Source: Gammaproteobacteria bacterium (GTDB taxonomy: Bacteria; Pseudomonadota; Gammaproteobacteria; Enterobacterales; Permianibacteraceae). From it: DNA of 64,000 bases. The translations under genes were made by a program, and so were the position numbers. The stretch spans positions 62,001 to 126,000 of the forward strand of contig JACPFT010000019.1 of assembly GCA_016182845.1 (NCBI GenBank), read 5' to 3'. Below the pieces are notes generated by a model. That model was not told where the DNA came from. It saw only the letters and a program-made list of their open reading frames with translations, and searched no databases. Shown here in pieces: positions 1 to 64,000 of the stretch (the first letter of the stretch is position 1; every line of letters starts with the position of its first letter).

Positions 1-9
1 AGACTTCAT
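1..9 (-). CDS. 5' end of an unidentified minus-strand gene leaving the window
   Basis: An ATG at 9..7 on the minus strand is preceded by AAGGAG (complement of about 17-22) at a spacing of about 7 nt, which is a textbook ribosome binding site. Only three codons (M-K-S) are visible, so the product cannot be named. It lies about 95 bp downstream of the solute-binding protein gene on the same strand and may belong to the same transcription unit. Confidence 0.5.
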
Positions 10-104
10 GGTTTTCTCCTTAGGCGGTTGGCGCGTGTAGCGGACTCAGGGAAGTATAGAAGCTGTGGGCGAAATGGCTTTTCCGGTCACGGGCAGGCCG
101 CCCA

Positions 105-1193
105 CTACGGTTCGCGGGCCCGCATGGCGGCCTCCGACATGGCGCGCATCAGGTTGTCGGCCTGGCGTTCATAGGGCGGCCAGAAGTGGCTTTCCGCGAA
201 GAAGCCGGGGTTGTCGTCGAGCAGGGGATTGCGCACCGTGGATACCACGGCGACCATGGACAGGCCGTTGACGACGCGGTTTTGCACGGTCTCGGACAGG
301 AAGTAGTCCATGAACACATAAGCGGCCTCGCGCTTGGCGCCGCCGACGGTCTTGGCCAGGTTCATGGTGTCCATCCACACCGTGTTGCCCTCGGCGAAGT
401 TGACCAGCTGCCAATCCTCTCCCAGGGCACGCCGTCCGGCGATCTCCACGCCATAGCTGGCCACCAGCTCAAGACCGGGCTTGAAGCTGGGCGCCGTGCT
501 CCAGAATTCACCCACTTGGGCATACAGCGCGTTGAGGAACTGCTGGGGCTGACCGCTGCCCGCGCTTTCCCGGATGGCTTCGCGGCGCAAGCCGGCGCGC
601 ACCATGGCATTGAGCTTGAACGGCTCCTCGCCCTGGGCCATGAAGGCCAGGGCGACATTGGGCTGGACCTGGCCATCGGTCAGGGCCAGCTTACCCTTCC
701 AGCGCGGCGCCAGCAGGTCGTCGAGACGGGTGGGCAGTTCCTTGGGGCCGAGCACGCGCCTATTGGCCCAGATGCCATAGGCGCCGCCGCCGAAGGGCAG
801 GTACAGGGGGCGCCCGTCCTGGCCCAAGCCCATGGGAATGCGGCGGAGCATGGGGATCAGGGGGCCGTAGCGGCTGAGCTTGGCGGTTTCGATGGGCTGC
901 AGCAGCGAGGCGATGCGCCCGTCCTGCATCTGGATGTAGTTGAGGGTCAGGAAGCTCAGATCGACCTTGCCGGCCCGCAAGATATCGAACATCTGCTCGG
1001 GACCTTCGGCGTAGGGCTGGATCACCTCGGCCCTGACGTCGATCTGGCGTTCGTCCAGCAGGCGGTTCACGGCCGCCAAATCCTCCGCCGTGACATAGCC
1101 GTCCCAGGTGAAGATGCGCAGGATTTGCTGACCATGGGCCGGCGCCAGACCCAGCAGGCCGCTGAGCAGGACCGGGAGCGATTTCCAGTGCAT
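105..1193 (-). CDS. PotD/PotF-like periplasmic substrate-binding protein (polyamine ABC transporter type)
   Basis: A 362-aa secreted protein with an N-terminal signal peptide (hydrophobic to about residue 20, cleavage likely after AHG). The mature start, LRIFTWDGYV, is the typical first strand of the spermidine/putrescine-binding family (SBP class II). Later family-like segments are GGAYGIWANR near residue 135 and WMDTMNLAKTVGG near residue 275. The ribosome site GGAGG sits 5 nt before the ATG. No ABC ATPase or permease is visible in the window, so this is either an orphan binding protein or its partners lie beyond base 1. Polyamine is the usual ligand of the family; the actual ligand is not shown by the sequence. 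Confidence 0.8.
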   Translation of the reverse strand: MHWKSLPVLLSGLLGLAPAHGQQILRIFTWDGYVTAEDLAAVNRLLDERQIDVRAEVIQPYAEGPEQMFDILRAGKVDLSFLTLNYIQMQDGRIASLLQPIETAKLSRYGPLIPMLRRIPMGLGQDGRPLYLPFGGGAYGIWANRRVLGPKELPTRLDDLLAPRWKGKLALTDGQVQPNVALAFMAQGEEPFKLNAMVRAGLRREAIRESAGSGQPQQFLNALYAQVGEFWSTAPSFKPGLELVASYGVEIAGRRALGEDWQLVNFAEGNTVWMDTMNLAKTVGGAKREAAYVFMDYFLSETVQNRVVNGLSMVAVVSTVRNPLLDDNPGFFAESHFWPPYERQADNLMRAMSEAAMRAREP

Positions 1194-1366
1194 GGCATCC
1201 TCCAGGCGCGGAGCGGACCGGACGCGCGAACGCGGAATACTGGAGAAAAGTATAGGCGCTGTCGGTAAAACAGCCCCTTGGTCTTGCGCCCGGCGCGCGC
1301 GCCTGACAAGCTTGCCGCGCTCCGGGAGGAATGGCCGGTCCGGGCGATACTGGAGGCGACACCACG

Positions 1367-2827
1367 ATGAGCGAACCGGCGCGCAAGCCCCCCGAATCCC
1401 TGCAGGACAGCCTGCGCCAGGTCGAGCGGCTGCTGACCAAGCACCGCCTGGTGGACGCCGCGCTGAATCTCGCCGGCCAGGCCGACGCCGAGGCGGTGCC
1501 GGTGGACCCGGTGGACAGCCTGGTGCACGAGCAGAGCCTGACCGAGTTGCGCAAGAAGCTGGATCGCCTGCATCCGGTGGACATCGCCCATATCCTCGAG
1601 GCCCTGCCGCCCGCCGAGCGCCATATCGTCTGGGAGCAGGTCAGCGGCGACGAGCGCAATGCCGACATCCTCCTGGAAGTCTCCGATGCGGTGCGCGAGA
1701 CCCTGATCGCCGACATGGACCGGGAGGAGTTGCTGGCCGCGACCGAGCACCTGGACACCGACGAGCTGGCCGATCTGGCGCCGGACCTGCCCTCCGAAGT
1801 GGTGCAGGAGGTCATCGGCAGCCTGGACGCCGAGGAGCGCGAGGATCTCAAGGCCGCCCTGTCCTATGCCGATGACGAAGTGGGCTCGCTGATGAGCTTC
1901 GAGATGGCCACGATCCGCGAGGACGTGACCCTGGAGGTGGTGCTGCGCTACCTGCGCCGCTTCGACGAACTGCCCGACCATACCGACAAGCTGTTCGTGA
2001 TCACCAAGGACGACGAGGTTCTGCGCGGGGTCCTGCCCCTGGAGCGCCTGCTGATCAACGACCCGGATACCGTGGTGGCCGAGCTGATGATCACCGACCT
2101 GGTCACCTTCAAGCCCCAGGACGATGTCTACGAAGCGGCCCAGGCCTTCGAGCGCTACGATCTCGTGTCGGCGCCGGTGGTGGACGATGCCGGCCAGCTG
2201 GTTGGCCGCCTGACCGTGGACACCATGGTGGACGTGATCCGCGAGGAGGCCGACAGCGAGGTCCTGAACCTGGCGGGCCTGCGCGAGGAGGAGGATCTCT
2301 TCGCCTCGGTGCTGAAGTCCGCCAAGAACCGCTGGCCCTGGCTGGGCGTGAACCTGCTCACCGCCTTCATGGCCTCGCGGGTCATCGGCGCCTTCGAGAG
2401 CACCATCGCCCAGCTGGTGGCACTGGCGGCGCTGATGCCCATCATCTCCGGGATCGGCGGCAACACCGGAACCCAGACCGCGACCCTGATCATCCGCGGC
2501 CTGGCCATGGACCAGATTTCCTACGCCAGTACCGGCAAGCTGATCCGGAAGGAGCTGGCCATCGCCGTGCTCAACGGCCTGTTCTGGGGCGCGGTGATAG
2601 GCCTCATCACCTTCGCGCTATACCGGCGTCTGGACCTGGGGCTGGTCATGGCCCTGGCCATGCTGCTCAACCTCCTGGTGGCGGCCCTGGCGGGCCTGTT
2701 CATCCCCATGAGCATGCAGAAGCTGGGCCGGGATCCGGCCTACGGCTCCAGCGTGCTGCTGACCTTCACCACCGACTCCATGGGTTTCTTCATCTTCCTG
2801 GGGCTGGCGTCGCTGCTGCTGCTGTGA
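1367..2827 (+). CDS. mgtE: Magnesium transporter MgtE
   Basis: A 486-aa inner-membrane Mg2+ channel/transporter. The N-terminal half is the acidic superhelical MgtE_N domain (LHPVDIAHILEALPP near residue 65, then repeated leucine/aspartate helices). A tandem CBS pair follows at about residues 190-310. The C-terminal membrane domain has about five segments and the family signature PIISGIGGNTGTQTATL near residue 365. I start at the ATG at 1367 because GGAGG lies 10 nt upstream; an in-frame ATG at 1331 would add 12 residues but its Shine-Dalgarno-like sequence abuts it directly. Mg2+ normally binds the N/CBS cytosolic domains to close the pore. Stand-alone gene, divergent from the binding-protein gene. 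Confidence 0.95.
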   Translation: MSEPARKPPESLQDSLRQVERLLTKHRLVDAALNLAGQADAEAVPVDPVDSLVHEQSLTELRKKLDRLHPVDIAHILEALPPAERHIVWEQVSGDERNADILLEVSDAVRETLIADMDREELLAATEHLDTDELADLAPDLPSEVVQEVIGSLDAEEREDLKAALSYADDEVGSLMSFEMATIREDVTLEVVLRYLRRFDELPDHTDKLFVITKDDEVLRGVLPLERLLINDPDTVVAELMITDLVTFKPQDDVYEAAQAFERYDLVSAPVVDDAGQLVGRLTVDTMVDVIREEADSEVLNLAGLREEEDLFASVLKSAKNRWPWLGVNLLTAFMASRVIGAFESTIAQLVALAALMPIISGIGGNTGTQTATLIIRGLAMDQISYASTGKLIRKELAIAVLNGLFWGAVIGLITFALYRRLDLGLVMALAMLLNLLVAALAGLFIPMSMQKLGRDPAYGSSVLLTFTTDSMGFFIFLGLASLLLL

Positions 2828-2874
2828 GCGGCGTCGAAATTCCCCGGATTCCGACCCTTCGGGCCTGCTCCGGG

Positions 2875-3513
2875 CTACGCGAAAATCTGCCTGGCCTTGG
2901 CCCAGAGGGCCTGGCGATCGGCCAGACCGACCGTGCCGCCGTTGATGAGCTGGGTGATGCGGATGAAGTCTTCCTGGTCGTCGTCGCCGGTCTTATCGTC
3001 GGCCAGCTCGTTCAGGCCCCGGCTCTGCCAGAACCAGGCGGCGCTTAGGGCGGCGGCTTCCGGCTGCTCGAGTAATTCAGGCTGATCCAGCAAATCCAGG
3101 CCGATGGCGGCGCCGGCGCTCTGGTAGTTGCCGCGCCCGGTGAGCTGGATGAGACCGCGCCCCTTGTAGCGCCAGCCGTCGCCGCTGGCCGTATCGCCAT
3201 TGCCCAGGCGGGAGGCATAGACGTAATTGGCGATCTTCTCCGGCTGGCGTTCGTAGCCGGCGGCGAAATCCAGGCTGGGAAAGCGCTTGGGCCAGGTCTT
3301 GGTGAGTCCGACGGCGGAGTAATTGAGGTTTTCGGCGAGGCGCTTGAAGCCGCCGGACTCGTGGGCGCACTGGGCCATGAAGGCGCAGAGCCGATCCGGC
3401 GTTCCGATGGCGAAGCGGGGGCAGGCGGCGTTGAGGGCGCCGGTCCAGGCCTCGGCCTGGGTCTGAGTCAGGCCGGGCAGGAATAGCTGCAGTTCTTGCG
3501 TACTCAGCGCCAT
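2875..3513 (-). CDS. GH19 chitinase/lysozyme-like glycoside hydrolase
   Basis: A 212-aa protein of the GH19 (lysozyme-like superfamily) type. The first catalytic glutamate lies in CAHESGGFKRL near residue 51, and the substrate-cleft signature YKGRGLIQLTGRGNY is near residue 118, followed by the aromatic helix AAWFWQSRGLN. GGGAG lies 8 nt before the ATG. There is no signal peptide or membrane segment, so export would need a holin, lysis or another route, as for phage endolysins; yet no phage genes surround it. It may be a prophage relic put to new use or a cargo toxin. The substrate could be peptidoglycan or chitin; the sequence alone does not decide. Confidence 0.85.
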   Translation of the reverse strand: MALSTQELQLFLPGLTQTQAEAWTGALNAACPRFAIGTPDRLCAFMAQCAHESGGFKRLAENLNYSAVGLTKTWPKRFPSLDFAAGYERQPEKIANYVYASRLGNGDTASGDGWRYKGRGLIQLTGRGNYQSAGAAIGLDLLDQPELLEQPEAAALSAAWFWQSRGLNELADDKTGDDDQEDFIRITQLINGGTVGLADRQALWAKARQIFA

Positions 3514-3614
3514 GATGCGAGCTCCCTTTGTGACTTAAGAGCAACACCATGGCATCGCCGGGTTTTCCTTGGCAAATCGGCGGTTTTTATTGGGAACGCT
3601 GGCCCAAGCACGGC

Positions 3615-4385
3615 TTATGAGCGGCCGTCTTGCCTCGCCGTGTTGCGCCGCCAGTTGTCCAGGAGCACGGCGCCGGCGATGCCGGCATTCAGGGATTCGG
3701 CCTGGCCGTAGCGGGGGATGGTCAGGCGCGTGTGGATGGCGGCGGCCAGGGCGGGGGCTATGCCATGGGCCTCGTTGCCGATGACCAGGATGCCGCCCTG
3801 GGTCGCGAAGCGGGTCTGGTGCAGGTCCTCGCCGTCCAGGAAGGCGCCGTAGCTGCGCCGCTCGGGATGGGCCGCCAGGAAGGCGGGGAGATCCGCGTAG
3901 TGCACGGCCAGGCGGGTGAAGGAGCCCATGCTGGCGGCGATGACCTTGGGGTTGTAGAGCTCGGCGGTTTCCGGCGAGCAGATTACCTGGCGGATGCCGT
4001 ACCAGTCGGCGGTGCGCAGCAAGGTGCCCAGGTTGCCCGGATCGCGGATGTCGTCCAGGGCCAGGACGTACTCGCCGGGGGCGAGATGAATCGGGCCGGC
4101 GGGGCGCATGCGCACCACGGCCAGGGCGGCGTCATTGCTCTCGTAACTGCCCATTTCGGCGAGTTGGGCGGCGGTTGCCTGCTGGATGGCTAGCTTGCGC
4201 GCCGCACAGGCCTTTTCCAGCTCCGGCGCGAAGGCTGCGGTGGCATAGACCGCCGTCACCGCGAAATCCGAGGCCAGGACCTCGGCGACGCTCTTGCCGC
4301 CCTCCACCACGAACAGGCCTAGCTCGCGGCGGTGTTTCTTCTGTTGCAGGGCCTTGACGTCCTTGAGCTGGTTGCGGGTGAGCAT
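3615..4385 (-). CDS. SpoU/TrmH-family RNA 2'-O-methyltransferase
   Basis: A 256-aa SPOUT-fold methyltransferase that transfers methyl from AdoMet to a ribose 2'-OH of rRNA or tRNA. The N-terminal substrate-binding domain spans about residues 1-95 (starting with RNQLKDVKALQQKKHRR). The three SpoU motifs are visible: LALDDIRDPGNLGTLLRTAD near residue 113, ILVIGNEAHGI near residue 197, and IPRYGQAESLNAGIAGAVLL near residue 228, which form the trefoil-knot AdoMet pocket. The architecture resembles RlmB/TsnR-like enzymes, but the target nucleotide cannot be read from sequence. It is divergent from the downstream kinase gene, with a short shared upstream region. Confidence 0.9.
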   Translation of the reverse strand: MLTRNQLKDVKALQQKKHRRELGLFVVEGGKSVAEVLASDFAVTAVYATAAFAPELEKACAARKLAIQQATAAQLAEMGSYESNDAALAVVRMRPAGPIHLAPGEYVLALDDIRDPGNLGTLLRTADWYGIRQVICSPETAELYNPKVIAASMGSFTRLAVHYADLPAFLAAHPERRSYGAFLDGEDLHQTRFATQGGILVIGNEAHGIAPALAAAIHTRLTIPRYGQAESLNAGIAGAVLLDNWRRNTARQDGRS

Positions 4386-4494
4386 GGCGTTCGCCGGGCG
4401 GGGGAAGGGCCGGCAGTATAGCAGGGCGGCCGGGTGGGGGGATTTTGTCTATGCTGAACAGATGCCAACAGACCCGGCCCCCGTCGGAGGAATC

Positions 4495-6504
4495 GTGTCG
4501 GGAACCCGTGTTTTCATCACGCTATTCCTGGCCAGCTTATTGGCCCTGGGCCAGGCCTGGGCCGCCCCGTCAGACACGGAGGATGTTCTGCGCCTGGAGG
4601 CGGAGCTGAGCGCGGCCCGGGGCGAGGCGCGTGGCCCGGCGTATTTCGCCCTGGTGGACCATTTCCGCACCCAGGCGCCGGATCGGGCCATGCACTATGC
4701 CGAAGCGGCCCTGGCCGAGCCGCTGCTTTCGCCTCGGGACAGGGCGCGCATCCTGGCCGAAGTCTGTTTCGCCGAGGCCATACGCGGCCGTTTTCCCGAG
4801 GCCATGAAGGCGGGGCTGGAATCGGCCCGGCTGGCGCGCGAGCTAGGCGACGAACCGACCCTGGAGCGGGCGCTGAACAATATAGGCTCGGTCTATTACC
4901 ACCTGGGGCAATGGCTGAGCGCCCTCGACTATTACCAACAGTCCCTGCGGCTGGTCGAAAAGCGCGGTGACATTCCGGCCCTGATTGGCCGCCTCAACAA
5001 CATCGGCAACGTCTATGTCGAACTGCGCCAGTACGAGCAGGCCCTGACTCAGTATCGCCGCGCCCTGCCCGAGGCCGAGCGGGATCTCGGCAAGTACGCT
5101 GAGATCGAGGCCAGCATCGGCATCGTGCTGACCCGGATGAACCGCTACGGCGAGGCCCTGCCCCTGCTGGAGGCCAGCCTGGAGCGCTCGCGCAAGGAGC
5201 GCCACGGTCTGAACGAAGTCGTGCTCATGCAATACCTGGCCCAGTCCAAGCTTCGCCTGGGTCGTACCGACGAGGCCCGCCAGCTCCTGGCTCAGGCCAA
5301 GGTCCTGGCCGGGGCGCGGCAATTGCATTACAAACTGCCGAGCCTGCACCAAGCCATGGGCCAGCTGGAGCTGGAGTCCGGCCAGGCCGCCGCCGCCCGG
5401 CGCGAGGCGGAGCAGGGGCTGGAGCAGGCGGCGAAGCTGGGCCGCAAGGCCGACGAACGCCCGCTTCTGCAGCTCCTGGCCGACAGTCAGCGGGCGCTGG
5501 GCCTGGACGCCGAGGCCTACCAGACCCAGACCCGGCTGTTGCAGGCCGTGGACGAGAATTATGATCAAAACCTGTCGGCCAATATCGCCCTCTTGCAGGT
5601 CAGCTTCGCCCAGGAGCGCAGGGAGCACGAGATCGCCCTGCTCAAACGCGACAATGAATTGAAGGCCGGGCAGTTGGAGCGGGAGAAGGTCCTGCGCTGG
5701 GTGGGCGGCGCGGCCCTGGTGGGGCTCGCCATCCTGGCCCTGGCCCTGTTGTCCCGCCACATGCATCGCCGCGAGCTGACGCGGGTGCGCCGGCTCAACG
5801 AGGAACTGCGCCGCCTGGCGGAGATCAAGGGGCAGATGCTGGCCCGTACTTCCCATGAGCTGCTCACCCCCTTGAATGGGCTCTTGGGCATGACCCAGTT
5901 GGTTCTTGACGAGGCCAGGGACGAGCTGGATGCCGAGAATCAGACCCGGTTGCGGACCGCGCTGGACTGCGGCCACCGGCTATCCGGGCTGGTGAGCGAC
6001 ATGCTGGCCTATAGCCAGGCGGCGGGCGGCAATCTGAGTCTGTCCTGCCAGAGCCTGCCCTTGCGCGCGGCGGTAGTGCAGGCCCTGGATCAGGTGCGCG
6101 CCTCGGCCGAGCACAAGGGCCTGCGCCTGCAGGAACACATCGCGTCGGGCCTGCCGGCCGTGCGCGCCGATCCCCAGCGCCTGCAGCAGATCCTGCATCT
6201 GCTGCTCGACAATGCCGTCAAGTTCACCCCGGCCGGCTGGATCGCCGTGGATGCCGAGCGTCGCGGCGGTTTCGTGCGCTGCCGGGTGCGCGACAGCGGT
6301 CCGGGCCTGAGCCTGGAGGAGCGGGAGCGGATCTTCGAATGCCTGGAGCAGGGCGACAACCGCCTGAACCGCGCCCATGGCGGCGCCGGCTTAGGCCTGG
6401 CCCTGTGCCGGCAACTGCTGCGCCTGCAGGGCGGGGAGCTGGGCGTGGAGGAACCTCAGGGGCCGGGTTCCTGCTTCTGGTTTACCTTGCCGGTGGCCGT
6501 TTAG
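4495..6504 (+). CDS. TPR-repeat sensor histidine kinase
   Basis: A 669-aa membrane sensor. It has an N-terminal signal sequence, about seven TPR-like repeats in the periplasmic region (for example ALNNIGSVYYHLGQW and RLNNIGNVYVELRQYEQAL), one membrane helix near residue 405 (VGGAALVGLAILALALL), a HisKA domain with the phospho-accepting histidine in ARTSHELLTPLNGLLG near residue 453, and an HATPase with N box LLLDNAVKF and glycine boxes DSGPGLS and GGAGLGLAL. I start at GTG 4495 because GGAGG lies 4 nt upstream and a clean signal peptide begins there; ATG 4462 is the alternative. No response regulator is adjacent and there is no receiver domain, so the partner is encoded elsewhere. The TPR region suggests protein or peptide sensing. 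Confidence 0.88.
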   Translation: MSGTRVFITLFLASLLALGQAWAAPSDTEDVLRLEAELSAARGEARGPAYFALVDHFRTQAPDRAMHYAEAALAEPLLSPRDRARILAEVCFAEAIRGRFPEAMKAGLESARLARELGDEPTLERALNNIGSVYYHLGQWLSALDYYQQSLRLVEKRGDIPALIGRLNNIGNVYVELRQYEQALTQYRRALPEAERDLGKYAEIEASIGIVLTRMNRYGEALPLLEASLERSRKERHGLNEVVLMQYLAQSKLRLGRTDEARQLLAQAKVLAGARQLHYKLPSLHQAMGQLELESGQAAAARREAEQGLEQAAKLGRKADERPLLQLLADSQRALGLDAEAYQTQTRLLQAVDENYDQNLSANIALLQVSFAQERREHEIALLKRDNELKAGQLEREKVLRWVGGAALVGLAILALALLSRHMHRRELTRVRRLNEELRRLAEIKGQMLARTSHELLTPLNGLLGMTQLVLDEARDELDAENQTRLRTALDCGHRLSGLVSDMLAYSQAAGGNLSLSCQSLPLRAAVVQALDQVRASAEHKGLRLQEHIASGLPAVRADPQRLQQILHLLLDNAVKFTPAGWIAVDAERRGGFVRCRVRDSGPGLSLEERERIFECLEQGDNRLNRAHGGAGLGLALCRQLLRLQGGELGVEEPQGPGSCFWFTLPVAV

Positions 6505-6531
6505 AACCTGTTCGAGATCGTGAACCGGCTG

Positions 6532-7971
6532 TTAGAGCAAGCGGTTCAGCAGCCGATCCATGCGCACGCCGTTGAGGCGTTTCAACAGCTTGCGTACGGC
6601 CTCCGGATACTGCCGGGGCGATTCCAAGTCCTGGTGACTGGAAAGGCGCGTGCACTGGGCCAGGATGGCGGCGAGTTCGGCCTCGTGTCGGAGCTTGAGC
6701 AGTCCCTGGGGATCGCGGATCAGCAGCCCGTTCTCCAGATCCAGGCTGAATGCCCGGGGATTCAGGTTGTTCCCAGTCAGGAGATAGGTTTCGCCATCGG
6801 CCATCAAGCCCTTGAGGTGGTAGCTATTGTCCCCTTTCCGCCACAACCGGATGTCGAGCTGGCCGGCGGCCAGGGCCTTGTGCTGGGCCCTGGCGTAGCG
6901 GCGCAGATTGCCCTCGTAGAGGTAGGGCAGGAGGCCTATGGTCGTGAAGGTCTGGCCGGGCGGGATGTAGAAGTCGTTGGCCGTCTTGTCGCCGAGGACG
7001 AGGGTGAGTCGCACGCCCCGGCCTAGGGCCTTGTTCAGGGCGTCGCGCAAGACCGTGGGCAGGTTGAAATAAGGCGTGAACAGGACCAGCTCCCGCGTCG
7101 CCGAGGCGATCAGGGCCAGCACGCTCCGGCTCAGGGCATTATCGCCGCGTCCCAGGCCCGCCAGGGGGGTGATGCACACCTGTCCCGGCCCGGCCTCGCC
7201 GGGGGGAAAGGCGTATTGCGCCTGGCTCAGTTCGGCGCGCAGGGCACGGATCGCGCCGTTCAGAGCCTTGGTCGCGGGAGGCGCGGGGCGGTCCAGGCGG
7301 TGCACGGCGGAGCTGGTGCGGAACACGCCGTTCAGGTAGCCGGCCAGGCTGTCGGCCAGGGGGGCATTGTCGATGCGATGGTAACGATCCAGGCGGTAGC
7401 GTCCATTGCTGCCCAGGTAGATCTCGTTCAGGCTGGCGCCGCTGTACAGCAGGCTGTCGTCGATGACGAAGCCCTTGGTGTGCAACACCCCGAACAGTTC
7501 GCGGTTCTGCACGGGTACGCCATAGATGGCGACGCCGTCGCCCTGCGCCTGGGCATACTCCCGGTAGCAGGCCGCATTGCCTTCGCTCTTGCTTTTGCCG
7601 ATGAGGCCGCGCTGGGCCCGGTGCCAATCGACGAACACGGCCACGTCGAGTTCGGGGCGCGCCTGTTTGGCCGCATGCAGGGCTGCCAGGAGCTCCCGGC
7701 CGGCGCCGTCATCCTGCAGGTAGAGCGCGCAGAGCAGGATGCGTCGCTCGGCTCGGGCGATGAGGGCCAGCAGTTCGGCGCGGAAGACCTCCGGGCTCTC
7801 AAGCAGGCTGATGGCCTCGGCGGGCACGGGGATGCCGGCCCGGGCCGGCTCGGGATAGGCGGCGGCCCGGCGTGGACGCAGCCGGCGCATGGCCTGACTC
7901 AGTCCACGGTACGGGGCGGCGAGCAGCTGGGGCTTCATGGACGGCGCCGGCGCCGTGGCCTTACTGCGCAT
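6532..7971 (-). CDS. pssA: Phosphatidylserine synthase PssA (CDP-diacylglycerol-serine O-phosphatidyltransferase)
   Basis: A 479-aa enzyme of the phospholipase D superfamily that makes phosphatidylserine from CDP-diacylglycerol and serine, the first step to phosphatidylethanolamine. The match to E. coli PssA is strong along the whole length: DVAVFVDWHRAQRGLIG near residue 118, GVLHTKGFVIDDSLLYSGAS (first HKD motif) near residue 163, VLGDKTANDFYIPPGQ near residue 335, and YHLKGLMADGETYLLTGNN (second HKD) near residue 390, ending in an RxDRLLNRLL tail. The ATG overlaps the 3' end of putA by 11 bp, suggesting translational coupling; a downstream ATG at 7938 is possible but has no visible ribosome site. 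The N-terminal extension is basic, as expected for ribosome or membrane association. Confidence 0.95.
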   Translation of the reverse strand: MRSKATAPAPSMKPQLLAAPYRGLSQAMRRLRPRRAAAYPEPARAGIPVPAEAISLLESPEVFRAELLALIARAERRILLCALYLQDDGAGRELLAALHAAKQARPELDVAVFVDWHRAQRGLIGKSKSEGNAACYREYAQAQGDGVAIYGVPVQNRELFGVLHTKGFVIDDSLLYSGASLNEIYLGSNGRYRLDRYHRIDNAPLADSLAGYLNGVFRTSSAVHRLDRPAPPATKALNGAIRALRAELSQAQYAFPPGEAGPGQVCITPLAGLGRGDNALSRSVLALIASATRELVLFTPYFNLPTVLRDALNKALGRGVRLTLVLGDKTANDFYIPPGQTFTTIGLLPYLYEGNLRRYARAQHKALAAGQLDIRLWRKGDNSYHLKGLMADGETYLLTGNNLNPRAFSLDLENGLLIRDPQGLLKLRHEAELAAILAQCTRLSSHQDLESPRQYPEAVRKLLKRLNGVRMDRLLNRLL

Positions 7972-10900
7972 CCCCCAGGCTCAGCAGGGTGGCATTGCCG
8001 CCCACGGCCGCGGTGTTGATGCTGCGCGTCCGCTCGGTGGCGAAGCGGTGCAGGTAGTGGGGGCCGCCGGCCTTGGGGCCGGTGCCGGACAGGCCCTGGC
8101 CGCCGAAGGGCTGGACGCCCACCGTGGCGCCGATCATGTTGCGGTTGATATAGGCATTGCCGACGCGCACGTTCTGCTCGATGTACATGGCCGTGGCCTC
8201 GTTGCGGGTGTGGATCCCTAAGGTCAGGCCATAGCCATAGTCGTTGATGGACTGGATGACCCGGTCCAGCTCGCCGCTCTTGAAGCGCACGATATGCAGC
8301 ACCGGGCCGAAGTTCTCCTGCTTCAGCTCGTGGATGCTCTTGATCTCGAAGGCTGTCGGCAGGACGAAGCTGCCGTCGGCCAGGCCGTCCTGGGCCGGGG
8401 TCTGGAACACCAGTTTATAGCCGGCGGCCGTGAGCGCCTCGCAATGGGCTTCCAGCTCGCGCTTGGCGGCCTGGTCGATGACCGGACCCACGTCGGTGGC
8501 TAGTTCCAGGGGGTTGCCGAGCTTCAATAGGCCCATGGCGCCCTTGAGCAGGTCGATGACGCGCTCGGCGATCTCCTCCTGGAGGAAGAGCACGCGCAGG
8601 GCCGAGCAGCGCTGGCCGGCGGAGGTGAAGGCCGAGGTCACCACATCGAAGACCACCTGCTCGGGCAGGGCCGAGGAGTCGACGATCATGGCGTTCTGGC
8701 CGCCGGTCTCGGCGATCAGCGGGGCGATCACGGAGTCGCGGCTGGCCAGGGCGCGGTTGATGGCCCAGGCGGTGGAGGTGGAGCCGGTGAAGGCCACGCC
8801 GGCGATGCGCTTGTCCGAGCCCAGGATCTTGCCGAGCGAAGAGCCGGAGCAGGGCAGGAAGTGCAGGACCTCGGCGGGGATGCCGGCTTCCAGGAGCAGC
8901 TGCACGGCGCGGTGGGCGATCAGGGTGGTCTGGCCGGCCGGCTTGGCGATCACGGCATTGCCGGCCATGAGGGCGGCCGCCACCTGGCCCATGAAGATGG
9001 CCAGGGGGAAGTTCCAGGGCGCGACGCAGGCGAACACGCCGCGGCCTTGCAGGTAGATCTCGTTGGACTCGCCGGTGGGGCCGTTCAGCAGGGTGCTGGA
9101 GCCGAAGTCTTCCTCGCCGCGCGAGGCGTAGTAACGGCAGAAGTCCACGGCCTCGCGCACCTCGGCGATGCCGTCCTTCAAGGTCTTGCCGCCTTCCTGG
9201 GCGCAGAGGGCGATGAGCTCGGGGGTGTGCTGCTCCATCAGATCGGCGGCGCGGCGCAGACAGTCGGCGCGCAGGGCGGCCGGCGTGGCATTCCAGGCTA
9301 TCCAGGCCTTATGGCCGACGGCGATGGCTTCCTCCACCTGCTCCATGCTGGCATTGATGGTCGTGCCGACCACGATGCGGTTGTCGTAGGGGGCGAGCAC
9401 GTCCTTCTTCGTGCCGTCCACGGCCAGGCCGTTGAGGATGGGGGTGGCGGCCCAGGACTTGCCCATCCAGGGCTGGATGTCGGCCATGAACTTGTCGAGC
9501 ACGGCGTTGATGTTCAGGTTATAGCCTTGGGAATTCATGCGGTCGCTTCCGTACAGATGGGGCGGGGTCGGGATCTTGTCGTTGTGCAGGCTCTGATAGC
9601 CCTTGAGGGTGGTGACCGGGTGGGTGACCAGCTTCTCCACGGGCGTGTCCTCGTCGACTAGGCGGTGCACGAAGGAGGTGTTGGCGCCGTTCTCCAGGAG
9701 GCGGCGCACCAGATAGGGCAAGAGATCCTTGTGGGCACCGACCGGGGCGTAGATGCGCACCGGCATCTTCGTTTCCGCGATCACGGTGTCGTACAGGGCC
9801 TCGCCCATGCCGTGCAGGCGCTGGAATTCGAAATCGCGGCGGTTGCCCGCAAAATCGAGGATATTCGACACCGTTTGCGCGTTATGGGTGGCGAACTGCG
9901 GGTAGAACACCTCGCCCGGCTGGCTGAGGATGTAGCGGGCGCAGGCCAGGTAGGACACGTCGGTCCCCGCCTTGCGGGTGTAGACCGGGTAGCCGGCATA
10001 GCCGCCCATCTGGCTCCACTTCACCTCGGAATCCCAGTAGGCGCCCTTCACCAGGCGCAGGGGCACGCGGTTGCCGCAGGACTTGGCCAGGGTCGCCAGC
10101 CAGACCAGGACCGGCAGGGCGCGCTTGGAATAGGCCTGGACCACCAGGCCGAAGCCGTTCCAGCCGCGCACGGTCTCCGATTCGAAGACCTGGCGGAACA
10201 GTTCCAGGGACAGTTCCAGGCGGTCGGCTTCCTCGGCGTCGATGGTGATCATCACGTCGCGCTCGCGGGCCAGCTCGGCCAGCTTGCGTAAGGATTCGCC
10301 CAGCTCGGCCAGGACGATCTCGCGCTTGGCGCGCTCGTAGCGCGGGTGCAGGGCCGAGAGCTTGATGGAGATGGAGGGGGCCGGCACGCCCGCCGGTTTG
10401 GCCTCTTGCCCTAAGGCCTTGATGGCATCGGCATAGGCCTTGAAGTACTTTTCCGCATCGTCGTAGGTGAATGCGGCTTCACCCAGCATATCGTAGGAGT
10501 GGGTATAACCCTTGGCCTGCTGCGCCTTGGCGTTCTTCAGGGCATCGCCGATGTTCTGGCCCAGGACGAACTGCTTGCCCATGATCTTCATGGCCTGGTT
10601 CAGGGCCGTGCGCAAGACCGGCTCGCCGACCCGGGCCACCAGGTTGCGCAGGATGCCGGCCGGTTTGCCATCCTGCTCGTCGGTCAGGTTCAGGAACTTG
10701 CCGGTCAGCATCAGACCCCAGGTGGAGGCATTGACCAGGCTGGACTCGGACTCGCCCACGTACTGTTCCCAATCGGCCTGGGCCAGCTTGTCGCGGATAA
10801 ACTGGTTGGCCACTTCCGAGTCGGGGATGCGCAGCAAGGCCTCGGCCAGGCACATCAGGATCACGCCCTCCTTGGTGTCCAGGGAGTATTGCTGCAAAAA

Positions 10901-11122
10901 GGCCTCCACGCCCTCCTTGGACACGCCCTTGGCGCGCACCGCGTGCACCCAGCCGGCGGCACGGTGGGTGATCCGGTTCAGCTCGTCCTGGCTGGGCGTG
11001 GCCAGGGCCAGCAACTCCTCCAGATAGGCGGATTCGTCGACCGTGGTGTTGGCGCTGATGGCGGCCATCAGCTGGGACAAATCCTTAAGCGGATTGCTCA
11101 GGACCTGGGAGGCTTTGAACAT
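7961..11122 (-). CDS. putA: Bifunctional proline dehydrogenase / L-glutamate-gamma-semialdehyde dehydrogenase PutA
   Basis: A 1053-aa enzyme that oxidises proline to glutamate in two steps. The FAD-dependent proline dehydrogenase barrel occupies about residues 150-480 (VVQAYSKRALPVL, RLVKGAYWDSEVKWSQ). The NAD-dependent aldehyde dehydrogenase occupies about 560-1040, with the catalytic pair visible: glutamate in IAETGGQNAM near residue 804 and cysteine in SAGQRCSALRV near residue 838. The ATG at 11122 has GAGGA 6 nt upstream. It lacks the N-terminal ribbon-helix-helix domain of E. coli PutA and the long C-terminal domain, so it is the short two-domain type and should not repress its own gene. 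A PAS-AraC regulator lies divergently upstream, a likely substitute. Confidence 0.96.
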   Translation of the reverse strand: MFKASQVLSNPLKDLSQLMAAISANTTVDESAYLEELLALATPSQDELNRITHRAAGWVHAVRAKGVSKEGVEAFLQQYSLDTKEGVILMCLAEALLRIPDSEVANQFIRDKLAQADWEQYVGESESSLVNASTWGLMLTGKFLNLTDEQDGKPAGILRNLVARVGEPVLRTALNQAMKIMGKQFVLGQNIGDALKNAKAQQAKGYTHSYDMLGEAAFTYDDAEKYFKAYADAIKALGQEAKPAGVPAPSISIKLSALHPRYERAKREIVLAELGESLRKLAELARERDVMITIDAEEADRLELSLELFRQVFESETVRGWNGFGLVVQAYSKRALPVLVWLATLAKSCGNRVPLRLVKGAYWDSEVKWSQMGGYAGYPVYTRKAGTDVSYLACARYILSQPGEVFYPQFATHNAQTVSNILDFAGNRRDFEFQRLHGMGEALYDTVIAETKMPVRIYAPVGAHKDLLPYLVRRLLENGANTSFVHRLVDEDTPVEKLVTHPVTTLKGYQSLHNDKIPTPPHLYGSDRMNSQGYNLNINAVLDKFMADIQPWMGKSWAATPILNGLAVDGTKKDVLAPYDNRIVVGTTINASMEQVEEAIAVGHKAWIAWNATPAALRADCLRRAADLMEQHTPELIALCAQEGGKTLKDGIAEVREAVDFCRYYASRGEEDFGSSTLLNGPTGESNEIYLQGRGVFACVAPWNFPLAIFMGQVAAALMAGNAVIAKPAGQTTLIAHRAVQLLLEAGIPAEVLHFLPCSGSSLGKILGSDKRIAGVAFTGSTSTAWAINRALASRDSVIAPLIAETGGQNAMIVDSSALPEQVVFDVVTSAFTSAGQRCSALRVLFLQEEIAERVIDLLKGAMGLLKLGNPLELATDVGPVIDQAAKRELEAHCEALTAAGYKLVFQTPAQDGLADGSFVLPTAFEIKSIHELKQENFGPVLHIVRFKSGELDRVIQSINDYGYGLTLGIHTRNEATAMYIEQNVRVGNAYINRNMIGATVGVQPFGGQGLSGTGPKAGGPHYLHRFATERTRSINTAAVGGNATLLSLGDAQ

Positions 11123-11469
11123 GGTGGTTCCTCGGGGAATACGGGCTCGGGCCAAGTGGAACAAGCATAGCTCCGCTTCATGCAGGGGGGAGCTAGGCCG
11201 GAATGCTCCCTTCCCATGCCTCTGTTTCACCCGCTGCTCGACGCAGCGGTTCTTCAGCCCCTCTCCCCCTTGCGGGAGAGGGCTTGGGGAGAGGGGGCGC
11301 AACGGGGCATAGCTTAGGGACCGCCCGTAGGCCGGTCTTGAGCGTTTTCGAGTCGGCGCGCAGCAGATTGCGCGCAATCTAGGCTTAGATCCGTATTGGC
11401 ATTGAGTTTGCGGCCCCAACCGGCTTTAATGGCTCGCCTGACACCCCCACTCGAGTTGCCACGCCCGCC
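11123..11469. other. putA / PAS-AraC divergent intergenic region
   Basis: A 347-bp gap between the putA start and the divergent PAS-AraC gene. It must contain both promoters. I see the CTCTCCC-type palindromic repeat at 11256-11304 and an AT-richer stretch from about 11340 to 11420, but no sigma-70 hexamer pair that I would commit to. Confidence 0.6.
11256..11304. repeat. CTCTCCC-type palindromic intergenic repeat
   Basis: A pyrimidine-rich arm (CCCCTCTCCCCCTTGCGGG) is followed by its complement (GAGAGGG, then GGGGAGAGGG), giving an imperfect hairpin. Related sequence occurs at 44018-44060 and 44082-44128, so this is a dispersed family in this genome. Confidence 0.75.
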
Positions 11470-12231
11470 ATGGACGAGATTGCCCGCGCCCGCGAAGACC
11501 TGATGAAGAACCTGGCCATGCCGCTGTTCGCGGAGTCCCTGTTCGACCACATGTCGGACACCTCCTTCTTCATCAAGGACCCGGCGGGGCGCTATCTGTC
11601 GGTGAACCAGGGCGTGCTGGAGCGCCTGGGGCTGTCCTCCAAGGCCGAGGCCCTGGGCAAGACCGCGCGGGATCTCTATCCGCCGCACATGGCCGAGCGC
11701 TACGAGCGCCAGGATGCCCGGGTGTTCAAGACCGGGCAGAGCGTGATCGACAACCTGGACATGACCGTCTACCCGGACGGTAGCGCCGGCTGGGCCCTGA
11801 CCCAGAAGATCCCGCTACGCGATCACGGCGGCAAGATCATCGCCCTGGCGACCTTCTCCCGGGATCTGATGGAACCTAGCCGCGCCGGCCTTATTGACGC
11901 GGCCTTCGCGGATACCATCGACTTCATCCAGACCCATTTCCAGGATCACCTGCGCGTCGAGGAACTGGCCAAGATGGCCAGCCTGTCCCTGACCCAGTTC
12001 GATCGGCGCATGAAGCGCATCTTCGGCATCTCGGCCCTGCAGTTCATCATCAAGACCCGTATCGACGCCGTGTCCCATGCCCTGGCCCATAGCGATCAGC
12101 CCATCGCCGACATCGCCCAGGAAGCCGGCTTCTGCGACCAGAGCGCCCTGTCCCGCCAGTTCAAGCTGGTCACCGGCCTGAATCCCCGCCAGTACCGGCA
12201 GCTAACGCGCTCAGAAAAAAAGCCGGCGTGA
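11470..12231 (+). CDS. PAS-domain AraC-family transcriptional regulator, probably of putA
   Basis: A 253-aa cytoplasmic regulator. A PAS sensor spans about residues 20-130 (FFIKDPAGRYLSVNQGVLERLG and the closing WALTQKIPLRDHGGKIIALATF strand). A C-terminal AraC-type double helix-turn-helix spans about residues 150-250, with RVEELAKMASLSLTQFDRRM as the first helix-turn-helix and IADIAQEAGFCDQSALSRQF plus GLNPRQYR as the second. The gene is divergent from putA, and because this PutA has no DNA-binding domain, the simplest inference is that this protein controls proline use. The ATG at 11470 has no clear ribosome site; an in-frame ATG at 11509 is possible. Confidence 0.88.
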   Translation: MDEIARAREDLMKNLAMPLFAESLFDHMSDTSFFIKDPAGRYLSVNQGVLERLGLSSKAEALGKTARDLYPPHMAERYERQDARVFKTGQSVIDNLDMTVYPDGSAGWALTQKIPLRDHGGKIIALATFSRDLMEPSRAGLIDAAFADTIDFIQTHFQDHLRVEELAKMASLSLTQFDRRMKRIFGISALQFIIKTRIDAVSHALAHSDQPIADIAQEAGFCDQSALSRQFKLVTGLNPRQYRQLTRSEKKPA

Positions 12232-12246
12232 TGCCGGCTTCTTTTT
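12216..12246. terminator. Bidirectional rho-independent terminator
   Basis: An 8-bp perfect stem AAGCCGGC/GCCGGCTT with a GTGAT loop is flanked by an A-run on the left and CTTTTT on the right, so it can stop both the PAS-AraC gene (plus strand) and ygiM (minus strand). The AraC stop codon lies inside the loop. Confidence 0.92.
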
Positions 12247-12257
12247 GAGCGGAGAAA

Positions 12258-12818
12258 TCAGTACCAGTTATCCCGGCGCCGGCCGAACTTCAGGCGCGGA
12301 ATGATGAGGCCGGCCAGAAGGCCGGCGAAGGCGATGCCGCCGCCGTAGAGCAGGAAGTCCTGGCGGGTACGATCCTGGTAGACATTGTTTTGCTGGGAGA
12401 GGACTTCCAGCTGCTTTTCCAGCTCGGTGGCGCGCACGCGCAGCTGCTCGTTCTCGGTCTTCAGGGCCTGGCCCATGCCTTGGCGCAGGTCTTCCAGCTC
12501 CTTGGCGTGCTGTTCCTGGGTCTGGGCGACCTGGGCCTGCAACTGCGCCAGCTGCGCGCGGGCGCCGGGCGTGCTCACCAACTGCTCGCTGAGCATCCAA
12601 CCCTGCTGGCCGTTCTTGGTCTGGACCCGGGAGAAGCCGGTGGTCTCGTTCTTTTCCAGGACGGTGACCGGCGCGCCGGCGGCGATGCTGGCGATGATCG
12701 CCTGATCGCGGCTGGGGCCGGAGCGCACCAGGGCCTGCAGCTGATCGCTGACATAGATCGTGTCGGCCAGGGCCGCTGGCGCGGCGGCCAGGAGAATCAG
12801 GGCGAGAGAGAGGCGCAC
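12258..12818 (-). CDS. ygiM: YgiM-like SH3-domain, membrane-anchored protein (TIGR04211 family)
   Basis: A 186-aa envelope protein. The signal peptide ends at ALA near residue 18. A bacterial SH3 domain covers about residues 20-85 (YVSDQLQALVRSGPS, GWMLSEQLV). A coiled coil of about 55 residues is followed by one membrane helix near residue 160 and a short basic tail (KFGRRRDN). This is the standard YgiM architecture. It is divergent from the CYTH-CHAD gene, the same neighbourhood as ygiM/ygiF in E. coli. The molecular role is unknown; the SH3 fold suggests binding of cell-wall or protein ligands in the periplasm. Confidence 0.85.
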   Translation of the reverse strand: MRLSLALILLAAAPAALADTIYVSDQLQALVRSGPSRDQAIIASIAAGAPVTVLEKNETTGFSRVQTKNGQQGWMLSEQLVSTPGARAQLAQLQAQVAQTQEQHAKELEDLRQGMGQALKTENEQLRVRATELEKQLEVLSQQNNVYQDRTRQDFLLYGGGIAFAGLLAGLIIPRLKFGRRRDNWY

Positions 12819-12961
12819 GTTCGGTCCCGGTGGTGGAAAATGTCCTGGATTGTAAAGAAGTTAGCACGCGCCCGCCAGCGCGATGCCCGTAGGCGGCCCA
12901 GGCTTTTCGCGGCTACACTGATCCATCTCTATTCTGCTGAGCGGCGCTTCGCGCCCCCACC

Positions 12962-14497
12962 ATGGCCAACGAACTGGAACTCAAGCTGGCAGTGACGCCG
13001 GAGCGCCTGCGGGAGCTGAAAGCCCATCCCCTGCTCCAGGCGCGTGCCCTGGGGCCGGCGATGAGCCGGCTCCTCGACAACACCTATTACGACACGCCGG
13101 GCGGCGCGCTGCTTAGGGCGCGGATCGGGCTGCGCATCCGCGTCCAGGACGGCGCCTATATCCAGACCCTTAAGACCGCCGGCTCGGCTCTGGGCGGGCT
13201 GCACAGCCGCCAGGAGTGGGAAGTGGCCCTGCCGGCGCCCGAGCTGGATTTGGGCCGTTTCCCGGACGAGGCGCTGGCGCCGGTGCTGCGGGAACCGGCC
13301 GTTCTGGCCGAGCTCCGGCCGGTGTTCAGCACCCGTTTCACCCGCCATAGCCAGGATCTGCGTCTGGCCGAGGGCGGCGTGGCCGAACTGGCCCTGGACG
13401 AGGGCGAAGTCCTGGCCCAGGGGCGCTCCACGCCGCTCTGCGAGCTGGAGCTGGAGCTGAAATCCGGCGCGCCCCACGAGCTCTTCGCCTTGGCCCGGGA
13501 GCTGGCCGGCAGCGTGCCCATGAGCGTGGCCAATCTCAGTAAGGCCCAGCGCGGCTATGCCCTGGCCGGCGCGGCTGGGCCGGAGGAAGGGGTGGTGGAA
13601 AGACCGCCGCGTCTGGCCGCCGAGATGCCGGTTTCCGAGGCCTTCGCTCAGCTTTGCTCCTGGGCCCAGCAGCTGTGGCAGGCCCATGAGTGGCAGGTCC
13701 TGCACGAGCCCGGCGCCGGCGAGACGGCGGCCCTGGCCGAGGCGGCGGCGCGGCTGCGCGCCATATTGAGCCTGTTCAGCGGTCCCGTGACGCGACGCTC
13801 CACTCAGGCCCTGCGCGGCGAGTTGAGCCTGATGGAAGAATTACTGGCCGGTCAGCGCGAGGCCCAGGCGATGCAGGGCCTCGCCCTGCGCCTGGGCTCG
13901 GGTGGCGGCATCTGGCGCAGCCTGCCGGGACGCAAGAGCCTGCGCGCCCTGCTGCAACAGCGCCTGGCCCATGGCGCCGAAGCCGAGGCGGCCTTGCGCG
14001 CCCGCCTGGACAGCACCACCCATGCCCAGGCCCAGCTGGATTTCGGCGCCTGGCTGAATGCCCGAGCCTGGGAGCGGGACGGCAATGCCAAGACCCTGGC
14101 CCATCTCCAGTTGGATCTGGGGCATCATGCCCACGATCGGCTGAACCGGGTGTGGCGCGCCCTGCATGAGGCCTTGCATGGCGACAAGCCCCTGCGCCGC
14201 TCCGAATACCAGGATCAGGCCCAGCACCTGGCCAAGCTGCGTCTGGCCGGCCAGTGTTTCGCCGCCCTCTACCCCCGTTCCGGCCTGGAGGGCTTCGTTG
14301 CGCCCTGGCGGGATCTTGAGGCGGGCCTCGCCGATCTGGCCGAACTGGCGCTGTTGCGCGAGCTGGCCGGGGCCGTCGAGGGCGAGGTGGGCGCGGAACT
14401 TTCGGCCTGGCTGAACCGCCAGGAACACTCGCTGATGGAGGCCCTGGAGGAAACCCGCCGCGCCGCCCTCAAGCGCAAGCCCTATTGGCTGGATTGA
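12962..14497 (+). CDS. ygiF: CYTH and CHAD domain protein (inorganic triphosphatase YgiF family)
   Basis: A 511-aa cytoplasmic protein. The N-terminal CYTH triphosphate-tunnel domain spans about residues 1-200, beginning with the ExExK signature (NELELKLAV) and carrying acidic/basic tunnel strands (LGGLHSRQEWEVALP, CELELELKSG). A helical CHAD domain spans about residues 230-500 (ARLRAILSLFSGPVTRRSTQ, HDRLNRVWRALHE, AQHLAKLRLAGQCFAAL). CYTH enzymes of this group hydrolyse inorganic triphosphate, and CHAD domains bind polyphosphate. The start at 12962 follows CGCCCCCACC with no clear Shine-Dalgarno but places ELELK at the N-terminus as expected. A second CHAD protein lies at 39062-40378. Confidence 0.9.
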   Translation: MANELELKLAVTPERLRELKAHPLLQARALGPAMSRLLDNTYYDTPGGALLRARIGLRIRVQDGAYIQTLKTAGSALGGLHSRQEWEVALPAPELDLGRFPDEALAPVLREPAVLAELRPVFSTRFTRHSQDLRLAEGGVAELALDEGEVLAQGRSTPLCELELELKSGAPHELFALARELAGSVPMSVANLSKAQRGYALAGAAGPEEGVVERPPRLAAEMPVSEAFAQLCSWAQQLWQAHEWQVLHEPGAGETAALAEAAARLRAILSLFSGPVTRRSTQALRGELSLMEELLAGQREAQAMQGLALRLGSGGGIWRSLPGRKSLRALLQQRLAHGAEAEAALRARLDSTTHAQAQLDFGAWLNARAWERDGNAKTLAHLQLDLGHHAHDRLNRVWRALHEALHGDKPLRRSEYQDQAQHLAKLRLAGQCFAALYPRSGLEGFVAPWRDLEAGLADLAELALLRELAGAVEGEVGAELSAWLNRQEHSLMEALEETRRAALKRKPYWLD

Positions 14498-14680
14498 GAG
14501 GCTGTGAAAATATGGCTGACCTGCTGCGGCCGCCGCCGAGCGGCTACAACGGCGTTGCGCCACGTGAAAACGTCGGTCATTTGGCTCGCCAAACTCCCTC
14601 GTTTTCACGCTGCGCGCCTTGTTTCGCTCGCCCGGCGACGCCCTCGCCACGGCCTTCCGTTTTTTCGCAGTCTCTGAGAT
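14493..14680. repeat. MITE-like palindromic element between ygiF and the next gene
   Basis: The two ends resemble inverted copies: TGAGAGGCTGTGAAAATA at the left and the complement of TTTTTCGCAGTCTCTGA at the right. Inside are nested perfect dyads: GTGAAAACG (14564-14572) with CGTTTTCAC (14600-14608), and TTTGGC-TC-GCCAAA (14580-14593). No protein is supported here. The right end supplies the sequence just before the start codon of the next gene. Confidence 0.65.
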
Positions 14681-15080
14681 GACGCCGCCGAAAGCCCGCA
14701 TGCCCACCGTCAGCCTGCGCCCGGACGGGATCCTGCGCATCGACTACGGCCTGCACCCGCGGATCTCCGTGGAGTCGGTGCGCTATGCCCGCCAGCGCCA
14801 CCTGGAGCTGACGCCTCATGCCTGCCCGGTGCTGATCACCGGCGAGGGGGCGGTGCGCGCCGATGCGGATGCCGAACGCTATGTAGGCAGCCCGGACGTG
14901 GCCAAGCTGACCCTGGCCTCGGCCCTGGTGACCCGCTCCCTGGTGGCCCAGCTGGCCGCCAAGCTCTTCCTCATGTACCGCAAGCCCCTGACCTATCCCG
15001 TCCAGGCCTTCCTCACCGAGGACGAGGCCGTGGCCTGGCTGCGCGGGTTCTTGCCGCCCGAGTCATCCTCGTTCGACTAG
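14679..15080 (+). CDS. Small uncharacterised protein (DUF7793/SpoIIAA-like), paralogue of 30724-31113
   Basis: A 133-aa cytoplasmic protein with no membrane segment. The pattern is an N-terminal strand pair (VSLRPDGILRIDYGLHPRISVES), then VLITGEGAVRADADAERYV, then a helical LASALVTRSLVAQLAAKLFLMY stretch, then an acidic-aromatic end (TEDEAVAWLRGF). The same pattern occurs in the 129-aa product at 30724-31113. The layout resembles the DUF7793/SpoIIAA-like (STAS-type fold) group; that assignment is by eye and low confidence. Starts at 14679 or 14700 are both possible. I do not know its function. Confidence 0.7.
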   Translation: MTPPKARMPTVSLRPDGILRIDYGLHPRISVESVRYARQRHLELTPHACPVLITGEGAVRADADAERYVGSPDVAKLTLASALVTRSLVAQLAAKLFLMYRKPLTYPVQAFLTEDEAVAWLRGFLPPESSSFD

Positions 15081-15299
15081 GTCGGACTGGCGGTCATTCA
15101 GCTTCCCGCAGAGTCCCCGCATGGGCCGCCAGCCGCCTGACCGCTGACGTGCTCGGCGGGTCCCTGCATGAGTTGCCCCCGCAGACGCGCTTATTGCCGC
15201 TCATTAGCGCGATGGCGGATGGCCACTGCCATCCCGTCCGGATTTACACCACGTTCGTGGACTCCATCCATTTTCGTCGTAGTTACAACGCCGTTCATG

Positions 15300-15330
15300 C
15301 TTCGAGAGGCCTGCCCTGGGCCTGTCGAAG
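15300..15330. repeat. CTTCGA-type palindromic repeat
   Basis: CTTCGAGAGGCC (15300-15311) pairs with GGCCTGTCGAAG (15319-15330) with one mismatch. It shares the TCGAAGGGC core with the larger element at 57938-58038, suggesting a common repeat family. Confidence 0.65.
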
Positions 15331-15378
15331 GGCTCACCCCGAATGGCTTATTTGAGCGGCATGCGACGTCTTGGGATC

Positions 15379-15405
15379 AAAAAAAGGGCGGCATAAAACC
15401 GCCCT
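15379..15405 (-). terminator. Rho-independent terminator of the metalloprotease gene
   Basis: On the minus strand AGGGCGG-TTTTATG-CCGCCCT is followed directly by a run of seven T. It begins about 20 bp after the protease stop codon. Confidence 0.9.
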
Positions 15406-15426
15406 CGCCAGATGGCATGCCGACCC

Positions 15427-17058
15427 TTAGGGGAAGGTGATGCTCCAGCTGTTGATATAGCCCACATCGGCCGCCGCGCGGTCCTTGGCGCGCAGCTTCC
15501 ACACGCCGTTGCTGGCGGTGGTGCCGGCATTGACCGAGTAGGTCTTGACGATGTTGTCGGCCGAGCCGCCCGAGCGGTTGTGCAGGTTGTACACCGTGCC
15601 GCTGGGGGCGATCAGGTCGACGATCAGGTCGCCGATGTAGGGGTGCACGATATTGACCGCCACCGAGACCGTGCCGGACTGGCCGCTACGGGTCGAGGTC
15701 ACCGAGCTGGAGATGCCGGTGGTGTTGTTGTCCGGGATGTTGTAGTCGGTGGTGTTGGTGAAGGTCGTGCCCGGGGGCGGCGGGGTCACGTCGCCGCGGA
15801 AGCCGGCCACGGTCGCCGCCGTGGCGTTCAGCACGCGGGCATTGTCGCTCTGGCTGCTGGTGCCCATGGCCTGGCCGTCGGTATAGGTCTTGAGCGGGTT
15901 GGACCAGTAGTTGATGCGCGTGCAGGACGGCGAGCAGTTATAGCCCATGACCGTGCGCCAGGCCTTGTTGGGGGCCTGGTAGCCGTGGCCGTAGGCGTAG
16001 GGCGTGGTGGTCGGGTCGTTGAGCGGGTCGTGGCGGGCGGACTGCAGGTGGCCCATCTCGTGGGCGAAGCTGTAATAGCCGGTGGCGCAGTCGTAGTGGA
16101 CGACGGCGAAGGCCGTGCTGGCGGTGGCGCCGATGGCCTTGGCGATGCCGCAGGCCTCGGAGTTGTTGAGGATCAGGACGCCGATGTCGGCGGCATACTG
16201 GTCGCGCAGGGTGTGGATGCCGTCCATATAGCCGTCGTTGGTGGCGGCATAGCGATCCTTGTCGGTGCTGATGCTGGTGGATTCCGTGTAGGTCACGGCG
16301 GAGCTGTGGGCCAGCTCGGCGGTCAGGGCGATGCCGGAATTGGCATAACCCTGGTTGGTCTCGGTCATGGCCAGGTTGATGAGGGCGGTCATGTCGGTGA
16401 CCTGGGCGGCGGCGCCCTGGGTCCAGTTGACCATGACTTTCATGACCGTGTTGGTGGCCGTGGCCACGGCATTGCTCGTGGCGGCGGCGCGGCTGCTGGT
16501 GACCTGGGTCAGGCTGTCGCGCAGGCGGGCCGAGCTGACCTGCTCGCTGTATTCCTTGGGGTGTTCCGGCGGGAAGCGGCTTTCGTCGACCTGGGTGACG
16601 ATGTGCTCGCCATTGGCCAGGGGGCGGATGGTGTAGAGCTGGCCGCCCACGACCACGTTGCCGGTGATGCGGCCCTGGCGCTGCACCAGGATGGCGCTGT
16701 CGGCGCCGGCGTCGACCACGTTGGCCATGATCAGATCGCTGGCCGGCTTGCCGACCCAGATCAGGCTGCCGTCGGCGGTGTGCTTGGCTTCCTTGAGCGT
16801 GGCGCTGAAGTTGACGCCGGGCAGCAGGTTCAGGTTGAGTTCGCGGGTCTTGGCGCTGAGGACGCCCTTCAGGCTCTTGACGGCCAGGCGTTCCACCTTG
16901 GCATCGGTCTGGGCCTGCTGCACCAGGCTGTTGTCCTTGGCGGAACGGGCGGCCTTGGCGGCGGTGGTGGCGAACAAATCGGTGCCGGCGGCCTGGACGC
17001 TGCCCGCGAAAGCGGACAGGCCGAGGGCCACGGCGAGCGCGGTCTTGGTGATGGTCAT
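15427..17058 (-). CDS. Secreted metzincin zinc metalloprotease with C-terminal P-domain
   Basis: A 543-aa secreted protease. A signal peptide covers residues 1-23 (ends VQA). A propeptide-like region runs to about residue 200. The catalytic zinc site HEMGHLQSARH lies near residue 334 (HExxHxxxxxH, with serine where metzincins usually have glycine), followed by a Met-turn VMGYNC near residue 370. A C-terminal proprotein-convertase P-domain follows (about residues 430-543: NIPDNNTTGISSSV, HPYIGDLIVDLIAPSGT, WKLRAKDRAAADVG). The architecture matches reprolysin-like secreted bacterial proteases. The upstream region 17059-17215 holds a perfect 12+12 dyad (17185-17209) that could be an operator. 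Substrate unknown. Confidence 0.88.
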   Translation of the reverse strand: MTITKTALAVALGLSAFAGSVQAAGTDLFATTAAKAARSAKDNSLVQQAQTDAKVERLAVKSLKGVLSAKTRELNLNLLPGVNFSATLKEAKHTADGSLIWVGKPASDLIMANVVDAGADSAILVQRQGRITGNVVVGGQLYTIRPLANGEHIVTQVDESRFPPEHPKEYSEQVSSARLRDSLTQVTSSRAAATSNAVATATNTVMKVMVNWTQGAAAQVTDMTALINLAMTETNQGYANSGIALTAELAHSSAVTYTESTSISTDKDRYAATNDGYMDGIHTLRDQYAADIGVLILNNSEACGIAKAIGATASTAFAVVHYDCATGYYSFAHEMGHLQSARHDPLNDPTTTPYAYGHGYQAPNKAWRTVMGYNCSPSCTRINYWSNPLKTYTDGQAMGTSSQSDNARVLNATAATVAGFRGDVTPPPPGTTFTNTTDYNIPDNNTTGISSSVTSTRSGQSGTVSVAVNIVHPYIGDLIVDLIAPSGTVYNLHNRSGGSADNIVKTYSVNAGTTASNGVWKLRAKDRAAADVGYINSWSITFP

Positions 17059-17184
17059 CTGGATGTTCTCGTTTGTTTTTTTACAGGCCGGCTGGCGCCG
17101 GTTCTCTCTTCTGCCCGTTCAGACAGCCCCGGGTCGGCGAGTTTTAACGAGGAATTGAACGAGAAGCAAATGCTCTGGGCGATA

Positions 17185-17209
17185 AGCTAATAACAATTTG
17201 TTATTAGCT
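17185..17209. promoter_or_regulatory. Perfect 12-bp inverted repeat, candidate operator
   Basis: AGCTAATAACAA, one central T, then TTGTTATTAGCT: a perfect 25-bp dyad in an AT-rich patch about 127 bp upstream of the protease start. There is no T-run after it that would mark a terminator, so a regulator-binding site is more likely. The factor is unknown. Confidence 0.55.
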
Positions 17210-17215
17210 GAAATA

Positions 17216-17605
17216 ATGGACACATTACAAAAGCCCCGAGGCCTTGATGTCCAGGTAGCGGCCGACCAGGTGCACCGGCAGCTCCTCGGGCGGATCGTCC
17301 TGCGCAGCGACTACGACGCCGTGACCGGCTACCGCCTGCGCAGTGTCGACGAGCCCCCGGCGACCGGGACCTTGAGCGAACTGCCGGCCGGGAGCTGCGC
17401 CGTCGACGCCTGCGGCAATGTTCTCAAGGAGAAATTCGGCAACGGCCTCACCACCGAGCGCGGCTACGACCCGACCGACGGCTGGATCTTGAGCATCTGC
17501 ACGGCGATGGGCAGCCGCTGCTCCCTGGCCGGCTCTCGAATAACGGGGTCTGTAATCGTAACGTCTACGACAGCCACTCACCCCTCCAGCATCGCTCCCA
17601 CATGA
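17216..17605 (+). pseudogene. RHS/YD-repeat protein fragment (relic)
   Basis: The translated frame carries two YD/RHS-like repeat units, RSDYDAVTGYRLRSVDE and DACGNVLKEKFGNGLTTERGYD followed by GWILSI. These are typical of RHS toxins and cell-wall-associated repeat proteins, which are normally over 1000 residues long. Here only about 130 codons remain, there is no signal peptide or toxin domain, and the frame ends inside the deacetylase gene. It is best read as a remnant of a larger RHS locus. The match is by repeat pattern only. Confidence 0.55.
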
Positions 17606-18498
17606 GCCGCCACCCCTTCCTCCAGGGCCGTAAAGTCGTAGCCGCCTTCCAGGCTGGACACCAGCCGGCCCTGGGCATGGCGCCGCGCCAGGGCGACGAG
17701 TTCCCGGCTGAGCCAGGCATAGTCCTCGGTCTCCCAGGCCATGCCGGCCAGGGGGTCGCGGCGGTGGGCATCGAAGCCGGCGGAGATCAGGATGAGCTGG
17801 GGGCGGTGGGCCTCCAGGGCGGGCAGGAAGCGGTCTTCCCAGACGGCGCGCAGTTCCCGGCCGCCGCCGCCGGCGGCCATAGTTGCATTGACGATATGGG
17901 CGGGCGTCGCGCCCGTGCCCGAGTAGGGATAGAGCGGGTGTTGGAAGCTGGAGCAGAGCAGGGCGCGCGGCTCGGCTGCCAGGAGGTCCTGGCTGCCATT
18001 GCCGTGGTGCACGTCGAAGTCGACGAGGGCGACGCGCTCGCAGCCTAGCGCCAGGGCATGGATCGCGCCCAGGGCGATATTGCCCAGGAAGCAGAAGCCC
18101 ATGGCGCGGTCGTGCTCGGCATGATGGCCCGGCGGGCGCACCAGGCAGAAGGCGCGCTCGAACTCGCCGGCCAGCACCGCCTCCACGGCCTGTTTCACGG
18201 CGCCGGCGGCGAGCAGCGCGGCGTGCAGGCTATGGGGATTCATGGCGGTGTCGGCATCCAGGGCGGCGAGGCCCTGGGCCGGGCTGCGGGCTTGCAGCAA
18301 GGCCAGGTAGTCCGGGGCATGGCCCCGCGCCAGATAGTCCCAGGGGGCTTCTTCGGCCAGCCGCTCCTCGAGCCGCGCCATCAGCCCGGCTTTCTCCAGG
18401 CCGCGCCGGGCGGCGGCCAGGCGTTCCGGACACTCGGGGTGGCCGGCGCCCATGGCGTGCGGGGCGCAGTCGGGGTGGGAATAGAGCGCGACGGCCAT
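17578..18498 (-). CDS. Histone-deacetylase-family (AcuC/HdaH-like) deacetylase
   Basis: A 306-aa zinc hydrolase of the arginase/deacetylase fold. Catalytic and metal-binding segments are intact: PPGHHAEHDRAMGFC near residue 125, LVDFDVHHGNGSQD near residue 165, and ISAGFDAHRRDPLAG near residue 245. Bacterial members remove acyl groups from acetyl-lysine, acetylpolyamines or other amides. I start at ATG 18498 (GGGAG 9 nt upstream); a longer frame to 18573 would overlap the rmuC start. It is divergent from rmuC with about 50 bp between starts. A role in polyamine turnover is possible but not shown. Confidence 0.9.
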   Translation of the reverse strand: MAVALYSHPDCAPHAMGAGHPECPERLAAARRGLEKAGLMARLEERLAEEAPWDYLARGHAPDYLALLQARSPAQGLAALDADTAMNPHSLHAALLAAGAVKQAVEAVLAGEFERAFCLVRPPGHHAEHDRAMGFCFLGNIALGAIHALALGCERVALVDFDVHHGNGSQDLLAAEPRALLCSSFQHPLYPYSGTGATPAHIVNATMAAGGGGRELRAVWEDRFLPALEAHRPQLILISAGFDAHRRDPLAGMAWETEDYAWLSRELVALARRHAQGRLVSSLEGGYDFTALEEGVAAHVGAMLEG

Positions 18499-18547
18499 GG
18501 GCGAAACTCCCTGCGGTGGGCATCCTACCGATATACTCCCGCCCCAG

Positions 18548-20047
18548 ATGGCTGACAATCGGATGATGAACATGGTGTTTTCGGCGCAGATGGCTCTTTT
18601 TCTGGCGGCGGGCCTGGTCTTCGGCTTCGCCCTGGCGGCCTGGGTGTTCGCGGCCCGTCGGCGTGCCGCCCTGGATCTGCAGGCCGCCGCCCAGGCCCTG
18701 GAGCTGGAGCGGCTAGGCCAGGGAGAGGCACAGGCGAGGCGCGAGGCGGAGCGCCTGGCTGAACAGGCCCGCCAGCAGCAGGGCGAGCTGGCCGCCGCGC
18801 GCCAGGAGGCTCAGCGCCTCGCCGCCGAGCGGGCGGGCTACGCGGCCGAGGCCAGGCGCGTTCCGGAGCTGGAGCGGGAGCGGGAGGCGCTGAACGGGCT
18901 GGCTCAGGAGCGCGCCGCGCAAGTGCGCGAACTGGAGACCCGTATCGCCGAGGAACGGCTGAGGGCCGAGGAGAAGCTGGCCCTGCTCCTGGATGCCAAG
19001 CAGCAGCTGGCCCAGGATTTCGAGAGCCTGGCGAGGCGTATCTTCGAGGAGAAGAGCGAGAAGTTCTCGGCCCAGAGCAAGGAGCAGCTGGGCGCCCTGC
19101 TCAACCCCTTGCGCGAGCAGTTGGGCGAGTTCCGCCGCAAGGTGGACGACGTGCACGTGAAGGACAGCGAGGCGCGCTCCTCGCTCATGACCGAGATCGC
19201 CAATCTCAAGGGCCTGAACGAGCGCATCGGCCAGGACGCCCTGAACCTGACCCGGGCCCTGAAGGGCGAGACCAAGACCCAGGGCAACTGGGGCGAGGTG
19301 ATCCTGGAACGGGTCCTGGAGGAGTCGGGCCTGATGAAGGGCCGCGAATACGAGACCCAGGTGTCCCTGAGCGACGAGGAGGGCCGGCGCCTGCAGCCGG
19401 ACGTGATCCTGCGCCTGCCGGGCGGCAAGGACGTGATCATCGACTCCAAGGTGTCCTTGCTGGACTACGAGCGTTATTGCTCGGCGGCCGACGACGCCGA
19501 GCGGGCCGCCGGCCTCAAGGCCCATATCGCCTCCCTGCGCGCCCATCTGAAGGGCCTGTCGGCCAAGAGCTACGACAGCCTTCCCGGCGTGCGTTCCCTG
19601 GATTTCGTGCTCTTGTTCGTGCCCGTGGAAGCGGCCTTCATCACCGCCGTGGAGCACGACCGGGAGCTGTTCCGCGATGCCTTCGACAAGAACATCGTGG
19701 TGGTCTGCCCCTCGACGCTCCTGGCCACCCTGCGCACCATACACAACACCTGGCGCACCGAGTACCAGAACCAGAATGCCCTCAAGATCGCCGAGGAAGC
19801 CGGCAAGTTGCACGACAAATTCGCCGATTTCGTCAAGGCCCTGGACGAGGTCGGCGAGCGCCTGGGCCAGGCCCAGAAGGCCTATGACACGGCCTACAAC
19901 CGCCTGTCCACCGGCACGGGCAACCTGGTGAACCGCGTCGATGCCCTCAAGAAACTGGGCGCCAAGGCCAAGAAGTCCCTGGCCCTGGCCGAGGCCCGGG
20001 CGGATGCCGAGACCGAGCCGGACCTGCCGGCGCTTGACCCGAGCTGA
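18548..20047 (+). CDS. rmuC: DNA recombination protein RmuC
   Basis: A 499-aa protein. One N-terminal membrane helix (LFLAAGLVFGFALAAWVF) is followed by a long coiled coil rich in Ala/Glu/Arg (about residues 35-200) and the RmuC domain at about residues 210-450. The RmuC domain contains KTQGNWGEVILERVLEESG, the nuclease-like core DVIIDSKVSLLDYERY and FVPVEAAFITAVEHD. RmuC limits inversions at short inverted repeats; the domain resembles restriction-type nucleases. Several in-frame ATGs (18548, 18563, 18572) have only weak ribosome sites, so the exact start is uncertain by a few residues. Confidence 0.92.
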   Translation: MADNRMMNMVFSAQMALFLAAGLVFGFALAAWVFAARRRAALDLQAAAQALELERLGQGEAQARREAERLAEQARQQQGELAAARQEAQRLAAERAGYAAEARRVPELEREREALNGLAQERAAQVRELETRIAEERLRAEEKLALLLDAKQQLAQDFESLARRIFEEKSEKFSAQSKEQLGALLNPLREQLGEFRRKVDDVHVKDSEARSSLMTEIANLKGLNERIGQDALNLTRALKGETKTQGNWGEVILERVLEESGLMKGREYETQVSLSDEEGRRLQPDVILRLPGGKDVIIDSKVSLLDYERYCSAADDAERAAGLKAHIASLRAHLKGLSAKSYDSLPGVRSLDFVLLFVPVEAAFITAVEHDRELFRDAFDKNIVVVCPSTLLATLRTIHNTWRTEYQNQNALKIAEEAGKLHDKFADFVKALDEVGERLGQAQKAYDTAYNRLSTGTGNLVNRVDALKKLGAKAKKSLALAEARADAETEPDLPALDPS

Positions 20048-20098
20048 GCCGGGCCGGTACAAGCAGGACTGGGACGGCGGTAAGAGCAAGGACGAGGC

Positions 20099-21076
20099 AT
20101 GAACGAGGCGTGGCGCCGCTACGGCATGGCAATGGGATGGCTCCTGGCGGCCTGGCTGCTCGCCGCGCCGGCCGTGGCCGAGCCCGCACCCGAATCTGCA
20201 CCAGCACCCGAACTCGTGCCCAGCGTCCGCTGGTATGCGGCGGATTTCCCGCCGGCCTTCATTCTCAAGGGCGAGCTGCGCGGCCGGGGTTATTACGATC
20301 GCTTCTACGCCCAGTACATCCTGGGCGAGCTGGCCGGCTTTGAGCATCGCCAGTTGAGCGCCTCGCCGGCACGCATCCTACGCGATCTGAACGTGGTGCC
20401 CGAGGCCTGCGCCCTGGGCCTAGGCAAGACCGCCGAGCGGGAACGCCGCTACCGCTACTCCGCGCCCTTGCTGACCTATCTGCCCCTGGGCCTGGTGCTG
20501 CGCCGCGCCGAGCTGCCGGGCCTGCAAGCCTTCCTGGACGCCGAGGGGCGGGTGCGCCTAGAACCCTTGCTGGAGCAGAGCTCGCGCCGGATCGGCCTGG
20601 CCAAGTCCCGCGCCCTGGGCTCGCTGGACGTGATCCTGGGCAGGCACGAGGCGCAGCTAGTGCCCATCGCCTCCTTGTCGGCCTCGCCCATCGTGCTGCG
20701 CATGCTGGCCCTGAACCGGGGCATAGACGCCGCCCTGGCCTATTCCTTCGAGCTGACCCTGCTCAATGAGCCGGGGCCGGGCGGAAAGCCCCTGCGCGAG
20801 GACTTGATCTGGCTGCCCATCGCCGAGGAGCCCGACTTGCAGACCGGCCACGTGGCCTGCGCCCGCTCGCCCCGGGGCGAGGCCGTTATCGCGGCGGTGG
20901 ATGCCCTGTTGGCGCGTCCCGGCGTCGCCAAGGCCATGCAAGCCTATTACGAGGAATGGCTGGACGAGACGGGGCGGCATTGGTTCGCGCTGGCCAGGCG
21001 TCCGGCGGAACAACGCCTGGCCGAGCCGGCGCGGGCGGCTGCCACGGGAAAGTCCGCCGGTCTTAGTCGGCCTTGA
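20099..21076 (+). CDS. Periplasmic solute-binding-like protein (SBP_bac_3/TIGR02285 type)
   Basis: A 325-aa secreted protein with a signal peptide to about residue 27 (AVA). The opening RWYAADFPPAFILKGELRGRGYYD resembles amino-acid-binding family 3 proteins of the TIGR02285 type (W...PP.f...G.G..d). The mature part contains a second lobe segment (RRIGLAKSRALGSLDVILG) typical of this fold. No transporter genes are adjacent. Its 3' end overlaps the convergent diguanylate cyclase gene by 14 bp; in such families the binding protein sometimes serves a signalling role, but that is inference here. Confidence 0.7.
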   Translation: MNEAWRRYGMAMGWLLAAWLLAAPAVAEPAPESAPAPELVPSVRWYAADFPPAFILKGELRGRGYYDRFYAQYILGELAGFEHRQLSASPARILRDLNVVPEACALGLGKTAERERRYRYSAPLLTYLPLGLVLRRAELPGLQAFLDAEGRVRLEPLLEQSSRRIGLAKSRALGSLDVILGRHEAQLVPIASLSASPIVLRMLALNRGIDAALAYSFELTLLNEPGPGGKPLREDLIWLPIAEEPDLQTGHVACARSPRGEAVIAAVDALLARPGVAKAMQAYYEEWLDETGRHWFALARRPAEQRLAEPARAAATGKSAGLSRP

Positions 21077-22895
21077 GCAGACGGTTGCGCCCCTCGGCCT
21101 TGGCCAGATACAGCGCCACGTCGGCGCGCTTCTTCAGGCGGTCCAGATCGTCGTCGGCGCGCAGTTCCGCTAGCCCTAAGCTGACCGTGAAGTCGATGGC
21201 GCCATTGACATGCAGATACGGTGTGTCGGCGATGAGCTGACGGATGCGCTCGCCGAACTCCTGGGCCGAGGCCGCGCTGCTTTCCGGCATCAGGATGGCG
21301 AATTCCTCGCCCCCTAGCCGGGCGAAGCGTTCGCTGCGCCGGCAGCGTTCCTGGATCTGCTCGGCGAAATGCTTGAGCACGGCGTCGCCCACATCGTGGC
21401 CGTGTTGGTCGTTGATCCGCTTGAAGTGATCGATGTCCAGCATGAGCAGGGACAGGGGCCGCTGGTAGCGGTGGGCGCGCCACAGCTCCTCCAGGGCGAA
21501 TTCCTCGAAGCCGCGTCGGTTCAAACAACCAGTCAGGGCGTCCTGGTGGGCCAGGCTGCGCCAATGATCCTCGGCCTCCTTGTTGGAACTGATGTCGCGG
21601 GTGGAGATCACCAGGTGCGGCTCGTTCAGGCTCTCGCTGCCGGCGATGCGCGCCCGGCTCTCCAGCCAGATCCAATCGCCGCGCCGGTGGCGGATCCGGT
21701 ATTGGGCGGCATACACCGGCTCGCCATGGGCCAGGGCTTGGAACAGGCTGGTGATGCGCGGCCAGTCGTCCGGGTGCACCAGGCTCTTGCGGAAGCGCAG
21801 GGAGCTGCGGATGTCCTCCACCGCATAGCCGCAGAGCTCGCGCACCGCCGGGCTCAGGTAGAGCAGGCGGCGGTGTTGGGTATACAGGGCGATGACGTCG
21901 GCCGAGCCCTCGGCCAGGACGCGGAAGCTCAGCTCGCGGCGATGGGCCTCGTCGGTGCGCTCGGCCACGGTCTGCTCCAATTCGGCATGCAGCTCGCGAA
22001 AGCCGGTCAGGGCCACGCCATAGAGCAGGCCGGCCACGCCCTGGGTCAGGCACAGGACCAGGAATTGCGGGGCGACGCTCTGCCAGCCGCCCAGCTCCAC
22101 CAGGAACATCAATACCAGGGCCAAGAGGCCCGTGGCGGCGGCGGTGCCGGTCACGCCGGCCATCAGGCCGGAGCCCACCGTGCTCAGGAACAGCACCAGG
22201 GCCACCAGGCTGACCTGCCAGGCCGGGTTCTTGAGCTCGGGATTGAGGGCCATGCCCACCAGGAGCACGGCGCCCACCAGGCTGGCCAGGTACCAGTTCT
22301 GCCGGCCCAGGCTGGGGCGCGGCCAGGCCAGGCTGGCCAGGTTCAGGCGCGGCGCCAACAACAAAAAGGCCGGAGTGAGCACCACCAGGCTGGCCATCTC
22401 GCCCAGCCAGAGGCGCAGGGTGTATTGCAGGAGGCGCGGGTCGGCGCCCTGCATATGCAGGACCAGGCCGATCAGGGCGGGGCCCATGGCGGCCAGGGGC
22501 AGCTCCAGCAGGAAGCGGCCCACCTGGGGCGTGGAGTCGAAATGGGGCAGACCGTTGGTCCGGGCCAGGAGCTGGGCATAGCCGGCATAGATCAGGCTGG
22601 ACAGGGGGACTTGCAGCCAGGTGGCGGGCGAGGTGGAGCCGTGGATCAGGGCCGTGCTCAAGAGGCCGGCGCCCACCGCCAGAGGCCAGTAGCGCGGACC
22701 GTAGAGCAGGAGCAGGCCCAAGCCCAGACCGGCGGCGGGGGAGTGCCAGACCAGGCCGGCGCTGGCGGCGACGCGGTGCCCCAGGGCGTCCAGGCACAAG
22801 TAGAACAACAGGAAGGCGCACACGGCCAAGCCGCGACGGAGGTCGAAGCCCTGGGTCAGGACCGGGAGTCGTTCGAAGGTAGCCGAGAGCAACAT
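21063..22895 (-). CDS. MASE1-PAS-GGDEF diguanylate cyclase
   Basis: A 610-aa membrane enzyme making cyclic di-GMP from two GTP. The N-terminal MASE1 sensor has about eight membrane segments (residues 15-300; LVWHSPAAGLGLGLLLLYGPRYWP is the recognisable start, here split by the helix). A PAS domain follows at about 320-440 (ALYTQHRRLLYLSPAVRELCG, with the PAC end WIWLESRARI). A GGDEF domain occupies about 445-610, with DIDHFKRINDQHGHDVGD and the active site RLGGEEFAILMPES near residue 530. The active site is intact; the allosteric RxxD site is not evident. I use ATG 22895 (GGAG 10 nt upstream). Confidence 0.93.
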   Translation of the reverse strand: MLLSATFERLPVLTQGFDLRRGLAVCAFLLFYLCLDALGHRVAASAGLVWHSPAAGLGLGLLLLYGPRYWPLAVGAGLLSTALIHGSTSPATWLQVPLSSLIYAGYAQLLARTNGLPHFDSTPQVGRFLLELPLAAMGPALIGLVLHMQGADPRLLQYTLRLWLGEMASLVVLTPAFLLLAPRLNLASLAWPRPSLGRQNWYLASLVGAVLLVGMALNPELKNPAWQVSLVALVLFLSTVGSGLMAGVTGTAAATGLLALVLMFLVELGGWQSVAPQFLVLCLTQGVAGLLYGVALTGFRELHAELEQTVAERTDEAHRRELSFRVLAEGSADVIALYTQHRRLLYLSPAVRELCGYAVEDIRSSLRFRKSLVHPDDWPRITSLFQALAHGEPVYAAQYRIRHRRGDWIWLESRARIAGSESLNEPHLVISTRDISSNKEAEDHWRSLAHQDALTGCLNRRGFEEFALEELWRAHRYQRPLSLLMLDIDHFKRINDQHGHDVGDAVLKHFAEQIQERCRRSERFARLGGEEFAILMPESSAASAQEFGERIRQLIADTPYLHVNGAIDFTVSLGLAELRADDDLDRLKKRADVALYLAKAEGRNRLLKAD

Positions 22896-23086
22896 GGCCA
22901 GCAACTCCGTTATGCTGTCGTTCTTGTTATGCCACGGCGGGGTTTCGGCCTCGGGACAAACTTAGCAAAGACCTAAAGTCCTTACCAGTCAAAAGGATGC
23001 TTGCTTGGCCAGAGTCTATTTATGACGGCCAAAAAGCAATGTATGACAGGGCATCGGGCGGATCGCGGCCCGATGCCCTTGGGGTC

Positions 23087-24316
23087 TTACTGCTCGAGCT
23101 TCAGGTCCAGGTGCTGGCGCTGCACCAGGCCCAGGCGGCTCTGGTCGGTCAGGCGCAGCTCGCGCAAGGCATAGGGCGGGCGCAGGCCATTCTGCTGCAG
23201 TACCGACGGTTCCAGCTTGAGCACGAGCTCGCCCCGGCCCTCCAGCCAGGCGGCGCTGCTGCTCAGGGCCGCCGGCCGCCACTGACCGGCCGCGTCCTGG
23301 CCATAGACCAGGGCGGTGAGCTCGTAGCGGCCGGGCAGGGCGGTACGCACCGGTACGCTCAAGCGCCAGGGCTCGCCCGCAGCGGCGGAACTCAGGCGCA
23401 GTTCCTTGCCGAGCCGGGCCGTCGGGCTGGCGATGGCCACGGCGCTGCGCAGGGTGCGCGGCACCAGGCCCGTGGTGCGCAGCTCCAGCTCCCAGAGACC
23501 GGGCGCGCTCGCCGCGCTCATGCCCAAGGGCAGCTTGGCCTGCCAGCGGCCGGCGGCGTCGCGCTCCAGCTTGAGATCGAAGCGCCGCCCGTCCGGGGCC
23601 AGCAGGGCGCCCTGCGCGCTCTTGGCCGCCAGGGTCTTGGCATCCTGGCTGAGCTCGGCGGAGAGGCTCAGGGTCTGGCCATGCACATAGGCATCGCTGC
23701 CGGCCTGGGCGCGGAGCACCAACCGGCTAGCCGGCTCATGGACCTGCACCAGGTAGCGCCGCGCCGCCGGCAGGGGCTCGCGGCTGCGCAGCTGGAAAGG
23801 CCCGAAGCCTCGCGCCGGGTTGATGCGCATCGCGCTGGCGCCGGCCAGGATCAGGCTGTCGGCATCGACCTCGCCCCGCGCCGCCAGGGCGAAGGCCTCG
23901 CGGCCCTGATAGCGGGTCTGGCCCACCAGCAGTTCCAGCCGCGCCGGGTCGACCAGGAGCGACTCGGGGCTGGCCCGCTCGCCCGGCGCCGCCAGGGCAT
24001 TGATGCGCAGCAGGGCGCCGGGCGCGCTGGTGGCCAGGTTCAGGCCCCGGTTCAGGGCTTCGCCCGTGGTTTCCAGCCAATAGCCGCGGCTCTCGGCCTT
24101 CGCCGGGGCCGGGGCTTGCAGGTCCTGGTCGGGCGGCAGCGCCCAGCTCATGCTCAGGGGCGCGCGCTCGTCGTTGAGCAGGGGCATGGCCACGTCGCCG
24201 CGCAGCTCGGCGGCCAAATCATTGCCCTCGGGCAGGCTCAGGCTGCGCGTGTCGGAGAGCGCGAGGCCAGGCAGGAGCATCAGGCCGAGGCTTAGGGTAT
24301 TCAGTAGGTGTTTCAT
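23087..24316 (-). CDS. Secreted DUF4785-like protein, partner of the upstream lipase
   Basis: A 409-aa exported protein with a signal peptide to about residue 21 (ALS). It has no catalytic motif I recognise. The composition suggests two or three beta-sandwich domains (for example RYLVQVHEPASRLVLRAQAGS, GRYELTALVYGQ). The layout fits the DUF4785 family, found in secreted proteins of several gammaproteobacteria. AAGGAG lies 8 nt before the ATG. It begins 12 bp after the lipase stop codon on the same strand, so the two are almost certainly co-transcribed. It could assist folding or surface attachment of the lipase, but this is a guess. Confidence 0.72.
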   Translation of the reverse strand: MKHLLNTLSLGLMLLPGLALSDTRSLSLPEGNDLAAELRGDVAMPLLNDERAPLSMSWALPPDQDLQAPAPAKAESRGYWLETTGEALNRGLNLATSAPGALLRINALAAPGERASPESLLVDPARLELLVGQTRYQGREAFALAARGEVDADSLILAGASAMRINPARGFGPFQLRSREPLPAARRYLVQVHEPASRLVLRAQAGSDAYVHGQTLSLSAELSQDAKTLAAKSAQGALLAPDGRRFDLKLERDAAGRWQAKLPLGMSAASAPGLWELELRTTGLVPRTLRSAVAIASPTARLGKELRLSSAAAGEPWRLSVPVRTALPGRYELTALVYGQDAAGQWRPAALSSSAAWLEGRGELVLKLEPSVLQQNGLRPPYALRELRLTDQSRLGLVQRQHLDLKLEQ

Positions 24317-24328
24317 GGCTCTCGCTCC

Positions 24329-25204
24329 TTAGAGATCGTCGCGCAGGATGGTGTCCAGGCCGAAACACTTCTTGCGGCTCTGGTTGTGGGACAGGGGCTC
24401 GCCGCCGGCCATGCGGCTCTTGTCGCTGAACCAGGTCGTGCCCGCGCCGCTCTGGGAGGAGCAGTTCAGGAAGCCGTCGGAGCAGGAGTCCAGCCAGGCC
24501 TGGGTGATCTCCAGGCCCAGGTTCAAGTGATAGCCGCCGCAATAGGAGTCGCCGTCCCAGATCGCGGTCTCCACGTCCGTGCCCACCACGTTCCAGAAGC
24601 CTTTCGGCAGGGCCGGCCGGCCGCCGGTCCCGTAGAGGTTGTTGGCGTTGTAGCTGGCCATCCAGGACTGTTGCTGCTGGCGCACGGCATCGGACTTGTA
24701 GCCCAGCAGCCAGCCCAGGGACTGCTCGAAGATCGTGCCGTTCATGGTCGCGTCGGCCAGCGGCGTGCCCAGGGACGAAGGCGCCAGGGCATTGACCCAG
24801 CGGATCTTGGCGATGATGTTGGGGTAGCGGCTGTCCCAAGTCGGGTTGGACAGGATCCAGCGCATGACATTGCCGCCGTTGGAATGGGTCTGCACCACCA
24901 GATCGGTGATGCCCTTGGTGTTGATGAAGTCGGTGAGCTGTTGGGCCAGGCAGCCGGAGGCCCCGCTATCCCACATGTACTGCGAGAAATCGCAGCGGAT
25001 CACCGTGTAGTTGCCGGAGTTCGGCAGGCCGGAGCGCACGGAGTCGATGAAATCCTGACCCCAGTAGTCCACCGCATCGCCCCTGTGATCGCCCGTGCCG
25101 TGCACAAAGGCGACGCCGGTGACGGCGGCCTGAGCGGTTCCGGCAAAAAGCGGCATGAGCATGCCCGTCAGCGCGAGTGCCGCGCTTTTCTTCGTGAGTT
25201 TCAT
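24329..25204 (-). CDS. Secreted alpha/beta-hydrolase lipase/esterase
   Basis: A 291-aa exported hydrolase. The signal peptide ends at TAQA near residue 22. The mature start VTGVAFVHGTGDHRGD carries the oxyanion HG motif, and the nucleophile serine lies in VVQTHSNGGNVMRWI near residue 102 (H-S-N-G-G in place of the usual G-x-S-x-G). Several cysteines (RCDFSQYMWDSGASGC; SYCGG; SCSDGFLNC) suggest disulfides, as expected for a periplasmic or secreted enzyme. I choose ATG 25204 because a signal peptide starts there and GAGGGG lies about 10 nt upstream. Operon with the DUF4785-like gene. Confidence 0.82.
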   Translation of the reverse strand: MKLTKKSAALALTGMLMPLFAGTAQAAVTGVAFVHGTGDHRGDAVDYWGQDFIDSVRSGLPNSGNYTVIRCDFSQYMWDSGASGCLAQQLTDFINTKGITDLVVQTHSNGGNVMRWILSNPTWDSRYPNIIAKIRWVNALAPSSLGTPLADATMNGTIFEQSLGWLLGYKSDAVRQQQQSWMASYNANNLYGTGGRPALPKGFWNVVGTDVETAIWDGDSYCGGYHLNLGLEITQAWLDSCSDGFLNCSSQSGAGTTWFSDKSRMAGGEPLSHNQSRKKCFGLDTILRDDL

Positions 25205-25601
25205 TGTGTATTGCCCCTCGTCTTGGTTTCGTTGTCGGGGGCCTTCCGGTTGCTTCCGTCCCGGACGGGACTTCGGCGTACGACAGACCGGCGAGGCCGG
25301 CTGTCCATGCGTTAACGCTCCTTGTGGCGACCGCCTAGCTTCTGCCTCGCGCGTGGATGGCGGTGGGCAAAGGTAAGAGGTCACAGGTCAGATGACCGAT
25401 CAGAGGAATAGCACATGCCCGCGTCGGGATTTATACCGATTATGAATATTGTTTATTGGCTTTATGGTCTAGGGGGTTTTGCGGCGCAGCAATTGCCGCA
25501 GGAAGACCCGGGTTGCCGGGTCCCGATTCATGCATAGCTTGCTCACGGGATGGCGCAGCCACGCGAACCCATGAGACGAGCACGCGATGCAAAATGGCCG
25601 T
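25205..25601. other. Intergenic region upstream of the secreted lipase
   Basis: A 397-bp gap. It contains an AT-rich patch (about 25427-25475) that probably carries the minus-strand lipase promoter, and a perfect 7-bp hairpin GACCCGG-GTTG-CCGGGTC at 25505-25522 downstream of the class 3 lipase. The hairpin lacks a T-run. No gene is supported here. Confidence 0.5.
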
Positions 25602-26753
25602 TTAGAGGAAAGGTCGGTGGATGGCGCGGTGGGCTATGCCGTAAATCGTGCAGAGCAGGGTGTCCAGGACCCAACGCAGGAAGGCGACGCTCAGACTCAC
25701 TCCGGCCTGCAGCGGCCGGCCCAGGAAGCGCAGGATGCGTTGCACCAGTTCCCGCAAATAGGCGGCAACCTCGCCGCAGGCGGCGGCGCCCTGGCTGAGC
25801 AGCCAGGCAAGCTTGTCGAGCAGGGTCACCGCGCCGGTCAGTGCGCTGCCGACGACGATATTCAGGGATCTTTTCAACAGCCAGAACAGGGCCTTGTTGA
25901 TCATCTGGAATACCGTGGCGGAGAGCATCAGCACATTGCCGTTGGCGGCATCCAGCCACTGCCTGACCTCGGCCTCCAGGCCCGTAGGATCGGGCTGGCG
26001 GCGCAGGGGACGCCAACTCTCGGCCTTGCTCAGCACATCGCTGTAACGGCCGATGGAATGCGCGCCGGGAGAAATACAAAATCCTTCCCAGGGAAGGGGG
26101 CAGACCGGGGAGAGCAGCGGCGTGTGCGCATAGGGGAAGATCGGGATCATGCCGACCGGATCGGCGGTGTGAAAGACCCGATTGACGCCTTCTTGCCCTA
26201 GTTTCTCGCTTAAATGCCGGGCGAATCCGGTCACGCCGACCCGCGGCGAGCCGAAGGTATAGAGCTGGATCTTGGCGACACTCAATTCGCTTAAATAATC
26301 GGCGGCCAGGGTCGCCAAGGCGCCGCCCAGGCTATGGCCTATGCAGTGGATGGCGCTGGGATTCTTGCCGCGCAAATACTGGTCGATTTGTCCGCGCAGG
26401 GAATTGAAGGTGTCGTTGAATCCCGCATGCACCGGCCAGGCGCTGGGGCCGCGCGCCAAGCCGATATTGCCGTCGGTCAGCCAATCGCGCGCCGTGTCCG
26501 TGCCGCGCAAGACCAGGATGGTTTCTCCGCTGCGGCCCCCCTTGCCTTCGGCGAGATAGCCGAAACCGCTCTCCTGTTTCAGCACCAGCGGCCCGCTGGT
26601 CCCGGTGACGCGCTTGCCCATGCCGATATCGAACAAATCGCCGATGCGCATGCCAGCGGCCTCTCGTTGGGCCGCAAGCATATCCGGTTGTTCCCGGACA
26701 TAGTAGACGTGTTCGGCGAAGCGTGACGACTCGCGGGGGCTGAGGGGATTCAT
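25602..26753 (-). CDS. Class 3 (Lipase_3) lipase-like protein with hydrophobic C-terminus
   Basis: A 383-aa protein. The Lipase_3 domain covers about residues 60-230, with IHCIGHSLGGALATLAADYL (nucleophile elbow GHSLG near residue 140), LYTFGSPRVG and NRVFHTADPVGMIP completing a Ser-Asp-His-type site. No signal peptide is visible. The last third is helical and hydrophobic (IVVGSALTGAVTLLDKLAWLL, then LLCTIYGIAHRAI), a layout seen in contact-dependent or type VI phospholipase effectors. GGAAG lies 5 nt before the ATG. It follows a small exported protein gene by 29 bp on the same strand. An effector/immunity pairing is possible but no vgrG, hcp or paar gene is in the window. Confidence 0.8.
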   Translation of the reverse strand: MNPLSPRESSRFAEHVYYVREQPDMLAAQREAAGMRIGDLFDIGMGKRVTGTSGPLVLKQESGFGYLAEGKGGRSGETILVLRGTDTARDWLTDGNIGLARGPSAWPVHAGFNDTFNSLRGQIDQYLRGKNPSAIHCIGHSLGGALATLAADYLSELSVAKIQLYTFGSPRVGVTGFARHLSEKLGQEGVNRVFHTADPVGMIPIFPYAHTPLLSPVCPLPWEGFCISPGAHSIGRYSDVLSKAESWRPLRRQPDPTGLEAEVRQWLDAANGNVLMLSATVFQMINKALFWLLKRSLNIVVGSALTGAVTLLDKLAWLLSQGAAACGEVAAYLRELVQRILRFLGRPLQAGVSLSVAFLRWVLDTLLCTIYGIAHRAIHRPFL

Positions 26754-26782
26754 AGGGCTTCCATGCTCAATCGGGGATGAGG

Positions 26783-27307
26783 TTATTCGAAATCGCAGCG
26801 GCTGCTCGGACCGAGATCAAGATTCACGCGCATGTCCTGTTCCAGGCGGCAGACGAGGCGCAGCGGGCGTTTTGAACGACCGGCTCTGGCCAGCTCGCTG
26901 TCGAAATCGTAATCCATTTTCATGAATTCCCAGATGTCGTAGCTTTTTCCCTGATGATCGACCTTCATCTTCTGCTCGATGACCGGCTGATGGATCATCA
27001 GCATGCCGAACAGCGTGCGCCCTGTGGCAACCGGGAAATGAAACCGGCCGTCGCTGTCGGCGACAACGGTGTCTTTATAGTTCTTTTCGCCCCAACGCCA
27101 GTAGTACTCGCGCTCGACGGTAGCCCCGGCGGCCGGCTGACCATTAAGCAGTAGTCGGCCATTGACTTCGGAAAATAGGCAAAAGGGTTTACCGAAAACC
27201 GTACCTGGGATCATGTTGGCTCCGAGGAGTAGGACAACAAGGGCGATGCTGCTGAAGGCTAGGCGGCGGTTCATGCGTCGGCTCGTTGCGCGGGAGATGG
27301 AGAGCAT
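26783..27307 (-). CDS. Small exported DUF6795-like protein upstream of the class 3 lipase
   Basis: A 174-aa protein (163 aa if it starts at ATG 27274). It has one N-terminal hydrophobic segment (LAFSSIALVVLLLGANMI) and a mature part with a carboxypeptidase-regulatory-like beta fold: CLFSEVNGRLLLNGQPAAGATV followed by VADSDGRFHFPV. The layout resembles the DUF6795 family. The last codons are Cys-rich/acidic (SSRCDFE). It precedes the lipase gene by 29 bp. Its size, export signal and tight pairing with a lipase would suit an immunity or anchoring role; neither is demonstrated. Confidence 0.7.
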   Translation of the reverse strand: MLSISRATSRRMNRRLAFSSIALVVLLLGANMIPGTVFGKPFCLFSEVNGRLLLNGQPAAGATVEREYYWRWGEKNYKDTVVADSDGRFHFPVATGRTLFGMLMIHQPVIEQKMKVDHQGKSYDIWEFMKMDYDFDSELARAGRSKRPLRLVCRLEQDMRVNLDLGPSSRCDFE

Positions 27308-27389
27308 AGCCTATGCCCTGGCCGCCAGGATGTGAACCCACTGGCAGGATAGGTGTGAACAACTAGGCGGTTCGGCGAGGCGCGGCGAT

Positions 27390-28049
27390 TTAAATCAAGC
27401 CCTGATCGATAGCCTTCAACACCGCCCGCGTCCGGTCGCGCACTCCCAGCTTGGCGAGGATATTGGATACGTGGTTCTTCACCGTGCCCTCGGCCAGTTC
27501 CAGGGCGCGGGCGATTTCCTTGTTGGCATAGCCGCCGGAGAGCAGGCGCAGGATCTCGGTCTCCCGCTCCGACAGGGCGTCGGGGGCGGCCGGGGCGGTG
27601 GCGGGCGTGGGGTTGGCCAGCTGCTGGACGATGCGCAGGGTCAGGCTGGGCTGGACCAGGCTGCCGCCGGTCTTGACGGTCTCGATGGCCTCCACCAGCT
27701 GGTCCAGGGACACGTCCTTGAGCAGGTAGCCGCGCGCCCCGGCGGCGAGGCCCTGCAGCACCAGCTCGTGGTCGTCGAAGGTGGTGAGGATCAGGGTGGG
27801 CGGCAGGCTGCCGGCGGCGCGCAGGGCGGCGATGGCGTCCAGGCCGGAGAGGACGGGCATGCGGATGTCCATGAGCACGACCTCGGCGCCGCTGCCGGGG
27901 ATGCGCGCCACGGCTTCACGACCGTCGCCGGCCTCGCCGACCACGTCGATCCGATCGGAGAGGGACAACAGGGTCTTGATGCCCTCGCGCACCAGGGTCT
28001 GATCGTCGGCTAAGAACACTTTTATTGGATTGGCCTTGATGCGGCTCAT
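27390..28049 (-). CDS. NarL/FixJ-family response regulator
   Basis: A 219-aa two-component regulator. The receiver domain (about residues 8-125) contains the acidic pocket FLADDQ and the phospho-acceptor aspartate in VVLMDIRMPVLSG near residue 60. The LuxR-type helix-turn-helix at about 150-215 reads LSERETEILRLLSGGYANKE then GTVKNHVSNILAKL. The start codon overlaps the histidine kinase stop (4 bp), so the pair is translationally coupled. Target genes are unknown; the divergent membrane-protein gene at 29329 is a natural candidate. Confidence 0.94.
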   Translation of the reverse strand: MSRIKANPIKVFLADDQTLVREGIKTLLSLSDRIDVVGEAGDGREAVARIPGSGAEVVLMDIRMPVLSGLDAIAALRAAGSLPPTLILTTFDDHELVLQGLAAGARGYLLKDVSLDQLVEAIETVKTGGSLVQPSLTLRIVQQLANPTPATAPAAPDALSERETEILRLLSGGYANKEIARALELAEGTVKNHVSNILAKLGVRDRTRAVLKAIDQGLI

Positions 28050-29185
28050 GCCCGGCGCTCCGGCAGGTTCAGGCGCAGGCGGAAACCGTCCGTCCCGTCG
28101 ATGGCCAGGCTGCCGCCCAGGGCGCCCAGCCGCTCGCGCAGGCCGCGCAGGCCATTGCCTTCCCGGAACTCGCCTCCCTTGGCGCCCCGGCCGTTGTCAC
28201 TGGCCTTGAGCACGAGCTCCGCACCCTGCCGTTCCAGGATCAGATCCAGGCGGCTGGCATCGCCATGGCGCAGGGCATTGGTGATGATCTCCTGGGCGGC
28301 GCGCAACAGGGTCTCGGCGGCCTGGGCATCGTCCAGGCTCAGGGCCTCGGGCAGTTCCAGGTGTATGGCTAGGCGCGGCGCGTCGGCCACCAGGGCGCGC
28401 AGGGCCGCGCCCAGGTCGATGCCGCCTTCCTCGCGCAGCTCGCTGACCGTCTCGCGCACATCGGCGAGCAGCAGCTTGGCCAGCTGCCGGGCCTTGTCGA
28501 CCTGTGCCCTGGCCTCGCCCTCGGACAATCGGCTGGCGATCTCCAGCTGGATGGAGAGGGCGGTCAGGTGATGGCCCAGGGTGTCGTGCAGATCCCTGGC
28601 GATGCGCAGGCGTTCGCCCTGGGCCGCGCTGTCGGCGAGCAGATGTTGGGTGGCCTTCAACTCGCTATTGAGCAGGCTCAAGGCCTCGCGGCCCTCCTGC
28701 TCGCGGGCGGCGCCATGGGTCGCGAATAGGGCGAAGAGCATGAAACTCAGGTAGATGAGGCTGGTGACGAGCGGATCGCTGCTCTGCCAGTAGAGCCGCG
28801 CGGCCAGGTAGTGCAACAGGAAATACGCGACGACGGTCACCACGCAGGCGCGCAGGGAGAAGAACCAGGGCATCTGCGACACGGCGATGATGGCGAGGAT
28901 GCTCACCAGGCCGTTGTCGCCAAGGGGCAGGAGGGCGAGGGCGGCGAGGCCCTGAAGACCCAGGCCGGCCAGGCGCAGGCGGTGGTCGTGGCGGGGAAAG
29001 AGGCCCGGATAGCTGCCGACCAGGAAGCCGGCCAGGAACAGAGCGCAGAGCAGGACGCTGGGGAGACGCGTGCCAGGGAGCTGCCACAGACTCCAGGCCA
29101 CCAGGCCCCAGGCCAGGATGCCCACGGCCTGCAGCAGATACAGGCGGGCGGGCGGCTGGTGGGGAGGGTGGGCGCTCTCGGTCAT
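28046..29185 (-). CDS. DesK/NarX-type sensor histidine kinase (HisKA_3)
   Basis: A 379-aa membrane kinase. About six hydrophobic segments occupy residues 20-175. The HisKA_3 dimerisation box RIARDLHDTLGHHLTALS near residue 205 carries the phospho-accepting histidine. The ATPase follows, with an N box (AAQEIITNALRHG) and glycine boxes (KASDNGRGAKG, GNGLRGLRERL). There is no large periplasmic domain, so it probably senses a membrane property or a small hydrophobic signal. I use the ATG at 29185; an in-frame ATG at 29227 exists but neither has a strong ribosome site. Cognate regulator immediately downstream. Confidence 0.92.
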   Translation of the reverse strand: MTESAHPPHQPPARLYLLQAVGILAWGLVAWSLWQLPGTRLPSVLLCALFLAGFLVGSYPGLFPRHDHRLRLAGLGLQGLAALALLPLGDNGLVSILAIIAVSQMPWFFSLRACVVTVVAYFLLHYLAARLYWQSSDPLVTSLIYLSFMLFALFATHGAAREQEGREALSLLNSELKATQHLLADSAAQGERLRIARDLHDTLGHHLTALSIQLEIASRLSEGEARAQVDKARQLAKLLLADVRETVSELREEGGIDLGAALRALVADAPRLAIHLELPEALSLDDAQAAETLLRAAQEIITNALRHGDASRLDLILERQGAELVLKASDNGRGAKGGEFREGNGLRGLRERLGALGGSLAIDGTDGFRLRLNLPERRA

Positions 29186-29328
29186 GGCGGCAGTATGGCA
29201 TGCCCTCCCGCCCCCGCCATAGGCCAAAAGTCATGGTCACTCGCCGTGACCTGTGGCACTGGGGCGGTCGGTCGCAGGGGCCTAGGCTCAGCTCCATGGA
29301 CCCCATCCGGGTCCGCAAGGAGCACATC

Positions 29329-30129
29329 ATGAGCTTTATCTACGACACGAATTTCCTGTACCAGTCGTTCTGGATCCTGCACATCCTGGGCGGCGCGGCC
29401 GGCCTCATCACCTTCTGGCTGCCGGTGGCGTTTCGCAAGGGCAGTCCCCGCCACAAGCAGACCGGGACCTGGTTCGTCTGGGGCATGACCGCCGCCGGCC
29501 TGACCGGCCTCGCCATGAGCAGCTGGTGGCTTTATGAGCCCATGCTGCGTCTGGCCCGCGAAGTCCAGCCGCTGGCCCACCCGGAGCGCGCCTATCTGCA
29601 GGTGCGCCTGGCCGGCGGCTTCCTGGGCGTGCTGTCCCTGCTGCTGCTCGCCAATCTGCGCCATGGCGTCCTGGTGCTGCGCGCCAAGCAGGACCGCGCC
29701 CTGCTGCGCCGGCCGGCCCATCTGGCCCTGCAGGGCTCCATGGCCCTGGCCAGCCTGGTCGCCGTCCTCGTCGGCTGGCGCTATCAGCACACCCTGATGC
29801 AGGTCTTCGGCGGCATCGGCCTGTTCAGTGCCTTCAACACCCTGCGCTATTGCTTCAAGGCCCAGCTGTCCAGCCGCGAATGGTGGATCGAGCATCTGTC
29901 CATGCTCATCACCTGCGGCATCGCCGCCCATTCCGCCTTCTTCGTGTTCGGCGCCAGCCGCGTCATCGGCCAGCTCTTCACCGGCAGCTGGCAGCTGGTT
30001 CCCTGGCTGGCGCCCACGGTGATCGGCGTGCCCGCCATCATCCTGGCCAGCCGCCACTACCGGCGCAAGTTCGGCGCGGCGAGCACGCCGGCGGTGGTGA
30101 AGTCCGTGGCCTTGCCGCAAGAGATTTAA
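29329..30129 (+). CDS. Multi-pass membrane protein, DUF2306-like
   Basis: A 266-aa integral membrane protein with about seven hydrophobic segments. The opening FWILHILGGAAGLITFWLP then RKGSPRHKQTGTWFVWGM resembles DUF2306-type proteins (a histidine in the first helix, then a basic loop and H-x-x-x-G). AAGGAG lies 6 nt before the ATG. It is transcribed divergently from the kinase/regulator pair, which often control such a neighbour. Function unknown. Confidence 0.75.
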   Translation: MSFIYDTNFLYQSFWILHILGGAAGLITFWLPVAFRKGSPRHKQTGTWFVWGMTAAGLTGLAMSSWWLYEPMLRLAREVQPLAHPERAYLQVRLAGGFLGVLSLLLLANLRHGVLVLRAKQDRALLRRPAHLALQGSMALASLVAVLVGWRYQHTLMQVFGGIGLFSAFNTLRYCFKAQLSSREWWIEHLSMLITCGIAAHSAFFVFGASRVIGQLFTGSWQLVPWLAPTVIGVPAIILASRHYRRKFGAASTPAVVKSVALPQEI

Positions 30130-30274
30130 CCGCCAAGGCGCGGAGGACGCCAAGGCGTGAAGAGAGTGAATGAAGAGGGGACGAAGGGGAAGACTGTTAA
30201 TAGCCCGTCATACCCGCGAAGGCGGGGACGACGGTTGGTTTTTACTCTGCGCCTTTGCGCCTTGGCGGTTCGTC
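30127..30274. repeat. MITE-like composite repeat, copy 1 (CCGCCAAGGCGC ends)
   Basis: The left end AACCGCCAAGGCGCGGAGGA and the right end TGCGCCTTTGCGCCTTGGCG are inverted copies of one another. Between them lies the palindromic segment CGTCATACCCGCGAAGGCG. A second composite with the same terminal and inner segments is at 52352-52611. There is no open reading frame of its own. Confidence 0.75.
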
Positions 30275-30727
30275 TTATTCCAGGTCCGGCGCGCACTCCA
30301 GCCAGATCGTCACCGGTCCGTCGTTGAGCAGGGACACCTTCATATCGGCGCCGAAGCGTCCGGCGCCGACCGCCCCATGCCGGCGGCGTGCCTCCGCCAG
30401 GAAGACCTCGTAGAGCCGCTCGCCGTCCTCGGGCGGCGCGGCGGGCGTGAAGCTGGGGCGCATGCCCTTCTTGGTGTCGGCGGCCAGGGTGAATTGGGAG
30501 ATCACCAGGAGGCCGCCGCCGGTGTCGGTCAGGGAGTCGTTCATCTTGCCCGCCGCGTCGCAGAACACCCGGTAGCCGAGCACGCGCTCCACCAGGCGCC
30601 GGGCCTGTGCCTCCGTATCGCCGCGCTCCACGGCGAGAAAGACCAGGAGGCCGGGGCCGATGGCGGCCAGGATTTCGCCGTCCACGACCACCGAGGCATG
30701 GGCGACGCGCTGCAACAGGGCTTTCAT
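30275..30727 (-). CDS. dtd: D-aminoacyl-tRNA deacylase
   Basis: A 150-aa enzyme that hydrolyses D-amino acids wrongly attached to tRNA, protecting translation. The family signatures are all present: [19 protein letters not shown] at the start, the [17 protein letters not shown] active-site loop near residue 80, and the C-terminal [10 protein letters not shown] containing the Gly-cis-Pro motif. Length is standard. It overlaps the upstream gene by 4 bp and sits in a minus-strand run with prolyl aminopeptidase, an arrangement suggestive of peptide and amino-acid housekeeping. Confidence 0.96.
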
Positions 30728-31113
30728 GGGCTCTCGGCATCCCTGACGCTCACCAGCCAGGCGCGGGCCTCGGCCTCGTCGTCGAACAAGCGGGTGGGGT
30801 AGGGCGGGGGCCGGTACCAGAGCAGCATCTTGGCCAAGTGGACGGCCAGGAAGGAGCGGGTGACCAGGGCCAGGGCGCGGGTCAGGGAAACCACCTCCTG
30901 GCTGGACATATAGTCCTCCACCTCGCGGCTGGTGCTAGGCGAGCCCTCGCCGCAGACCATGAGCAGATGCGGGCGCGCATCCGCCTCCAGGCGCCGGGCA
31001 TGGACTTGCTTGAGCAGGTCCACGGTCAGGCGCGCATGGGGCACGAAGTGCACGGCGAAGATGCCGTCTTGATAGTCCATGGCCGGTAGGGTCGGGGGGA
31101 TCGCTTGGCTCAC
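30724..31113 (-). CDS. Small uncharacterised protein (DUF7793/SpoIIAA-like), paralogue of 14679-15080
   Basis: A 129-aa soluble protein, probably starting at GTG 31113, 1 nt after the pip stop codon; ATG 31080 is the alternative. The pattern parallels the product at 14679-15080: strand pair ([20 protein letters not shown]), [21 protein letters not shown], helix [24 protein letters not shown], then [10 protein letters not shown]. The shared ALVTRS...AKLFLMY/AKMLLWY segment is the clearest link. It is wedged between pip and dtd with overlaps on the dtd side, so it is translated with them. Function unknown. Confidence 0.75.
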
Positions 31114-31114
31114 G

Positions 31115-32062
31115 TCAGATCCGGCGCAGGATGCTCATCGTGGCTCGCACCAGGGCGGCGGTGATGCCCGGCTCGAAGGCGGAATGGCTGGCCGCCGGCA
31201 CGATCTGCAGCTCCGAGCCCGGCCAGGCCTGGTGCAGGGTCCAGGCATTCTCCAGCGGGCAGATCAGATCGTAGCGGCCATGGACGATGATGCCGGGGAT
31301 ATGCTGGATTTTGGCCATGTCCTCCAGTAGCTGATTGGGCCGCAAAAAGCCCTTGTTGACGAAATAATGGTTCTCGATGCGCGCCATGGCCAGGGCCGTG
31401 TGGGCGTCCTGCATGGCGATCTCGTCCCGTGGGTCGCAGTGCAGCTTGAAACAGCGCCCCTCCCACAGCGACCAGGCCTTGGCGGCCGTGAGCCGGGCCA
31501 GCTCGTTGCCGCCGGTCAGGCGGCGGTGGTAGGCCATGAGCAGATCGTCCCGCTCCGCCTCCGGTATGGGCCTGAGGAAATCCTCCCAGTAATCCGGGTA
31601 CACGAGACTCGCGCCATGTTGATAGAACCAGCGGATCTCGCTGTCGCGCATCAGGAAGATGCCGCGCAGGATGAGGCCCATGACCCGCTCGGCATGGGCC
31701 TGGGCATAGGCCAGGGCGAGGGTCGAGCCCCAGGAGCCGCCGAACACGACCCAGCGCTTGATGCCCAGGAACTCGCGGATGCGCTCGATATCGGCGACCA
31801 GGGCCTGGGTGGTATTGCCCTCCAGCTCCGCATGGGGCGTGGACTGGCCCGAGCCGCGCTGATCGAAGAGCACGATGCGGTAGACCGTGGGATCGAAGAA
31901 GCGCCGGTGCTCCGGCGACAGGCCGCCGCCGGGCCCGCCATGCAGGAACACCACCGGCACCCCGTCCGGATCGCCGCATTCCTCGATGTACAGCTGGTGA
32001 GGCGCATCCACCGCCAGGCGATGGACGGCATAAGGCTGGATCTCGGGGTAGAGGGTGTGCAT
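31115..32062 (-). CDS. pip: Prolyl aminopeptidase (proline iminopeptidase)
   Basis: A 315-aa alpha/beta hydrolase (family S33) that removes N-terminal proline from peptides. It shows the oxyanion strand VVFLHGGPGGGLSPEHRRFF, YRIVLFDQRGSGQSTPH, the nucleophile elbow VVFGGSWGSTLALAYAQ near residue 108, and the late aspartate/histidine segments (IVHGRYDLICP; ASHSAFEPG). AGGA lies 6 nt before the ATG at 32062; longer in-frame starts lack a ribosome site. Free proline released would feed PutA encoded at 7961-11122, though the genes are far apart. Confidence 0.95.
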   Translation of the reverse strand: MHTLYPEIQPYAVHRLAVDAPHQLYIEECGDPDGVPVVFLHGGPGGGLSPEHRRFFDPTVYRIVLFDQRGSGQSTPHAELEGNTTQALVADIERIREFLGIKRWVVFGGSWGSTLALAYAQAHAERVMGLILRGIFLMRDSEIRWFYQHGASLVYPDYWEDFLRPIPEAERDDLLMAYHRRLTGGNELARLTAAKAWSLWEGRCFKLHCDPRDEIAMQDAHTALAMARIENHYFVNKGFLRPNQLLEDMAKIQHIPGIIVHGRYDLICPLENAWTLHQAWPGSELQIVPAASHSAFEPGITAALVRATMSILRRI

Positions 32063-32235
32063 AGGCGTTCCTGCGGCATGAACGCTCATTAAAGCGCCCG
32101 GCGCTGCGGATAACAAGCCGCGCCGGGCGCGGAAATACCGCTCGTGGTCAAAATCGACCGCTCATCCTGGGCCGCCGGCGAGACTGGGCGATGCCGGGCA
32201 GACTGCACTCCTCAGCCCATCAACCGGAGTTCATC

Positions 32236-33597
32236 ATGTCCCGCCGCCTTTTCCCCCTGAGCCTGCTTTGCGTCGTCGCCGCCGGTCTCGTCCCCCAGGG
32301 CGCCGCCCTGGCCGCTAACACCCCCGAGGCGCTGGCCCAAATCGCCGAGCGCTTCTTTCCCGATGCCGGCCCCGGCGGCGTGGTCCTGGTGCGCAAGGGC
32401 GAGCAGATCCTCCTGCGCCGGGCCTATGGCCTCGCCGACGTGGAAAACCGGCTCGCCATGCAGCCGGAGTCGGTGCTGAGCATCGCCTCCTGCACGAAGC
32501 AGTTCACCGCCGTCGCCGTGCTCAAGCTGGCCGAGGCCGGCAAACTGAGCCTGGACGAAGCCATCGCCCGCTGGCTGCCGGAACTGCCGGAGGCCATGGG
32601 GCGGGTGACGGTGCGCCAGCTGCTCAACCACGTTTCCGGCGTGAAGAACATCAGCCGCATCGCCGCCTCCCGGGCCGCGCGCCGGGAAGAGGCCAGCCTC
32701 GATCGCCTGATCGGCTTCTTCAAGGACGAAGCCCTGGAATTCGCGCCGGGCACGCGCTTCAGCTACAGCAATTCCAATTACATCCTGCTCAGCAAGATCC
32801 TGGAAAAAGCCAGTGGAAAATCCTATGCCGACTACCTGCGCACGGCGCTGTTCCAGCCGGCCGGTATGAGCCACACTCGGGTTGGTAGCCACACCGCCCT
32901 GATCCCGAATCGGGCGCGGGGTTATCAAGAGGATGAATCCGGTCTGAGCAATGCCGAGTTCATCAGCATGACCCAGCCGGCCGGCGCCGGCGCCCTGGTC
33001 AGCACCGTGGACGATCTGAACCGCTGGGACCTGGCCCTGAACCGGAATACCCTGCTTGCCGCTCAATGGCAAAATCAGGCCTTCACCAAGACTCGGCTCG
33101 CCGACGGCGCGGAAGTCCCCTACGGCTTCGGCTGGATGCTCTCCGAACTGCAGGGTATGAAAACCCGCGAGCACAGCGGCTTCATCAACGGCTTCCAGTC
33201 CTACACCCTGAGCCTGCCCGAGCAGTCGGTGTATGTCACCGTATTGACCAATAGCGAGGCCCTGAGCCCGTCGGAATTGAGCACGGAGCTGGCCGCCCTG
33301 GCCGCGGGCCGGCCCTACGACAAGACGCCGGCCGAGCGGGACGGCGCTGACGCCTGGTTGGGTCGCTACGATTTCGGCGGCGATACTCTGCGCGAGATCT
33401 TCCGCCGGGATGGAAAACTCTGGTCTCAGCGCGTCGGCGGCGCGGCCCTGGAACTCATCGCCGCCAAGGACGGCCGGTACTATTTTCACGAGGGCGTGAA
33501 TTACCTGAGTTTCCAGAAGGACGAAAAAGGCAATGCCCAGGCCATCCTGCACGATCGTCTGATGGGCGATAGCACGGGAACGCGCGTCAAAGGCTGA
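32236..33597 (+). CDS. Secreted serine hydrolase, beta-lactamase/class C-like
   Basis: A 453-aa exported enzyme of the serine beta-lactamase/DD-peptidase fold. The signal peptide ends at ALAA near residue 24. The SxxK motif is SIASCTKQFTA near residue 85, the YxN motif is FSYSNSNY near residue 178, and the third motif is REHSGFINGF (HSG in place of KTG) near residue 315. A C-terminal beta domain (about 375-453) follows. The GGAG site is 6 nt before the ATG. Members include esterases, peptidases and true beta-lactamases; the HSG motif favours an esterase or peptidase. Its 3' end overlaps the convergent LytTR gene by 11 bp. Confidence 0.87.
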   Translation: MSRRLFPLSLLCVVAAGLVPQGAALAANTPEALAQIAERFFPDAGPGGVVLVRKGEQILLRRAYGLADVENRLAMQPESVLSIASCTKQFTAVAVLKLAEAGKLSLDEAIARWLPELPEAMGRVTVRQLLNHVSGVKNISRIAASRAARREEASLDRLIGFFKDEALEFAPGTRFSYSNSNYILLSKILEKASGKSYADYLRTALFQPAGMSHTRVGSHTALIPNRARGYQEDESGLSNAEFISMTQPAGAGALVSTVDDLNRWDLALNRNTLLAAQWQNQAFTKTRLADGAEVPYGFGWMLSELQGMKTREHSGFINGFQSYTLSLPEQSVYVTVLTNSEALSPSELSTELAALAAGRPYDKTPAERDGADAWLGRYDFGGDTLREIFRRDGKLWSQRVGGAALELIAAKDGRYYFHEGVNYLSFQKDEKGNAQAILHDRLMGDSTGTRVKG

Positions 33598-34309
33598 AGC
33601 GTTCCCTGAATTCCTGGCTCTGGCGGCGCGACACCTCGATGTGCGCGCCGTCGCGCATTTTCAGCAGCAAGCCGCCATTGAGCCCGGTTTCGACGCCGTC
33701 GATGTAGTGCAGGTTGACGATATGCTGACGGCTGGCGCGGAAGAACACGTCCCCATCCAGGCGCTCTTCCAGCTTGTTCAGGGAGCGATACAGCAGGGGG
33801 CTGTGCGCGGCGCCGTGCAGGCGCGAATAATTGCCGATGGCCTCGATAACCCGCACCTCGCGCAAGCGCACGAGGAAGGTCCGCTCCCCGTCCTTGACGA
33901 ACAAGGGTTTGTCCAGGGACAGGGGCTCCGCGCTCGCGCCGCTGGGTTCCTGACTCTCGCTTCTAGGCTCCAGCTTGGCCAGGGCCTTGGCGAGCCGCTC
34001 CGGTTGTATCGGCTTCAGCAGATAATCCACGGTCGGATAATCGAAGGCCTCCAGGGCGTAATGATCATAGGCCGTGGTGAAGATGATGCGCGGCATGTGC
34101 TCCAGGGTTTTCAGCAGCGCGAAGGCATTGCCGCCCGGCAGATCGATATCCAGGAAGACCAGCTCGGGTTGCAGGGCGTGAATCATCTCCCGCGCCGAGG
34201 CCAGGTCCTCGGCTTCGCCCAAGAGCTGGATCTGGCCATGGGCCTTGAGCTGGTGCACCAATTCGAAACGGGCCAGCTCCGAGTCCTCCACGATTAGCGC
34301 CTTGATCAT
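33587..34309 (-). CDS. LytTR-family response regulator
   Basis: A 240-aa regulator. The receiver domain (residues 1-120) starts IKALIVEDSE with the phospho-acceptor aspartate in LVFLDIDLPGGNAF near residue 54 and FTTAYDHYALEAFDY near 90. A LytTR DNA-binding domain spans about residues 140-240 (LVRLREVRVIEAIGNYSRLH; FFRASRQHIVNLHYID). The ATG follows AAGGAAAGAGG. The LytS-type kinase gene lies immediately upstream on the same strand with a 10-bp gap. The divergent ABC exporter at 35516 is the obvious candidate target. Confidence 0.94.
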   Translation of the reverse strand: MIKALIVEDSELARFELVHQLKAHGQIQLLGEAEDLASAREMIHALQPELVFLDIDLPGGNAFALLKTLEHMPRIIFTTAYDHYALEAFDYPTVDYLLKPIQPERLAKALAKLEPRSESQEPSGASAEPLSLDKPLFVKDGERTFLVRLREVRVIEAIGNYSRLHGAAHSPLLYRSLNKLEERLDGDVFFRASRQHIVNLHYIDGVETGLNGGLLLKMRDGAHIEVSRRQSQEFRERFSL

Positions 34310-34319
34310 GCCTCTTTCC

Positions 34320-35351
34320 TTATGTGTTTCTGATGTGCAGGCGGGCGAGCACGCCGTCGCCGTCCTGGCGTAGCGAAAACTCCGCCGACTGGCCAAAGGC
34401 CAGGGCCAGGCGCTGGCGCAAGTTGTTCAGACCGATGCCGCTACGGGTTCCCGGAGGCGCCTCGGCCAGCTCGCCGGAGTTGCGCAGGGCGATGCTCAGC
34501 CCTTGCTCATCCACCGCGATCCGCAGGGCCAGCAGGCCGGGGCCGGGCCTGCGGCTCAAGCCATGCTTCACGGCATTTTCCACCAACAGCTGCACCGACA
34601 GACGCGGAATGCGCCAGCCCAGGGCCTCCGGGGCCACTTCTTCCTCATACCGCAGGCGCTTGCCGAGTTGCAGGCCCACGAGGCTCAGATAATCCCGCAC
34701 CACGCCCATCTCGTCCTCGACGCTGACTAGGATCTGGGCCGCATCGTCCAGCTGGTAGCGCAGGATCTCGGCGAAGCGGCCGAGCATGCCGCGTGCCGCC
34801 TCGGGGTCCTTGAGGATCAGGGCGCGGATATTATTGAGGGTGTTGAACATGAAATGGGGATTGAGCTGGGCGAGCAAGGCCTGGAGCTGAGCCTCCTGCA
34901 AGGCGAGGCTCAGGCTCTGACGCTCGTGCTGCGCGCGTAGGTAATGCTCCTGGCGGCTCAAGCCCAGGTAGAGAAAACTCCAGGCCAATAGGGCGAGGAA
35001 AACCAGCGGGGTCCGGCCGCCGAAGGGCTGATCGTCGGCCAGGGCCTGGTAGCCGCCATCCAGGGCGGCGAGGCCATGCAGGAAGCCCAGGTGCAGGCCG
35101 TCGGCGAGCAGGGCCGCCGACAGGCTGGCGGCGAGCACCGTGCCCAGCCAAGTCCACTCGCCGCGCAAATCCGCACCCAGACGGCGGAACAGGGCGCGCA
35201 GGCCCAGGCTGGCCAGCAGGCCGAGGGCCGTGAGGCTGAGCGCGTACAGCCCGCTCGCCGCCGTCCAGGCGTTGCCGTCCTCGGCGCGTACCAGCAGTTG
35301 CAGGAGCAGGAACAAGGACCAACCCAGGCCTTGCAGCAACCAGAACTTCAC
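34320..35351 (-). CDS. LytS/YehU-type sensor histidine kinase
   Basis: A 343-aa membrane kinase with four hydrophobic segments in the first 140 residues. The His_kinase box LNPHFMFNTLNNIRALI near residue 168 carries the phospho-accepting histidine. The HATPase region has LLVENAVKHGLSRRPGPG and GIGLNNLRQRLALAFG. I start at GTG 35351 because a clean GGAGG lies 9 nt upstream; a TTG at 35444 would add 31 mostly polar residues without a ribosome site. It pairs with the LytTR regulator downstream. Confidence 0.9.
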   Translation of the reverse strand: MKFWLLQGLGWSLFLLLQLLVRAEDGNAWTAASGLYALSLTALGLLASLGLRALFRRLGADLRGEWTWLGTVLAASLSAALLADGLHLGFLHGLAALDGGYQALADDQPFGGRTPLVFLALLAWSFLYLGLSRQEHYLRAQHERQSLSLALQEAQLQALLAQLNPHFMFNTLNNIRALILKDPEAARGMLGRFAEILRYQLDDAAQILVSVEDEMGVVRDYLSLVGLQLGKRLRYEEEVAPEALGWRIPRLSVQLLVENAVKHGLSRRPGPGLLALRIAVDEQGLSIALRNSGELAEAPPGTRSGIGLNNLRQRLALAFGQSAEFSLRQDGDGVLARLHIRNT

Positions 35352-35515
35352 CGGGCCTACCCTCCAGAATCCGCGCCGCGGCGCCGCCGGAAAGGCTTGG
35401 ACTGTAGCGGGGCGAGTGCGCGCTGGCAAATGTTTGCTTACCAAAATCCGCCGCCGCCGGATAGGCTCTGGGCGGACCCGGCGGCATACTGGGCGGCGTC
35501 CAGCCGGAGAAAGCC

Positions 35516-36475
35516 ATGCAGCCTATTATTGCCGCCGAGACGGTCGTCGCCATCGCCGGCCTGACCAAGACCTATGCCAATGGCCATCAGGCCCTCAAGG
35601 CCGTCGATCTCGAGATCCGCCGGGGCGAGATCTTCGCCCTACTGGGCCCCAATGGCGCCGGGAAAACCACCCTAATCAGCATCGTCTGCGGCATCGTCAC
35701 CGCCAGCGCCGGCAGCGTGCGCGTCGCCGGCCACGACATCGGTACGGACTTCCGCGCCGCCCGCGCCGCCATCGGCCTGGTGCCCCAGGAGCTGCATACC
35801 GACGCCTTCGAGAGCGTCTGGGCCACGGTGAGCTTTAGCCGGGGCCTGTTCGGCAAGGCGCCGGATCCGGTCCATTTAGAGCGCGTGCTGCGCAGCCTCT
35901 CGCTCTGGGACAAGAAAGACGCGCGCATCATGACCCTGTCCGGCGGCATGAAGCGGCGCGTCCTGATCGCCAAGGCCCTGGCCCACGAGCCGCAAGTCCT
36001 CTTTCTCGACGAGCCCACGGCCGGCGTCGACGTGGAGCTGCGCCACGAGATGTGGCAGCTGGTGCGCGAGCTACGCGAACACGGCGTCACCATTATCCTC
36101 ACCACCCATTACATCGAGGAGGCCGAGGACATGGCCGACCGTATCGGCGTCATCAACCACGGCGAGCTCGTCGTCGTCGAGGACAAGGCGACGCTGATGC
36201 GTAAGCTGGGTAAGAAACAGCTGACCCTGCATCTGCAAGGCCCGCTTAGCCAGCTGCCGCCGGGCCTGAGCGGCCTGCCGCTGGAACTCGCCGATGAGGG
36301 CAATGCCCTGATTTACACCTACGATACCCAGGCCGAGGCTACGGGCATCGCCGGCCTGTTGCGCCGGCTCAACGAGCAGGGCATCGACTTCAAGGACCTG
36401 AATTCCAGCGAGAGCTCCCTGGAGGAAATCTTCGTCAGCCTGGTGCGCGGCCCGCGCGGGAGGGAAACCGCATGA
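35516..36475 (+). CDS. ABC-2 type transporter ATP-binding protein
   Basis: A 319-aa ATPase. The Walker A motif is [14 protein letters not shown] near residue 45, the signature [19 protein letters not shown] near residue 140, and Walker [13 protein letters not shown] near residue 162, followed by the switch histidine in [13 protein letters not shown]. The last 80 residues form the usual C-terminal accessory domain. Its stop overlaps the permease start by 4 bp (ATGA), so the two are coupled. The family drives export of drugs, polysaccharides or lipids; the substrate is unknown. Confidence 0.95.
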
Positions 36476-37239
36476 GCCTGAATCTCCACGCCGTGCGCGC
36501 CATCTACCGCTTCGAGATGGCCCGTACCTTCCGCACCCTGATGCAGAGCATCGCCTCGCCGGTCCTGTCCACCTCCCTGTATTTCCTGGTGTTCGGAACG
36601 GCCATCGGCGCGCGTATGGGCGCCATCGACGGCGTGGACTATGGCGCCTACATCATCCCCGGCCTGGTCATGCTCACCGTGCTGTCCGAGAGTATTTCCA
36701 ATGCCTCCTTCGGGATTTATCTGCCGAAATGGTCGGGCACGATCTACGAACTGCTTTCGGCGCCGGTGTCTTTCGCCGAGGCCGTGCTCGGCTATGTCGG
36801 CGCCGCCGCCACCAAGTCCATGATGTTGGGCATCTTGATCCTCGCCACGGCCCGCGTGTTCGTGCCCTACGAGATCGCCCACCCGTGGTGGATGCTGGCA
36901 TTCCTGCTGCTCACCGCCGTGACCTTCTGCCTATTCGGCTTCATCATCGGTATCTGGGCCGATTCCTGGGAAAAACTTCAGGTCATACCCACCATGGTGG
37001 TGACGCCGCTGACTTTTTTGGGGGGCGCGTTTTATTCCATCAACATGCTGCCGCCGCTCTGGCAGAAAATCTCCCTGTTCAATCCCGTCGTCTACCTCGT
37101 CAGCGGTTTCCGCTGGAGTTTCTACGGCGTGTCCGATGTGAATATCGGTCTGAGCGTGGGCATGACCCTGGGCTTCATGGGCATATGCCTGGCGGCGATC
37201 GGGGGCATATTCAGGACAGGGTATAAGCTGAAGCAATGA
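36472..37239 (+). CDS. ABC-2 type transporter permease
   Basis: A 255-aa integral membrane protein with six hydrophobic segments. The family features are [14 protein letters not shown]-like opening loops and the late segment [20 protein letters not shown], characteristic of the ABC-2 permease (NodJ/DrrB-like) group. It is translated together with the ATPase and would dimerise to form the pore. The pair is divergent from the LytS/LytTR system, in the arrangement typical of peptide- or antibiotic-responsive exporters. Confidence 0.93.
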
Positions 37240-37480
37240 GGCTCGCGGTCCCGGGCGGAGGCCCTGAATCGCCGGGCCGGGCGCCGCCGATAGGCGTTGA
37301 TTTTTACCCCCGCCGATCTATGCTGAGGGAGCCTTTCCCCCACCCCCGCAAGGCCAGGACCGCAATTCGGGACGCGCGTTTCAGCCGTTCACGCCCTTGA
37401 GAGTCCGCTGTTTTCCTTGAACCCCTCGTCCGGAGCGGACAGTTCGCGCCGGCGTCATCCCTCACCCGGAGACTACGACC

Positions 37481-38452
37481 ATGGACAAATACATCATCGG
37501 TATCCACGGGCTCGCCAACAAGCCCGGCTGGAAGGAACAACGCGAAGGTTGGCAGAAGGCCCTCAACGAAGGCCTGCGCGTCAACGAGCTTGCATCCGCC
37601 GTCCAACTCGACGACGCCCAGTTCGTCGACGTCTACTGGGCCAACCACTTGTACAAGAATGCCCTGCACCGCGATGTGGACTTCCGCTTCGACGAGCATT
37701 ACGACGATGAGCCGTATTACGAGGCCCAGCCTCCAGCCCTGAAGGAATACCGCCAGGGCATATTCGACGCCCTGCGCGGCCGCGGCCAGGATGCCATGGA
37801 CTTCCTGTTCGACAAGCTGCCGGAGGACTTGACCGCCAAGGGGCCGCTCGCCCACCTCATGACCAAGCTGGTGCGCGATCTGGCTTTCTATTACGACCCG
37901 AAATGTCTGCTGGCCGTCAATCCGGACGAAGCCGACTCGGCGCAGCGGATCAGGAAACCCGCCCACGAGGTCCTGAAATACGAGCTGCGCGAAATCTTGG
38001 GCAAGTACTTGCGCCCGGAAAACCAGGTTCTGCTCATCGCCCACTCCATGGGGTCGATCATCGCTTACGACGTGCTCACCGAGCTCGCCAAGGAGCAACC
38101 GAGCATGAAGCTGCACGCCCTGGTGACCATCGGTTCGCCCCTGGGCTTGCCCCTCGTTAAACGCCATGCCACCCACGACAAGTCCCCGGCACGCACGCCC
38201 TCCAATGTCGAGACCGCCTGGATCAATTTCGCCGACCGCCGCGATCCCGTGGCCGCCGACACTCATTTGCGCGGGGATTATGCGGCCAATGACGCCGGTG
38301 TGCGCGTCGTCGACGATCTGGTCTGGAACGACTACGAATACGGCGGGAAGAAAAATCCCCACAAGATTTTCGGCTATCTGCGCACGCCGGAAATGTCGCG
38401 GCTCATCCGCCTGTTCCTGACCGGGGACCAATCCCTGGCGGACTGGCGCTAG
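37481..38452 (+). CDS. Alpha/beta hydrolase
   Basis: A 323-aa cytoplasmic hydrolase. It opens with the HG oxyanion motif (YIIGIHGLANKPGWKEQR). The nucleophile elbow is VLLIAHSMGSIIAYDVLTEL near residue 190 (A-H-S-M-G). The later WINFADRRDPVAADTHL may supply the acid residue. The middle region is charged and helical, giving a cap. No signal peptide; CGGAG precedes the ATG by 11 nt. The substrate is unknown. It is followed 44 bp later by a SRPBCC protein in the same direction. Confidence 0.8.
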   Translation: MDKYIIGIHGLANKPGWKEQREGWQKALNEGLRVNELASAVQLDDAQFVDVYWANHLYKNALHRDVDFRFDEHYDDEPYYEAQPPALKEYRQGIFDALRGRGQDAMDFLFDKLPEDLTAKGPLAHLMTKLVRDLAFYYDPKCLLAVNPDEADSAQRIRKPAHEVLKYELREILGKYLRPENQVLLIAHSMGSIIAYDVLTELAKEQPSMKLHALVTIGSPLGLPLVKRHATHDKSPARTPSNVETAWINFADRRDPVAADTHLRGDYAANDAGVRVVDDLVWNDYEYGGKKNPHKIFGYLRTPEMSRLIRLFLTGDQSLADWR

Positions 38453-38496
38453 CCGTCAAGCATGCGCAACCCGCCATCCCCCTAAAGGAGCAGAGC

Positions 38497-38946
38497 ATGG
38501 CCAGCAACACCGTACGCATACATCGCGTCATCAAGGCGCCGCCCGAGCGCATCTACCGCGCCTTCCTCGATCCCGAGGCCATGGTCAAGTGGCTGCCTCC
38601 CCATGGTTTCACCGGCAAGGTGCACCACCTCGATCCGAGGATCGGCGGGACCTACCAGATGTCCTTCACGAACTTCTCGAACGGCCAGAGCCATTCCTTC
38701 GGCGGCAAATACCTGGAGCTGGTGCCGAACGAAATCATCCGCCATACCGACCGTTTCGACGACACGAACCTTCCCGGCGAGATGATCATGACGCTGAGCT
38801 TGAAGCCGGTGTTTTGCGGCACGGAGCTCAATATCGTCCAGGAGGGCATCCCGGAAATGATTCCGGTCCAGGCCTGTTATCTGGGCTGGCAGGAGTCGCT
38901 GACGATGCTGGCGCAGTTGGTGGAGGCGGAGATCCCGGCGGAATAA
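38497..38946 (+). CDS. SRPBCC (AHSA1/START-like) ligand-binding protein
   Basis: A 149-aa soluble protein of the Bet v1/AHSA1 fold. It shows the usual opening RIHRVIKAPPERIYRAFLDPEAM, KWLPPHGFTGKVHHLDPRIGG, and the C-terminal helix GWQESLTMLAQLVEAEI. Members bind hydrophobic ligands or modulate other proteins. AAAGGAG precedes the ATG by 8 nt. Probably co-transcribed with the hydrolase upstream. Confidence 0.88.
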   Translation: MASNTVRIHRVIKAPPERIYRAFLDPEAMVKWLPPHGFTGKVHHLDPRIGGTYQMSFTNFSNGQSHSFGGKYLELVPNEIIRHTDRFDDTNLPGEMIMTLSLKPVFCGTELNIVQEGIPEMIPVQACYLGWQESLTMLAQLVEAEIPAE

Positions 38947-39061
38947 GCCCTGCCCGCGAGGCGCCGGTGCGCCACTGGGCCGCCGGAAATATGCAGCGGG
39001 CGAATCCATGGTGGGACCTCCTGCCATGCGGTCCCGCTCGCGCCGTGAGCGGGGCTGGCGC

Positions 39062-40378
39062 TTAGCCGGCCGTCAGCGCCCGGTCCAGCCAGGCCGGGCG
39101 CCGCTTCGAAAAAAGCCGCTCGCCGCGCCGGCAAGCCCGGGCCAGGAGTTTGCTCATGTCCCCGGCCAAGGCCTCGGCGGCTTCGGGCGGGAGCTGGGTG
39201 AGTAGCAGGGCGAAGTCGTGGTGCCGCCCCAGGAGCTCTGCCAGGCGGTCCAGCCGTTTCAGGGCTAGTGCCAGGGGCGGGCTGTCGGGCAGAATCCCGA
39301 GCTGTAGCAACAGGCGTTTGACCCGGATGCGCCAGCGGTGCGGCACATCCGCGCCGGGCTGCGTCCGTATGCGCTTCCAGCCCCGGCGGGCTCGGCGGTA
39401 GCTGGCGCGCAGGGAGGTGCCCAGCTCGTCGTCGCTTAATGCGGCATCGGGGCAGTGCGCGACACTCTCGATCAGAGTGGTCAAGTGCGCGCGCGCCGCC
39501 TGGCGGCGGGACTCGGGCAAGTCGCGTCGCCATCGCTTTTCCCGGTGTTCCCGCCATTGAGCGGCGTCCAGTCCGTCGAGCTTGAGAACACGGCGCACAT
39601 CGCTATCGCGCAGGGCCGCATACCGTCCCGCCAAGCCGCGCAGCCTTTCCTCGAACTCGGTTCCGCTCCAGGCCGCCGCCGATAGGCGCAACAGGGCGCG
39701 CAGGCGTTTGATGCGTCCACGCTGCTTGTGCACGGCCTCCGGGCTGGGCATCCGCGCGCCGGCCAGTGCGGCGCGCAGGGCCTTGGCATCGAGCCGCAGC
39801 TGCGCGCGCAGCCGGGCAAACCGGCAGGTGCTCCCGGGCGTGAGCCGGGGGCTCGCGCGGGGCGTGCACAAACCGTCGAGCCGGCCCGAGCCGGGGACCA
39901 GCTCCCGCCAGCGACGGATGGGAACGGCTAGCGAGCAGATCGCCGCCGTCACCAGGGTCGGCTCCTCGATGGCGCCGGGTTCCGCCGCCTTAGGGACGAG
40001 CCAGCGTCCGGCCTCCGGCGCGAGCCGGACCGCCAATTGGGACAGCCCCGGGTGGTGTCCGACCAGGGCGACGTGGCCATGGATCTCGTCGACTCCCGAG
40101 AGATAATCCTGCAAGGCGCTGGCGCCGGCCAGATAAAGCTCGTCAAGGTGGATGCAGCGGGCCTCCGGCCAGATGCGGGCATAGCGCTTGGCGGTGGCCC
40201 GCGCGCGTCGGGCCGTGCTGATCAGAAGGAGGTCGGGCGCCGGCAGGTGGTTCGCGGCCCAGGCCGCCATGCGCGCACTGTCGCGCTTGCCGCGCGGCGC
40301 CAGCGGTCGCTCGTGGTCGGAAAGCGCCGGAAGATCCCAGCGGGATTTACCGTGACGGATTAGGGTGATGCGCTTCAT
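39062..40378 (-). CDS. Fusion protein: SixA-type histidine phosphatase plus CHAD domain
   Basis: A 438-aa cytoplasmic protein of two parts. Residues 1-150 are a histidine-phosphatase (SixA-like) domain: the catalytic RHG in TLIRHGKSRWDLPALSDHER, then LLISTARRARATAKR, and the second catalytic histidine in VALVGHHPGLSQLAVRLA. Residues about 185-435 are a CHAD domain with its conserved Arg/His-rich helices (VHKQRGRIKRLRALLRLS; RYAALRDSDVRRVLKLDGL; HRWRIRVKRLLLQLG). SixA removes phosphate from phosphohistidine; CHAD binds polyphosphate. A single chain joining both suggests polyphosphate-linked dephosphorylation, or granule-targeted phosphatase. I use ATG 40378 where the RHG domain naturally begins. 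Confidence 0.88.
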   Translation of the reverse strand: MKRITLIRHGKSRWDLPALSDHERPLAPRGKRDSARMAAWAANHLPAPDLLLISTARRARATAKRYARIWPEARCIHLDELYLAGASALQDYLSGVDEIHGHVALVGHHPGLSQLAVRLAPEAGRWLVPKAAEPGAIEEPTLVTAAICSLAVPIRRWRELVPGSGRLDGLCTPRASPRLTPGSTCRFARLRAQLRLDAKALRAALAGARMPSPEAVHKQRGRIKRLRALLRLSAAAWSGTEFEERLRGLAGRYAALRDSDVRRVLKLDGLDAAQWREHREKRWRRDLPESRRQAARAHLTTLIESVAHCPDAALSDDELGTSLRASYRRARRGWKRIRTQPGADVPHRWRIRVKRLLLQLGILPDSPPLALALKRLDRLAELLGRHHDFALLLTQLPPEAAEALAGDMSKLLARACRRGERLFSKRRPAWLDRALTAG

Positions 40379-40464
40379 CGGCTTGTCGCGTGAGTCAGGG
40401 TCATCCAAAGCGTAGCAGTCGCCGCGTTCGCCAGGGTGGCGCGGAGTATGGCCCCCTACTATGA

Positions 40465-40881
40465 TCACCGCGACCTCAGGGCAAGGCCTTGCTCGTGCCC
40501 TTGCGCAATGCCGGGGCCGTGGTGGAGGGCAGGGCCGAACCCGAGTTTGGCGCCCCCGTGCTGCTCGCCTTGGGCGGGCGCGGCATACGCAGCCTGGAGC
40601 GGGTCGGCGAGCGCTATCTCATCGTCGCGGGCGCCGCCGACGACGGGGATGATTTCGCCTTGTTCGACTGGAGCGGCGCCGCCTCCGATGTGGCGCGGCG
40701 GATCCCGGCGGACGGACTTTCCGGCCTCAGACCCGAGGCGCTCTTCGCCGATTATGCCCGACCGGTCCTGCATGTGCTCAGCGACGACGGCGGCGTGCAG
40801 GTCGGCGATATGCCTTGCAAGGCGCTGCCCTCTCCCGAACGGAAGTCGTTCCGGGCGCTGAGCCTGCCGGCTGGCGGCTGA
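40465..40881 (+). pseudogene. 3' fragment of a DUF3616-like gene
   Basis: The frame continues upstream of any good start to a stop at 40462 and matches only the C-terminal part of DUF3616-type proteins: LLVPLRNAGAVVEGRAEP, VLLALGGRGIRSLERVG, DFALFDWSGAA and a RPEALFADYARPVLHVLSDDG end. Intact members are roughly 300 residues or more; about 130 codons remain. The only start codons are a TTG at 40489 and internal ones. I read it as a truncated relic. Confidence 0.6.
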
Positions 40882-41088
40882 CGCGGTAAGTCTCGCGGGC
40901 ATGGGGATGATTTGAGCGTCCGCCCCGCCGCGGCCCGGCCGCATGGATGGCTCAGGCCGTCCCCCTGCCTTTTCCGTACCCAAATCCTCCGTGCGGATCC
41001 TAGGGTTTGTCGATATTCGTTAAAATCGCTTGTCGTATTTCGATGTGTGATTTATCGTTAGTCAACAAACTTGAGAAAGGAGTCCACC

Positions 41089-41631
41089 ATGCACCGTTCC
41101 GCCATGACCAAGCCTGTCATGCCCCGTTCGCTCGCCATAGCCGGCTTCGTGCTGCGCGGGCTGTTGATCCTGAACTGGTTCTACGGCGCCGCCATCCTGG
41201 CGGGGCTCGTCGCGAGCCTGGTCGCCGAAGCCCCGGTGATGGCCGCCCTGGGCGTGCTGCCGTCGCCGGACAGCCAGGCGCTGATCCAGGGGATGAGGGC
41301 AGTGGCCCTACTCGGCATCGCCAGCGTCCCCTTACATTATGTGCTGTTGCGGCGCCTGCTCGAGGTCGTCGCCAGCGTCCGTGAGCGGACGCCCTTCGTG
41401 CCGGAAAACGCCCGGCGCCTGCACGCCATCGCCTGGGCCTTGCTGGGTCTGCAAGTGCTGAGCCTGCTGGTCGCCGCCGTCGCCGAGGCGGTCTCGACGC
41501 CTGCCCAGCCGCTGCACCTCGATGCCGGTTTCTCCACCGGGGGCTGGCTCGCCGTGCTGCTGCTGTTCGTGCTGGCGCGCATCTTCGCCGAAGGCACGCG
41601 CCTGCAGGACGAGCTGGAAGGGACGGTCTGA
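41089..41631 (+). CDS. DUF2975 membrane protein
   Basis: A 180-aa protein with four membrane segments. The family hallmark is visible in YVLLRRLLEVVASVRERTPFV followed by ENARRLHAIAWALL. AAGGAG lies 7 nt before the ATG. DUF2975 genes are usually paired with a small XRE regulator, and that is the case here (2-bp gap). The pair is followed by another membrane protein whose start overlaps the regulator, giving a three-gene operon. Function unknown. Confidence 0.88.
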   Translation: MHRSAMTKPVMPRSLAIAGFVLRGLLILNWFYGAAILAGLVASLVAEAPVMAALGVLPSPDSQALIQGMRAVALLGIASVPLHYVLLRRLLEVVASVRERTPFVPENARRLHAIAWALLGLQVLSLLVAAVAEAVSTPAQPLHLDAGFSTGGWLAVLLLFVLARIFAEGTRLQDELEGTV

Positions 41632-41633
41632 TC

Positions 41634-41888
41634 ATGGCGATCGTGGTGAAGCTCGACGAGCTGCTGCACAACCGGCGCATGACCTTGACCGAACTCGCGG
41701 AGCGCGTGGACATCACGCTGACCAATCTGTCGATCTTGAAGACCGGCAAGGCGCGCGCGATCCGGTTCTCGACGCTGGAAGCCCTGTGCCGGACGCTGCA
41801 CTGCCAGCCCGGCGACCTGCTGGAATTCGACTCGAGCGTCGCCGATGCCGACAATCCTAATCAACCGAAGGAGAACCAGGATGAATAG
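41634..41888 (+). CDS. Small XRE/Cro-type transcriptional regulator
   Basis: An 84-aa helix-turn-helix protein, essentially a single DNA-binding domain: VVKLDELLHNRRMTLTELAERV, then NLSILKTGKARAIRFSTLEAL, ending in the acidic LLEFDSSVADADN. This YozG-like type habitually accompanies DUF2975 genes. It overlaps the next gene by 8 bp and is likely an autoregulator of this operon. Confidence 0.92.
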   Translation: MAIVVKLDELLHNRRMTLTELAERVDITLTNLSILKTGKARAIRFSTLEALCRTLHCQPGDLLEFDSSVADADNPNQPKENQDE

Positions 41889-42306
41889 TCTCGATACCGC
41901 CCATGCCGCACCTATGCCGGCCTTGCCCTCCTGCACCGTGACGACCCCGCGCCTGTGGCTGCTGCGTGGGGCCTATCTGCTGATCGTGGTCGGCTTGGGC
42001 CTGACCAATCTGCCGGCGCTGTTCGACCACGAAGCGCTGTCGCGCGGCGTCATTCCCAGCCTGCTCGCCGGCATCTGGCTGCTCGCCCTGCTCGGCCTGT
42101 ACCAGCCGCTCAAAATGCTGCCCCTGCTGTTGTTCGAACTGGCCTGGAAGCTTATCTGGTTCTTCGCCTACGGCTTGCCGCAATGGCTGTCCGGGCATCA
42201 GCCGGAGACCTTCGGCGGGGATTTCCAGGCGATCCTGCTCGGCGTGATCCTGATGCCCATCGTCATTCCCTGGGGCTTTGTGTATCGGCAGTATTTCAGG
42301 GGATAG
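41881..42306 (+). CDS. Four-helix membrane protein, paralogue of 43217-43669
   Basis: A 141-aa membrane protein with four hydrophobic segments. The third and fourth helices (LLALLGLYQPLKMLPLLLFEL; IVIPWGFVYRQYF) align closely with those of the product at 43217-43669 (LALLGLLHPVKMIPLLLLEI; IAVPWGYVLRSYL). AAGGAG precedes the ATG by about 8 nt. Third gene of the DUF2975/XRE operon. Function unknown. Confidence 0.8.
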   Translation: MNSLDTAHAAPMPALPSCTVTTPRLWLLRGAYLLIVVGLGLTNLPALFDHEALSRGVIPSLLAGIWLLALLGLYQPLKMLPLLLFELAWKLIWFFAYGLPQWLSGHQPETFGGDFQAILLGVILMPIVIPWGFVYRQYFRG

Positions 42307-42457
42307 GCTAGGCGGGAGGGAGTCTGTCGAAAGAAACGCCCTCTCTGTCGCTCCTGCCGATGACCGTTTTTAACCAACAACATCAAAAAAATGTGAACAA
42401 GGCTATAGGCAAGACCCTTGGTTCCTTGCCCCTTTGCGCCCTGCCAATGGAGTGATT

Positions 42458-43195
42458 ATGACGTTCGAAAGCGCCCCCCGCATTTACCTTCGCGCCGCCG
42501 GAATCGCGTATCTCGCCAACATCCTCTTGGGCTTGTTTGGAGAATCCGTTGTACGTGGCAAGCTCATCGTGGCAGGCGATGCCTTGGCAACCGCGACCAA
42601 TATCGCCAACTCGCCAGGCCTATGGCGCGCGGGGATCGCTGGTGATCTGGTCATGCAGCTCCTCGATATTCCGCTTATTGTTCTGTTCTATCTCTTGCTT
42701 CGACCGGTCAGCCGTCCTCTCGCACTGACCGCGACCTTATTCAATATCGTTCAAACCGCTGTGCTCGCCGCGAACAAGCTTTTTATGCTGGCACCTCTGC
42801 TGCTTTCCGCGGAATACCTCGGGCAGGCCCAGCTTCCATCCCCGCTGCTCGCCTCGCTGACCGCGTTCTCGGTCAATATGCACAGTCATGGCTTCGGTGT
42901 CGGTCTCATCTTCTTCGGCGTTACCTGCCTGATCAGAGGCCACCTTATTGTCAAATCGGGATTCTTGCCTCCCCTCTTGGGCCATTTTCTAGTGGCTGCC
43001 GGCGTAAGCTATCTCATTAACAGCTTTGCTCTGTTGCTCGCCCCCGACCTTGCGAGCCTGCTGTTCCCCTGGATACTCATGCCGTCGCTTATCGGCGAGC
43101 TTGCACTCAGCCTTTGGCTTCTTGTGCGCGGTAACGACACGGAGGCATGGAAGACCCGCCTCATGTCAATCAAGCCGCTGGAACAAAACGCCTAA
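42458..43195 (+). CDS. DUF4386 membrane protein
   Basis: A 245-aa integral membrane protein with six hydrophobic segments, fitting the DUF4386 family (YLRAAGIAYLANILLGLFGE; a cytosolic RPVSRPLALTATLFNIVQT loop; HSHGFGVGLIFFG). TGGAG precedes the ATG by 6 nt. The codon use and base composition are more AT-rich than in the flanking core genes, suggesting later acquisition. It lies between the two paralogous small membrane proteins. Function unknown. Confidence 0.82.
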   Translation: MTFESAPRIYLRAAGIAYLANILLGLFGESVVRGKLIVAGDALATATNIANSPGLWRAGIAGDLVMQLLDIPLIVLFYLLLRPVSRPLALTATLFNIVQTAVLAANKLFMLAPLLLSAEYLGQAQLPSPLLASLTAFSVNMHSHGFGVGLIFFGVTCLIRGHLIVKSGFLPPLLGHFLVAAGVSYLINSFALLLAPDLASLLFPWILMPSLIGELALSLWLLVRGNDTEAWKTRLMSIKPLEQNA

Positions 43196-43216
43196 CACGT
43201 CACAGGGAGAAACACC

Positions 43217-43669
43217 ATGTCGCTCAATATCAAAAGCCTATTTGAACCAGACTTCGAGCGTTACGACGGAGTCCGCAGGATCAACATCTACGCCCTACGG
43301 TTGCTCTTTACGCTGATGCTGGTCTTTCTTGGCAAGGACTCATGGACTCACATCCTGAGTCATGAAACTCCATGGGAGCCCATGGAAGCGATGGCATGGA
43401 GCATTTGGGCCGCTTACGCTTCGTTAGCGCTGCTGGGCCTCCTCCACCCGGTGAAGATGATCCCGCTCCTACTTCTGGAGATTTTCTACAAGGTTCTCTG
43501 GCTGCTAATGGTTGCTTATCCTCTCTGGAGCGACAACCAGTTAGCGGGCTCGTCCGCTGAGGGAATGACCTATGCGTTCTTATGGGTCATTCTCGCCATA
43601 ATCGCCGTGCCATGGGGTTATGTATTGAGAAGCTATCTGATGGGGAGACCCCGCAAGCTAGCCGCCTAA
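43217..43669 (+). CDS. Four-helix membrane protein, paralogue of 41881-42306
   Basis: A 150-aa membrane protein with four hydrophobic segments, sharing with the product at 41881-42306 the segments around LALLGLLHPVKMIPLLLLEI and IAVPWGYVLRSYL. It starts 21 bp after the DUF4386 stop; AGGGAGA precedes the ATG. AT-richer than the core genes. Function unknown. Confidence 0.8.
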   Translation: MSLNIKSLFEPDFERYDGVRRINIYALRLLFTLMLVFLGKDSWTHILSHETPWEPMEAMAWSIWAAYASLALLGLLHPVKMIPLLLLEIFYKVLWLLMVAYPLWSDNQLAGSSAEGMTYAFLWVILAIIAVPWGYVLRSYLMGRPRKLAA

Positions 43670-43725
43670 CCATTCGTCGAGCGGAACACTGAACCGCCCC
43701 GGGCTTCACGGAGGCGGGGTCCCAG

Positions 43726-43990
43726 CCGGTGGCTGTGGCAAGCATAGATTTTTGTTTGGCGTCTAGCGGCCGGGTCTCGCCCCGGCGGGCAAGTTACTTT
43801 CTTTGTGTGCCCAAAGAAAGTAACCAAAGAAATGCAGCCCGGTGCAGCGCCCGGAGCTGACGCTCCGGGTCCCCTGCGCTCCTCATTCGAACCGGGGACC
43901 GCGAACACGGGGCATCCTGCCCTGGTTCGCGGGCGACGCATCCATGCGTCGCCCCTTCGGGTCTTATCCCGGTTCGAACTCCGGTGCTCG
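43726..43990 (+). repeat. Large intergenic repeat, copy A
   Basis: Begins near GGCTGTGGCAAGCATAGA and includes the hairpin TACTTTCTTTG-N-CAAAGAAAGTA (about 43795-43822), GGGTCTCGCCCCG, GCATCCTGCCC and GCGTCGCCCCTTCGGG, ending at TGCTCGGCG. The same ordered set of segments, read on the minus strand, is found at 44150-44405. Confidence 0.8.
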
Positions 43991-44017
43991 GCGCCGCACA
44001 GGGCATCAAAAGATCAC

Positions 44018-44060
44018 CCTCTCCCTAGCCCTCTCCCGTCAAGGGAGAGGGGACAAGAGG
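44018..44060. repeat. CTCTCCC-type palindromic repeat (second site)
   Basis: CCTCTCCCTAGCCCTCTCCC followed by GTCAAGGGAGAGGGGAC forms a hairpin of the same family as 11256-11304. A further copy merges into the G-tract at 44082-44128. Confidence 0.7.
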
Positions 44061-44097
44061 CGCGCACAGCGCGCCGATCAAGGCCCCTCCCCCCTTG

Positions 44098-44128
44098 CGG
44101 GGGAGGGGGGGGGGGGGGGGGAGGGGGG
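44098..44128. repeat. Long guanine tract
   Basis: An almost pure run of G, with one uninterrupted stretch of about 17 G and neighbouring shorter G-runs separated by single A. It sits in the right arm of a CTCTCCC-type repeat. Its length may be unreliable because such runs slip in cells and in sequencing. Confidence 0.85.
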
Positions 44129-44149
44129 ATTTAAGATCCCCTAGGCGCC

Positions 44150-44405
44150 GCCGAGCATCGCAGGGCAAACCGGGAATAGCCCGAAGGGGCGCCCCATGAA
44201 TGGGGCGCGTCTGGCCCGGGGACAGGGATGTCCTCCTGGCCAGACCCCCGGTTTGACCGAGAAGCACAGGGAACCGACGAAGTCGGCAAGCCTCGGGGTG
44301 TGCTTTCTTTGCCTACTTTCTTTGCACAAGCAAAGAAAGTAGGGCGCCCGTCGGGGCGAGACCCGACCGTGTAAGAGCTACGGCAAACTGTGACGCTTGC
44401 CACAA
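44150..44405 (-). repeat. Large intergenic repeat, copy B (inverted relative to copy A)
   Basis: Read on the minus strand it starts TGGCAAGCGTCACAG and shows GGGTCTCGCCCCG, the TACTTTCTTTG/CAAAGAAAGTA hairpin (about 44307-44343), a GTCCCCGGGCCAG stretch, GCGCCCCTTCGGG and TGCTCGGCGGCGCC in the same order as copy A. The copies have diverged between the conserved blocks. Confidence 0.8.
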
Positions 44406-44573
44406 GGCGCCGCCGTCAGTATCTTCCTGCTCAAGGCCAAACCCCCGCGTTTGACCAGATATCGGTCGATTTTAAGACAGCTTATACAGTTGGTAGCTGA
44501 TTGGTCGCGAAAGCGTGGTCTGTCCCCGATTTCCGTGCACTCTAGCCTCGGCTCCGCAGGAGCAGGCGAAGTT

Positions 44574-44678
44574 TTATTCGCGAGAAAGCAGCTTATTCAT
44601 CAAATAAGCGCCGAGCACAGCTCCTGCACCTTGAGCTACGGACAGAACAAAAGGGTTCATGATTAGAAAAACAGGCAT
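44574..44678 (-). CDS. 34-residue hydrophobic peptide
   Basis: An open frame below usual length cut-offs. ATG 44678 is preceded by GGAG at 7 nt spacing. The product is a 34-residue peptide with one likely membrane helix containing a small-residue run (SVAQGAGAVLGAYLM) and a charged end (NKLLSRE). It is the last of three small genes on the minus strand. The Gly/Ala pattern is reminiscent of membrane-active bacteriocins and small regulatory membrane proteins; which of these, if any, is unknown. It is followed by a short stem GCTCC-TGC-GGAGC without a T-run. Confidence 0.6.
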   Translation of the reverse strand: MPVFLIMNPFVLSVAQGAGAVLGAYLMNKLLSRE

Positions 44679-44799
44679 GAGGTATCTCCACTTAGTGCCG
44701 CGAAGCCCGAGGCGGTTCAGCGCGGCATCGTTTCAACTTAGGTTGCGAAGAAATTGTGAGCTTCGGTGTTATATCTGAGTTTGACGTTGTCTTTCAGCT

Positions 44800-45066
44800 T
44801 CAGGTGACCGGAGCCTCGCTCCCTTCGACAGAATCCAAGAGGGCCCTGACTGCCCAAGAAATCTGTGAAGGTAACGCTTGACCATAGGGAAGCAGGACCC
44901 CATGGCTTGCATTCTGGACTTTCATGTAAAGCTTCGCTTCTTCCGGATGGTCGATGGGCACGATTTTTGATATGTGGCAAATAAGTTCAGAATCCTGGGC
45001 TTTCAGTTCAGCGATGAGTGCAGAAAATTGAGCATTATCAACATGTTCGTCGAAAAATAACTTCAC
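44800..45066 (-). CDS. Uncharacterised 88-residue protein of the small-gene island
   Basis: An 88-aa soluble, mildly acidic protein that I do not recognise. It starts at GTG 45066 with GAGGAA 7 nt upstream, a site that overlaps the stop of the 73-codon gene, so the two are translated together. It opens KLFFDEHVDNAQFSALIAEL and contains a basic-polar centre (MKVQNASHGVLLPYGQ) and a helical end (SWAVRALLDSVEG). One cysteine. Base composition is far more AT-rich than the core genome, as for the whole island. Confidence 0.75.
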   Translation of the reverse strand: MKLFFDEHVDNAQFSALIAELKAQDSELICHISKIVPIDHPEEAKLYMKVQNASHGVLLPYGQALPSQISWAVRALLDSVEGSEAPVT

Positions 45067-45076
45067 GGGGTGTTCC

Positions 45077-45298
45077 TCATTTGTTGCTATTGAACGCTTC
45101 GTTAGCTTTGCCGATCCTGTCTAGGTCAACGCTGGTAGCTCGATTCCAGCCCTTGTCGGTCCAGCATCCACTGTCATCGGTGTAGCCTTGGCGCCTGGCC
45201 GCTGCGTTAGTCATATCGGTCAGGTTTTTCAATTTCACCTCCTGTGAGGTTCCTGCGACGGGCAGGTTCGCGGCGAGCAATTTTTTCAGTGAATTCAT
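45077..45298 (-). CDS. Uncharacterised 73-residue protein, first gene of the small-gene operon
   Basis: A 73-aa basic, polar protein with no membrane segment, one cysteine and two tryptophans (DDSGCWTDKGWN). It opens MNSLKKLLAANLPVAG. GGAGAG lies about 10 nt before the ATG. It could be a secreted-peptide precursor, an antitoxin-sized protein or a small regulator; none is supported by a recognised motif. The gene is driven by a near-consensus promoter (45404-45431) with a ~100-nt leader holding a perfect hairpin. Confidence 0.75.
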   Translation of the reverse strand: MNSLKKLLAANLPVAGTSQEVKLKNLTDMTNAAARRQGYTDDSGCWTDKGWNRATSVDLDRIGKANEAFNSNK

Positions 45299-45332
45299 AA
45301 ATCAATCTCTCCAATTTTTAAAGAAAATGCAT

Positions 45333-45355
45333 GGCTGTCGCTTCCTGCGACAGCC
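45333..45355 (-). promoter_or_regulatory. Perfect hairpin in the leader of the small-gene operon
   Basis: GGCTGTCGC (45333-45341) and GCGACAGCC (45347-45355) form a perfect 9-bp stem with a 5-nt loop, about 35 bp before the ATG at 45298. On the transcript it is followed by a T-rich but not pure U stretch (ATGCATTTTCTTT), so it could be an attenuator, an mRNA-stability element or a protein-binding site. Confidence 0.7.
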
Positions 45356-45403
45356 TAGATACAGGTCTAGGGTTCACCGTGAGCGCAATGAAGTGCAGGA
45401 GGC

Positions 45404-45431
45404 ATTGTAACCCGTGAGAGGTTTGTGTCAA
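45404..45431 (-). promoter_or_regulatory. Near-consensus sigma-70 promoter of the small-gene operon
   Basis: On the minus strand TTGACA (45431-45426), 16 bp, TACAAT (45409-45404). The -35 is perfect and the -10 matches 5 of 6. Expected start of transcription about 45397, leaving a leader of about 100 nt. Confidence 0.8.
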
Positions 45432-45459
45432 TAGCGAAAGTCGTTTGACTGAAATTGAG

Positions 45460-45488
45460 TTGGCGCACTTGATAAGTCTTACTATGAT
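45460..45488 (+). promoter_or_regulatory. Promoter of the XRE-type regulator with a small dyad in the spacer
   Basis: TTGGCG (45460-45465), 17 bp, TATGAT (45483-45488) on the plus strand, giving a start about 20 nt before GTG 45517. The spacer includes the dyad ACTT-GAT-AAGT (45467-45477), a possible autoregulatory site. Confidence 0.6.
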
Positions 45489-45516
45489 CGGTGCATCCTG
45501 ATTTTGGAGCATATTG

Positions 45517-46305
45517 GTGGAAAAGCTGAGAATTCCTGTAGACTATCAAGAGATAGTTGGCGCGGTTATTGCTAGGGAGCGGCGAATTCGCGGAGCAAGT
45601 CAAGCACGATTTGGAAAAGCAACGGGAATGGCCCAATCGACCATCGGGCGCATTGAACTGGGAAAGTCGGTTTGTACGTTGGAGCAACTCTGGCGAATTT
45701 CGAAAACTATCGGGTTTCAGCCAAGTTCGATTTTGAAGGAAGCCGAACTCCATGCTCAAGCGGCCATTAAGGCGGGATTTGAAATTGTATGGACAGCGGA
45801 TGAGTCGCTAACGCCTTGTTTACCTAGAACCATCGTCGCACTGAATGTTATTTTAGGTTATGTGCAATGGGAGGTATTAGGTACTAGCGGTTGGCGAGCT
45901 AGTGGGTTTTTGAGTAATTCCAACGCTCATGAAGAAGGCAGCGGGGAAAATATAAAGCGCCAAATTAGTTCGCGCGCAGAAGTATATGACGGCGAATTAA
46001 TTAAAACGGCACAAGAATTTTTTGACTCTCAGGAATTGGATAAAGTACTGATACAGGTTTCTGACAAACGGGATGTAATTGCAGGGGGGCTTTGGGGTGA
46101 TATATCCCTAGATCAGTTCATGAAACTCAGGGATGCGTGGTTTGATTTGTATAGCCAGGCACCTGGAGAGCCTTTGCTCTCTCATGAGATGGAGTATCTA
46201 TCTGATGTTGAGGAAGAATGTTCAAAATTTATGCGTATAGTACTCCCCTTTAATAAATTGCCACATGATGAAATGGACATGCTTTTTCATTTGACCCATC
46301 TGTGA
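45517..46305 (+). CDS. XRE-family regulator with a large C-terminal domain
   Basis: A 262-aa protein. The N-terminal helix-turn-helix covers about residues 12-65 (IVGAVIARERRIRGASQARFG then AQSTIGRIELGKS and LEQLWRISKTIG). The remaining ~190 residues match nothing I recognise; they are acidic and contain WEVLGTSGWRASGFLSNS and LWGDISLDQFMKLRDAWFDLY. I use GTG 45517 because GGAG is 7 nt upstream; TTG 45514 is the alternative. It is divergent from the three-gene operon with a 218-bp shared promoter region and is the likely controller of it. AT-rich like the rest of the island. Confidence 0.85.
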   Translation: MEKLRIPVDYQEIVGAVIARERRIRGASQARFGKATGMAQSTIGRIELGKSVCTLEQLWRISKTIGFQPSSILKEAELHAQAAIKAGFEIVWTADESLTPCLPRTIVALNVILGYVQWEVLGTSGWRASGFLSNSNAHEEGSGENIKRQISSRAEVYDGELIKTAQEFFDSQELDKVLIQVSDKRDVIAGGLWGDISLDQFMKLRDAWFDLYSQAPGEPLLSHEMEYLSDVEEECSKFMRIVLPFNKLPHDEMDMLFHLTHL

Positions 46306-46338
46306 AAGAAGAAGGGGCCAACCGGCCCCTTCTTCTTT
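46305..46338. terminator. Bidirectional terminator with perfect 15-bp stem
   Basis: AAAGAAGAAGGGGCC, loop AACC, GGCCCCTTCTTCTTT. The T-rich end serves the plus-strand regulator and the A-rich end (T-rich on the minus strand) serves typA. It marks the right edge of the AT-rich island. Confidence 0.93.
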
Positions 46339-46360
46339 ATCACCTAAACAGTCAAAAAGC

Positions 46361-48187
46361 TCACTCGCTATCCGCTTGCTTGCGGCTATACCGCTTGCGA
46401 TCGTTCTCATCCAGATACTTCTTGCGCACGCGGATCGCGGCGGGCGTCACTTCCACCAGTTCGTCGTCGTCGATGAATTCCAGGGCCTGTTCCAGGGTGA
46501 AGCGGATGGGCGGCACGAGGATGATGTTTTCGTCGGTGCCCGAGGCGCGCACGTTGGTCAGCTTCTTGCCCTTGAGCGGGTTGACGACCAGGTCGTTGTC
46601 GCGGCTGTGGATACCGATGACCATGCCTTCGTAGACTTCCTCGGCGTGACCGATCATCAGGCGGCCGCGTTCCTGCAGGGCGAACAGGGAGTAACCCAGG
46701 GCCTTGCCGGTGTCGTTGGAGATCAGCACGCCGTTGATGCGCTGGCCGATCTGGCCGGCCACGACCGGACCGTAGTGGTCGAAGGTGTGGTAGATGAGGC
46801 CCGAGCCGCTGGTGGCGGTCATGAATTCGGTCTGGAAGCCGATCAGGCCGCGGGAGGGGATCACGTAGTCGATGCGCACGCGGCCCTTGCCGTCGAGGAC
46901 CATGTTCTTCAGCTCACCCTTGCGCATGCCGAGCTTTTCCATGCAGGTGCCCTGGTGCTGCTCTTCCACGTCGATGGTCAGCGTCTCGTAGGGCTCGCAC
47001 TTCTTGCCGTCGATTTCCTTGATGATGACTTCGGGGCGGGACACGCCCAGTTCGAAGCCTTCGCGGCGCATGGTTTCGATGAGGATGGACAGATGCAGTT
47101 CGCCGCGGCCGGAGACGCGGAACTTGTCGGAGTCCTCGGTCTGTTCGACCTTGAGGGCGACGTTGTGGATCAGTTCCTTTTCCAGGCGTTCCAGGATCTG
47201 GCGGGAGGTGAGGAACTTGCCGCTCTTGCCGACGAAGGGCGAGTTGTTGACCGAGAAGGTCATGGTCACGGTCGGCTCGTCGACGGTCAGGGCCGGCAGG
47301 GCCTCGACGGCGGTGACGTCGCAGATGGTGTCGGAAATCTTCAGGCCTTCGATGCCGGTGATGGCGACGATGTCGCCGGCTTCGGCTTCGGGCACTTCGT
47401 CGCGGTGCAGGCCCATGTAGCCGAGGACCTGGCCGATCTTGCCGTTACGCTTGACGCCTTCGGCGTTGATGATCGAGACCTGCTGGTTGGTCTTGACCTT
47501 GCCACGCTTGATGCGGCCGATGCCGATGGCGCCCACATAGCTGGAATAGTCCAGCTGGGAGATCTGCATCTGGAACGGGCCTTCCAGATCCACGTCCGGC
47601 GGGCTGACCTTGTCGACGATGGTCTGGAACAGGGCTTCCATGTTGTCGGTGATGTTGCTGTGGTCCAGGGTGGCGTAGCCGTTCAGGGCCGAGGTGTAGA
47701 CCACCGGGAAGTCCAGCTGCTCGTCGGTGGCGCCGAGGCGGTCGAAGAGATCGAAGACCTGGTCCATGACCCAGTCCGGGCGGGCGCCGGGGCGGTCGAT
47801 CTTGTTGATGACCACGATGGGCTTGAGGCCCTGGGCGAAGGCCTTCTGGGTCACGAAGCGGGTCTGGGGCATGGGGCCGTCGACGGCGTCCACCAGCAGG
47901 CAGACCGAGTCCACCATGGACATGATGCGCTCGACTTCGCCGCCGAAGTCGGCGTGGCCGGGGGTGTCGACGATGTTGATGCGGTAGTCTTTCCAGCGGA
48001 TGGCGGTGTTCTTGGCCAGGATGGTGATGCCGCGCTCTTTTTCCAGCTCGTTGGAGTCCATGGCGCGCTCGGCCAGCTGCTCGCGCTCGCCCAGGGTGTC
48101 GGACATTTGCAGGAGCTTGTCCACGAGGGTGGTCTTGCCATGGTCGACGTGGGCGATGATGGCGATGTTACGAAGTTTTTCGATCAC
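46361..48187 (-). CDS. typA: Ribosome-associated GTPase BipA/TypA
   Basis: A 608-aa translational GTPase of standard length. G1 is [16 protein letters not shown]2 is [11 protein letters not shown]3 is [13 protein letters not shown]4 is [12 protein letters not shown]. Elongation-factor-like domains II and III and the BipA-specific C-terminal domain follow ([37 protein letters not shown]). BipA assists ribosome assembly and stress or cold adaptation. The final residues are polar ([10 protein letters not shown]). Stand-alone gene bounded by the strong terminator. Confidence 0.97.
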
Positions 48188-48262
48188 GGGAGTGACTCAG
48201 TATGGGAAAAAGAGGGCGCGTATTCTAGCACGGCGCGGCGCGCTCCGGCTGTCCGCGGTTGA

Positions 48263-49771
48263 TTATTCTTTAACCAGCGTTTCCCGGCGCCCATTCCGGT
48301 ACAGGCCGACGCCCGGACGCAGGCGACGAAAGGGCAGCCGGCCCGGGTCGGCGGTATTGCTGCCCGGGGCCTCGACGAGGAGCACGGCCCGGGCCAGGGG
48401 CTCGAAATCGGCGCGGAAATGCACGGAACTCTTGAGCACCAACAGGGGCTGGTCGGCCGGGTCCAGGCCCAGGTGGTGCAGCATGGCCTGGTCGGCGGCT
48501 TGCTGCTTGCGGCTGGAGACCAGGAGCTGAAGGCCGTCGCGGGACACGCGTGCCATGGGCCCCAGGTCCATGCGGCAGCCTCGGTAGAAGGGGCCGGTCC
48601 CGGTCAGCTGCCCGTCGCCCAGCTGTTCCACCCGAAACGGGCCGGGCAGGGGGCCGCGCCCGCGGCGAAAGCGTTTTCCGCCCAGTTCGCCCTCCAGCAG
48701 CCCGCCTGGGCCGGCGGCATGGGCGGCGGCGGCCAGTTCCGGATCGCAGATGAGGGCGACGCAGGCACGGGCCACGCCGGCATCGAGCAGGGCGTGTGCC
48801 AGATCCATGGCATCGCTCTCGGCGCCGCCGCCGGGATTGTCCTGGGTGTCGGCCAGGATCACCGGGCCATGGCCGGGCTGGGCGAGCAGCCGGCGGGCCT
48901 CGGCGATGGCGGCGGCCGGTTCCCAGAGTGTTCCGGCGAGGCGCGGCGCCAGTGCCCGGGCCTGGCTCGCCAGGCTTTCGGCCAGCATCCTGGCCAGACC
49001 GGGAACCTCGGCATAGGCCAGGACCGAGGGGCCGGCATCGGCCACGTCGGCCAGGGGAAAGCCGCCCAGGAAGCGCAGAATGGCGCCGTGGCGCCGCTCC
49101 AGGGCCTCGGCCTCGGCCAAGAGCTCGCGCAGGGGGCTCAGGCTGGTGCATTGCCAGGGCAGGGGGATGAGGAAATCCAGGGGGCAATGGGCGGCGTGCA
49201 TCCGCCGGCCGGCCAGGCGTTCGCCCAGGGCGAGTGCGCACAGACCTCCCGTTTCGGCCATGTCCACGTGGGGGTAGCTGCGGTAGGACAGCAACAGGTC
49301 GGCGCCGGCCAGCATGGCCGCCGAGACATTGGCGTGGAAGTCCAGGCTGGCGACGATGGGCAGTTCCGGACCCAGGAGCCGGCGCAGCCGGGCCAGTAGC
49401 TCGCCCTCGCCGTCGTCCAGGTGCTCGGCCACCATGGCGCCGTGTAGGTCCAGGTAGAGGGCGTCGAAAGCGCCGGCGCGGCTCAACTCCTCCCGCAGCA
49501 TCTCCCAGAATGTCTCGTAGGCCTCGCGGCTCACCCGGCCACTGGGATTGGCCGAGGCCCAGACCAGGGGCAGGAGCTCGGCGCCGGCGGCGCGGGCGGC
49601 CTCGGCGAATCCGCTCAGCGCCAGGTTCATGCCGGCGGTTTCCGTGAGGACCGCTTCGCCGACACAGAGTCCGGGCCAGGCGTCGGCTTCGAGGAAATGC
49701 CGCCACTCGGTCGCCTGGGGCGCGAAGGTATTGGTCTCGTGCAGGAAGCCGGCGAGGGCGATGCGGGGCAT
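48263..49771 (-). CDS. M81-family (MlrC-like) metallopeptidase, probable amidase of the amino-alcohol cluster
   Basis: A 502-aa protein of the M81/microcystinase C family. Metal- and active-site segments typical of the N-terminal domain are visible: [12 protein letters not shown] near residue 8, [13 protein letters not shown] near 107, and [14 protein letters not shown] near 142. The C-terminal MlrC domain contains the conserved [18 protein letters not shown]. No signal peptide, so cytoplasmic. MlrC itself cleaves a peptide product of microcystin; other members act on unusual amide bonds. Its ATG overlaps the stop of the iron alcohol dehydrogenase by 1 nt, so it is part of that pathway. By analogy with the Puu route it could split a gamma-glutamyl amide; this is inference. 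Confidence 0.87.
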
Positions 49772-50931
49772 CAAAGCAGCCCGTTGATCGCCCGCCGCGC
49801 CAGTTCCCGGTACTGCCCGGCGTCGAAGGCGATGGGATTGCCGCCGGCGGAAGGGTCTTGAACCGCCGCCTCACCGATCCAGTCCAGGCAGTCCTCGCCG
49901 ATGCCTAGGGTGGCCAGGGTATGGGGAATGCCCAGCTCCTCGCGCAGGGCCAGGACCCAGGTGACGACCGCGCCGGGCTGGATTTCCGGCAGGGCCAGGA
50001 CGCGGGCCAAGTGGCAGAGGCGCTCGGCGATGGCGCCCTGGTTGGCGGTGAGGACATAGGGCATGAGCACGGCGTTGAGCGTGCCGTGGTGGGCGTCGTA
50101 GCGGGCGCCCAGGGGATGGGCCAGGGCGTGCATGGCGCCCAGGCCCTTCTGGAAGGCGGTGGCGCCCATGCTGGAGGCGGCGAGCATCATCAGCCGCGCC
50201 TCCAGGTTGCCGCCTTCGCGGTAGGCGATGGGCAGGTGGTTCTTCACCAGGCGCATGCCCTCCAGGGCCACGCCGTCGGCGAGCGGGTGGAAGCCCGGTG
50301 CGCAATAGGCTTCCAGGCAATGGGACAGGGCGTCCATGCCGGTGGCGGCGGTTAGTTTGGGCGGGAGGCCGGTGGTGAGCTCGGGATCGAGGATAACCAG
50401 GGCCGGCAGCATTTTCGGGTGGAAGATCAGGCGCTTGGTCTTGGCCGCTTCGTCGGTGATCACGGCGGCCCGGCCCACTTCCGAGCCGGTGCCGGCCGTG
50501 GTGGGAATGGCGATGACCGGCAGCATCCGGGCGGCGTCGACCCGGGTCCAGTTGTCGCCCACATCCTCGTAATCGAACAGGGGCCGGTCCTGACCGGCCA
50601 GCAGGGCGGCGGCCTTGGCGGCATCCAGGGCCGAGCCGCCGCCGAAGGCGATGACCCCGTCGTGGCGGCCTTGCCGAAGTGCCGCCACGGCATCGACGAC
50701 ATTGCGCTCCGTGGGATTGCTCTTGATGGCGGAGAAGATGTCGACGCCGAGGCCGGCGTCCTGGCAGCGGTCCAGCAGGCCCTGGGTCATGGCCAGTTCC
50801 GCCAGGCCCGGGTCGGTGATGAGCAGGGGCCGGGCCACGCCGAGATTGCGGCAGTGGGCGGGCAGCTCGGCGGCGCGCCCGGCGCCGGCCTTGACCGTGG
50901 TGGGGTAGTTCCAGTTGCCGCTTAGCGTCAT
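49771..50931 (-). CDS. Iron-containing alcohol dehydrogenase
   Basis: A 386-aa group III dehydrogenase. The NAD-binding glycine loop is VIAFGGGSALDAAKAAALL near residue 95 and the TTAGTGSEVGRAAVI loop is near residue 145. The metal ligands are expected in the AATGMDALSHCLEAY segment near residue 195 and in MHALAHPLGARYDAHHG near residue 265. The gene lies 3 bp after the aldehyde dehydrogenase and overlaps the M81 gene, so all three are co-translated. In a gamma-glutamyl-ethanolamide pathway it would oxidise the terminal hydroxyl to the aldehyde. A role in simple alcohol use cannot be excluded. Confidence 0.93.
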   Translation of the reverse strand: MTLSGNWNYPTTVKAGAGRAAELPAHCRNLGVARPLLITDPGLAELAMTQGLLDRCQDAGLGVDIFSAIKSNPTERNVVDAVAALRQGRHDGVIAFGGGSALDAAKAAALLAGQDRPLFDYEDVGDNWTRVDAARMLPVIAIPTTAGTGSEVGRAAVITDEAAKTKRLIFHPKMLPALVILDPELTTGLPPKLTAATGMDALSHCLEAYCAPGFHPLADGVALEGMRLVKNHLPIAYREGGNLEARLMMLAASSMGATAFQKGLGAMHALAHPLGARYDAHHGTLNAVLMPYVLTANQGAIAERLCHLARVLALPEIQPGAVVTWVLALREELGIPHTLATLGIGEDCLDWIGEAAVQDPSAGGNPIAFDAGQYRELARRAINGLL

Positions 50932-50934
50932 GCC

Positions 50935-52323
50935 CTAGAGCTCCGTCTTGAAGTGAAAGGACTTGGGTCGGGTCAGGGTCTCGTAGCCCAGGCGCGAGAG
51001 GGTGCAGCCGCGCCCGGTGTTCTTGACGCCGGTCCAGGCCAGGGCCGGATCCAGGACGTCGCAGCGGTTCAGGAACACTGTGCCGGTGTCCAGGCGCTCG
51101 CCCAGGGCCAGGGCGGCCTCGGCATCGCCCGAATAAATCGCCGCCGTCAGCCCGTAGCGGCTGTCGTTCATCAGGCTCAGGGCCTCCTCGTCGGAGCCGA
51201 CGCGCATGACGCCGGCGATGGGCGCGAAGCACTCCTCGCGCATCAGGGACAGGCCGTGATGGGCCTCGGCGAGGAGGCGCGGCGCCGCATAGGCGCCCTG
51301 GCCGTCGTCGCGGGGGAAGAACTCGGGCGGCAACAGATCCCGGGCGCCGCCTTCCAGGGCCTCGGCGGCGACTCGGCGCAGATCGGCGGCGGCCGCATGC
51401 TTCGCCAGCGGGCCCAAGGTGGTTTCCGGCCGGCGCGGGTCGGCCAGGACGTAGTGCTTGAGCAGGGCGGCGGCCTCCTGGCAGAAGCCGTCGTAGAGGC
51501 TGGTGTGGACGTAGATGCGCTGGATGCCGCAACAGGATTGGCCCGAGTTGAACATCGCGCCGTCGACGATGCTGTCCACGGCCTGGGCCAGATTGGCATC
51601 GGCGCGCACATAGGCCGGATCGCAGCCGCCCAGCTCCAGGCCCACGTGCAGGAAGCGGCCCTTGACCGCCTCCTCGACGGCGATGCCGCCGGCCACCGAG
51701 CCGGTGAAGAACACGGCGTCCAGATCCGCGCCGCCGAGGATTTCGTGAGTCTGGGCATGGGACAGATAGAGTACCTGGAACAGACCCTCGGGCAGCTCGG
51801 CGCGCCGGGCCGCCTCCGCCAGGCGCTCGGCCACCAGGGGGGTCTGCGCCGAGGGTTTCAGAACGACGCTGTTGCCGGCCATCAGGGCCGGGATCAGGGC
51901 ATTGACCGTGGTCAGCCAGGGATAATTCCAGGGGGCGACGATGAAGACCGTGCCCAGGGGCTCGCGGCGCAGGAAGCGGTTGAAACCGGCGATGGCTTCG
52001 GGGCGGATGTCCGCCAGGGCTTCCTCGGCGATGGCGATCATGTGGCGGGCCCGGGTCTCGAAGCCGTGGATTTCGTTCTCCGCGTAGCGGCGCGGCCGGC
52101 CCATCTGCAGCGTCAGCTCGTCGGCGAGGACGCCGGTCTGGGCGACGACGGCATCCACGAAGCGGGTGCATAGGGCCGCGCGCTCCGCAACCGGCCGGCG
52201 CCGCCAGCCGTGCTGGGCCAGACGTGCGGCCTCGAAGGCGGCGGCGATGGCGGCGTCCTCGGCGTAGGGCCGCCGGGCCACCAGCTGGCCGTCGATGGGG
52301 CTATGACAGAGCAGTTCGTGCAT
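50935..52323 (-). CDS. NAD(P)-dependent aldehyde dehydrogenase
   Basis: A 462-aa ALDH-superfamily enzyme. The catalytic glutamate is in VGLELGGCDPAYV near residue 232 and the nucleophile cysteine in MFNSGQSCCGIQRIYVH near residue 266. The cofactor-binding segment is TVFIVAPWNYPWLTTVNA near residue 130. GAGGAAG lies 8 nt before the ATG. In the proposed pathway it turns gamma-glutamyl-acetaldehyde into gamma-glutamyl-glycine. A repeat-filled gap of 297 bp separates it from the ligase gene upstream. Confidence 0.94.
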   Translation of the reverse strand: MHELLCHSPIDGQLVARRPYAEDAAIAAAFEAARLAQHGWRRRPVAERAALCTRFVDAVVAQTGVLADELTLQMGRPRRYAENEIHGFETRARHMIAIAEEALADIRPEAIAGFNRFLRREPLGTVFIVAPWNYPWLTTVNALIPALMAGNSVVLKPSAQTPLVAERLAEAARRAELPEGLFQVLYLSHAQTHEILGGADLDAVFFTGSVAGGIAVEEAVKGRFLHVGLELGGCDPAYVRADANLAQAVDSIVDGAMFNSGQSCCGIQRIYVHTSLYDGFCQEAAALLKHYVLADPRRPETTLGPLAKHAAAADLRRVAAEALEGGARDLLPPEFFPRDDGQGAYAAPRLLAEAHHGLSLMREECFAPIAGVMRVGSDEEALSLMNDSRYGLTAAIYSGDAEAALALGERLDTGTVFLNRCDVLDPALAWTGVKNTGRGCTLSRLGYETLTRPKSFHFKTEL

Positions 52324-52351
52324 GGATGACTTCCTCGATAAGAAGAAGGGA

Positions 52352-52611
52352 TTGACCGCCAAGAACGCCAAGGAAATCCACAATACAAGCTCGTCATGCC
52401 CGCTAAGGCGGGCATCCAGGCGTAGGTCGGGTTAGCGCAGCGTAACCCGACAGTATTGCTACCATGCCGAACATTGTCGGGTTACGCGCCAAGGGCGCTA
52501 ACCCGACCTACAGTGGCTATGGTTTATTCCCGACTCACCCTGCGCGGGGACGACGGGCATAAAACCTACAGGCGACTTTCTTCCTTGTCGCCTTTGCGCC
52601 TTGGCGGCTAA
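52352..52611. repeat. MITE-like composite repeat, copy 2, with a nested GTAGGTCGGGTTAGCG palindrome
   Basis: The left end (GACCGCCAAGAACGCC) and right end (TTTGCGCCTTGGCGGC) repeat the inverted ends of the element at 30127-30274, and CGTCATGCCCGCTAAGGCG resembles its inner palindrome. Nested at 52421-52513 is a second palindrome, CGTAGGTCGGGTTAGCG... with ...CGCTAACCCGACCTACAG and a central ACCCGACA/TGTCGGGT pair. It separates the ALDH and ligase genes. Confidence 0.8.
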
Positions 52612-52620
52612 TCCCTCTTC

Positions 52621-53985
52621 TCAAATGATTTCGAAATAGCGCGCCAGTTCCCAGTCGGTGATGTGCTTCCGGAATTCCCGCTCCTCCCATTCGCGGGTCG
52701 CCGCGTAGTGTTCGACGAAATCCGCGCCGAACAGGGCTCGCGCCGCTTCCGAGGCGCGCAGGCGCGACGCGGCGTCCATCAGGGTGTGGGGGAAGGACTG
52801 CTCCGGTGGGAAGGTTTGCTCGTAGGCATTGCCCAGGGTCACCGGGGTCGGCTCCCAGCCTTGTTCGATGCCGTAGAGGCCGGCGCCCAGGGCGGCGGCG
52901 AGGGCGATATAGGGATTGGCGTCGGCCGAACCGATACGGACCTCGATGCGCTGGGATTTTTCCGAACCCTCGATGACGCGCAGGGCGGTGGTCCGGTTCT
53001 CATAGCCCCAGGAGGCATCGGTGGGCGCCCAGAAGCCGGGGATGAGCCGCGAATAGGCGTTGACGGTCTGGGCGAACAGGCAGAGGAATTCCGGCAGGAG
53101 ACGCTGCACGCCGGCGAGAAAATGCCGCTGGATCGCGCTCATGTGGTGGTCGGCGCCGGGTTCGAAGAACACGCCCTTGCCGGTGGTGCGATTCTTCAGG
53201 GACAGGTGGATATGTCCGCTCTGGCCGGGGTAGTGATTCGACCATTTGGCCATGAAGGTCGCCATCATGCCCTTGCGCTGGGCCAGGGCCTTGGTGAAGG
53301 TCTTGAACAATATGGCCTTGTCGCCGGCGTTCATCAGCTTGTCGACGCCGAGCGCCGCTTCGATTACGCCGGGACCGGTCTCGGTGTGCAGGCCCTCGAT
53401 GGGCATGTCCATGGCTTGGCTCAAGGCCAAGAGCTCGTGATAGAACTCGGCGTGGACCGTGCTGCGCAGGACGGAATAGCCGAAGTAGCCCGGGGTGATG
53501 GGTTTTAAATTCCGATAGCCCTTTTCGCGTACCGAGTGGGGCGTCTCGTCGAACAGGAAAAACTCGTATTCCAGGGCGCCGTAGGGCTCGTAGCCCATGG
53601 CCTGGGCCTTGGCCACCATGCGCCTGAGCAGGCCGCGCGGACAGATGGCCTCGGCGGCGCCGGAAAATTCCCCGAGGAAAAACAGCATCTCGCCTTCCAG
53701 CGGCAGGCGCCGGCCGGTTTCCGGCAGCAGGCGCACGGTGGCGTCGGGGTAGGCCGTGTGCCAGCCGGTGTAACGCACATTGTCGTAGAGCTGGTCGTTG
53801 GAGTCCCAGCCCAGGACCACGTCGCAGAAGCCCAGGCCTCCGTCCAGCACGCTGGCGAATTTGTCCCGCGCCAGGTATTTGCCGCGCAGGATGCCATCGA
53901 TGTCGGAGACGCCCATCTTCACATGGCTCAGGGCCTTGTCGTCGATATGGGCCAGGGCGTCGGCGGCGGTGTGAAATAGGCTCAT
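52621..53985 (-). CDS. Glutamine-synthetase-like gamma-glutamyl-amine ligase (PuuA/GlnA4/IpuC type)
   Basis: A 454-aa GS-superfamily ligase, distinct from the true GlnA at 61412. The family regions are VKMGVSDIDGILRGKYL near residue 22, the metal-binding EYEFFLFDE near residue 140, GIEGLHTETGPGVIEAAL near residue 200, GQSGHIHLSL near residue 255, and EVRIGSADANPYIALAAALGAG near residue 350. The adenylylation loop NLYDLP of GlnA is absent, as usual in amine ligases. GAGGA lies 5 nt before the ATG. The neighbours (permease, two dehydrogenases, hydrolase) argue for ATP-dependent attachment of glutamate to an amino alcohol. Ethanolamine is favoured by the permease type; alaninol or another amine is possible. 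Confidence 0.9.
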   Translation of the reverse strand: MSLFHTAADALAHIDDKALSHVKMGVSDIDGILRGKYLARDKFASVLDGGLGFCDVVLGWDSNDQLYDNVRYTGWHTAYPDATVRLLPETGRRLPLEGEMLFFLGEFSGAAEAICPRGLLRRMVAKAQAMGYEPYGALEYEFFLFDETPHSVREKGYRNLKPITPGYFGYSVLRSTVHAEFYHELLALSQAMDMPIEGLHTETGPGVIEAALGVDKLMNAGDKAILFKTFTKALAQRKGMMATFMAKWSNHYPGQSGHIHLSLKNRTTGKGVFFEPGADHHMSAIQRHFLAGVQRLLPEFLCLFAQTVNAYSRLIPGFWAPTDASWGYENRTTALRVIEGSEKSQRIEVRIGSADANPYIALAAALGAGLYGIEQGWEPTPVTLGNAYEQTFPPEQSFPHTLMDAASRLRASEAARALFGADFVEHYAATREWEEREFRKHITDWELARYFEII

Positions 53986-54020
53986 GCTGTCCTCGTTGGC
54001 GCGGTCCGCGCGGAGTGGTT

Positions 54021-55559
54021 TCAAGCCGTTTTCGGCGCCTCGCGGCTCAGGGTGACCAGGCCGGGCTCCGGCTGCTGCTCGGCGCGTGCCAGGGCGAATT
54101 CCTCTTCCGGCGAGAGCACCAGGTGGTGGCGGCCGAAAACCGCGAAATACACGAGGCCCGCCGCATACCAGCCCAGGGTCAGGAAAGCGCCGGTCTGGTA
54201 CACGGGATCCTTGAGCTGGAAGACGATGGTCACGGCGGCGATGGCCATGGTGATCAGGGCGCCGGGAATTCCCAGGGGGCTGACATAAGGGCGCTCCATA
54301 TCGGGGTATTTTCGGCGCAGCAGGACGAAGGAGCTGGTCTGCATGAAATAGGAAATCATGGCGCCGAACACGGCCATGTTGAGCAGGGTGCCGCCGATGA
54401 AGGCGCTGCCTTTCTCCGAGCCGGCCACGAACCAGACCGCCAGGAGGACGCCCAGGCCCATGAGGGTGCCGATCAGGAGGGCGGCATGGGGCGTCTTGCG
54501 CGTGCCATGGGTCAGGGACATGAAGGACGGGTAGTAGCCGGCGCGGGACAGGGAATAAATCTGCCGGCCGTAGGCGAAGATGATGGTGTGGAAGCTGGCG
54601 ATGAGGCCGATCACGGCGAACAGGGCCAGGGCCTTGGCGATCCCCTCGCCGTAGATGGCGCGGAAGCCGTCCAGCAGCGGTTCGGCCGAGCTCCCCAGGC
54701 CGAAGGCGCCGGGCGGCAGGCTGGTGTTGAGGAAGAGGATCATGAAGGCCGAGACGATCAGGGTGAAAATCCCGAGGATCAGGCCCTTGGGCATGTCCCG
54801 TTTCGGATCCACCGATTCCTCGGCGGCCAGGGGCAGCTGCTCGATGGCCAGGAACAGCCAGACCGCGAAGGGCAGGGCGGCGAAGGCGCCGGCCAGACCG
54901 AAGGGCAGCCATTGGCCCTGGCCTTCGGGCAGGGCGGCGGGCTTGCCATCCACCAGGCCGACATTGAGGGCGTACTTGCCGAAGTCGATGGTGGGCAGGG
55001 CGCTGAACCAGAACACCACCAGCACGGCCAGGGCGAGGAGGGTGACCAGGACGGAAATCCGGAAACTCAGCTCGACGCCGATGAGATTCAGGGCCAGGAA
55101 AAACACATAGCATCCCACCCACCAGACCGGCTGCATTTCCGGCGGCGTCTCGAAGATGCTGCCCAGGTAAGAGCCGATGAAAAAGACGATGACGGCGGGC
55201 GTCAGGATGAACTCGATGCTCTCGGCGAGGCCGGTGACGAAGCCGCCCCAGGGGCCCATGGCGCTGCGCGAGAAGGAATAGGCGCCGCCGGTATGGGGCA
55301 TGGCCGGCGACATCTCCGCGATGGAGAAACACAGGCCCAGGTACATCAGGGTGATCAGCAGGGTGGCGATGAGCATGCCGCCGAAACCGCCGGAGGCCAG
55401 GCCGAAGTTCCAGCCGGAAAAATGCCCGGAAATCACCGCGCCCACGCCCAGGGCCCAGAGCGACCAGACCCCGGCATAGCGGCGCAGTCCGCGCTTCTGG
55501 AAATACTGTTGATCGGCCGGGCGGTAGGTGACGCTGCCGACGTGCTGGGCTTCGTTCAT
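54021..55559 (-). CDS. eat: APC-superfamily ethanolamine-type permease
   Basis: A 512-aa transporter with 12 hydrophobic segments. The start (YFQKRGLRRYAGVWSLWALG then GVGAVISGHFSGWNFGLASGG) and IAEMSPAMPHTGGAYSFSR match the ethanolamine permease group (TIGR00908 type). GGGGAGAG lies 6 nt before ATG 55559; ATG 55577 is a weaker alternative. A 35-bp gap leads to the ligase gene, so import and glutamylation are co-expressed. Substrate is assigned by family resemblance and context, not by experiment. Confidence 0.87.
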   Translation of the reverse strand: MNEAQHVGSVTYRPADQQYFQKRGLRRYAGVWSLWALGVGAVISGHFSGWNFGLASGGFGGMLIATLLITLMYLGLCFSIAEMSPAMPHTGGAYSFSRSAMGPWGGFVTGLAESIEFILTPAVIVFFIGSYLGSIFETPPEMQPVWWVGCYVFFLALNLIGVELSFRISVLVTLLALAVLVVFWFSALPTIDFGKYALNVGLVDGKPAALPEGQGQWLPFGLAGAFAALPFAVWLFLAIEQLPLAAEESVDPKRDMPKGLILGIFTLIVSAFMILFLNTSLPPGAFGLGSSAEPLLDGFRAIYGEGIAKALALFAVIGLIASFHTIIFAYGRQIYSLSRAGYYPSFMSLTHGTRKTPHAALLIGTLMGLGVLLAVWFVAGSEKGSAFIGGTLLNMAVFGAMISYFMQTSSFVLLRRKYPDMERPYVSPLGIPGALITMAIAAVTIVFQLKDPVYQTGAFLTLGWYAAGLVYFAVFGRHHLVLSPEEEFALARAEQQPEPGLVTLSREAPKTA

Positions 55560-55678
55560 GGTGCTCTCCCCTGTCACTCATCCTAGTAAAGGATTTCCCG
55601 ACCTGCAGCGCGGGACGCTGCGGGACTGCTCGGGGATGGTCTCCCGGGTTTACGCCGGCCAGAGGGAGGCGGCAAGCA

Positions 55679-55697
55679 CTATCGTGGCTTGCGATAG
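55679..55697. promoter_or_regulatory. LysR-type T-N11-A operator upstream of the permease operon
   Basis: CTATCG-TGGCTTG-CGATAG is a perfect 6-bp dyad containing T-N11-A, the core of LysR-type binding sites. It lies about 120 bp upstream of the permease start and just after the LysR stop codon. Confidence 0.65.
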
Positions 55698-55723
55698 GGC
55701 GAGATTAGTGCCGCTTATGGTTT

Positions 55724-56704
55724 TCAGGCCAGGCTGGGCTGCGGGATCTGTCCGTTCAGTTGGATGCTGGGCAGCAGCCAGGGCATGCGCTCGGCGATAC
55801 CGGGCAGGTAGCCGTCGCGCAGCAGGCTGATGCTGTCCTCGGCCAGCTGCTCCGGCAGATTGCCCAGCTCGCCGGGGCGCACCACCAGGCTCAAGGTCCG
55901 GCTCTGCGGCTCGCCCGGCAGGGGGAGGCACTGCACCTGCTCGTCGAACAGGCCGCATTGCAGCAGGCAGAGCGGGGTGGAGATGGTCCAACCCACGCCG
56001 GCGCGCACCAGGGAGGCGACGGCATAGCTGTTGTCCAGCGTCAGGCGCAGGGGCGGTTCCACGTGGGCGCGGCGCAGCAGTTGTTCGATACGCTGGCCGA
56101 TGAGCGTGGTGGGGTTGTAGCGGATGAAATCGCCGGTGGCGGCCAGGGCCTTGAGGCTGATGGGACCCTGGTAATAGCGCGGCAGGAGCAGTACGAAGGG
56201 CTCCTGGATCAGGGGGAGGCGCTGGAGCTCCGGGTGGGCGGCCACCGGGTCGTCGGAGAGGATGAGGTCCAGTTCGCGGCTGAGCAGGAGCTCGGCGTGG
56301 CGATGGGACTGGCCGGTGATCACCGACCAATGGGGCGTGCGCCGGCGCACCAGCTCGATGAGATCCGGGCCTATGCTGGTGACCAGGGAGTCGACGAGGC
56401 CGATGCGCACATGCTGCAGGGGGCTGCGCTCCTGCTTGCGGAAATCCAGGGACAGGCGCCGGGCCTCGGCCAGCAGGGGGCGTGCCCGCTCGTAGAAATG
56501 CCGGCCGGCGGGGGTCAGCTGGGGCGGGCGCAGGCTGCGATCCAGGAGCTGGGCATGGAGATTGGCCTCCAGGGCCGCCAGGGTCTGGGACACGGCGGAC
56601 TGGGTGATGCCCAGGTGCTGGCCGGCGGCGGTCATCCCGCCGTAATCGACCACGGCGAAAAACACCTCCAAGGCCTTGAGATCGAAGCCTATGCCCTTTT
56701 CCAT
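55724..56704 (-). CDS. LysR-family regulator, probable activator of the amino-alcohol cluster
   Basis: A 326-aa LysR-type regulator. The winged helix-turn-helix is at about residues 8-66 (LEVFFAVVDYGGMTAAGQHL, then ITQSAVSQTLAALEANL). The ligand-binding domain follows at about 95-300 (LQHVRIGLVDSLVTSIGP; YAVASLVRAGVGWTISTP). I choose ATG 56704 (AGG 9 nt upstream); ATG 56713 would add 3 residues. It precedes the permease gene on the same strand, with the dyad between. Such regulators usually respond to a substrate or intermediate of the pathway they control. Confidence 0.93.
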   Translation of the reverse strand: MEKGIGFDLKALEVFFAVVDYGGMTAAGQHLGITQSAVSQTLAALEANLHAQLLDRSLRPPQLTPAGRHFYERARPLLAEARRLSLDFRKQERSPLQHVRIGLVDSLVTSIGPDLIELVRRRTPHWSVITGQSHRHAELLLSRELDLILSDDPVAAHPELQRLPLIQEPFVLLLPRYYQGPISLKALAATGDFIRYNPTTLIGQRIEQLLRRAHVEPPLRLTLDNSYAVASLVRAGVGWTISTPLCLLQCGLFDEQVQCLPLPGEPQSRTLSLVVRPGELGNLPEQLAEDSISLLRDGYLPGIAERMPWLLPSIQLNGQIPQPSLA

Positions 56705-56857
56705 GGCTCGCATCCTGCACCGCATTATTGTTGTGGGGATGGGTTTACCACGAACTCGGAGCTCGTGCCAGTGTCCATAGACTTTGGTTGTTCTTTGACC
56801 AGCCCGGCGCAGTTCCCTATAATCCGCGCCCCTTATCCCCCGAATGCCGTATCGCCC

Positions 56858-57919
56858 ATGAATGCCAACACCGTCCAGCCGCAGCGCAAAGCCGTCGTCC
56901 TCCTGTCCGGAGGGCTGGATTCCATGCTGGCCGCCAAGGTCATCCAGGATCAGGGCATCCACGTCGAGGGCATCAACTTCTATACCGGCTTCTGCGTCGA
57001 GGGCCACACCCACGCCATCCGCAAGCAGGACCAGAACAAGAACAAGCGCAACAATGCCCTCTGGGTCGCCGAGACCCTAGGCATCAAGCTGCATATCATC
57101 GACATCGTCGAGGAATACAAGGACATCGTCTACAACCCCAAGCACGGCTACGGCGCCAACCTGAATCCCTGCCTGGACTGCAAGGTGTTCATGGTCGGCA
57201 AGGCCAAGGAATGGATGGACGAGAACGGTTTCGACTTCATCGTCACCGGCGAGGTCATGGGCCAGCGGCCGAAATCCCAGCGCAAGCACACCTTCCCCAT
57301 CATTGCCCGCGAGTCCGGCGCCGAAGACCGGCTGCTGCGCCCGCTGTGCGCCAAGCTGATGATGCCCAGCCTGCCCGAGCGCGAGGGCTGGGTGGATAGA
57401 GAGAAGCTGCACGACTTCTCCGGCCGCTCCCGCTCGCCCCAGATCGCCCTGGCGCGTGCCTTGGGCATCGAGGAATGGGCCCAGCCGGCCGGCGGCTGCT
57501 GCTTCCTCACCGACGAGAATTACTCGGCCAAGTTGGCCGATCTCTGGCAGTTCCGCGGCGAGAAGCGTTACGAGCTGGACGACATCATGCTCTTGAAAGT
57601 CGGCCGCCACCTGCGTCCTCGCCCCCATTTCAAGCTGATCATCAGCCGCGAGGAGGGTGAGGGCCTGTTCATGGAAGGCTATCGCTACATGTTCGCCCAT
57701 ATGCAGACCGCCAGCCATATGGGCGCCTTCGCGCTCATCGACGGCAAGCTGGAGGAAGGCGATTTGGAGCTGGCGGCGCAGATCCTGGGCCGCTATTCCA
57801 AGGCCGAGCCGGGCGAGGCCCTGACCGTGGAAGTGGGCGGCCTGCCGGGCGGGGTGTCCAAGCTGGTGACGGTGCCGGCCTTCGGCCCCCAGGACATGCA
57901 GCCCGAATGGCAGGTTTGA
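56858..57919 (+). CDS. PP-loop ATPase of the tRNA-thiolation (MnmA/ThiI-like) group
   Basis: A 353-aa cytoplasmic enzyme. The PP-loop is VVLLSGGLDSMLAAKVI near residue 15, which adenylates a substrate before sulfur or nitrogen transfer. A CxxC pair (NPCLDCKVFM near residue 105) and GGCCFLTDENY near residue 210 are candidates for sulfur handling. It resembles a group often labelled tRNA (5-methylaminomethyl-2-thiouridylate) methyltransferase-like; it is shorter and different from classical MnmA. A TusA-like carrier follows 130 bp downstream, which fits sulfur transfer. Target unknown. Confidence 0.82.
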   Translation: MNANTVQPQRKAVVLLSGGLDSMLAAKVIQDQGIHVEGINFYTGFCVEGHTHAIRKQDQNKNKRNNALWVAETLGIKLHIIDIVEEYKDIVYNPKHGYGANLNPCLDCKVFMVGKAKEWMDENGFDFIVTGEVMGQRPKSQRKHTFPIIARESGAEDRLLRPLCAKLMMPSLPEREGWVDREKLHDFSGRSRSPQIALARALGIEEWAQPAGGCCFLTDENYSAKLADLWQFRGEKRYELDDIMLLKVGRHLRPRPHFKLIISREEGEGLFMEGYRYMFAHMQTASHMGAFALIDGKLEEGDLELAAQILGRYSKAEPGEALTVEVGGLPGGVSKLVTVPAFGPQDMQPEWQV

Positions 57920-57937
57920 GTAAGCGATAATCTTCAC

Positions 57938-58038
57938 CGTTCGCCCTGAGTAGGCCTCGTAGAGGCCGTATCGAAGGGCCGTTCCTTTGCAGCATGCCCT
58001 TCGATACGCGCCCGGTGGGCGCTACTCAGGGCGAACGG
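57938..58038. repeat. Four-armed palindromic repeat before tusA
   Basis: The outer arms CCGTTCGCCCTGAGTAG (57938-57954) and CTACTCAGGGCGAACGG (58022-58038) pair perfectly. Inside are GTATCGAAGGGC/GCCCTTCGATAC (57968-57979, 57996-58007) and two short hairpins, GGCCTC-GTA-GAGGCC and GCGCCC-GGT-GGGCGC. This REP-like element would be transcribed between the PP-loop gene and tusA. Confidence 0.85.
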
Positions 58039-58049
58039 AGCTCTGAACC

Positions 58050-58283
58050 ATGGCCCACTACGAACTCGATGCCCGCCGCCTGCTCTGCCCCATGCCGGTG
58101 ATCCGTACCCAGAACCGCATCAAGGAGCTGGAAGCCGGCGACACCCTCGATGTGATCGCCACCGATCCGGGCGTGAAGGCCGATATCCCCGCCTGGTGCC
58201 GAGTGCATGGCCATAGCGTCGAAGCCATACGCGATCTGCCCGAACGGCGCGAGATCGTCGTCACCGTGCGCGTCGCTGGCTGA
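58050..58283 (+). CDS. tusA: TusA-family sulfur carrier/transferase
   Basis: A 77-aa protein of the TusA fold. The conserved cysteine lies in LLCPMPVIRTQNRIKELE (CPxP motif, residue 14), where a persulfide is carried. The second half, VIATDPGVKADIPAWCRVHGH, is typical. TusA proteins pass sulfur to tRNA thiolation, molybdopterin or sulfur-oxidation pathways. The PP-loop enzyme just upstream is a natural partner. The ribosome site GGAG falls in or just after the palindromic element (about 58037-58040), so that structure could affect its translation. Confidence 0.9.
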   Translation: MAHYELDARRLLCPMPVIRTQNRIKELEAGDTLDVIATDPGVKADIPAWCRVHGHSVEAIRDLPERREIVVTVRVAG

Positions 58284-58405
58284 GTGCCGCCGGCTCTCCT
58301 AGACTGGATTCATGGACCGCATAAAAATCCGAGTGGATCGGCTAGACTAGCCCGGCAGAGGCGAATACCCACGGCCTCCCACGTATAACAAGGATTAGCA
58401 GCATC

Positions 58406-58753
58406 ATGAGCGAACACCCCAGTTCCAGCAGCAAGCATTCGCTGAAGGCGCGGATGAATGAATTCCAGATCCCCCCCATCCGCGACGGTCTCGTGCTGGG
58501 CAAGGACTCCGCCATCGGCAGCGTGGCCATGCGCCGCGCTCTGGATCTCCTGATCTCCGCCCCCTTCGAGCACATCGAACTGGAGGACGAGGTGATCAGC
58601 GACATCCTGATCCGCCAGGGCATCCTGCGCCGCGTGCCGCAGCACAAGCTGATCGATTTCGTCATGCGCCGTATCAAGCCGCTCATGGGTCCCGAGGAAA
58701 TCATCCACCTCGAACTCAACGCCGAGGTCTTGATCGAGGAAGTCGGCCTCTGA
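58406..58753 (+). CDS. Uncharacterised 115-residue protein
   Basis: A 115-aa soluble protein I do not recognise. It starts with a Ser-rich segment (EHPSSSSKHS), then QIPPIRDGLVLGKDSA and a helical second half rich in Ile/Glu/Arg (RRALDLLISAPFEHIELEDE; VISDILIRQGILRRVPQHK; GPEEIIHLELNAEVLIEE). AGGA precedes the ATG at a longish spacing. A perfect 9-bp stem follows its stop codon. Coding potential is supported by codon bias and by the ribosome site. Confidence 0.7.
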   Translation: MSEHPSSSSKHSLKARMNEFQIPPIRDGLVLGKDSAIGSVAMRRALDLLISAPFEHIELEDEVISDILIRQGILRRVPQHKLIDFVMRRIKPLMGPEEIIHLELNAEVLIEEVGL

Positions 58754-58765
58754 GCCGAGAGTTTT

Positions 58766-58787
58766 TCGGGAGCCATAGGGCTCCCGA
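58766..58787 (+). terminator. Hairpin after the 115-residue gene
   Basis: TCGGGAGCC, loop ATAG, GGCTCCCGA: a perfect 9-bp stem followed by a T-poor segment (TTGATTT). Likely a weak terminator. Confidence 0.55.
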
Positions 58788-58921
58788 TTGATTTGGGCCA
58801 TACGCGGTCTAATGACCGAAGCTAGAGACAATTCACCCTTCGGTCCTGCCGGAGGGCCTTGGGCCGGGAGGATGCATTCACCGGCCGGGAGATCGAGCGG
58901 CGGTTCCACGAGGGCTAGGCA

Positions 58922-61198
58922 GTGACTCCATTGACGGCATCCGACATCCTCCGTTGCGACGTGGTCTGCGTCGCCGCGGACCAGCATCCCCAGCGCGTGG
59001 CGGCCGACGTGGCCTATTACGCGGTGTTTTCCGTGCCCGCCGATACCGGCGAAGCCCCCCGTTTCCTGGGCCTGGTGGGCAAGGCCCTCGCGGCCCGCTT
59101 CTCCTCGCGCATCTTCGCCGACCTGCTCCCCAGCGAGCCGCAGGCCTCGGTGGACGCCGGCGCGTCCCTGGAGTCGGTGCGCGCGCACTTGGACCGGAGT
59201 CATGGCGATGCCCTGGTCGTTTACGATGCCGAGGGCGGCTTTCTCGGCGTCGTCTGTCGGCGCAGTCTGTTCGAGGGGCTGCTCGACGAGGAAGAAAGCC
59301 TGCTGGAGCATGTGCAGCGCCAGCGTCTTCTGGCCGAGGAAGAGCGCGACCGCCTGGAGCAATGGTCGGTCAAGCTGCAGCATCTGCACGAAGCCTCCAA
59401 GACCCTGCTCAACATCACCTCCCACACCAGCCTGGACAGCGACATCCTGCAAGGCGCCATCGAGACCCTGTGCGAGCTGCTGGGAGCCCGTTACGGCGCC
59501 GTCGGCCTGCTGGGTCCGGACGGTAAGCTGCAGCGTTTCATCCCCTACGGCATGAGCGAGGACGAGATCGCCCGCATCGATCACTGGCCGCAGGGCAAGG
59601 GCTTGTTGGGGGTGACCCTGGGCGAAGACCAGAGCCTGTGCCTGGAGGACTTGGCCACCGACCCGCGCCGCAGCGGTTTCCCTCCGGGCCATCTGCCCAT
59701 GAAATCCCTGTTGGCCGTGCCCCTGGGGCCGGTCGAGCGGATCCTCGGGCATATCTATCTCAGCGAGAAGGAAGACGGCGGCGCCTTCACCGCCGAGGAC
59801 GAATTCCTCGCCACCAGCTTCGCCCAGGCCCTGTCCCTGGTACTGATCAACGCCCGGGAAATGGAGGAGATCAAGGCGGTTCAGGACCGGGTGGCCTATC
59901 TGTGCAGCTACGACCCCTTGACCGGCCTGGCCAATCGCATGCTGTTCAACGATCGGGCCCACCAGGCCCTCATCGCCGCCCACCGCAACCAGGGCCAGGC
60001 GGCCGTGATCGTCCTGGATATCGACAACTTCAAGCTGATCAACGAATCCCTGGGTCATGCCCATGGCGATCGCCTGCTCAAGCAGGTCGCGGCCCGCCTC
60101 CTGGGGGTCTTGCGCGAGGAAGACACGGTCGCCCATCTGAGCGGCGACGAATTCCTGATCCTCTTGCCCGAGTTCGTCATCGACGGGGGCATCCACTACG
60201 TGATGCAGAAGGTCATGTCGGCCTTCGCCGCCCCCTTCGCCTTGCCCGATCGGGAATGCTTCCTGAGCGCGAGCATGGGCGTCGCCCTCTATCCCACCGA
60301 CGGCAAGGCCGTGGAGACCCTGCTGCGCAATGCCGATGCGGCCCTGTTCAGCGCCAAGCGGCGCGGGCGCAACCAGTTCCAGCTCTACAAGACCGAGATG
60401 AACGAACAGTTGATAGAGCGCATGAGCCTGGAGTCGCGCCTGCGCGATGCCCTGGCCAGGAACGAGCTATCGCTGCACTACCAGCCCGTCTACAGTCTCA
60501 AGACCCGGCAGGTCGTCGGCCTGGAGGCCTTATTGCGCTGGAACAGCGCCGAACTGGGTCCGATCCCGCCGAACCGCTTCATCCCGGTGGCCGAGGACTC
60601 GGGGCAGATCATCGCCCTGGGCGAATGGGTCCTGGCGGAAGCGGCTCGCCAGGCCAGGGCCTGGCAGGTTCGGGGGCTGCCGGCGCTGCCGGTGGCGGTC
60701 AATCTCTCCGCCAAGCAGTTCAACCAGGAAAGCCTGACCGCCAGCATCGCCCGCGCGCTGGAAGGCAGCGGGCTCGGCGCCCATTACCTGGAATTGGAGC
60801 TGACCGAGAGCCTCACCATGGAAAACCCGGCGCGCACCGTCACCCTCCTGGGCGAGATCCGCGACATGGGCGTGCGCCTGCTCATCGACGATTTCGGCAC
60901 GGGCTATTCCAATCTGTCCTATCTGAAGCGCTTCCCGGTGGACAAGCTCAAGCTGGACAAGTCCTTCGTGCACGATCTCGGCCGCTCCGACAACGATCTG
61001 GCCATCGCCCGGGCCGTGATCAGCCTGGGCCACAGCCTCGGCCTGGCCGTTCTGGCCGAAGGGGTGGAGACCCGCGAGCAGCTGGGGCAGCTCCTGGAGC
61101 TGGGCTGCGACGAGATCCAGGGCTATTACTATTGCCGGCCCATGGATGCGGCCCAGGCCACGCGCTGGCTGGCGGAGCCGCCGCCGCTCGTGCTCTGA
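58922..61198 (+). CDS. CBS-GAF-GGDEF-EAL cyclic di-GMP protein
   Basis: A 758-aa cytoplasmic protein. An N-terminal segment with one CBS-like unit (GDALVVYDAEGGFLGVVCRR) covers about residues 1-125. A GAF domain occupies about 155-310. A GGDEF-like domain occupies 320-490, with DIDNFKLINESLGHAHGD and the site HLSGDEFLILLPEF near residue 406. An EAL domain occupies 500-755, with GLEALLRWNSAELGPIPPN near residue 534 and NLSAKQF, ELTESLTME and DDFGTGYSNLSYLKRFP following. The first glycine of GGDEF is serine, so cyclase activity is uncertain (some SGDEF proteins are active), while the EAL residues look complete. It starts at GTG 58922. Confidence 0.93.
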   Translation: MTPLTASDILRCDVVCVAADQHPQRVAADVAYYAVFSVPADTGEAPRFLGLVGKALAARFSSRIFADLLPSEPQASVDAGASLESVRAHLDRSHGDALVVYDAEGGFLGVVCRRSLFEGLLDEEESLLEHVQRQRLLAEEERDRLEQWSVKLQHLHEASKTLLNITSHTSLDSDILQGAIETLCELLGARYGAVGLLGPDGKLQRFIPYGMSEDEIARIDHWPQGKGLLGVTLGEDQSLCLEDLATDPRRSGFPPGHLPMKSLLAVPLGPVERILGHIYLSEKEDGGAFTAEDEFLATSFAQALSLVLINAREMEEIKAVQDRVAYLCSYDPLTGLANRMLFNDRAHQALIAAHRNQGQAAVIVLDIDNFKLINESLGHAHGDRLLKQVAARLLGVLREEDTVAHLSGDEFLILLPEFVIDGGIHYVMQKVMSAFAAPFALPDRECFLSASMGVALYPTDGKAVETLLRNADAALFSAKRRGRNQFQLYKTEMNEQLIERMSLESRLRDALARNELSLHYQPVYSLKTRQVVGLEALLRWNSAELGPIPPNRFIPVAEDSGQIIALGEWVLAEAARQARAWQVRGLPALPVAVNLSAKQFNQESLTASIARALEGSGLGAHYLELELTESLTMENPARTVTLLGEIRDMGVRLLIDDFGTGYSNLSYLKRFPVDKLKLDKSFVHDLGRSDNDLAIARAVISLGHSLGLAVLAEGVETREQLGQLLELGCDEIQGYYYCRPMDAAQATRWLAEPPPLVL

Positions 61199-61252
61199 AC
61201 AGGGCCTCGCGTTTCCCGGGATCGCAAGCTGGCCTATACTTGGGCGGTCTTT

Positions 61253-61299
61253 TGCGCCGGCGCGGTGCATGCACCGAGTTGGTGCACTATCGTGGTGCA
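61253..61299 (+). promoter_or_regulatory. Three tandem NtrC-type binding sites upstream of glnA
   Basis: Site 1 (61253-61269) TGCGCC-GGCGC-GGTGCA has one mismatch to TGCACC-N5-GGTGCA. Site 2 (61270-61286) TGCACC-GAGTT-GGTGCA is perfect and abuts site 1. Site 3 (61283-61299) TGCACT-ATCGT-GGTGCA fits TGCAC-N7-GTGCA and overlaps site 2. They lie about 80-125 bp before the expected glnA transcription start. Confidence 0.88.
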
Positions 61300-61349
61300 A
61301 GCTCGTGACCTCAAGCAGGCCCCAGGCCGCGCCATGGCGCGATTCTTTC

Positions 61350-61367
61350 TTGGCACGTAATGTGCTT
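61350..61367 (+). promoter_or_regulatory. Sigma-54 promoter of glnA
   Basis: TTGGCACG-TAAT-GTGCTT fits the -24 (GG) and -12 (GC) elements with the required spacing. Start of transcription expected at about 61377, 35 bp before the ATG. Confidence 0.88.
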
Positions 61368-61411
61368 AGATGGCGCAGTCCTCTCATAACGTTCCGTATC
61401 AGGAGTTCTTC

Positions 61412-62821
61412 ATGTCCGTCGAAAACGTGCTCAAGATGATCAAGGACAACGAAGTCAAGTTCGTTGACCTGCGCTTCACCGATACCAAGGGTAAGGAGCA
61501 GCACGTGTCCGTGCCGGCCCGTACCGTCGACCAGGATTTCATGACCGACGGCAAGATGTTCGACGGCTCCTCCATCGGCGGCTGGAAGCACATCAACGAG
61601 TCCGACATGGTGTTGATGCCGGATCCGACGACCGCCCTCATGGACCCGTTCATGGACGAGGCCACCATGATCCTGCGCTGCGACGTGCTGGAACCCAACA
61701 CCATGACCGGCTACGACCGGGATCCGCGCTCCATCGCCCGCCGCGCCGAGGAATACCTGAAGTCCACCGGCATCGCCGACACCGCCTATTTCGGCCCGGA
61801 ACCGGAGTTCTTCCTGTTCGACGACATCCGCTTCAAGTCCGAGATGAAGGGCTGCATGGTCGAGATCGACGACATCGAAGCGGCCTGGAATTCCGGTAAG
61901 AACCTGGACGGCGGCAACAAGGGCCACCGTCCCTTCGTCAAGGGCGGCTATTTCCCGGTCCCGCCGGTCGATTCCAGCCAGGACATCCGCTCCGCCATGT
62001 GCTTGATGCTGGAAGAGATGGGCTTGGTCGTGGAAGCCCACCACCACGAAGTCGCCACCGCCGGCCAGAACGAGATCGCGACCCAGTACAACACCCTGGT
62101 GAAGAAGGCCGACGAGCTGCAGGTCCAGAAGTACGTGATCCACAACGTCGCCCATGCCTACGGCAAGACCGCGACCTTCATGCCCAAGCCCATGGCCGGC
62201 GACAACGGCAGCGGCATGCACGTGCACCAGTCCCTGGCCAAGAACGGCCAGAACATCTTCGCCGGCAACAAGTACGCCGGCCTGTCCGAGGAAGCCCTGT
62301 TCTACATCGGCGGCATCATCAAGCACGCCCGTGCCCTGAACGCCATCACCAACCCGGGCACCAACTCCTACAAGCGCCTGGTGCCGGGCTTCGAAGCCCC
62401 GGTGATGCTGGCCTACTCGGCCAAGAACCGCTCCGCCTCCATCCGCATCCCGCACGTGCCGAACCCCAAGGGCCGCCGTATCGAAGTCCGCTTCCCGGAC
62501 CCGAGCGCCAACCCCTACCTGGCCTTCGCGGCGATGATGATGGCCGGTCTCGACGGCATCAAGAACAAGATCCACCCGGGCGATGCCATGGACAAGGATC
62601 TGTACGACTTGCCGGCCGAAGAAGCCAAGGCCATCCCGACCGTGTGTCACAGCCTGGATATGGCCCTGGACTACCTGGACAAGGACCGCGCCTTCCTGAC
62701 CGCTGGCGGCGTGTTCAGCGATGACTTCATCGACAGCTACATCGCCATGAAGATGCAGGACGTGACCCGTCTGCGCATGACCCCGCACCCGGTCGAGTTC
62801 GAGATGTATTACTCCCTGTGA
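61412..62821 (+). CDS. glnA: Glutamine synthetase type I
   Basis: A 469-aa enzyme that makes glutamine from glutamate, ammonia and ATP. It is the canonical GS-I beta form: opening [39 protein letters not shown] near residue 48, metal-binding [13 protein letters not shown] near residue 128, the ATP-site [11 protein letters not shown] near residue 265, and the adenylylation tyrosine in [10 protein letters not shown] near residue 398. GGAG precedes the ATG by about 8 nt. Control by NtrC/sigma-54 is read directly from the upstream sites. It is followed by tandem hairpins and a terminator, so it is probably monocistronic; ntrBC are not in the window. Confidence 0.98.
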
Positions 62822-62859
62822 TCTGAAAGCCTGTTCCAAGCAGGCTCAGGACGTCTCGC

Positions 62860-62896
62860 AAACCCGCATCAGCACTCGCTTTTGCGGGTTTTTCTT
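62860..62896 (+). terminator. Terminator of glnA
   Basis: AAACCCGC and GCGGGTTT flank a 16-nt loop, followed by TTCTTT. A second short hairpin lies just upstream. Confidence 0.85.
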
Positions 62897-63024
62897 TGCC
62901 CGTCCGTTCCCATCGAGCCCTATCAAAGCGCGGGTTTTGATCCCCCTAGGTCGCCCCTTGCCTGGGGAACCGGTTCGATGACATGGATGCTCGACGCGTG
63001 TTGCGTGACGCCTAAAATCTCTTC

Positions 63025-63056
63025 TTGACTCTTGAGTTAGGTCCAAGGTTTATCCT
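63025..63056 (+). promoter_or_regulatory. MerR-type promoter/operator
   Basis: TTGACT (63025-63030) is separated by 19-20 bp from TTATCC/TATCCT, the over-long spacer characteristic of MerR-activated promoters. The spacer carries the dyad CTTG-N9-CAAG. It precedes a small Trx-like gene and its MerR regulator. Confidence 0.82.
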
Positions 63057-63124
63057 GACATCGTGATGGAGCGGCGCGCATCCGCGTTGCCGCGGTCCGT
63101 TACGAGTTCTGAAGGAGCTTGGAC

Positions 63125-63388
63125 ATGACGGTCAAACGCAAAATCGAAGTGTTCAGCGCCGGCTGCCCGGCCTGCGCCGATGTCGAATTCCTCGTAAACA
63201 GCCTGGCCTGCCCGTCCTGCGAGGTCGATATATTGGACATGCGCGACATCGCCGTGGCACAGCGCGCGAAGGCGCTCGGCGTGCGCTCGGTGCCGGCGGT
63301 GGCGATCGACGGGCGGCTCGCCGGCTGCTGCGCCGGCCGCGGCGTCGATGAGGTGAGCCTGCGCGCGGCCGGCCTCGGTCAGCCTTGA
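63125..63388 (+). CDS. Small thioredoxin/glutaredoxin-like protein
   Basis: An 87-aa thiol-disulfide protein. The CxxC active site is in VFSAGCPACADVEF near residue 15, followed by an unusual second pair (LACPSCEVDI) and VRSVPAVAIDGRLAGCC with a cis-proline and CC near the end. AAGGAG lies 8 nt before the ATG. It is the first gene of the MerR-controlled operon and overlaps the regulator start (TGATG). The many cysteines suit metal-thiol chemistry. Confidence 0.85.
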   Translation: MTVKRKIEVFSAGCPACADVEFLVNSLACPSCEVDILDMRDIAVAQRAKALGVRSVPAVAIDGRLAGCCAGRGVDEVSLRAAGLGQP

Positions 63389-63810
63389 TGCTGACCATCG
63401 GCAAGCTGGCCAAGGCCGGCGACATCAGCGCCGACGCGCTGCGCTACTACGAGCGCGAGGGGCTGCTCGCCCCGGCGAGCAAAACCGACAGCGGTTATCG
63501 CCTCTACGGCGAGGACGCCGTGCGCCGTGTGCGCTTCATCCAGCACGCCCAGGCGTGCGGCTTCACGCTCGCCGAGATTCGCGAACTCTTGCATCTGCGC
63601 CAGGCCGAGAGTGCCTGCTGCGACGATGTGAGGAGCCGCGCCATCGAGAAAAAACTCCAGCTCGCCGCCAAGATTCGCGCCATCCAGGTCATGTCGGCCG
63701 CGCTCGACATGCTGATTGCCGAGTGTTCGGGTGGAGCGCTGCCGGTCGATGACTGCCCGATCCTGGCGGCACTGGAAGCGGTCAGCGGCGAAACGGGGCG
63801 CAGGTCATGA
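63388..63810 (+). CDS. MerR-family heavy-metal-responsive regulator
   Basis: A 140-aa MerR-type activator. The winged helix-turn-helix is LTIGKLAKAGDISADALRYY then EREGLLAPASKTDSGYRLYG. The dimerisation helix follows. The metal site cysteines are all present: the C near residue 79 (SACCDDV) and the C-terminal pair in IAECSGGALPVDDCPILAAL (near residues 114 and 124), in the pattern of MerR, ZntR and CadR. It overlaps both neighbours (TGATG and ATGA), so the three genes are coupled. Metal identity is not fixed by the sequence. Confidence 0.92.
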   Translation: MLTIGKLAKAGDISADALRYYEREGLLAPASKTDSGYRLYGEDAVRRVRFIQHAQACGFTLAEIRELLHLRQAESACCDDVRSRAIEKKLQLAAKIRAIQVMSAALDMLIAECSGGALPVDDCPILAALEAVSGETGRRS

Positions 63811-64000
63811 GGGTCGAGCTGTTCTACGCCCCTGGCTGCGGCAAGTGTGCCGGGGCGACGACGGCGCTCAAGGCGGCGGCGGAAGCCCTGTCCGGTGTCG
63901 AGTGGTGTGAGGTCAACGTGCTCGATGATCTCGACCGCGCGGTCGATCGGGGCGTGCTGACCTTGCCGGCGCTCGCCATCGATGGCTATTTGGTGTTCAC
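63807..64000 (+). CDS. Thioredoxin-like protein, truncated by the window end
   Basis: At least 64 residues. The CxxC site is VELFYAPGCGKCAGATTAL near residue 11, followed by DRAVDRGVLTLPALAIDGYL with the cis-proline of the thioredoxin fold. The ATG overlaps the MerR stop (ATGA). The gene runs off the right end of the window. Together with the first gene it puts two thiol-redox proteins around one metal regulator. Confidence 0.85.
   Translation, partial: MRVELFYAPGCGKCAGATTALKAAAEALSGVEWCEVNVLDDLDRAVDRGVLTLPALAIDGYLVF

Follow-up and report, generated by a model that had tools for sequence, protein, structure and literature searches.

A dispersed inverted-dimer repeat with putative triplex-pseudoknot arms in bacterial genomes

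Introduction

A stretch of 64,000 nucleotides of gammaproteobacterial DNA (contig JACPFT010000019.1, positions 62,001 to 126,000), here called the window, contains two intergenic sequences around positions 43726-44405 that face each other as a long imperfect palindrome. A sequence-only reading took them for two inverted copies of a repeat of about 260 bp, and suggested that their shared hairpins point to selection for structure or to a mobile origin. The locus thus raises the question of whether the two sequences are separate repeats or parts of one element, and what structure, if any, is being retained in them. Whether selection acts on triplex structures in bacteria has long been open, though triplex-forming repeats have been listed for years.

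Results

The two copies are arms of one composite unit

Comparison of the sequence with itself revealed inverted arms at 43767-43832 and 44304-44369, 66 nt long and 82% complementary. Pairing is extended by additional inverted blocks within (43868-43897/44246-44275 and 43933-43961/44180-44208) and by an outer block of 10 nt (43734-43743/44395-44404), and the inverted repeat that had been read from the sequence is real. Each arm measures about 235 bp and contains several hairpins. Its ultra-conserved core is made up, in order, of a hairpin TACTTTCTTTG-N6-CAAAGAAAGTA, two bases, the linker CAAAGAAA, and bases complementary to the hairpin loop. The features are as follows.

43769-44367, no strand: the composite unit as a whole, up to and including the outer GC hairpins of its two arms, with near-full-length relatives in the same genome
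43769-43786, plus strand: outer GC hairpin H0 of arm A (GCCGGG...CCCGGC; consensus columns 5-22, with compensated changes)
43793-43824, plus strand: hallmark hairpin S1 of arm A, TACTTTCTTTG, loop TGTGCC and CAAAGAAAGTA, with flanking pairs
43825-43832, plus strand: linker CAAAGAAA of arm A, proposed third strand of a triplex
43833-43836, plus strand: post-linker bases of arm A, of which, by sequence, GCA can pair with loop TGC (only 3 pairs)
43837-44004, plus strand: inner multi-hairpin domain of arm A
44017-44051, minus strand: G/C-rich intrastrand triplex motif of the TM_ECO/BoxC/PIT type in the centre, an exact match to the published pattern (PMC4666352, available text)
44084-44126, no strand: C-rich/G-rich inverted repeat of the centre, including a long G run
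44138-44303, minus strand: inner multi-hairpin domain of arm B
44299-44302, minus strand: arm B bases complementary, by sequence, to the S1 loop (4 pairs with 44325-44328)
44304-44311, minus strand: linker of arm B, proposed third strand
44312-44343, minus strand: hallmark hairpin S1 of arm B
44350-44367, minus strand: outer GC hairpin H0 of arm B

A search of the same genome with the 741-bp stretch around the unit as query returned near-full-length units at C18:258861-259442 (80% identity, E 4e-148) and C16:198041-198619 (78%, E 1e-139), and partial units at C23 (E 1e-182), C16, C14 and C2. The hallmark hairpin occurred 11 times in this genome and a reversed control pattern 0 times. These E-values and the 11 vs 0 control show that the unit is found again far beyond chance, and the possibility, allowed for in the earlier reading, that the repeat occurs nowhere else is refuted. 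Three pairs in the genome have the same orientation, with a core spacing of 490-519 bp. From the near-full-length units and the recurring paired cores it follows that copies A and B belong together as the oppositely oriented arms of one composite repeat of about 600 bp (43769-44367). Of the initial interpretation as two separate repeat copies, the inverted pairing thus stands and the separateness does not. Single arms also exist, for example at C2:13917 and at many other loci, and one arm at C16:155705 carries extra sequence in its hairpin loop region, i.e., it is a broken copy.

The middle of the unit (44010-44130) consists of other repeat material, and dozens of short matches in the same genome are to this part alone. 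It includes a G-rich run of nearly 30 bases (44103-44130), for which the unit at C23 has a more complex counterpart; the run may be a slippage or assembly problem. Spurious open reading frames arise from the arm core, such as one encoding VTFFGHTKKVT in the window (43666-43941) and others in further arms, and annotations probably list them as hypothetical proteins. Several units have repeats similar to CGTCCCCGCGCAGGCGGGGACCCAG at their flanks (43689-43740 in the window and the flanks of loci L008, L009 and L011), which resemble the CGTC-tagged REPs in the available text of PMC3733652.

Convergent pairs of the core occur in distant bacteria

A scan of named genomes with a directional core pattern retrieved at least 119 stretches. 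Matches among those listed came from Burkholderia, Paraburkholderia, Caballeronia, Neisseria, Neisseriaceae, Lysobacter, Hydrocarboniphaga, Stenotrophobium, Selenomonas-type MAGs, Chitinophaga and a Bacteroidetes MAG, names that derive from 80 of the at least 119 stretches and include MAGs that could be contaminated. In a plasmid collection the core matched Ilyobacter and Pasteurella multocida, and core variants are present on IMG/VR contigs. Three AT-rich viral matches (L193, L195, L197) lack the linker pattern and were judged by eye to be due to chance; the window unit itself had 0 matches in a phage collection.

Distribution is patchy. Of 120 Burkholderiaceae genomes, 37 had arms, as many as 110 in one genome and in near-equal numbers on the two strands. 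Arms were also present in 1 of 3 genomes of the window's own family (0 of the 2 others) and in 7 of 397 genomes of a phylum sample, own genome counted. Among the matches listed, 19 of 119 stretches had paired cores less than 1500 bp apart; all were convergent and 366-715 bp apart, and close divergent or tandem core pairs were found in none of the 119.

The linker mirrors the stem

The linker follows the hairpin stem according to a mirror rule: a stem pyrimidine strand T^a C T^b G is accompanied by a linker C A^a G A^b. When the position of the C/G pair or the length of the stem is altered, the linker is altered as its mirror image. The rule was first noticed in Paraburkholderia and in IMG/VR contigs, the latter retrieved with patterns in which the linker beyond CAAA was unconstrained. 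Mirror linkers were present with asymmetric stems of types (2,4), (3,4), (4,2), (4,3) and (5,3), and three more have the mirror plus extra A; among all loci gathered, no asymmetric stem had a direct linker. Grouping of 295 distinct arms by their surrounding sequence gave 57 clusters. Of these, 19 contained asymmetric arms with a mirror or mirror-prefix linker and 0 contained asymmetric arms with a direct one, where arms were counted if their linker could be written as C A^x G A^y and those with a lost linker were left out. Stems of types (4,2) and (2,4) have the same length as the common (3,3) type and differ only in the position of the C/G pair, so the mirror effect is more than length matching.

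A mirrored linker cannot form Watson-Crick pairs with the stem, and a third strand in register is therefore the simplest reading of the rule. Strand exchange was rejected, since the linker is the mirror and not a copy of the purine strand and does not pair with the pyrimidine strand when the two runs differ. The arm core also falls within the ITxF definition of a potential intrastrand triplex (three segments on one strand able to form purine or pyrimidine triplets, stems of 6-15 nt, loops of 1-6 nt), with stem TTTCTTT(G), a loop of 6, a spacer of 5 and the mirror linker. By these sequence criteria the arm core looks like a predicted intrastrand triplex, of which the mirror covariation would be the signature.

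The hairpin loop covaries with downstream bases

The six-base loop is complementary to the bases that follow the linker. Over 47 distinct loop/downstream combinations the mean complementary stretch was 4.47, compared with 3.27 when partners were shuffled (500 shuffles, sd 0.13, maximum 3.64). For covariation, 73 cores with at most two per loop type were aligned out of 89 distinct cores. All 4 loop-downstream pairs change on both sides in this alignment, and the covariation score of 0.262 was reached in 0 of 500 shuffles and lies above that of every slid version. The loop-downstream cells are paired in 71% of cases, indicating that other registers or losses exist; in the window, arm A has only 3 pairs and arm B has 4.

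A consensus fold of the 11 arms from the window's own genome contains 65 pairs, 18 of which have changes on both sides. The covariance analysis that the earlier reading had called for thus gives compensated changes in the inner domain and covarying loop-downstream pairs across 73 distinct cores. Together with the mirror linker, these 18 of 65 compensated pairs and the loop covariation bear out the suggested selection for structure. Each arm is accordingly described as a GC hairpin, an ultra-conserved hairpin with a predicted loop-downstream pseudoknot, and a linker that mirrors the stem.

Mismatches point to the complementary strand

At four positions of outer stem pairs, C.A or A.C on the arm strand was observed in 44 arms and G.T in 0; across five positions the numbers are 45 vs 0. 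Counted by cluster the asymmetry is 7 vs 0, and the signal rests on these 7 clusters, mostly on one stem position and mostly in Burkholderiaceae. Because C.A and A.C on the arm strand are wobble pairs on the complementary strand, this suggests folding of the strand complementary to the arm as written, where the predicted third strand would be pyrimidine (T.A-T and C+.G-C). The asymmetry fits RNA and single-stranded DNA alike. In the inner hairpins no strand bias was present (22 G.T vs 16 A.C), and an RNA wobble bias in that domain was rejected.

Loss, persistence and neighbouring genes

At orthologous sites in P. phymatum the unit is absent at all 3 sites tested, with gaps of 28-84, 82 and about 246 bp where occupied sites measure roughly 0.8-1.2 kb. 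At the third site both outermost repeats are retained around about 60 bp; this relic indicates that at least that absence is a deletion of the palindrome. The three sites have no clear target-site duplication, and their flanks are strongly diverged. In P. caribensis, P. largidicola and their relatives every orthologous site carries the unit, so the elements there look old and mostly static; recent transposition was not seen among close Paraburkholderia. One MBA4 unit has extra arm sequence beside it, and one F2 unit has an IS5-type transposase gene inside. The suggested mobile origin holds up in that the repeat is dispersed, patchy, present in up to 110 arms per genome and absent at the three P. 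phymatum sites, with one absence being a deletion relic and no mobiliser found.

Among the matches listed, the 119 stretches contained no recurrent protein family beside the arms except element-derived spurious reading frames and generic genes, and no recurrent parent element of the MITE type (a transposase with the same ends). All 32 genomes tested contained the Y1 transposase family PF01797, whether or not they had arms, which gives no link to RAYT; in the window's own genome PF01797 matched only below the curated cut-off.

With heuristic calls of neighbouring open reading frames, gene 3' ends face 83 of the 125 arms with a called frame within 600 bp (42 otherwise). Settings with both genes divergent are rare (7 of 125), and in tandem settings the arm direction is balanced (32 vs 28). 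Over 87 composites, the two arms of a composite are more alike than arms of other composites (outer part 0.81 vs 0.66, inner part 0.77 vs 0.64), a difference that is weak or absent within single genomes.

In the Burkholderiaceae genus g85, a single arm lies between two genes with a lipoyl-domain-like start (VPDIGD) in 8 of 8 stretches (L240-L247), always in the gene direction. In some species an orthologous composite of this genus (L230, L233, L234, L235) encloses 1.5-3 kb of cargo, in others none; judged by eye, the cargo includes genes for small membrane and PAAR-like proteins and transposase-like genes.

Discussion

What the unit may be

We favour, with slightly better than even confidence, a dispersed, non-coding and non-autonomous inverted-dimer repeat with putative triplex-pseudoknot arms. 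When the strand becomes single during replication or transcription, the linker would serve as a third strand, placed in the groove of the hairpin stem, and the arm would turn into a triplex locked by the pseudoknot. Less surely, the two folded arms might have served as ends once recognised by an enzyme acting in trans to copy or move the unit, in the manner of REPINs. Most copies may by now be passive, often located downstream of genes and altered by recombination and deletion.

Three other explanations need to be weighed. In one, which we regard as unlikely, the arms act as RNA: an outward transcript through an arm would adopt a U-rich triplex pseudoknot similar to the one in telomerase RNA, and this fold would protect or process the transcript. 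Only the strand read outward tolerates wobble changes; it also holds the pyrimidine third strand, and a pyrimidine third strand is the triplex type that works in RNA. Against it, the single arms of g85 lie with the operon, where the mRNA carries the other strand with the C.A mismatch, the tandem settings are balanced (32 vs 28), and only one promoter-like site is nearby (0.7 expected). No Rfam family reaches threshold: the window has 0 Rfam 15 matches at gathering score and the element only sub-threshold ones, and a known structured RNA was rejected.

Rather improbable is a non-mobile DNA element useful to the host, such as a bidirectional terminator, a pause site or an insulator between convergent genes. 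The adjoining gene 3' ends (83 vs 42), the rarity of both-divergent settings (7 of 125) and the persistence of orthologous copies across species in two genera would fit this. However, region 43200-45200 has 0 terminator-like sites compared with 2.0 expected from shuffles, which led us to reject a terminator, and the occurrence is patchy (0 of the 2 other genomes of the family and, own genome included, 7 of the 397 sampled from the phylum). Earlier work cited in the available text of PMC4666352 describes PIT elements as having neither terminator nor promoter activity. The existence of single arms at C2:13917 and elsewhere would also allow two independent insertions of a single-arm repeat to have landed side by side by chance, which is very improbable. 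The unit recurs as a pair, with convergent pairing at similar spacing in unrelated genera, and over the 87 composites partner arms are more alike (weakly or not at all within single genomes). Because pair orientation is fixed, the two-insertion explanation is largely refuted, and two independent adjacent repeats were rejected.

With a little less than even confidence, we propose that the arm core may be a conserved pseudoknot-locked intrastrand triplex, selected across Pseudomonadota, Selenomonadales, Bacteroidota and Fusobacteriota, which would make it the first bacterial repeat with a covariation-supported third strand and the end-recognition structure of widespread dimeric mobile repeats. 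A mirror third strand in 19 separate clusters provides an evolutionary argument that the triplex itself is retained, and the mirror rule names the exact variants for testing at the bench. The family also joins scattered, probably mis-annotated intergenic sequences of many bacterial groups.

Relation to known repeats and structures

The nearest descriptions of such elements in the literature searched are in the available text of PMC4666352 and PMC3733652, and a description of the A/T-rich arm core was not found there; strings TTCTTTG or AAAGAAA do not occur in the main text of PMC4666352. An earlier listing of the motif, for example in Haemophilus or in the Hoyne and Maher papers of 2000/2002, is possible. 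The TM_ECO/BoxC/PIT elements are potential intrastrand triplex elements (Holder et al., 2015; PMC4666352), and according to the available text a stable triplex of TM_ECO was not seen in vivo. Like the arm core, they consist of a hairpin, a short spacer and a second copy of the purine strand, and they are dispersed and intergenic (PMC4666352). They also form inverted pairs as the unit does, theirs combining type A with type B (PMC4666352). The arm core differs in being A/T-rich, in the pairing of its hairpin loop with a sequence further downstream, and in belonging to arms of about 235 bp with further hairpins. With the TM_ECO test pattern CCCTCNCCC-N3-6-GGGNGAGGG-N3-GGGNGAGGG (PMC4666352), the only match in the window was the centre (44017-44051, minus strand), and the arms did not match. 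The motif was present in 14 of 17 other loci scanned in the own genome, and in 0 of the 119 foreign stretches with an arm core among the matches listed. From its sequence, the arm core resembles an A/T-rich, pseudoknot-locked relative of TM_ECO/BoxC/PIT.

REPs, BIMEs and REPINs (GTAG and CGTC repeats; PMC3733652, available text) are likewise inverted dimers, non-coding, of high copy number and patchy, and the CGTC REPs, as here, have no linked gene. Like REPINs, the repeat is organised as inverted dimers: among the matches listed, 19 of 119 stretches contain a close pair, and every such pair is convergent. However, the arms, at about 235 bp with several hairpins, lie outside the 20-40 bp of a REP palindrome, and the repeat has no association with a Y1/RAYT gene. 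MITEs are non-coding and flanked by inverted arms. The unit is MITE-like in being non-coding, in its inverted arms and in being gained or lost as a whole, and differs in that no parent transposase was found; a clear target-site duplication was not seen in the strongly diverged flanks of the P. phymatum sites. Telomerase RNA forms an H-type pseudoknot whose U-A stem accommodates a U-rich loop in its major groove. The complementary strand of the arm would have the same topology, as a structural analogy only and with no sequence relation. In principle, the nearest counterparts of the repeat are the PIT/BoxC/TM_ECO elements and REPIN-type dimers. Its arm core falls within the definition of a potential triplex, adds a predicted pseudoknot, and departs from REPs in size and RAYT association.
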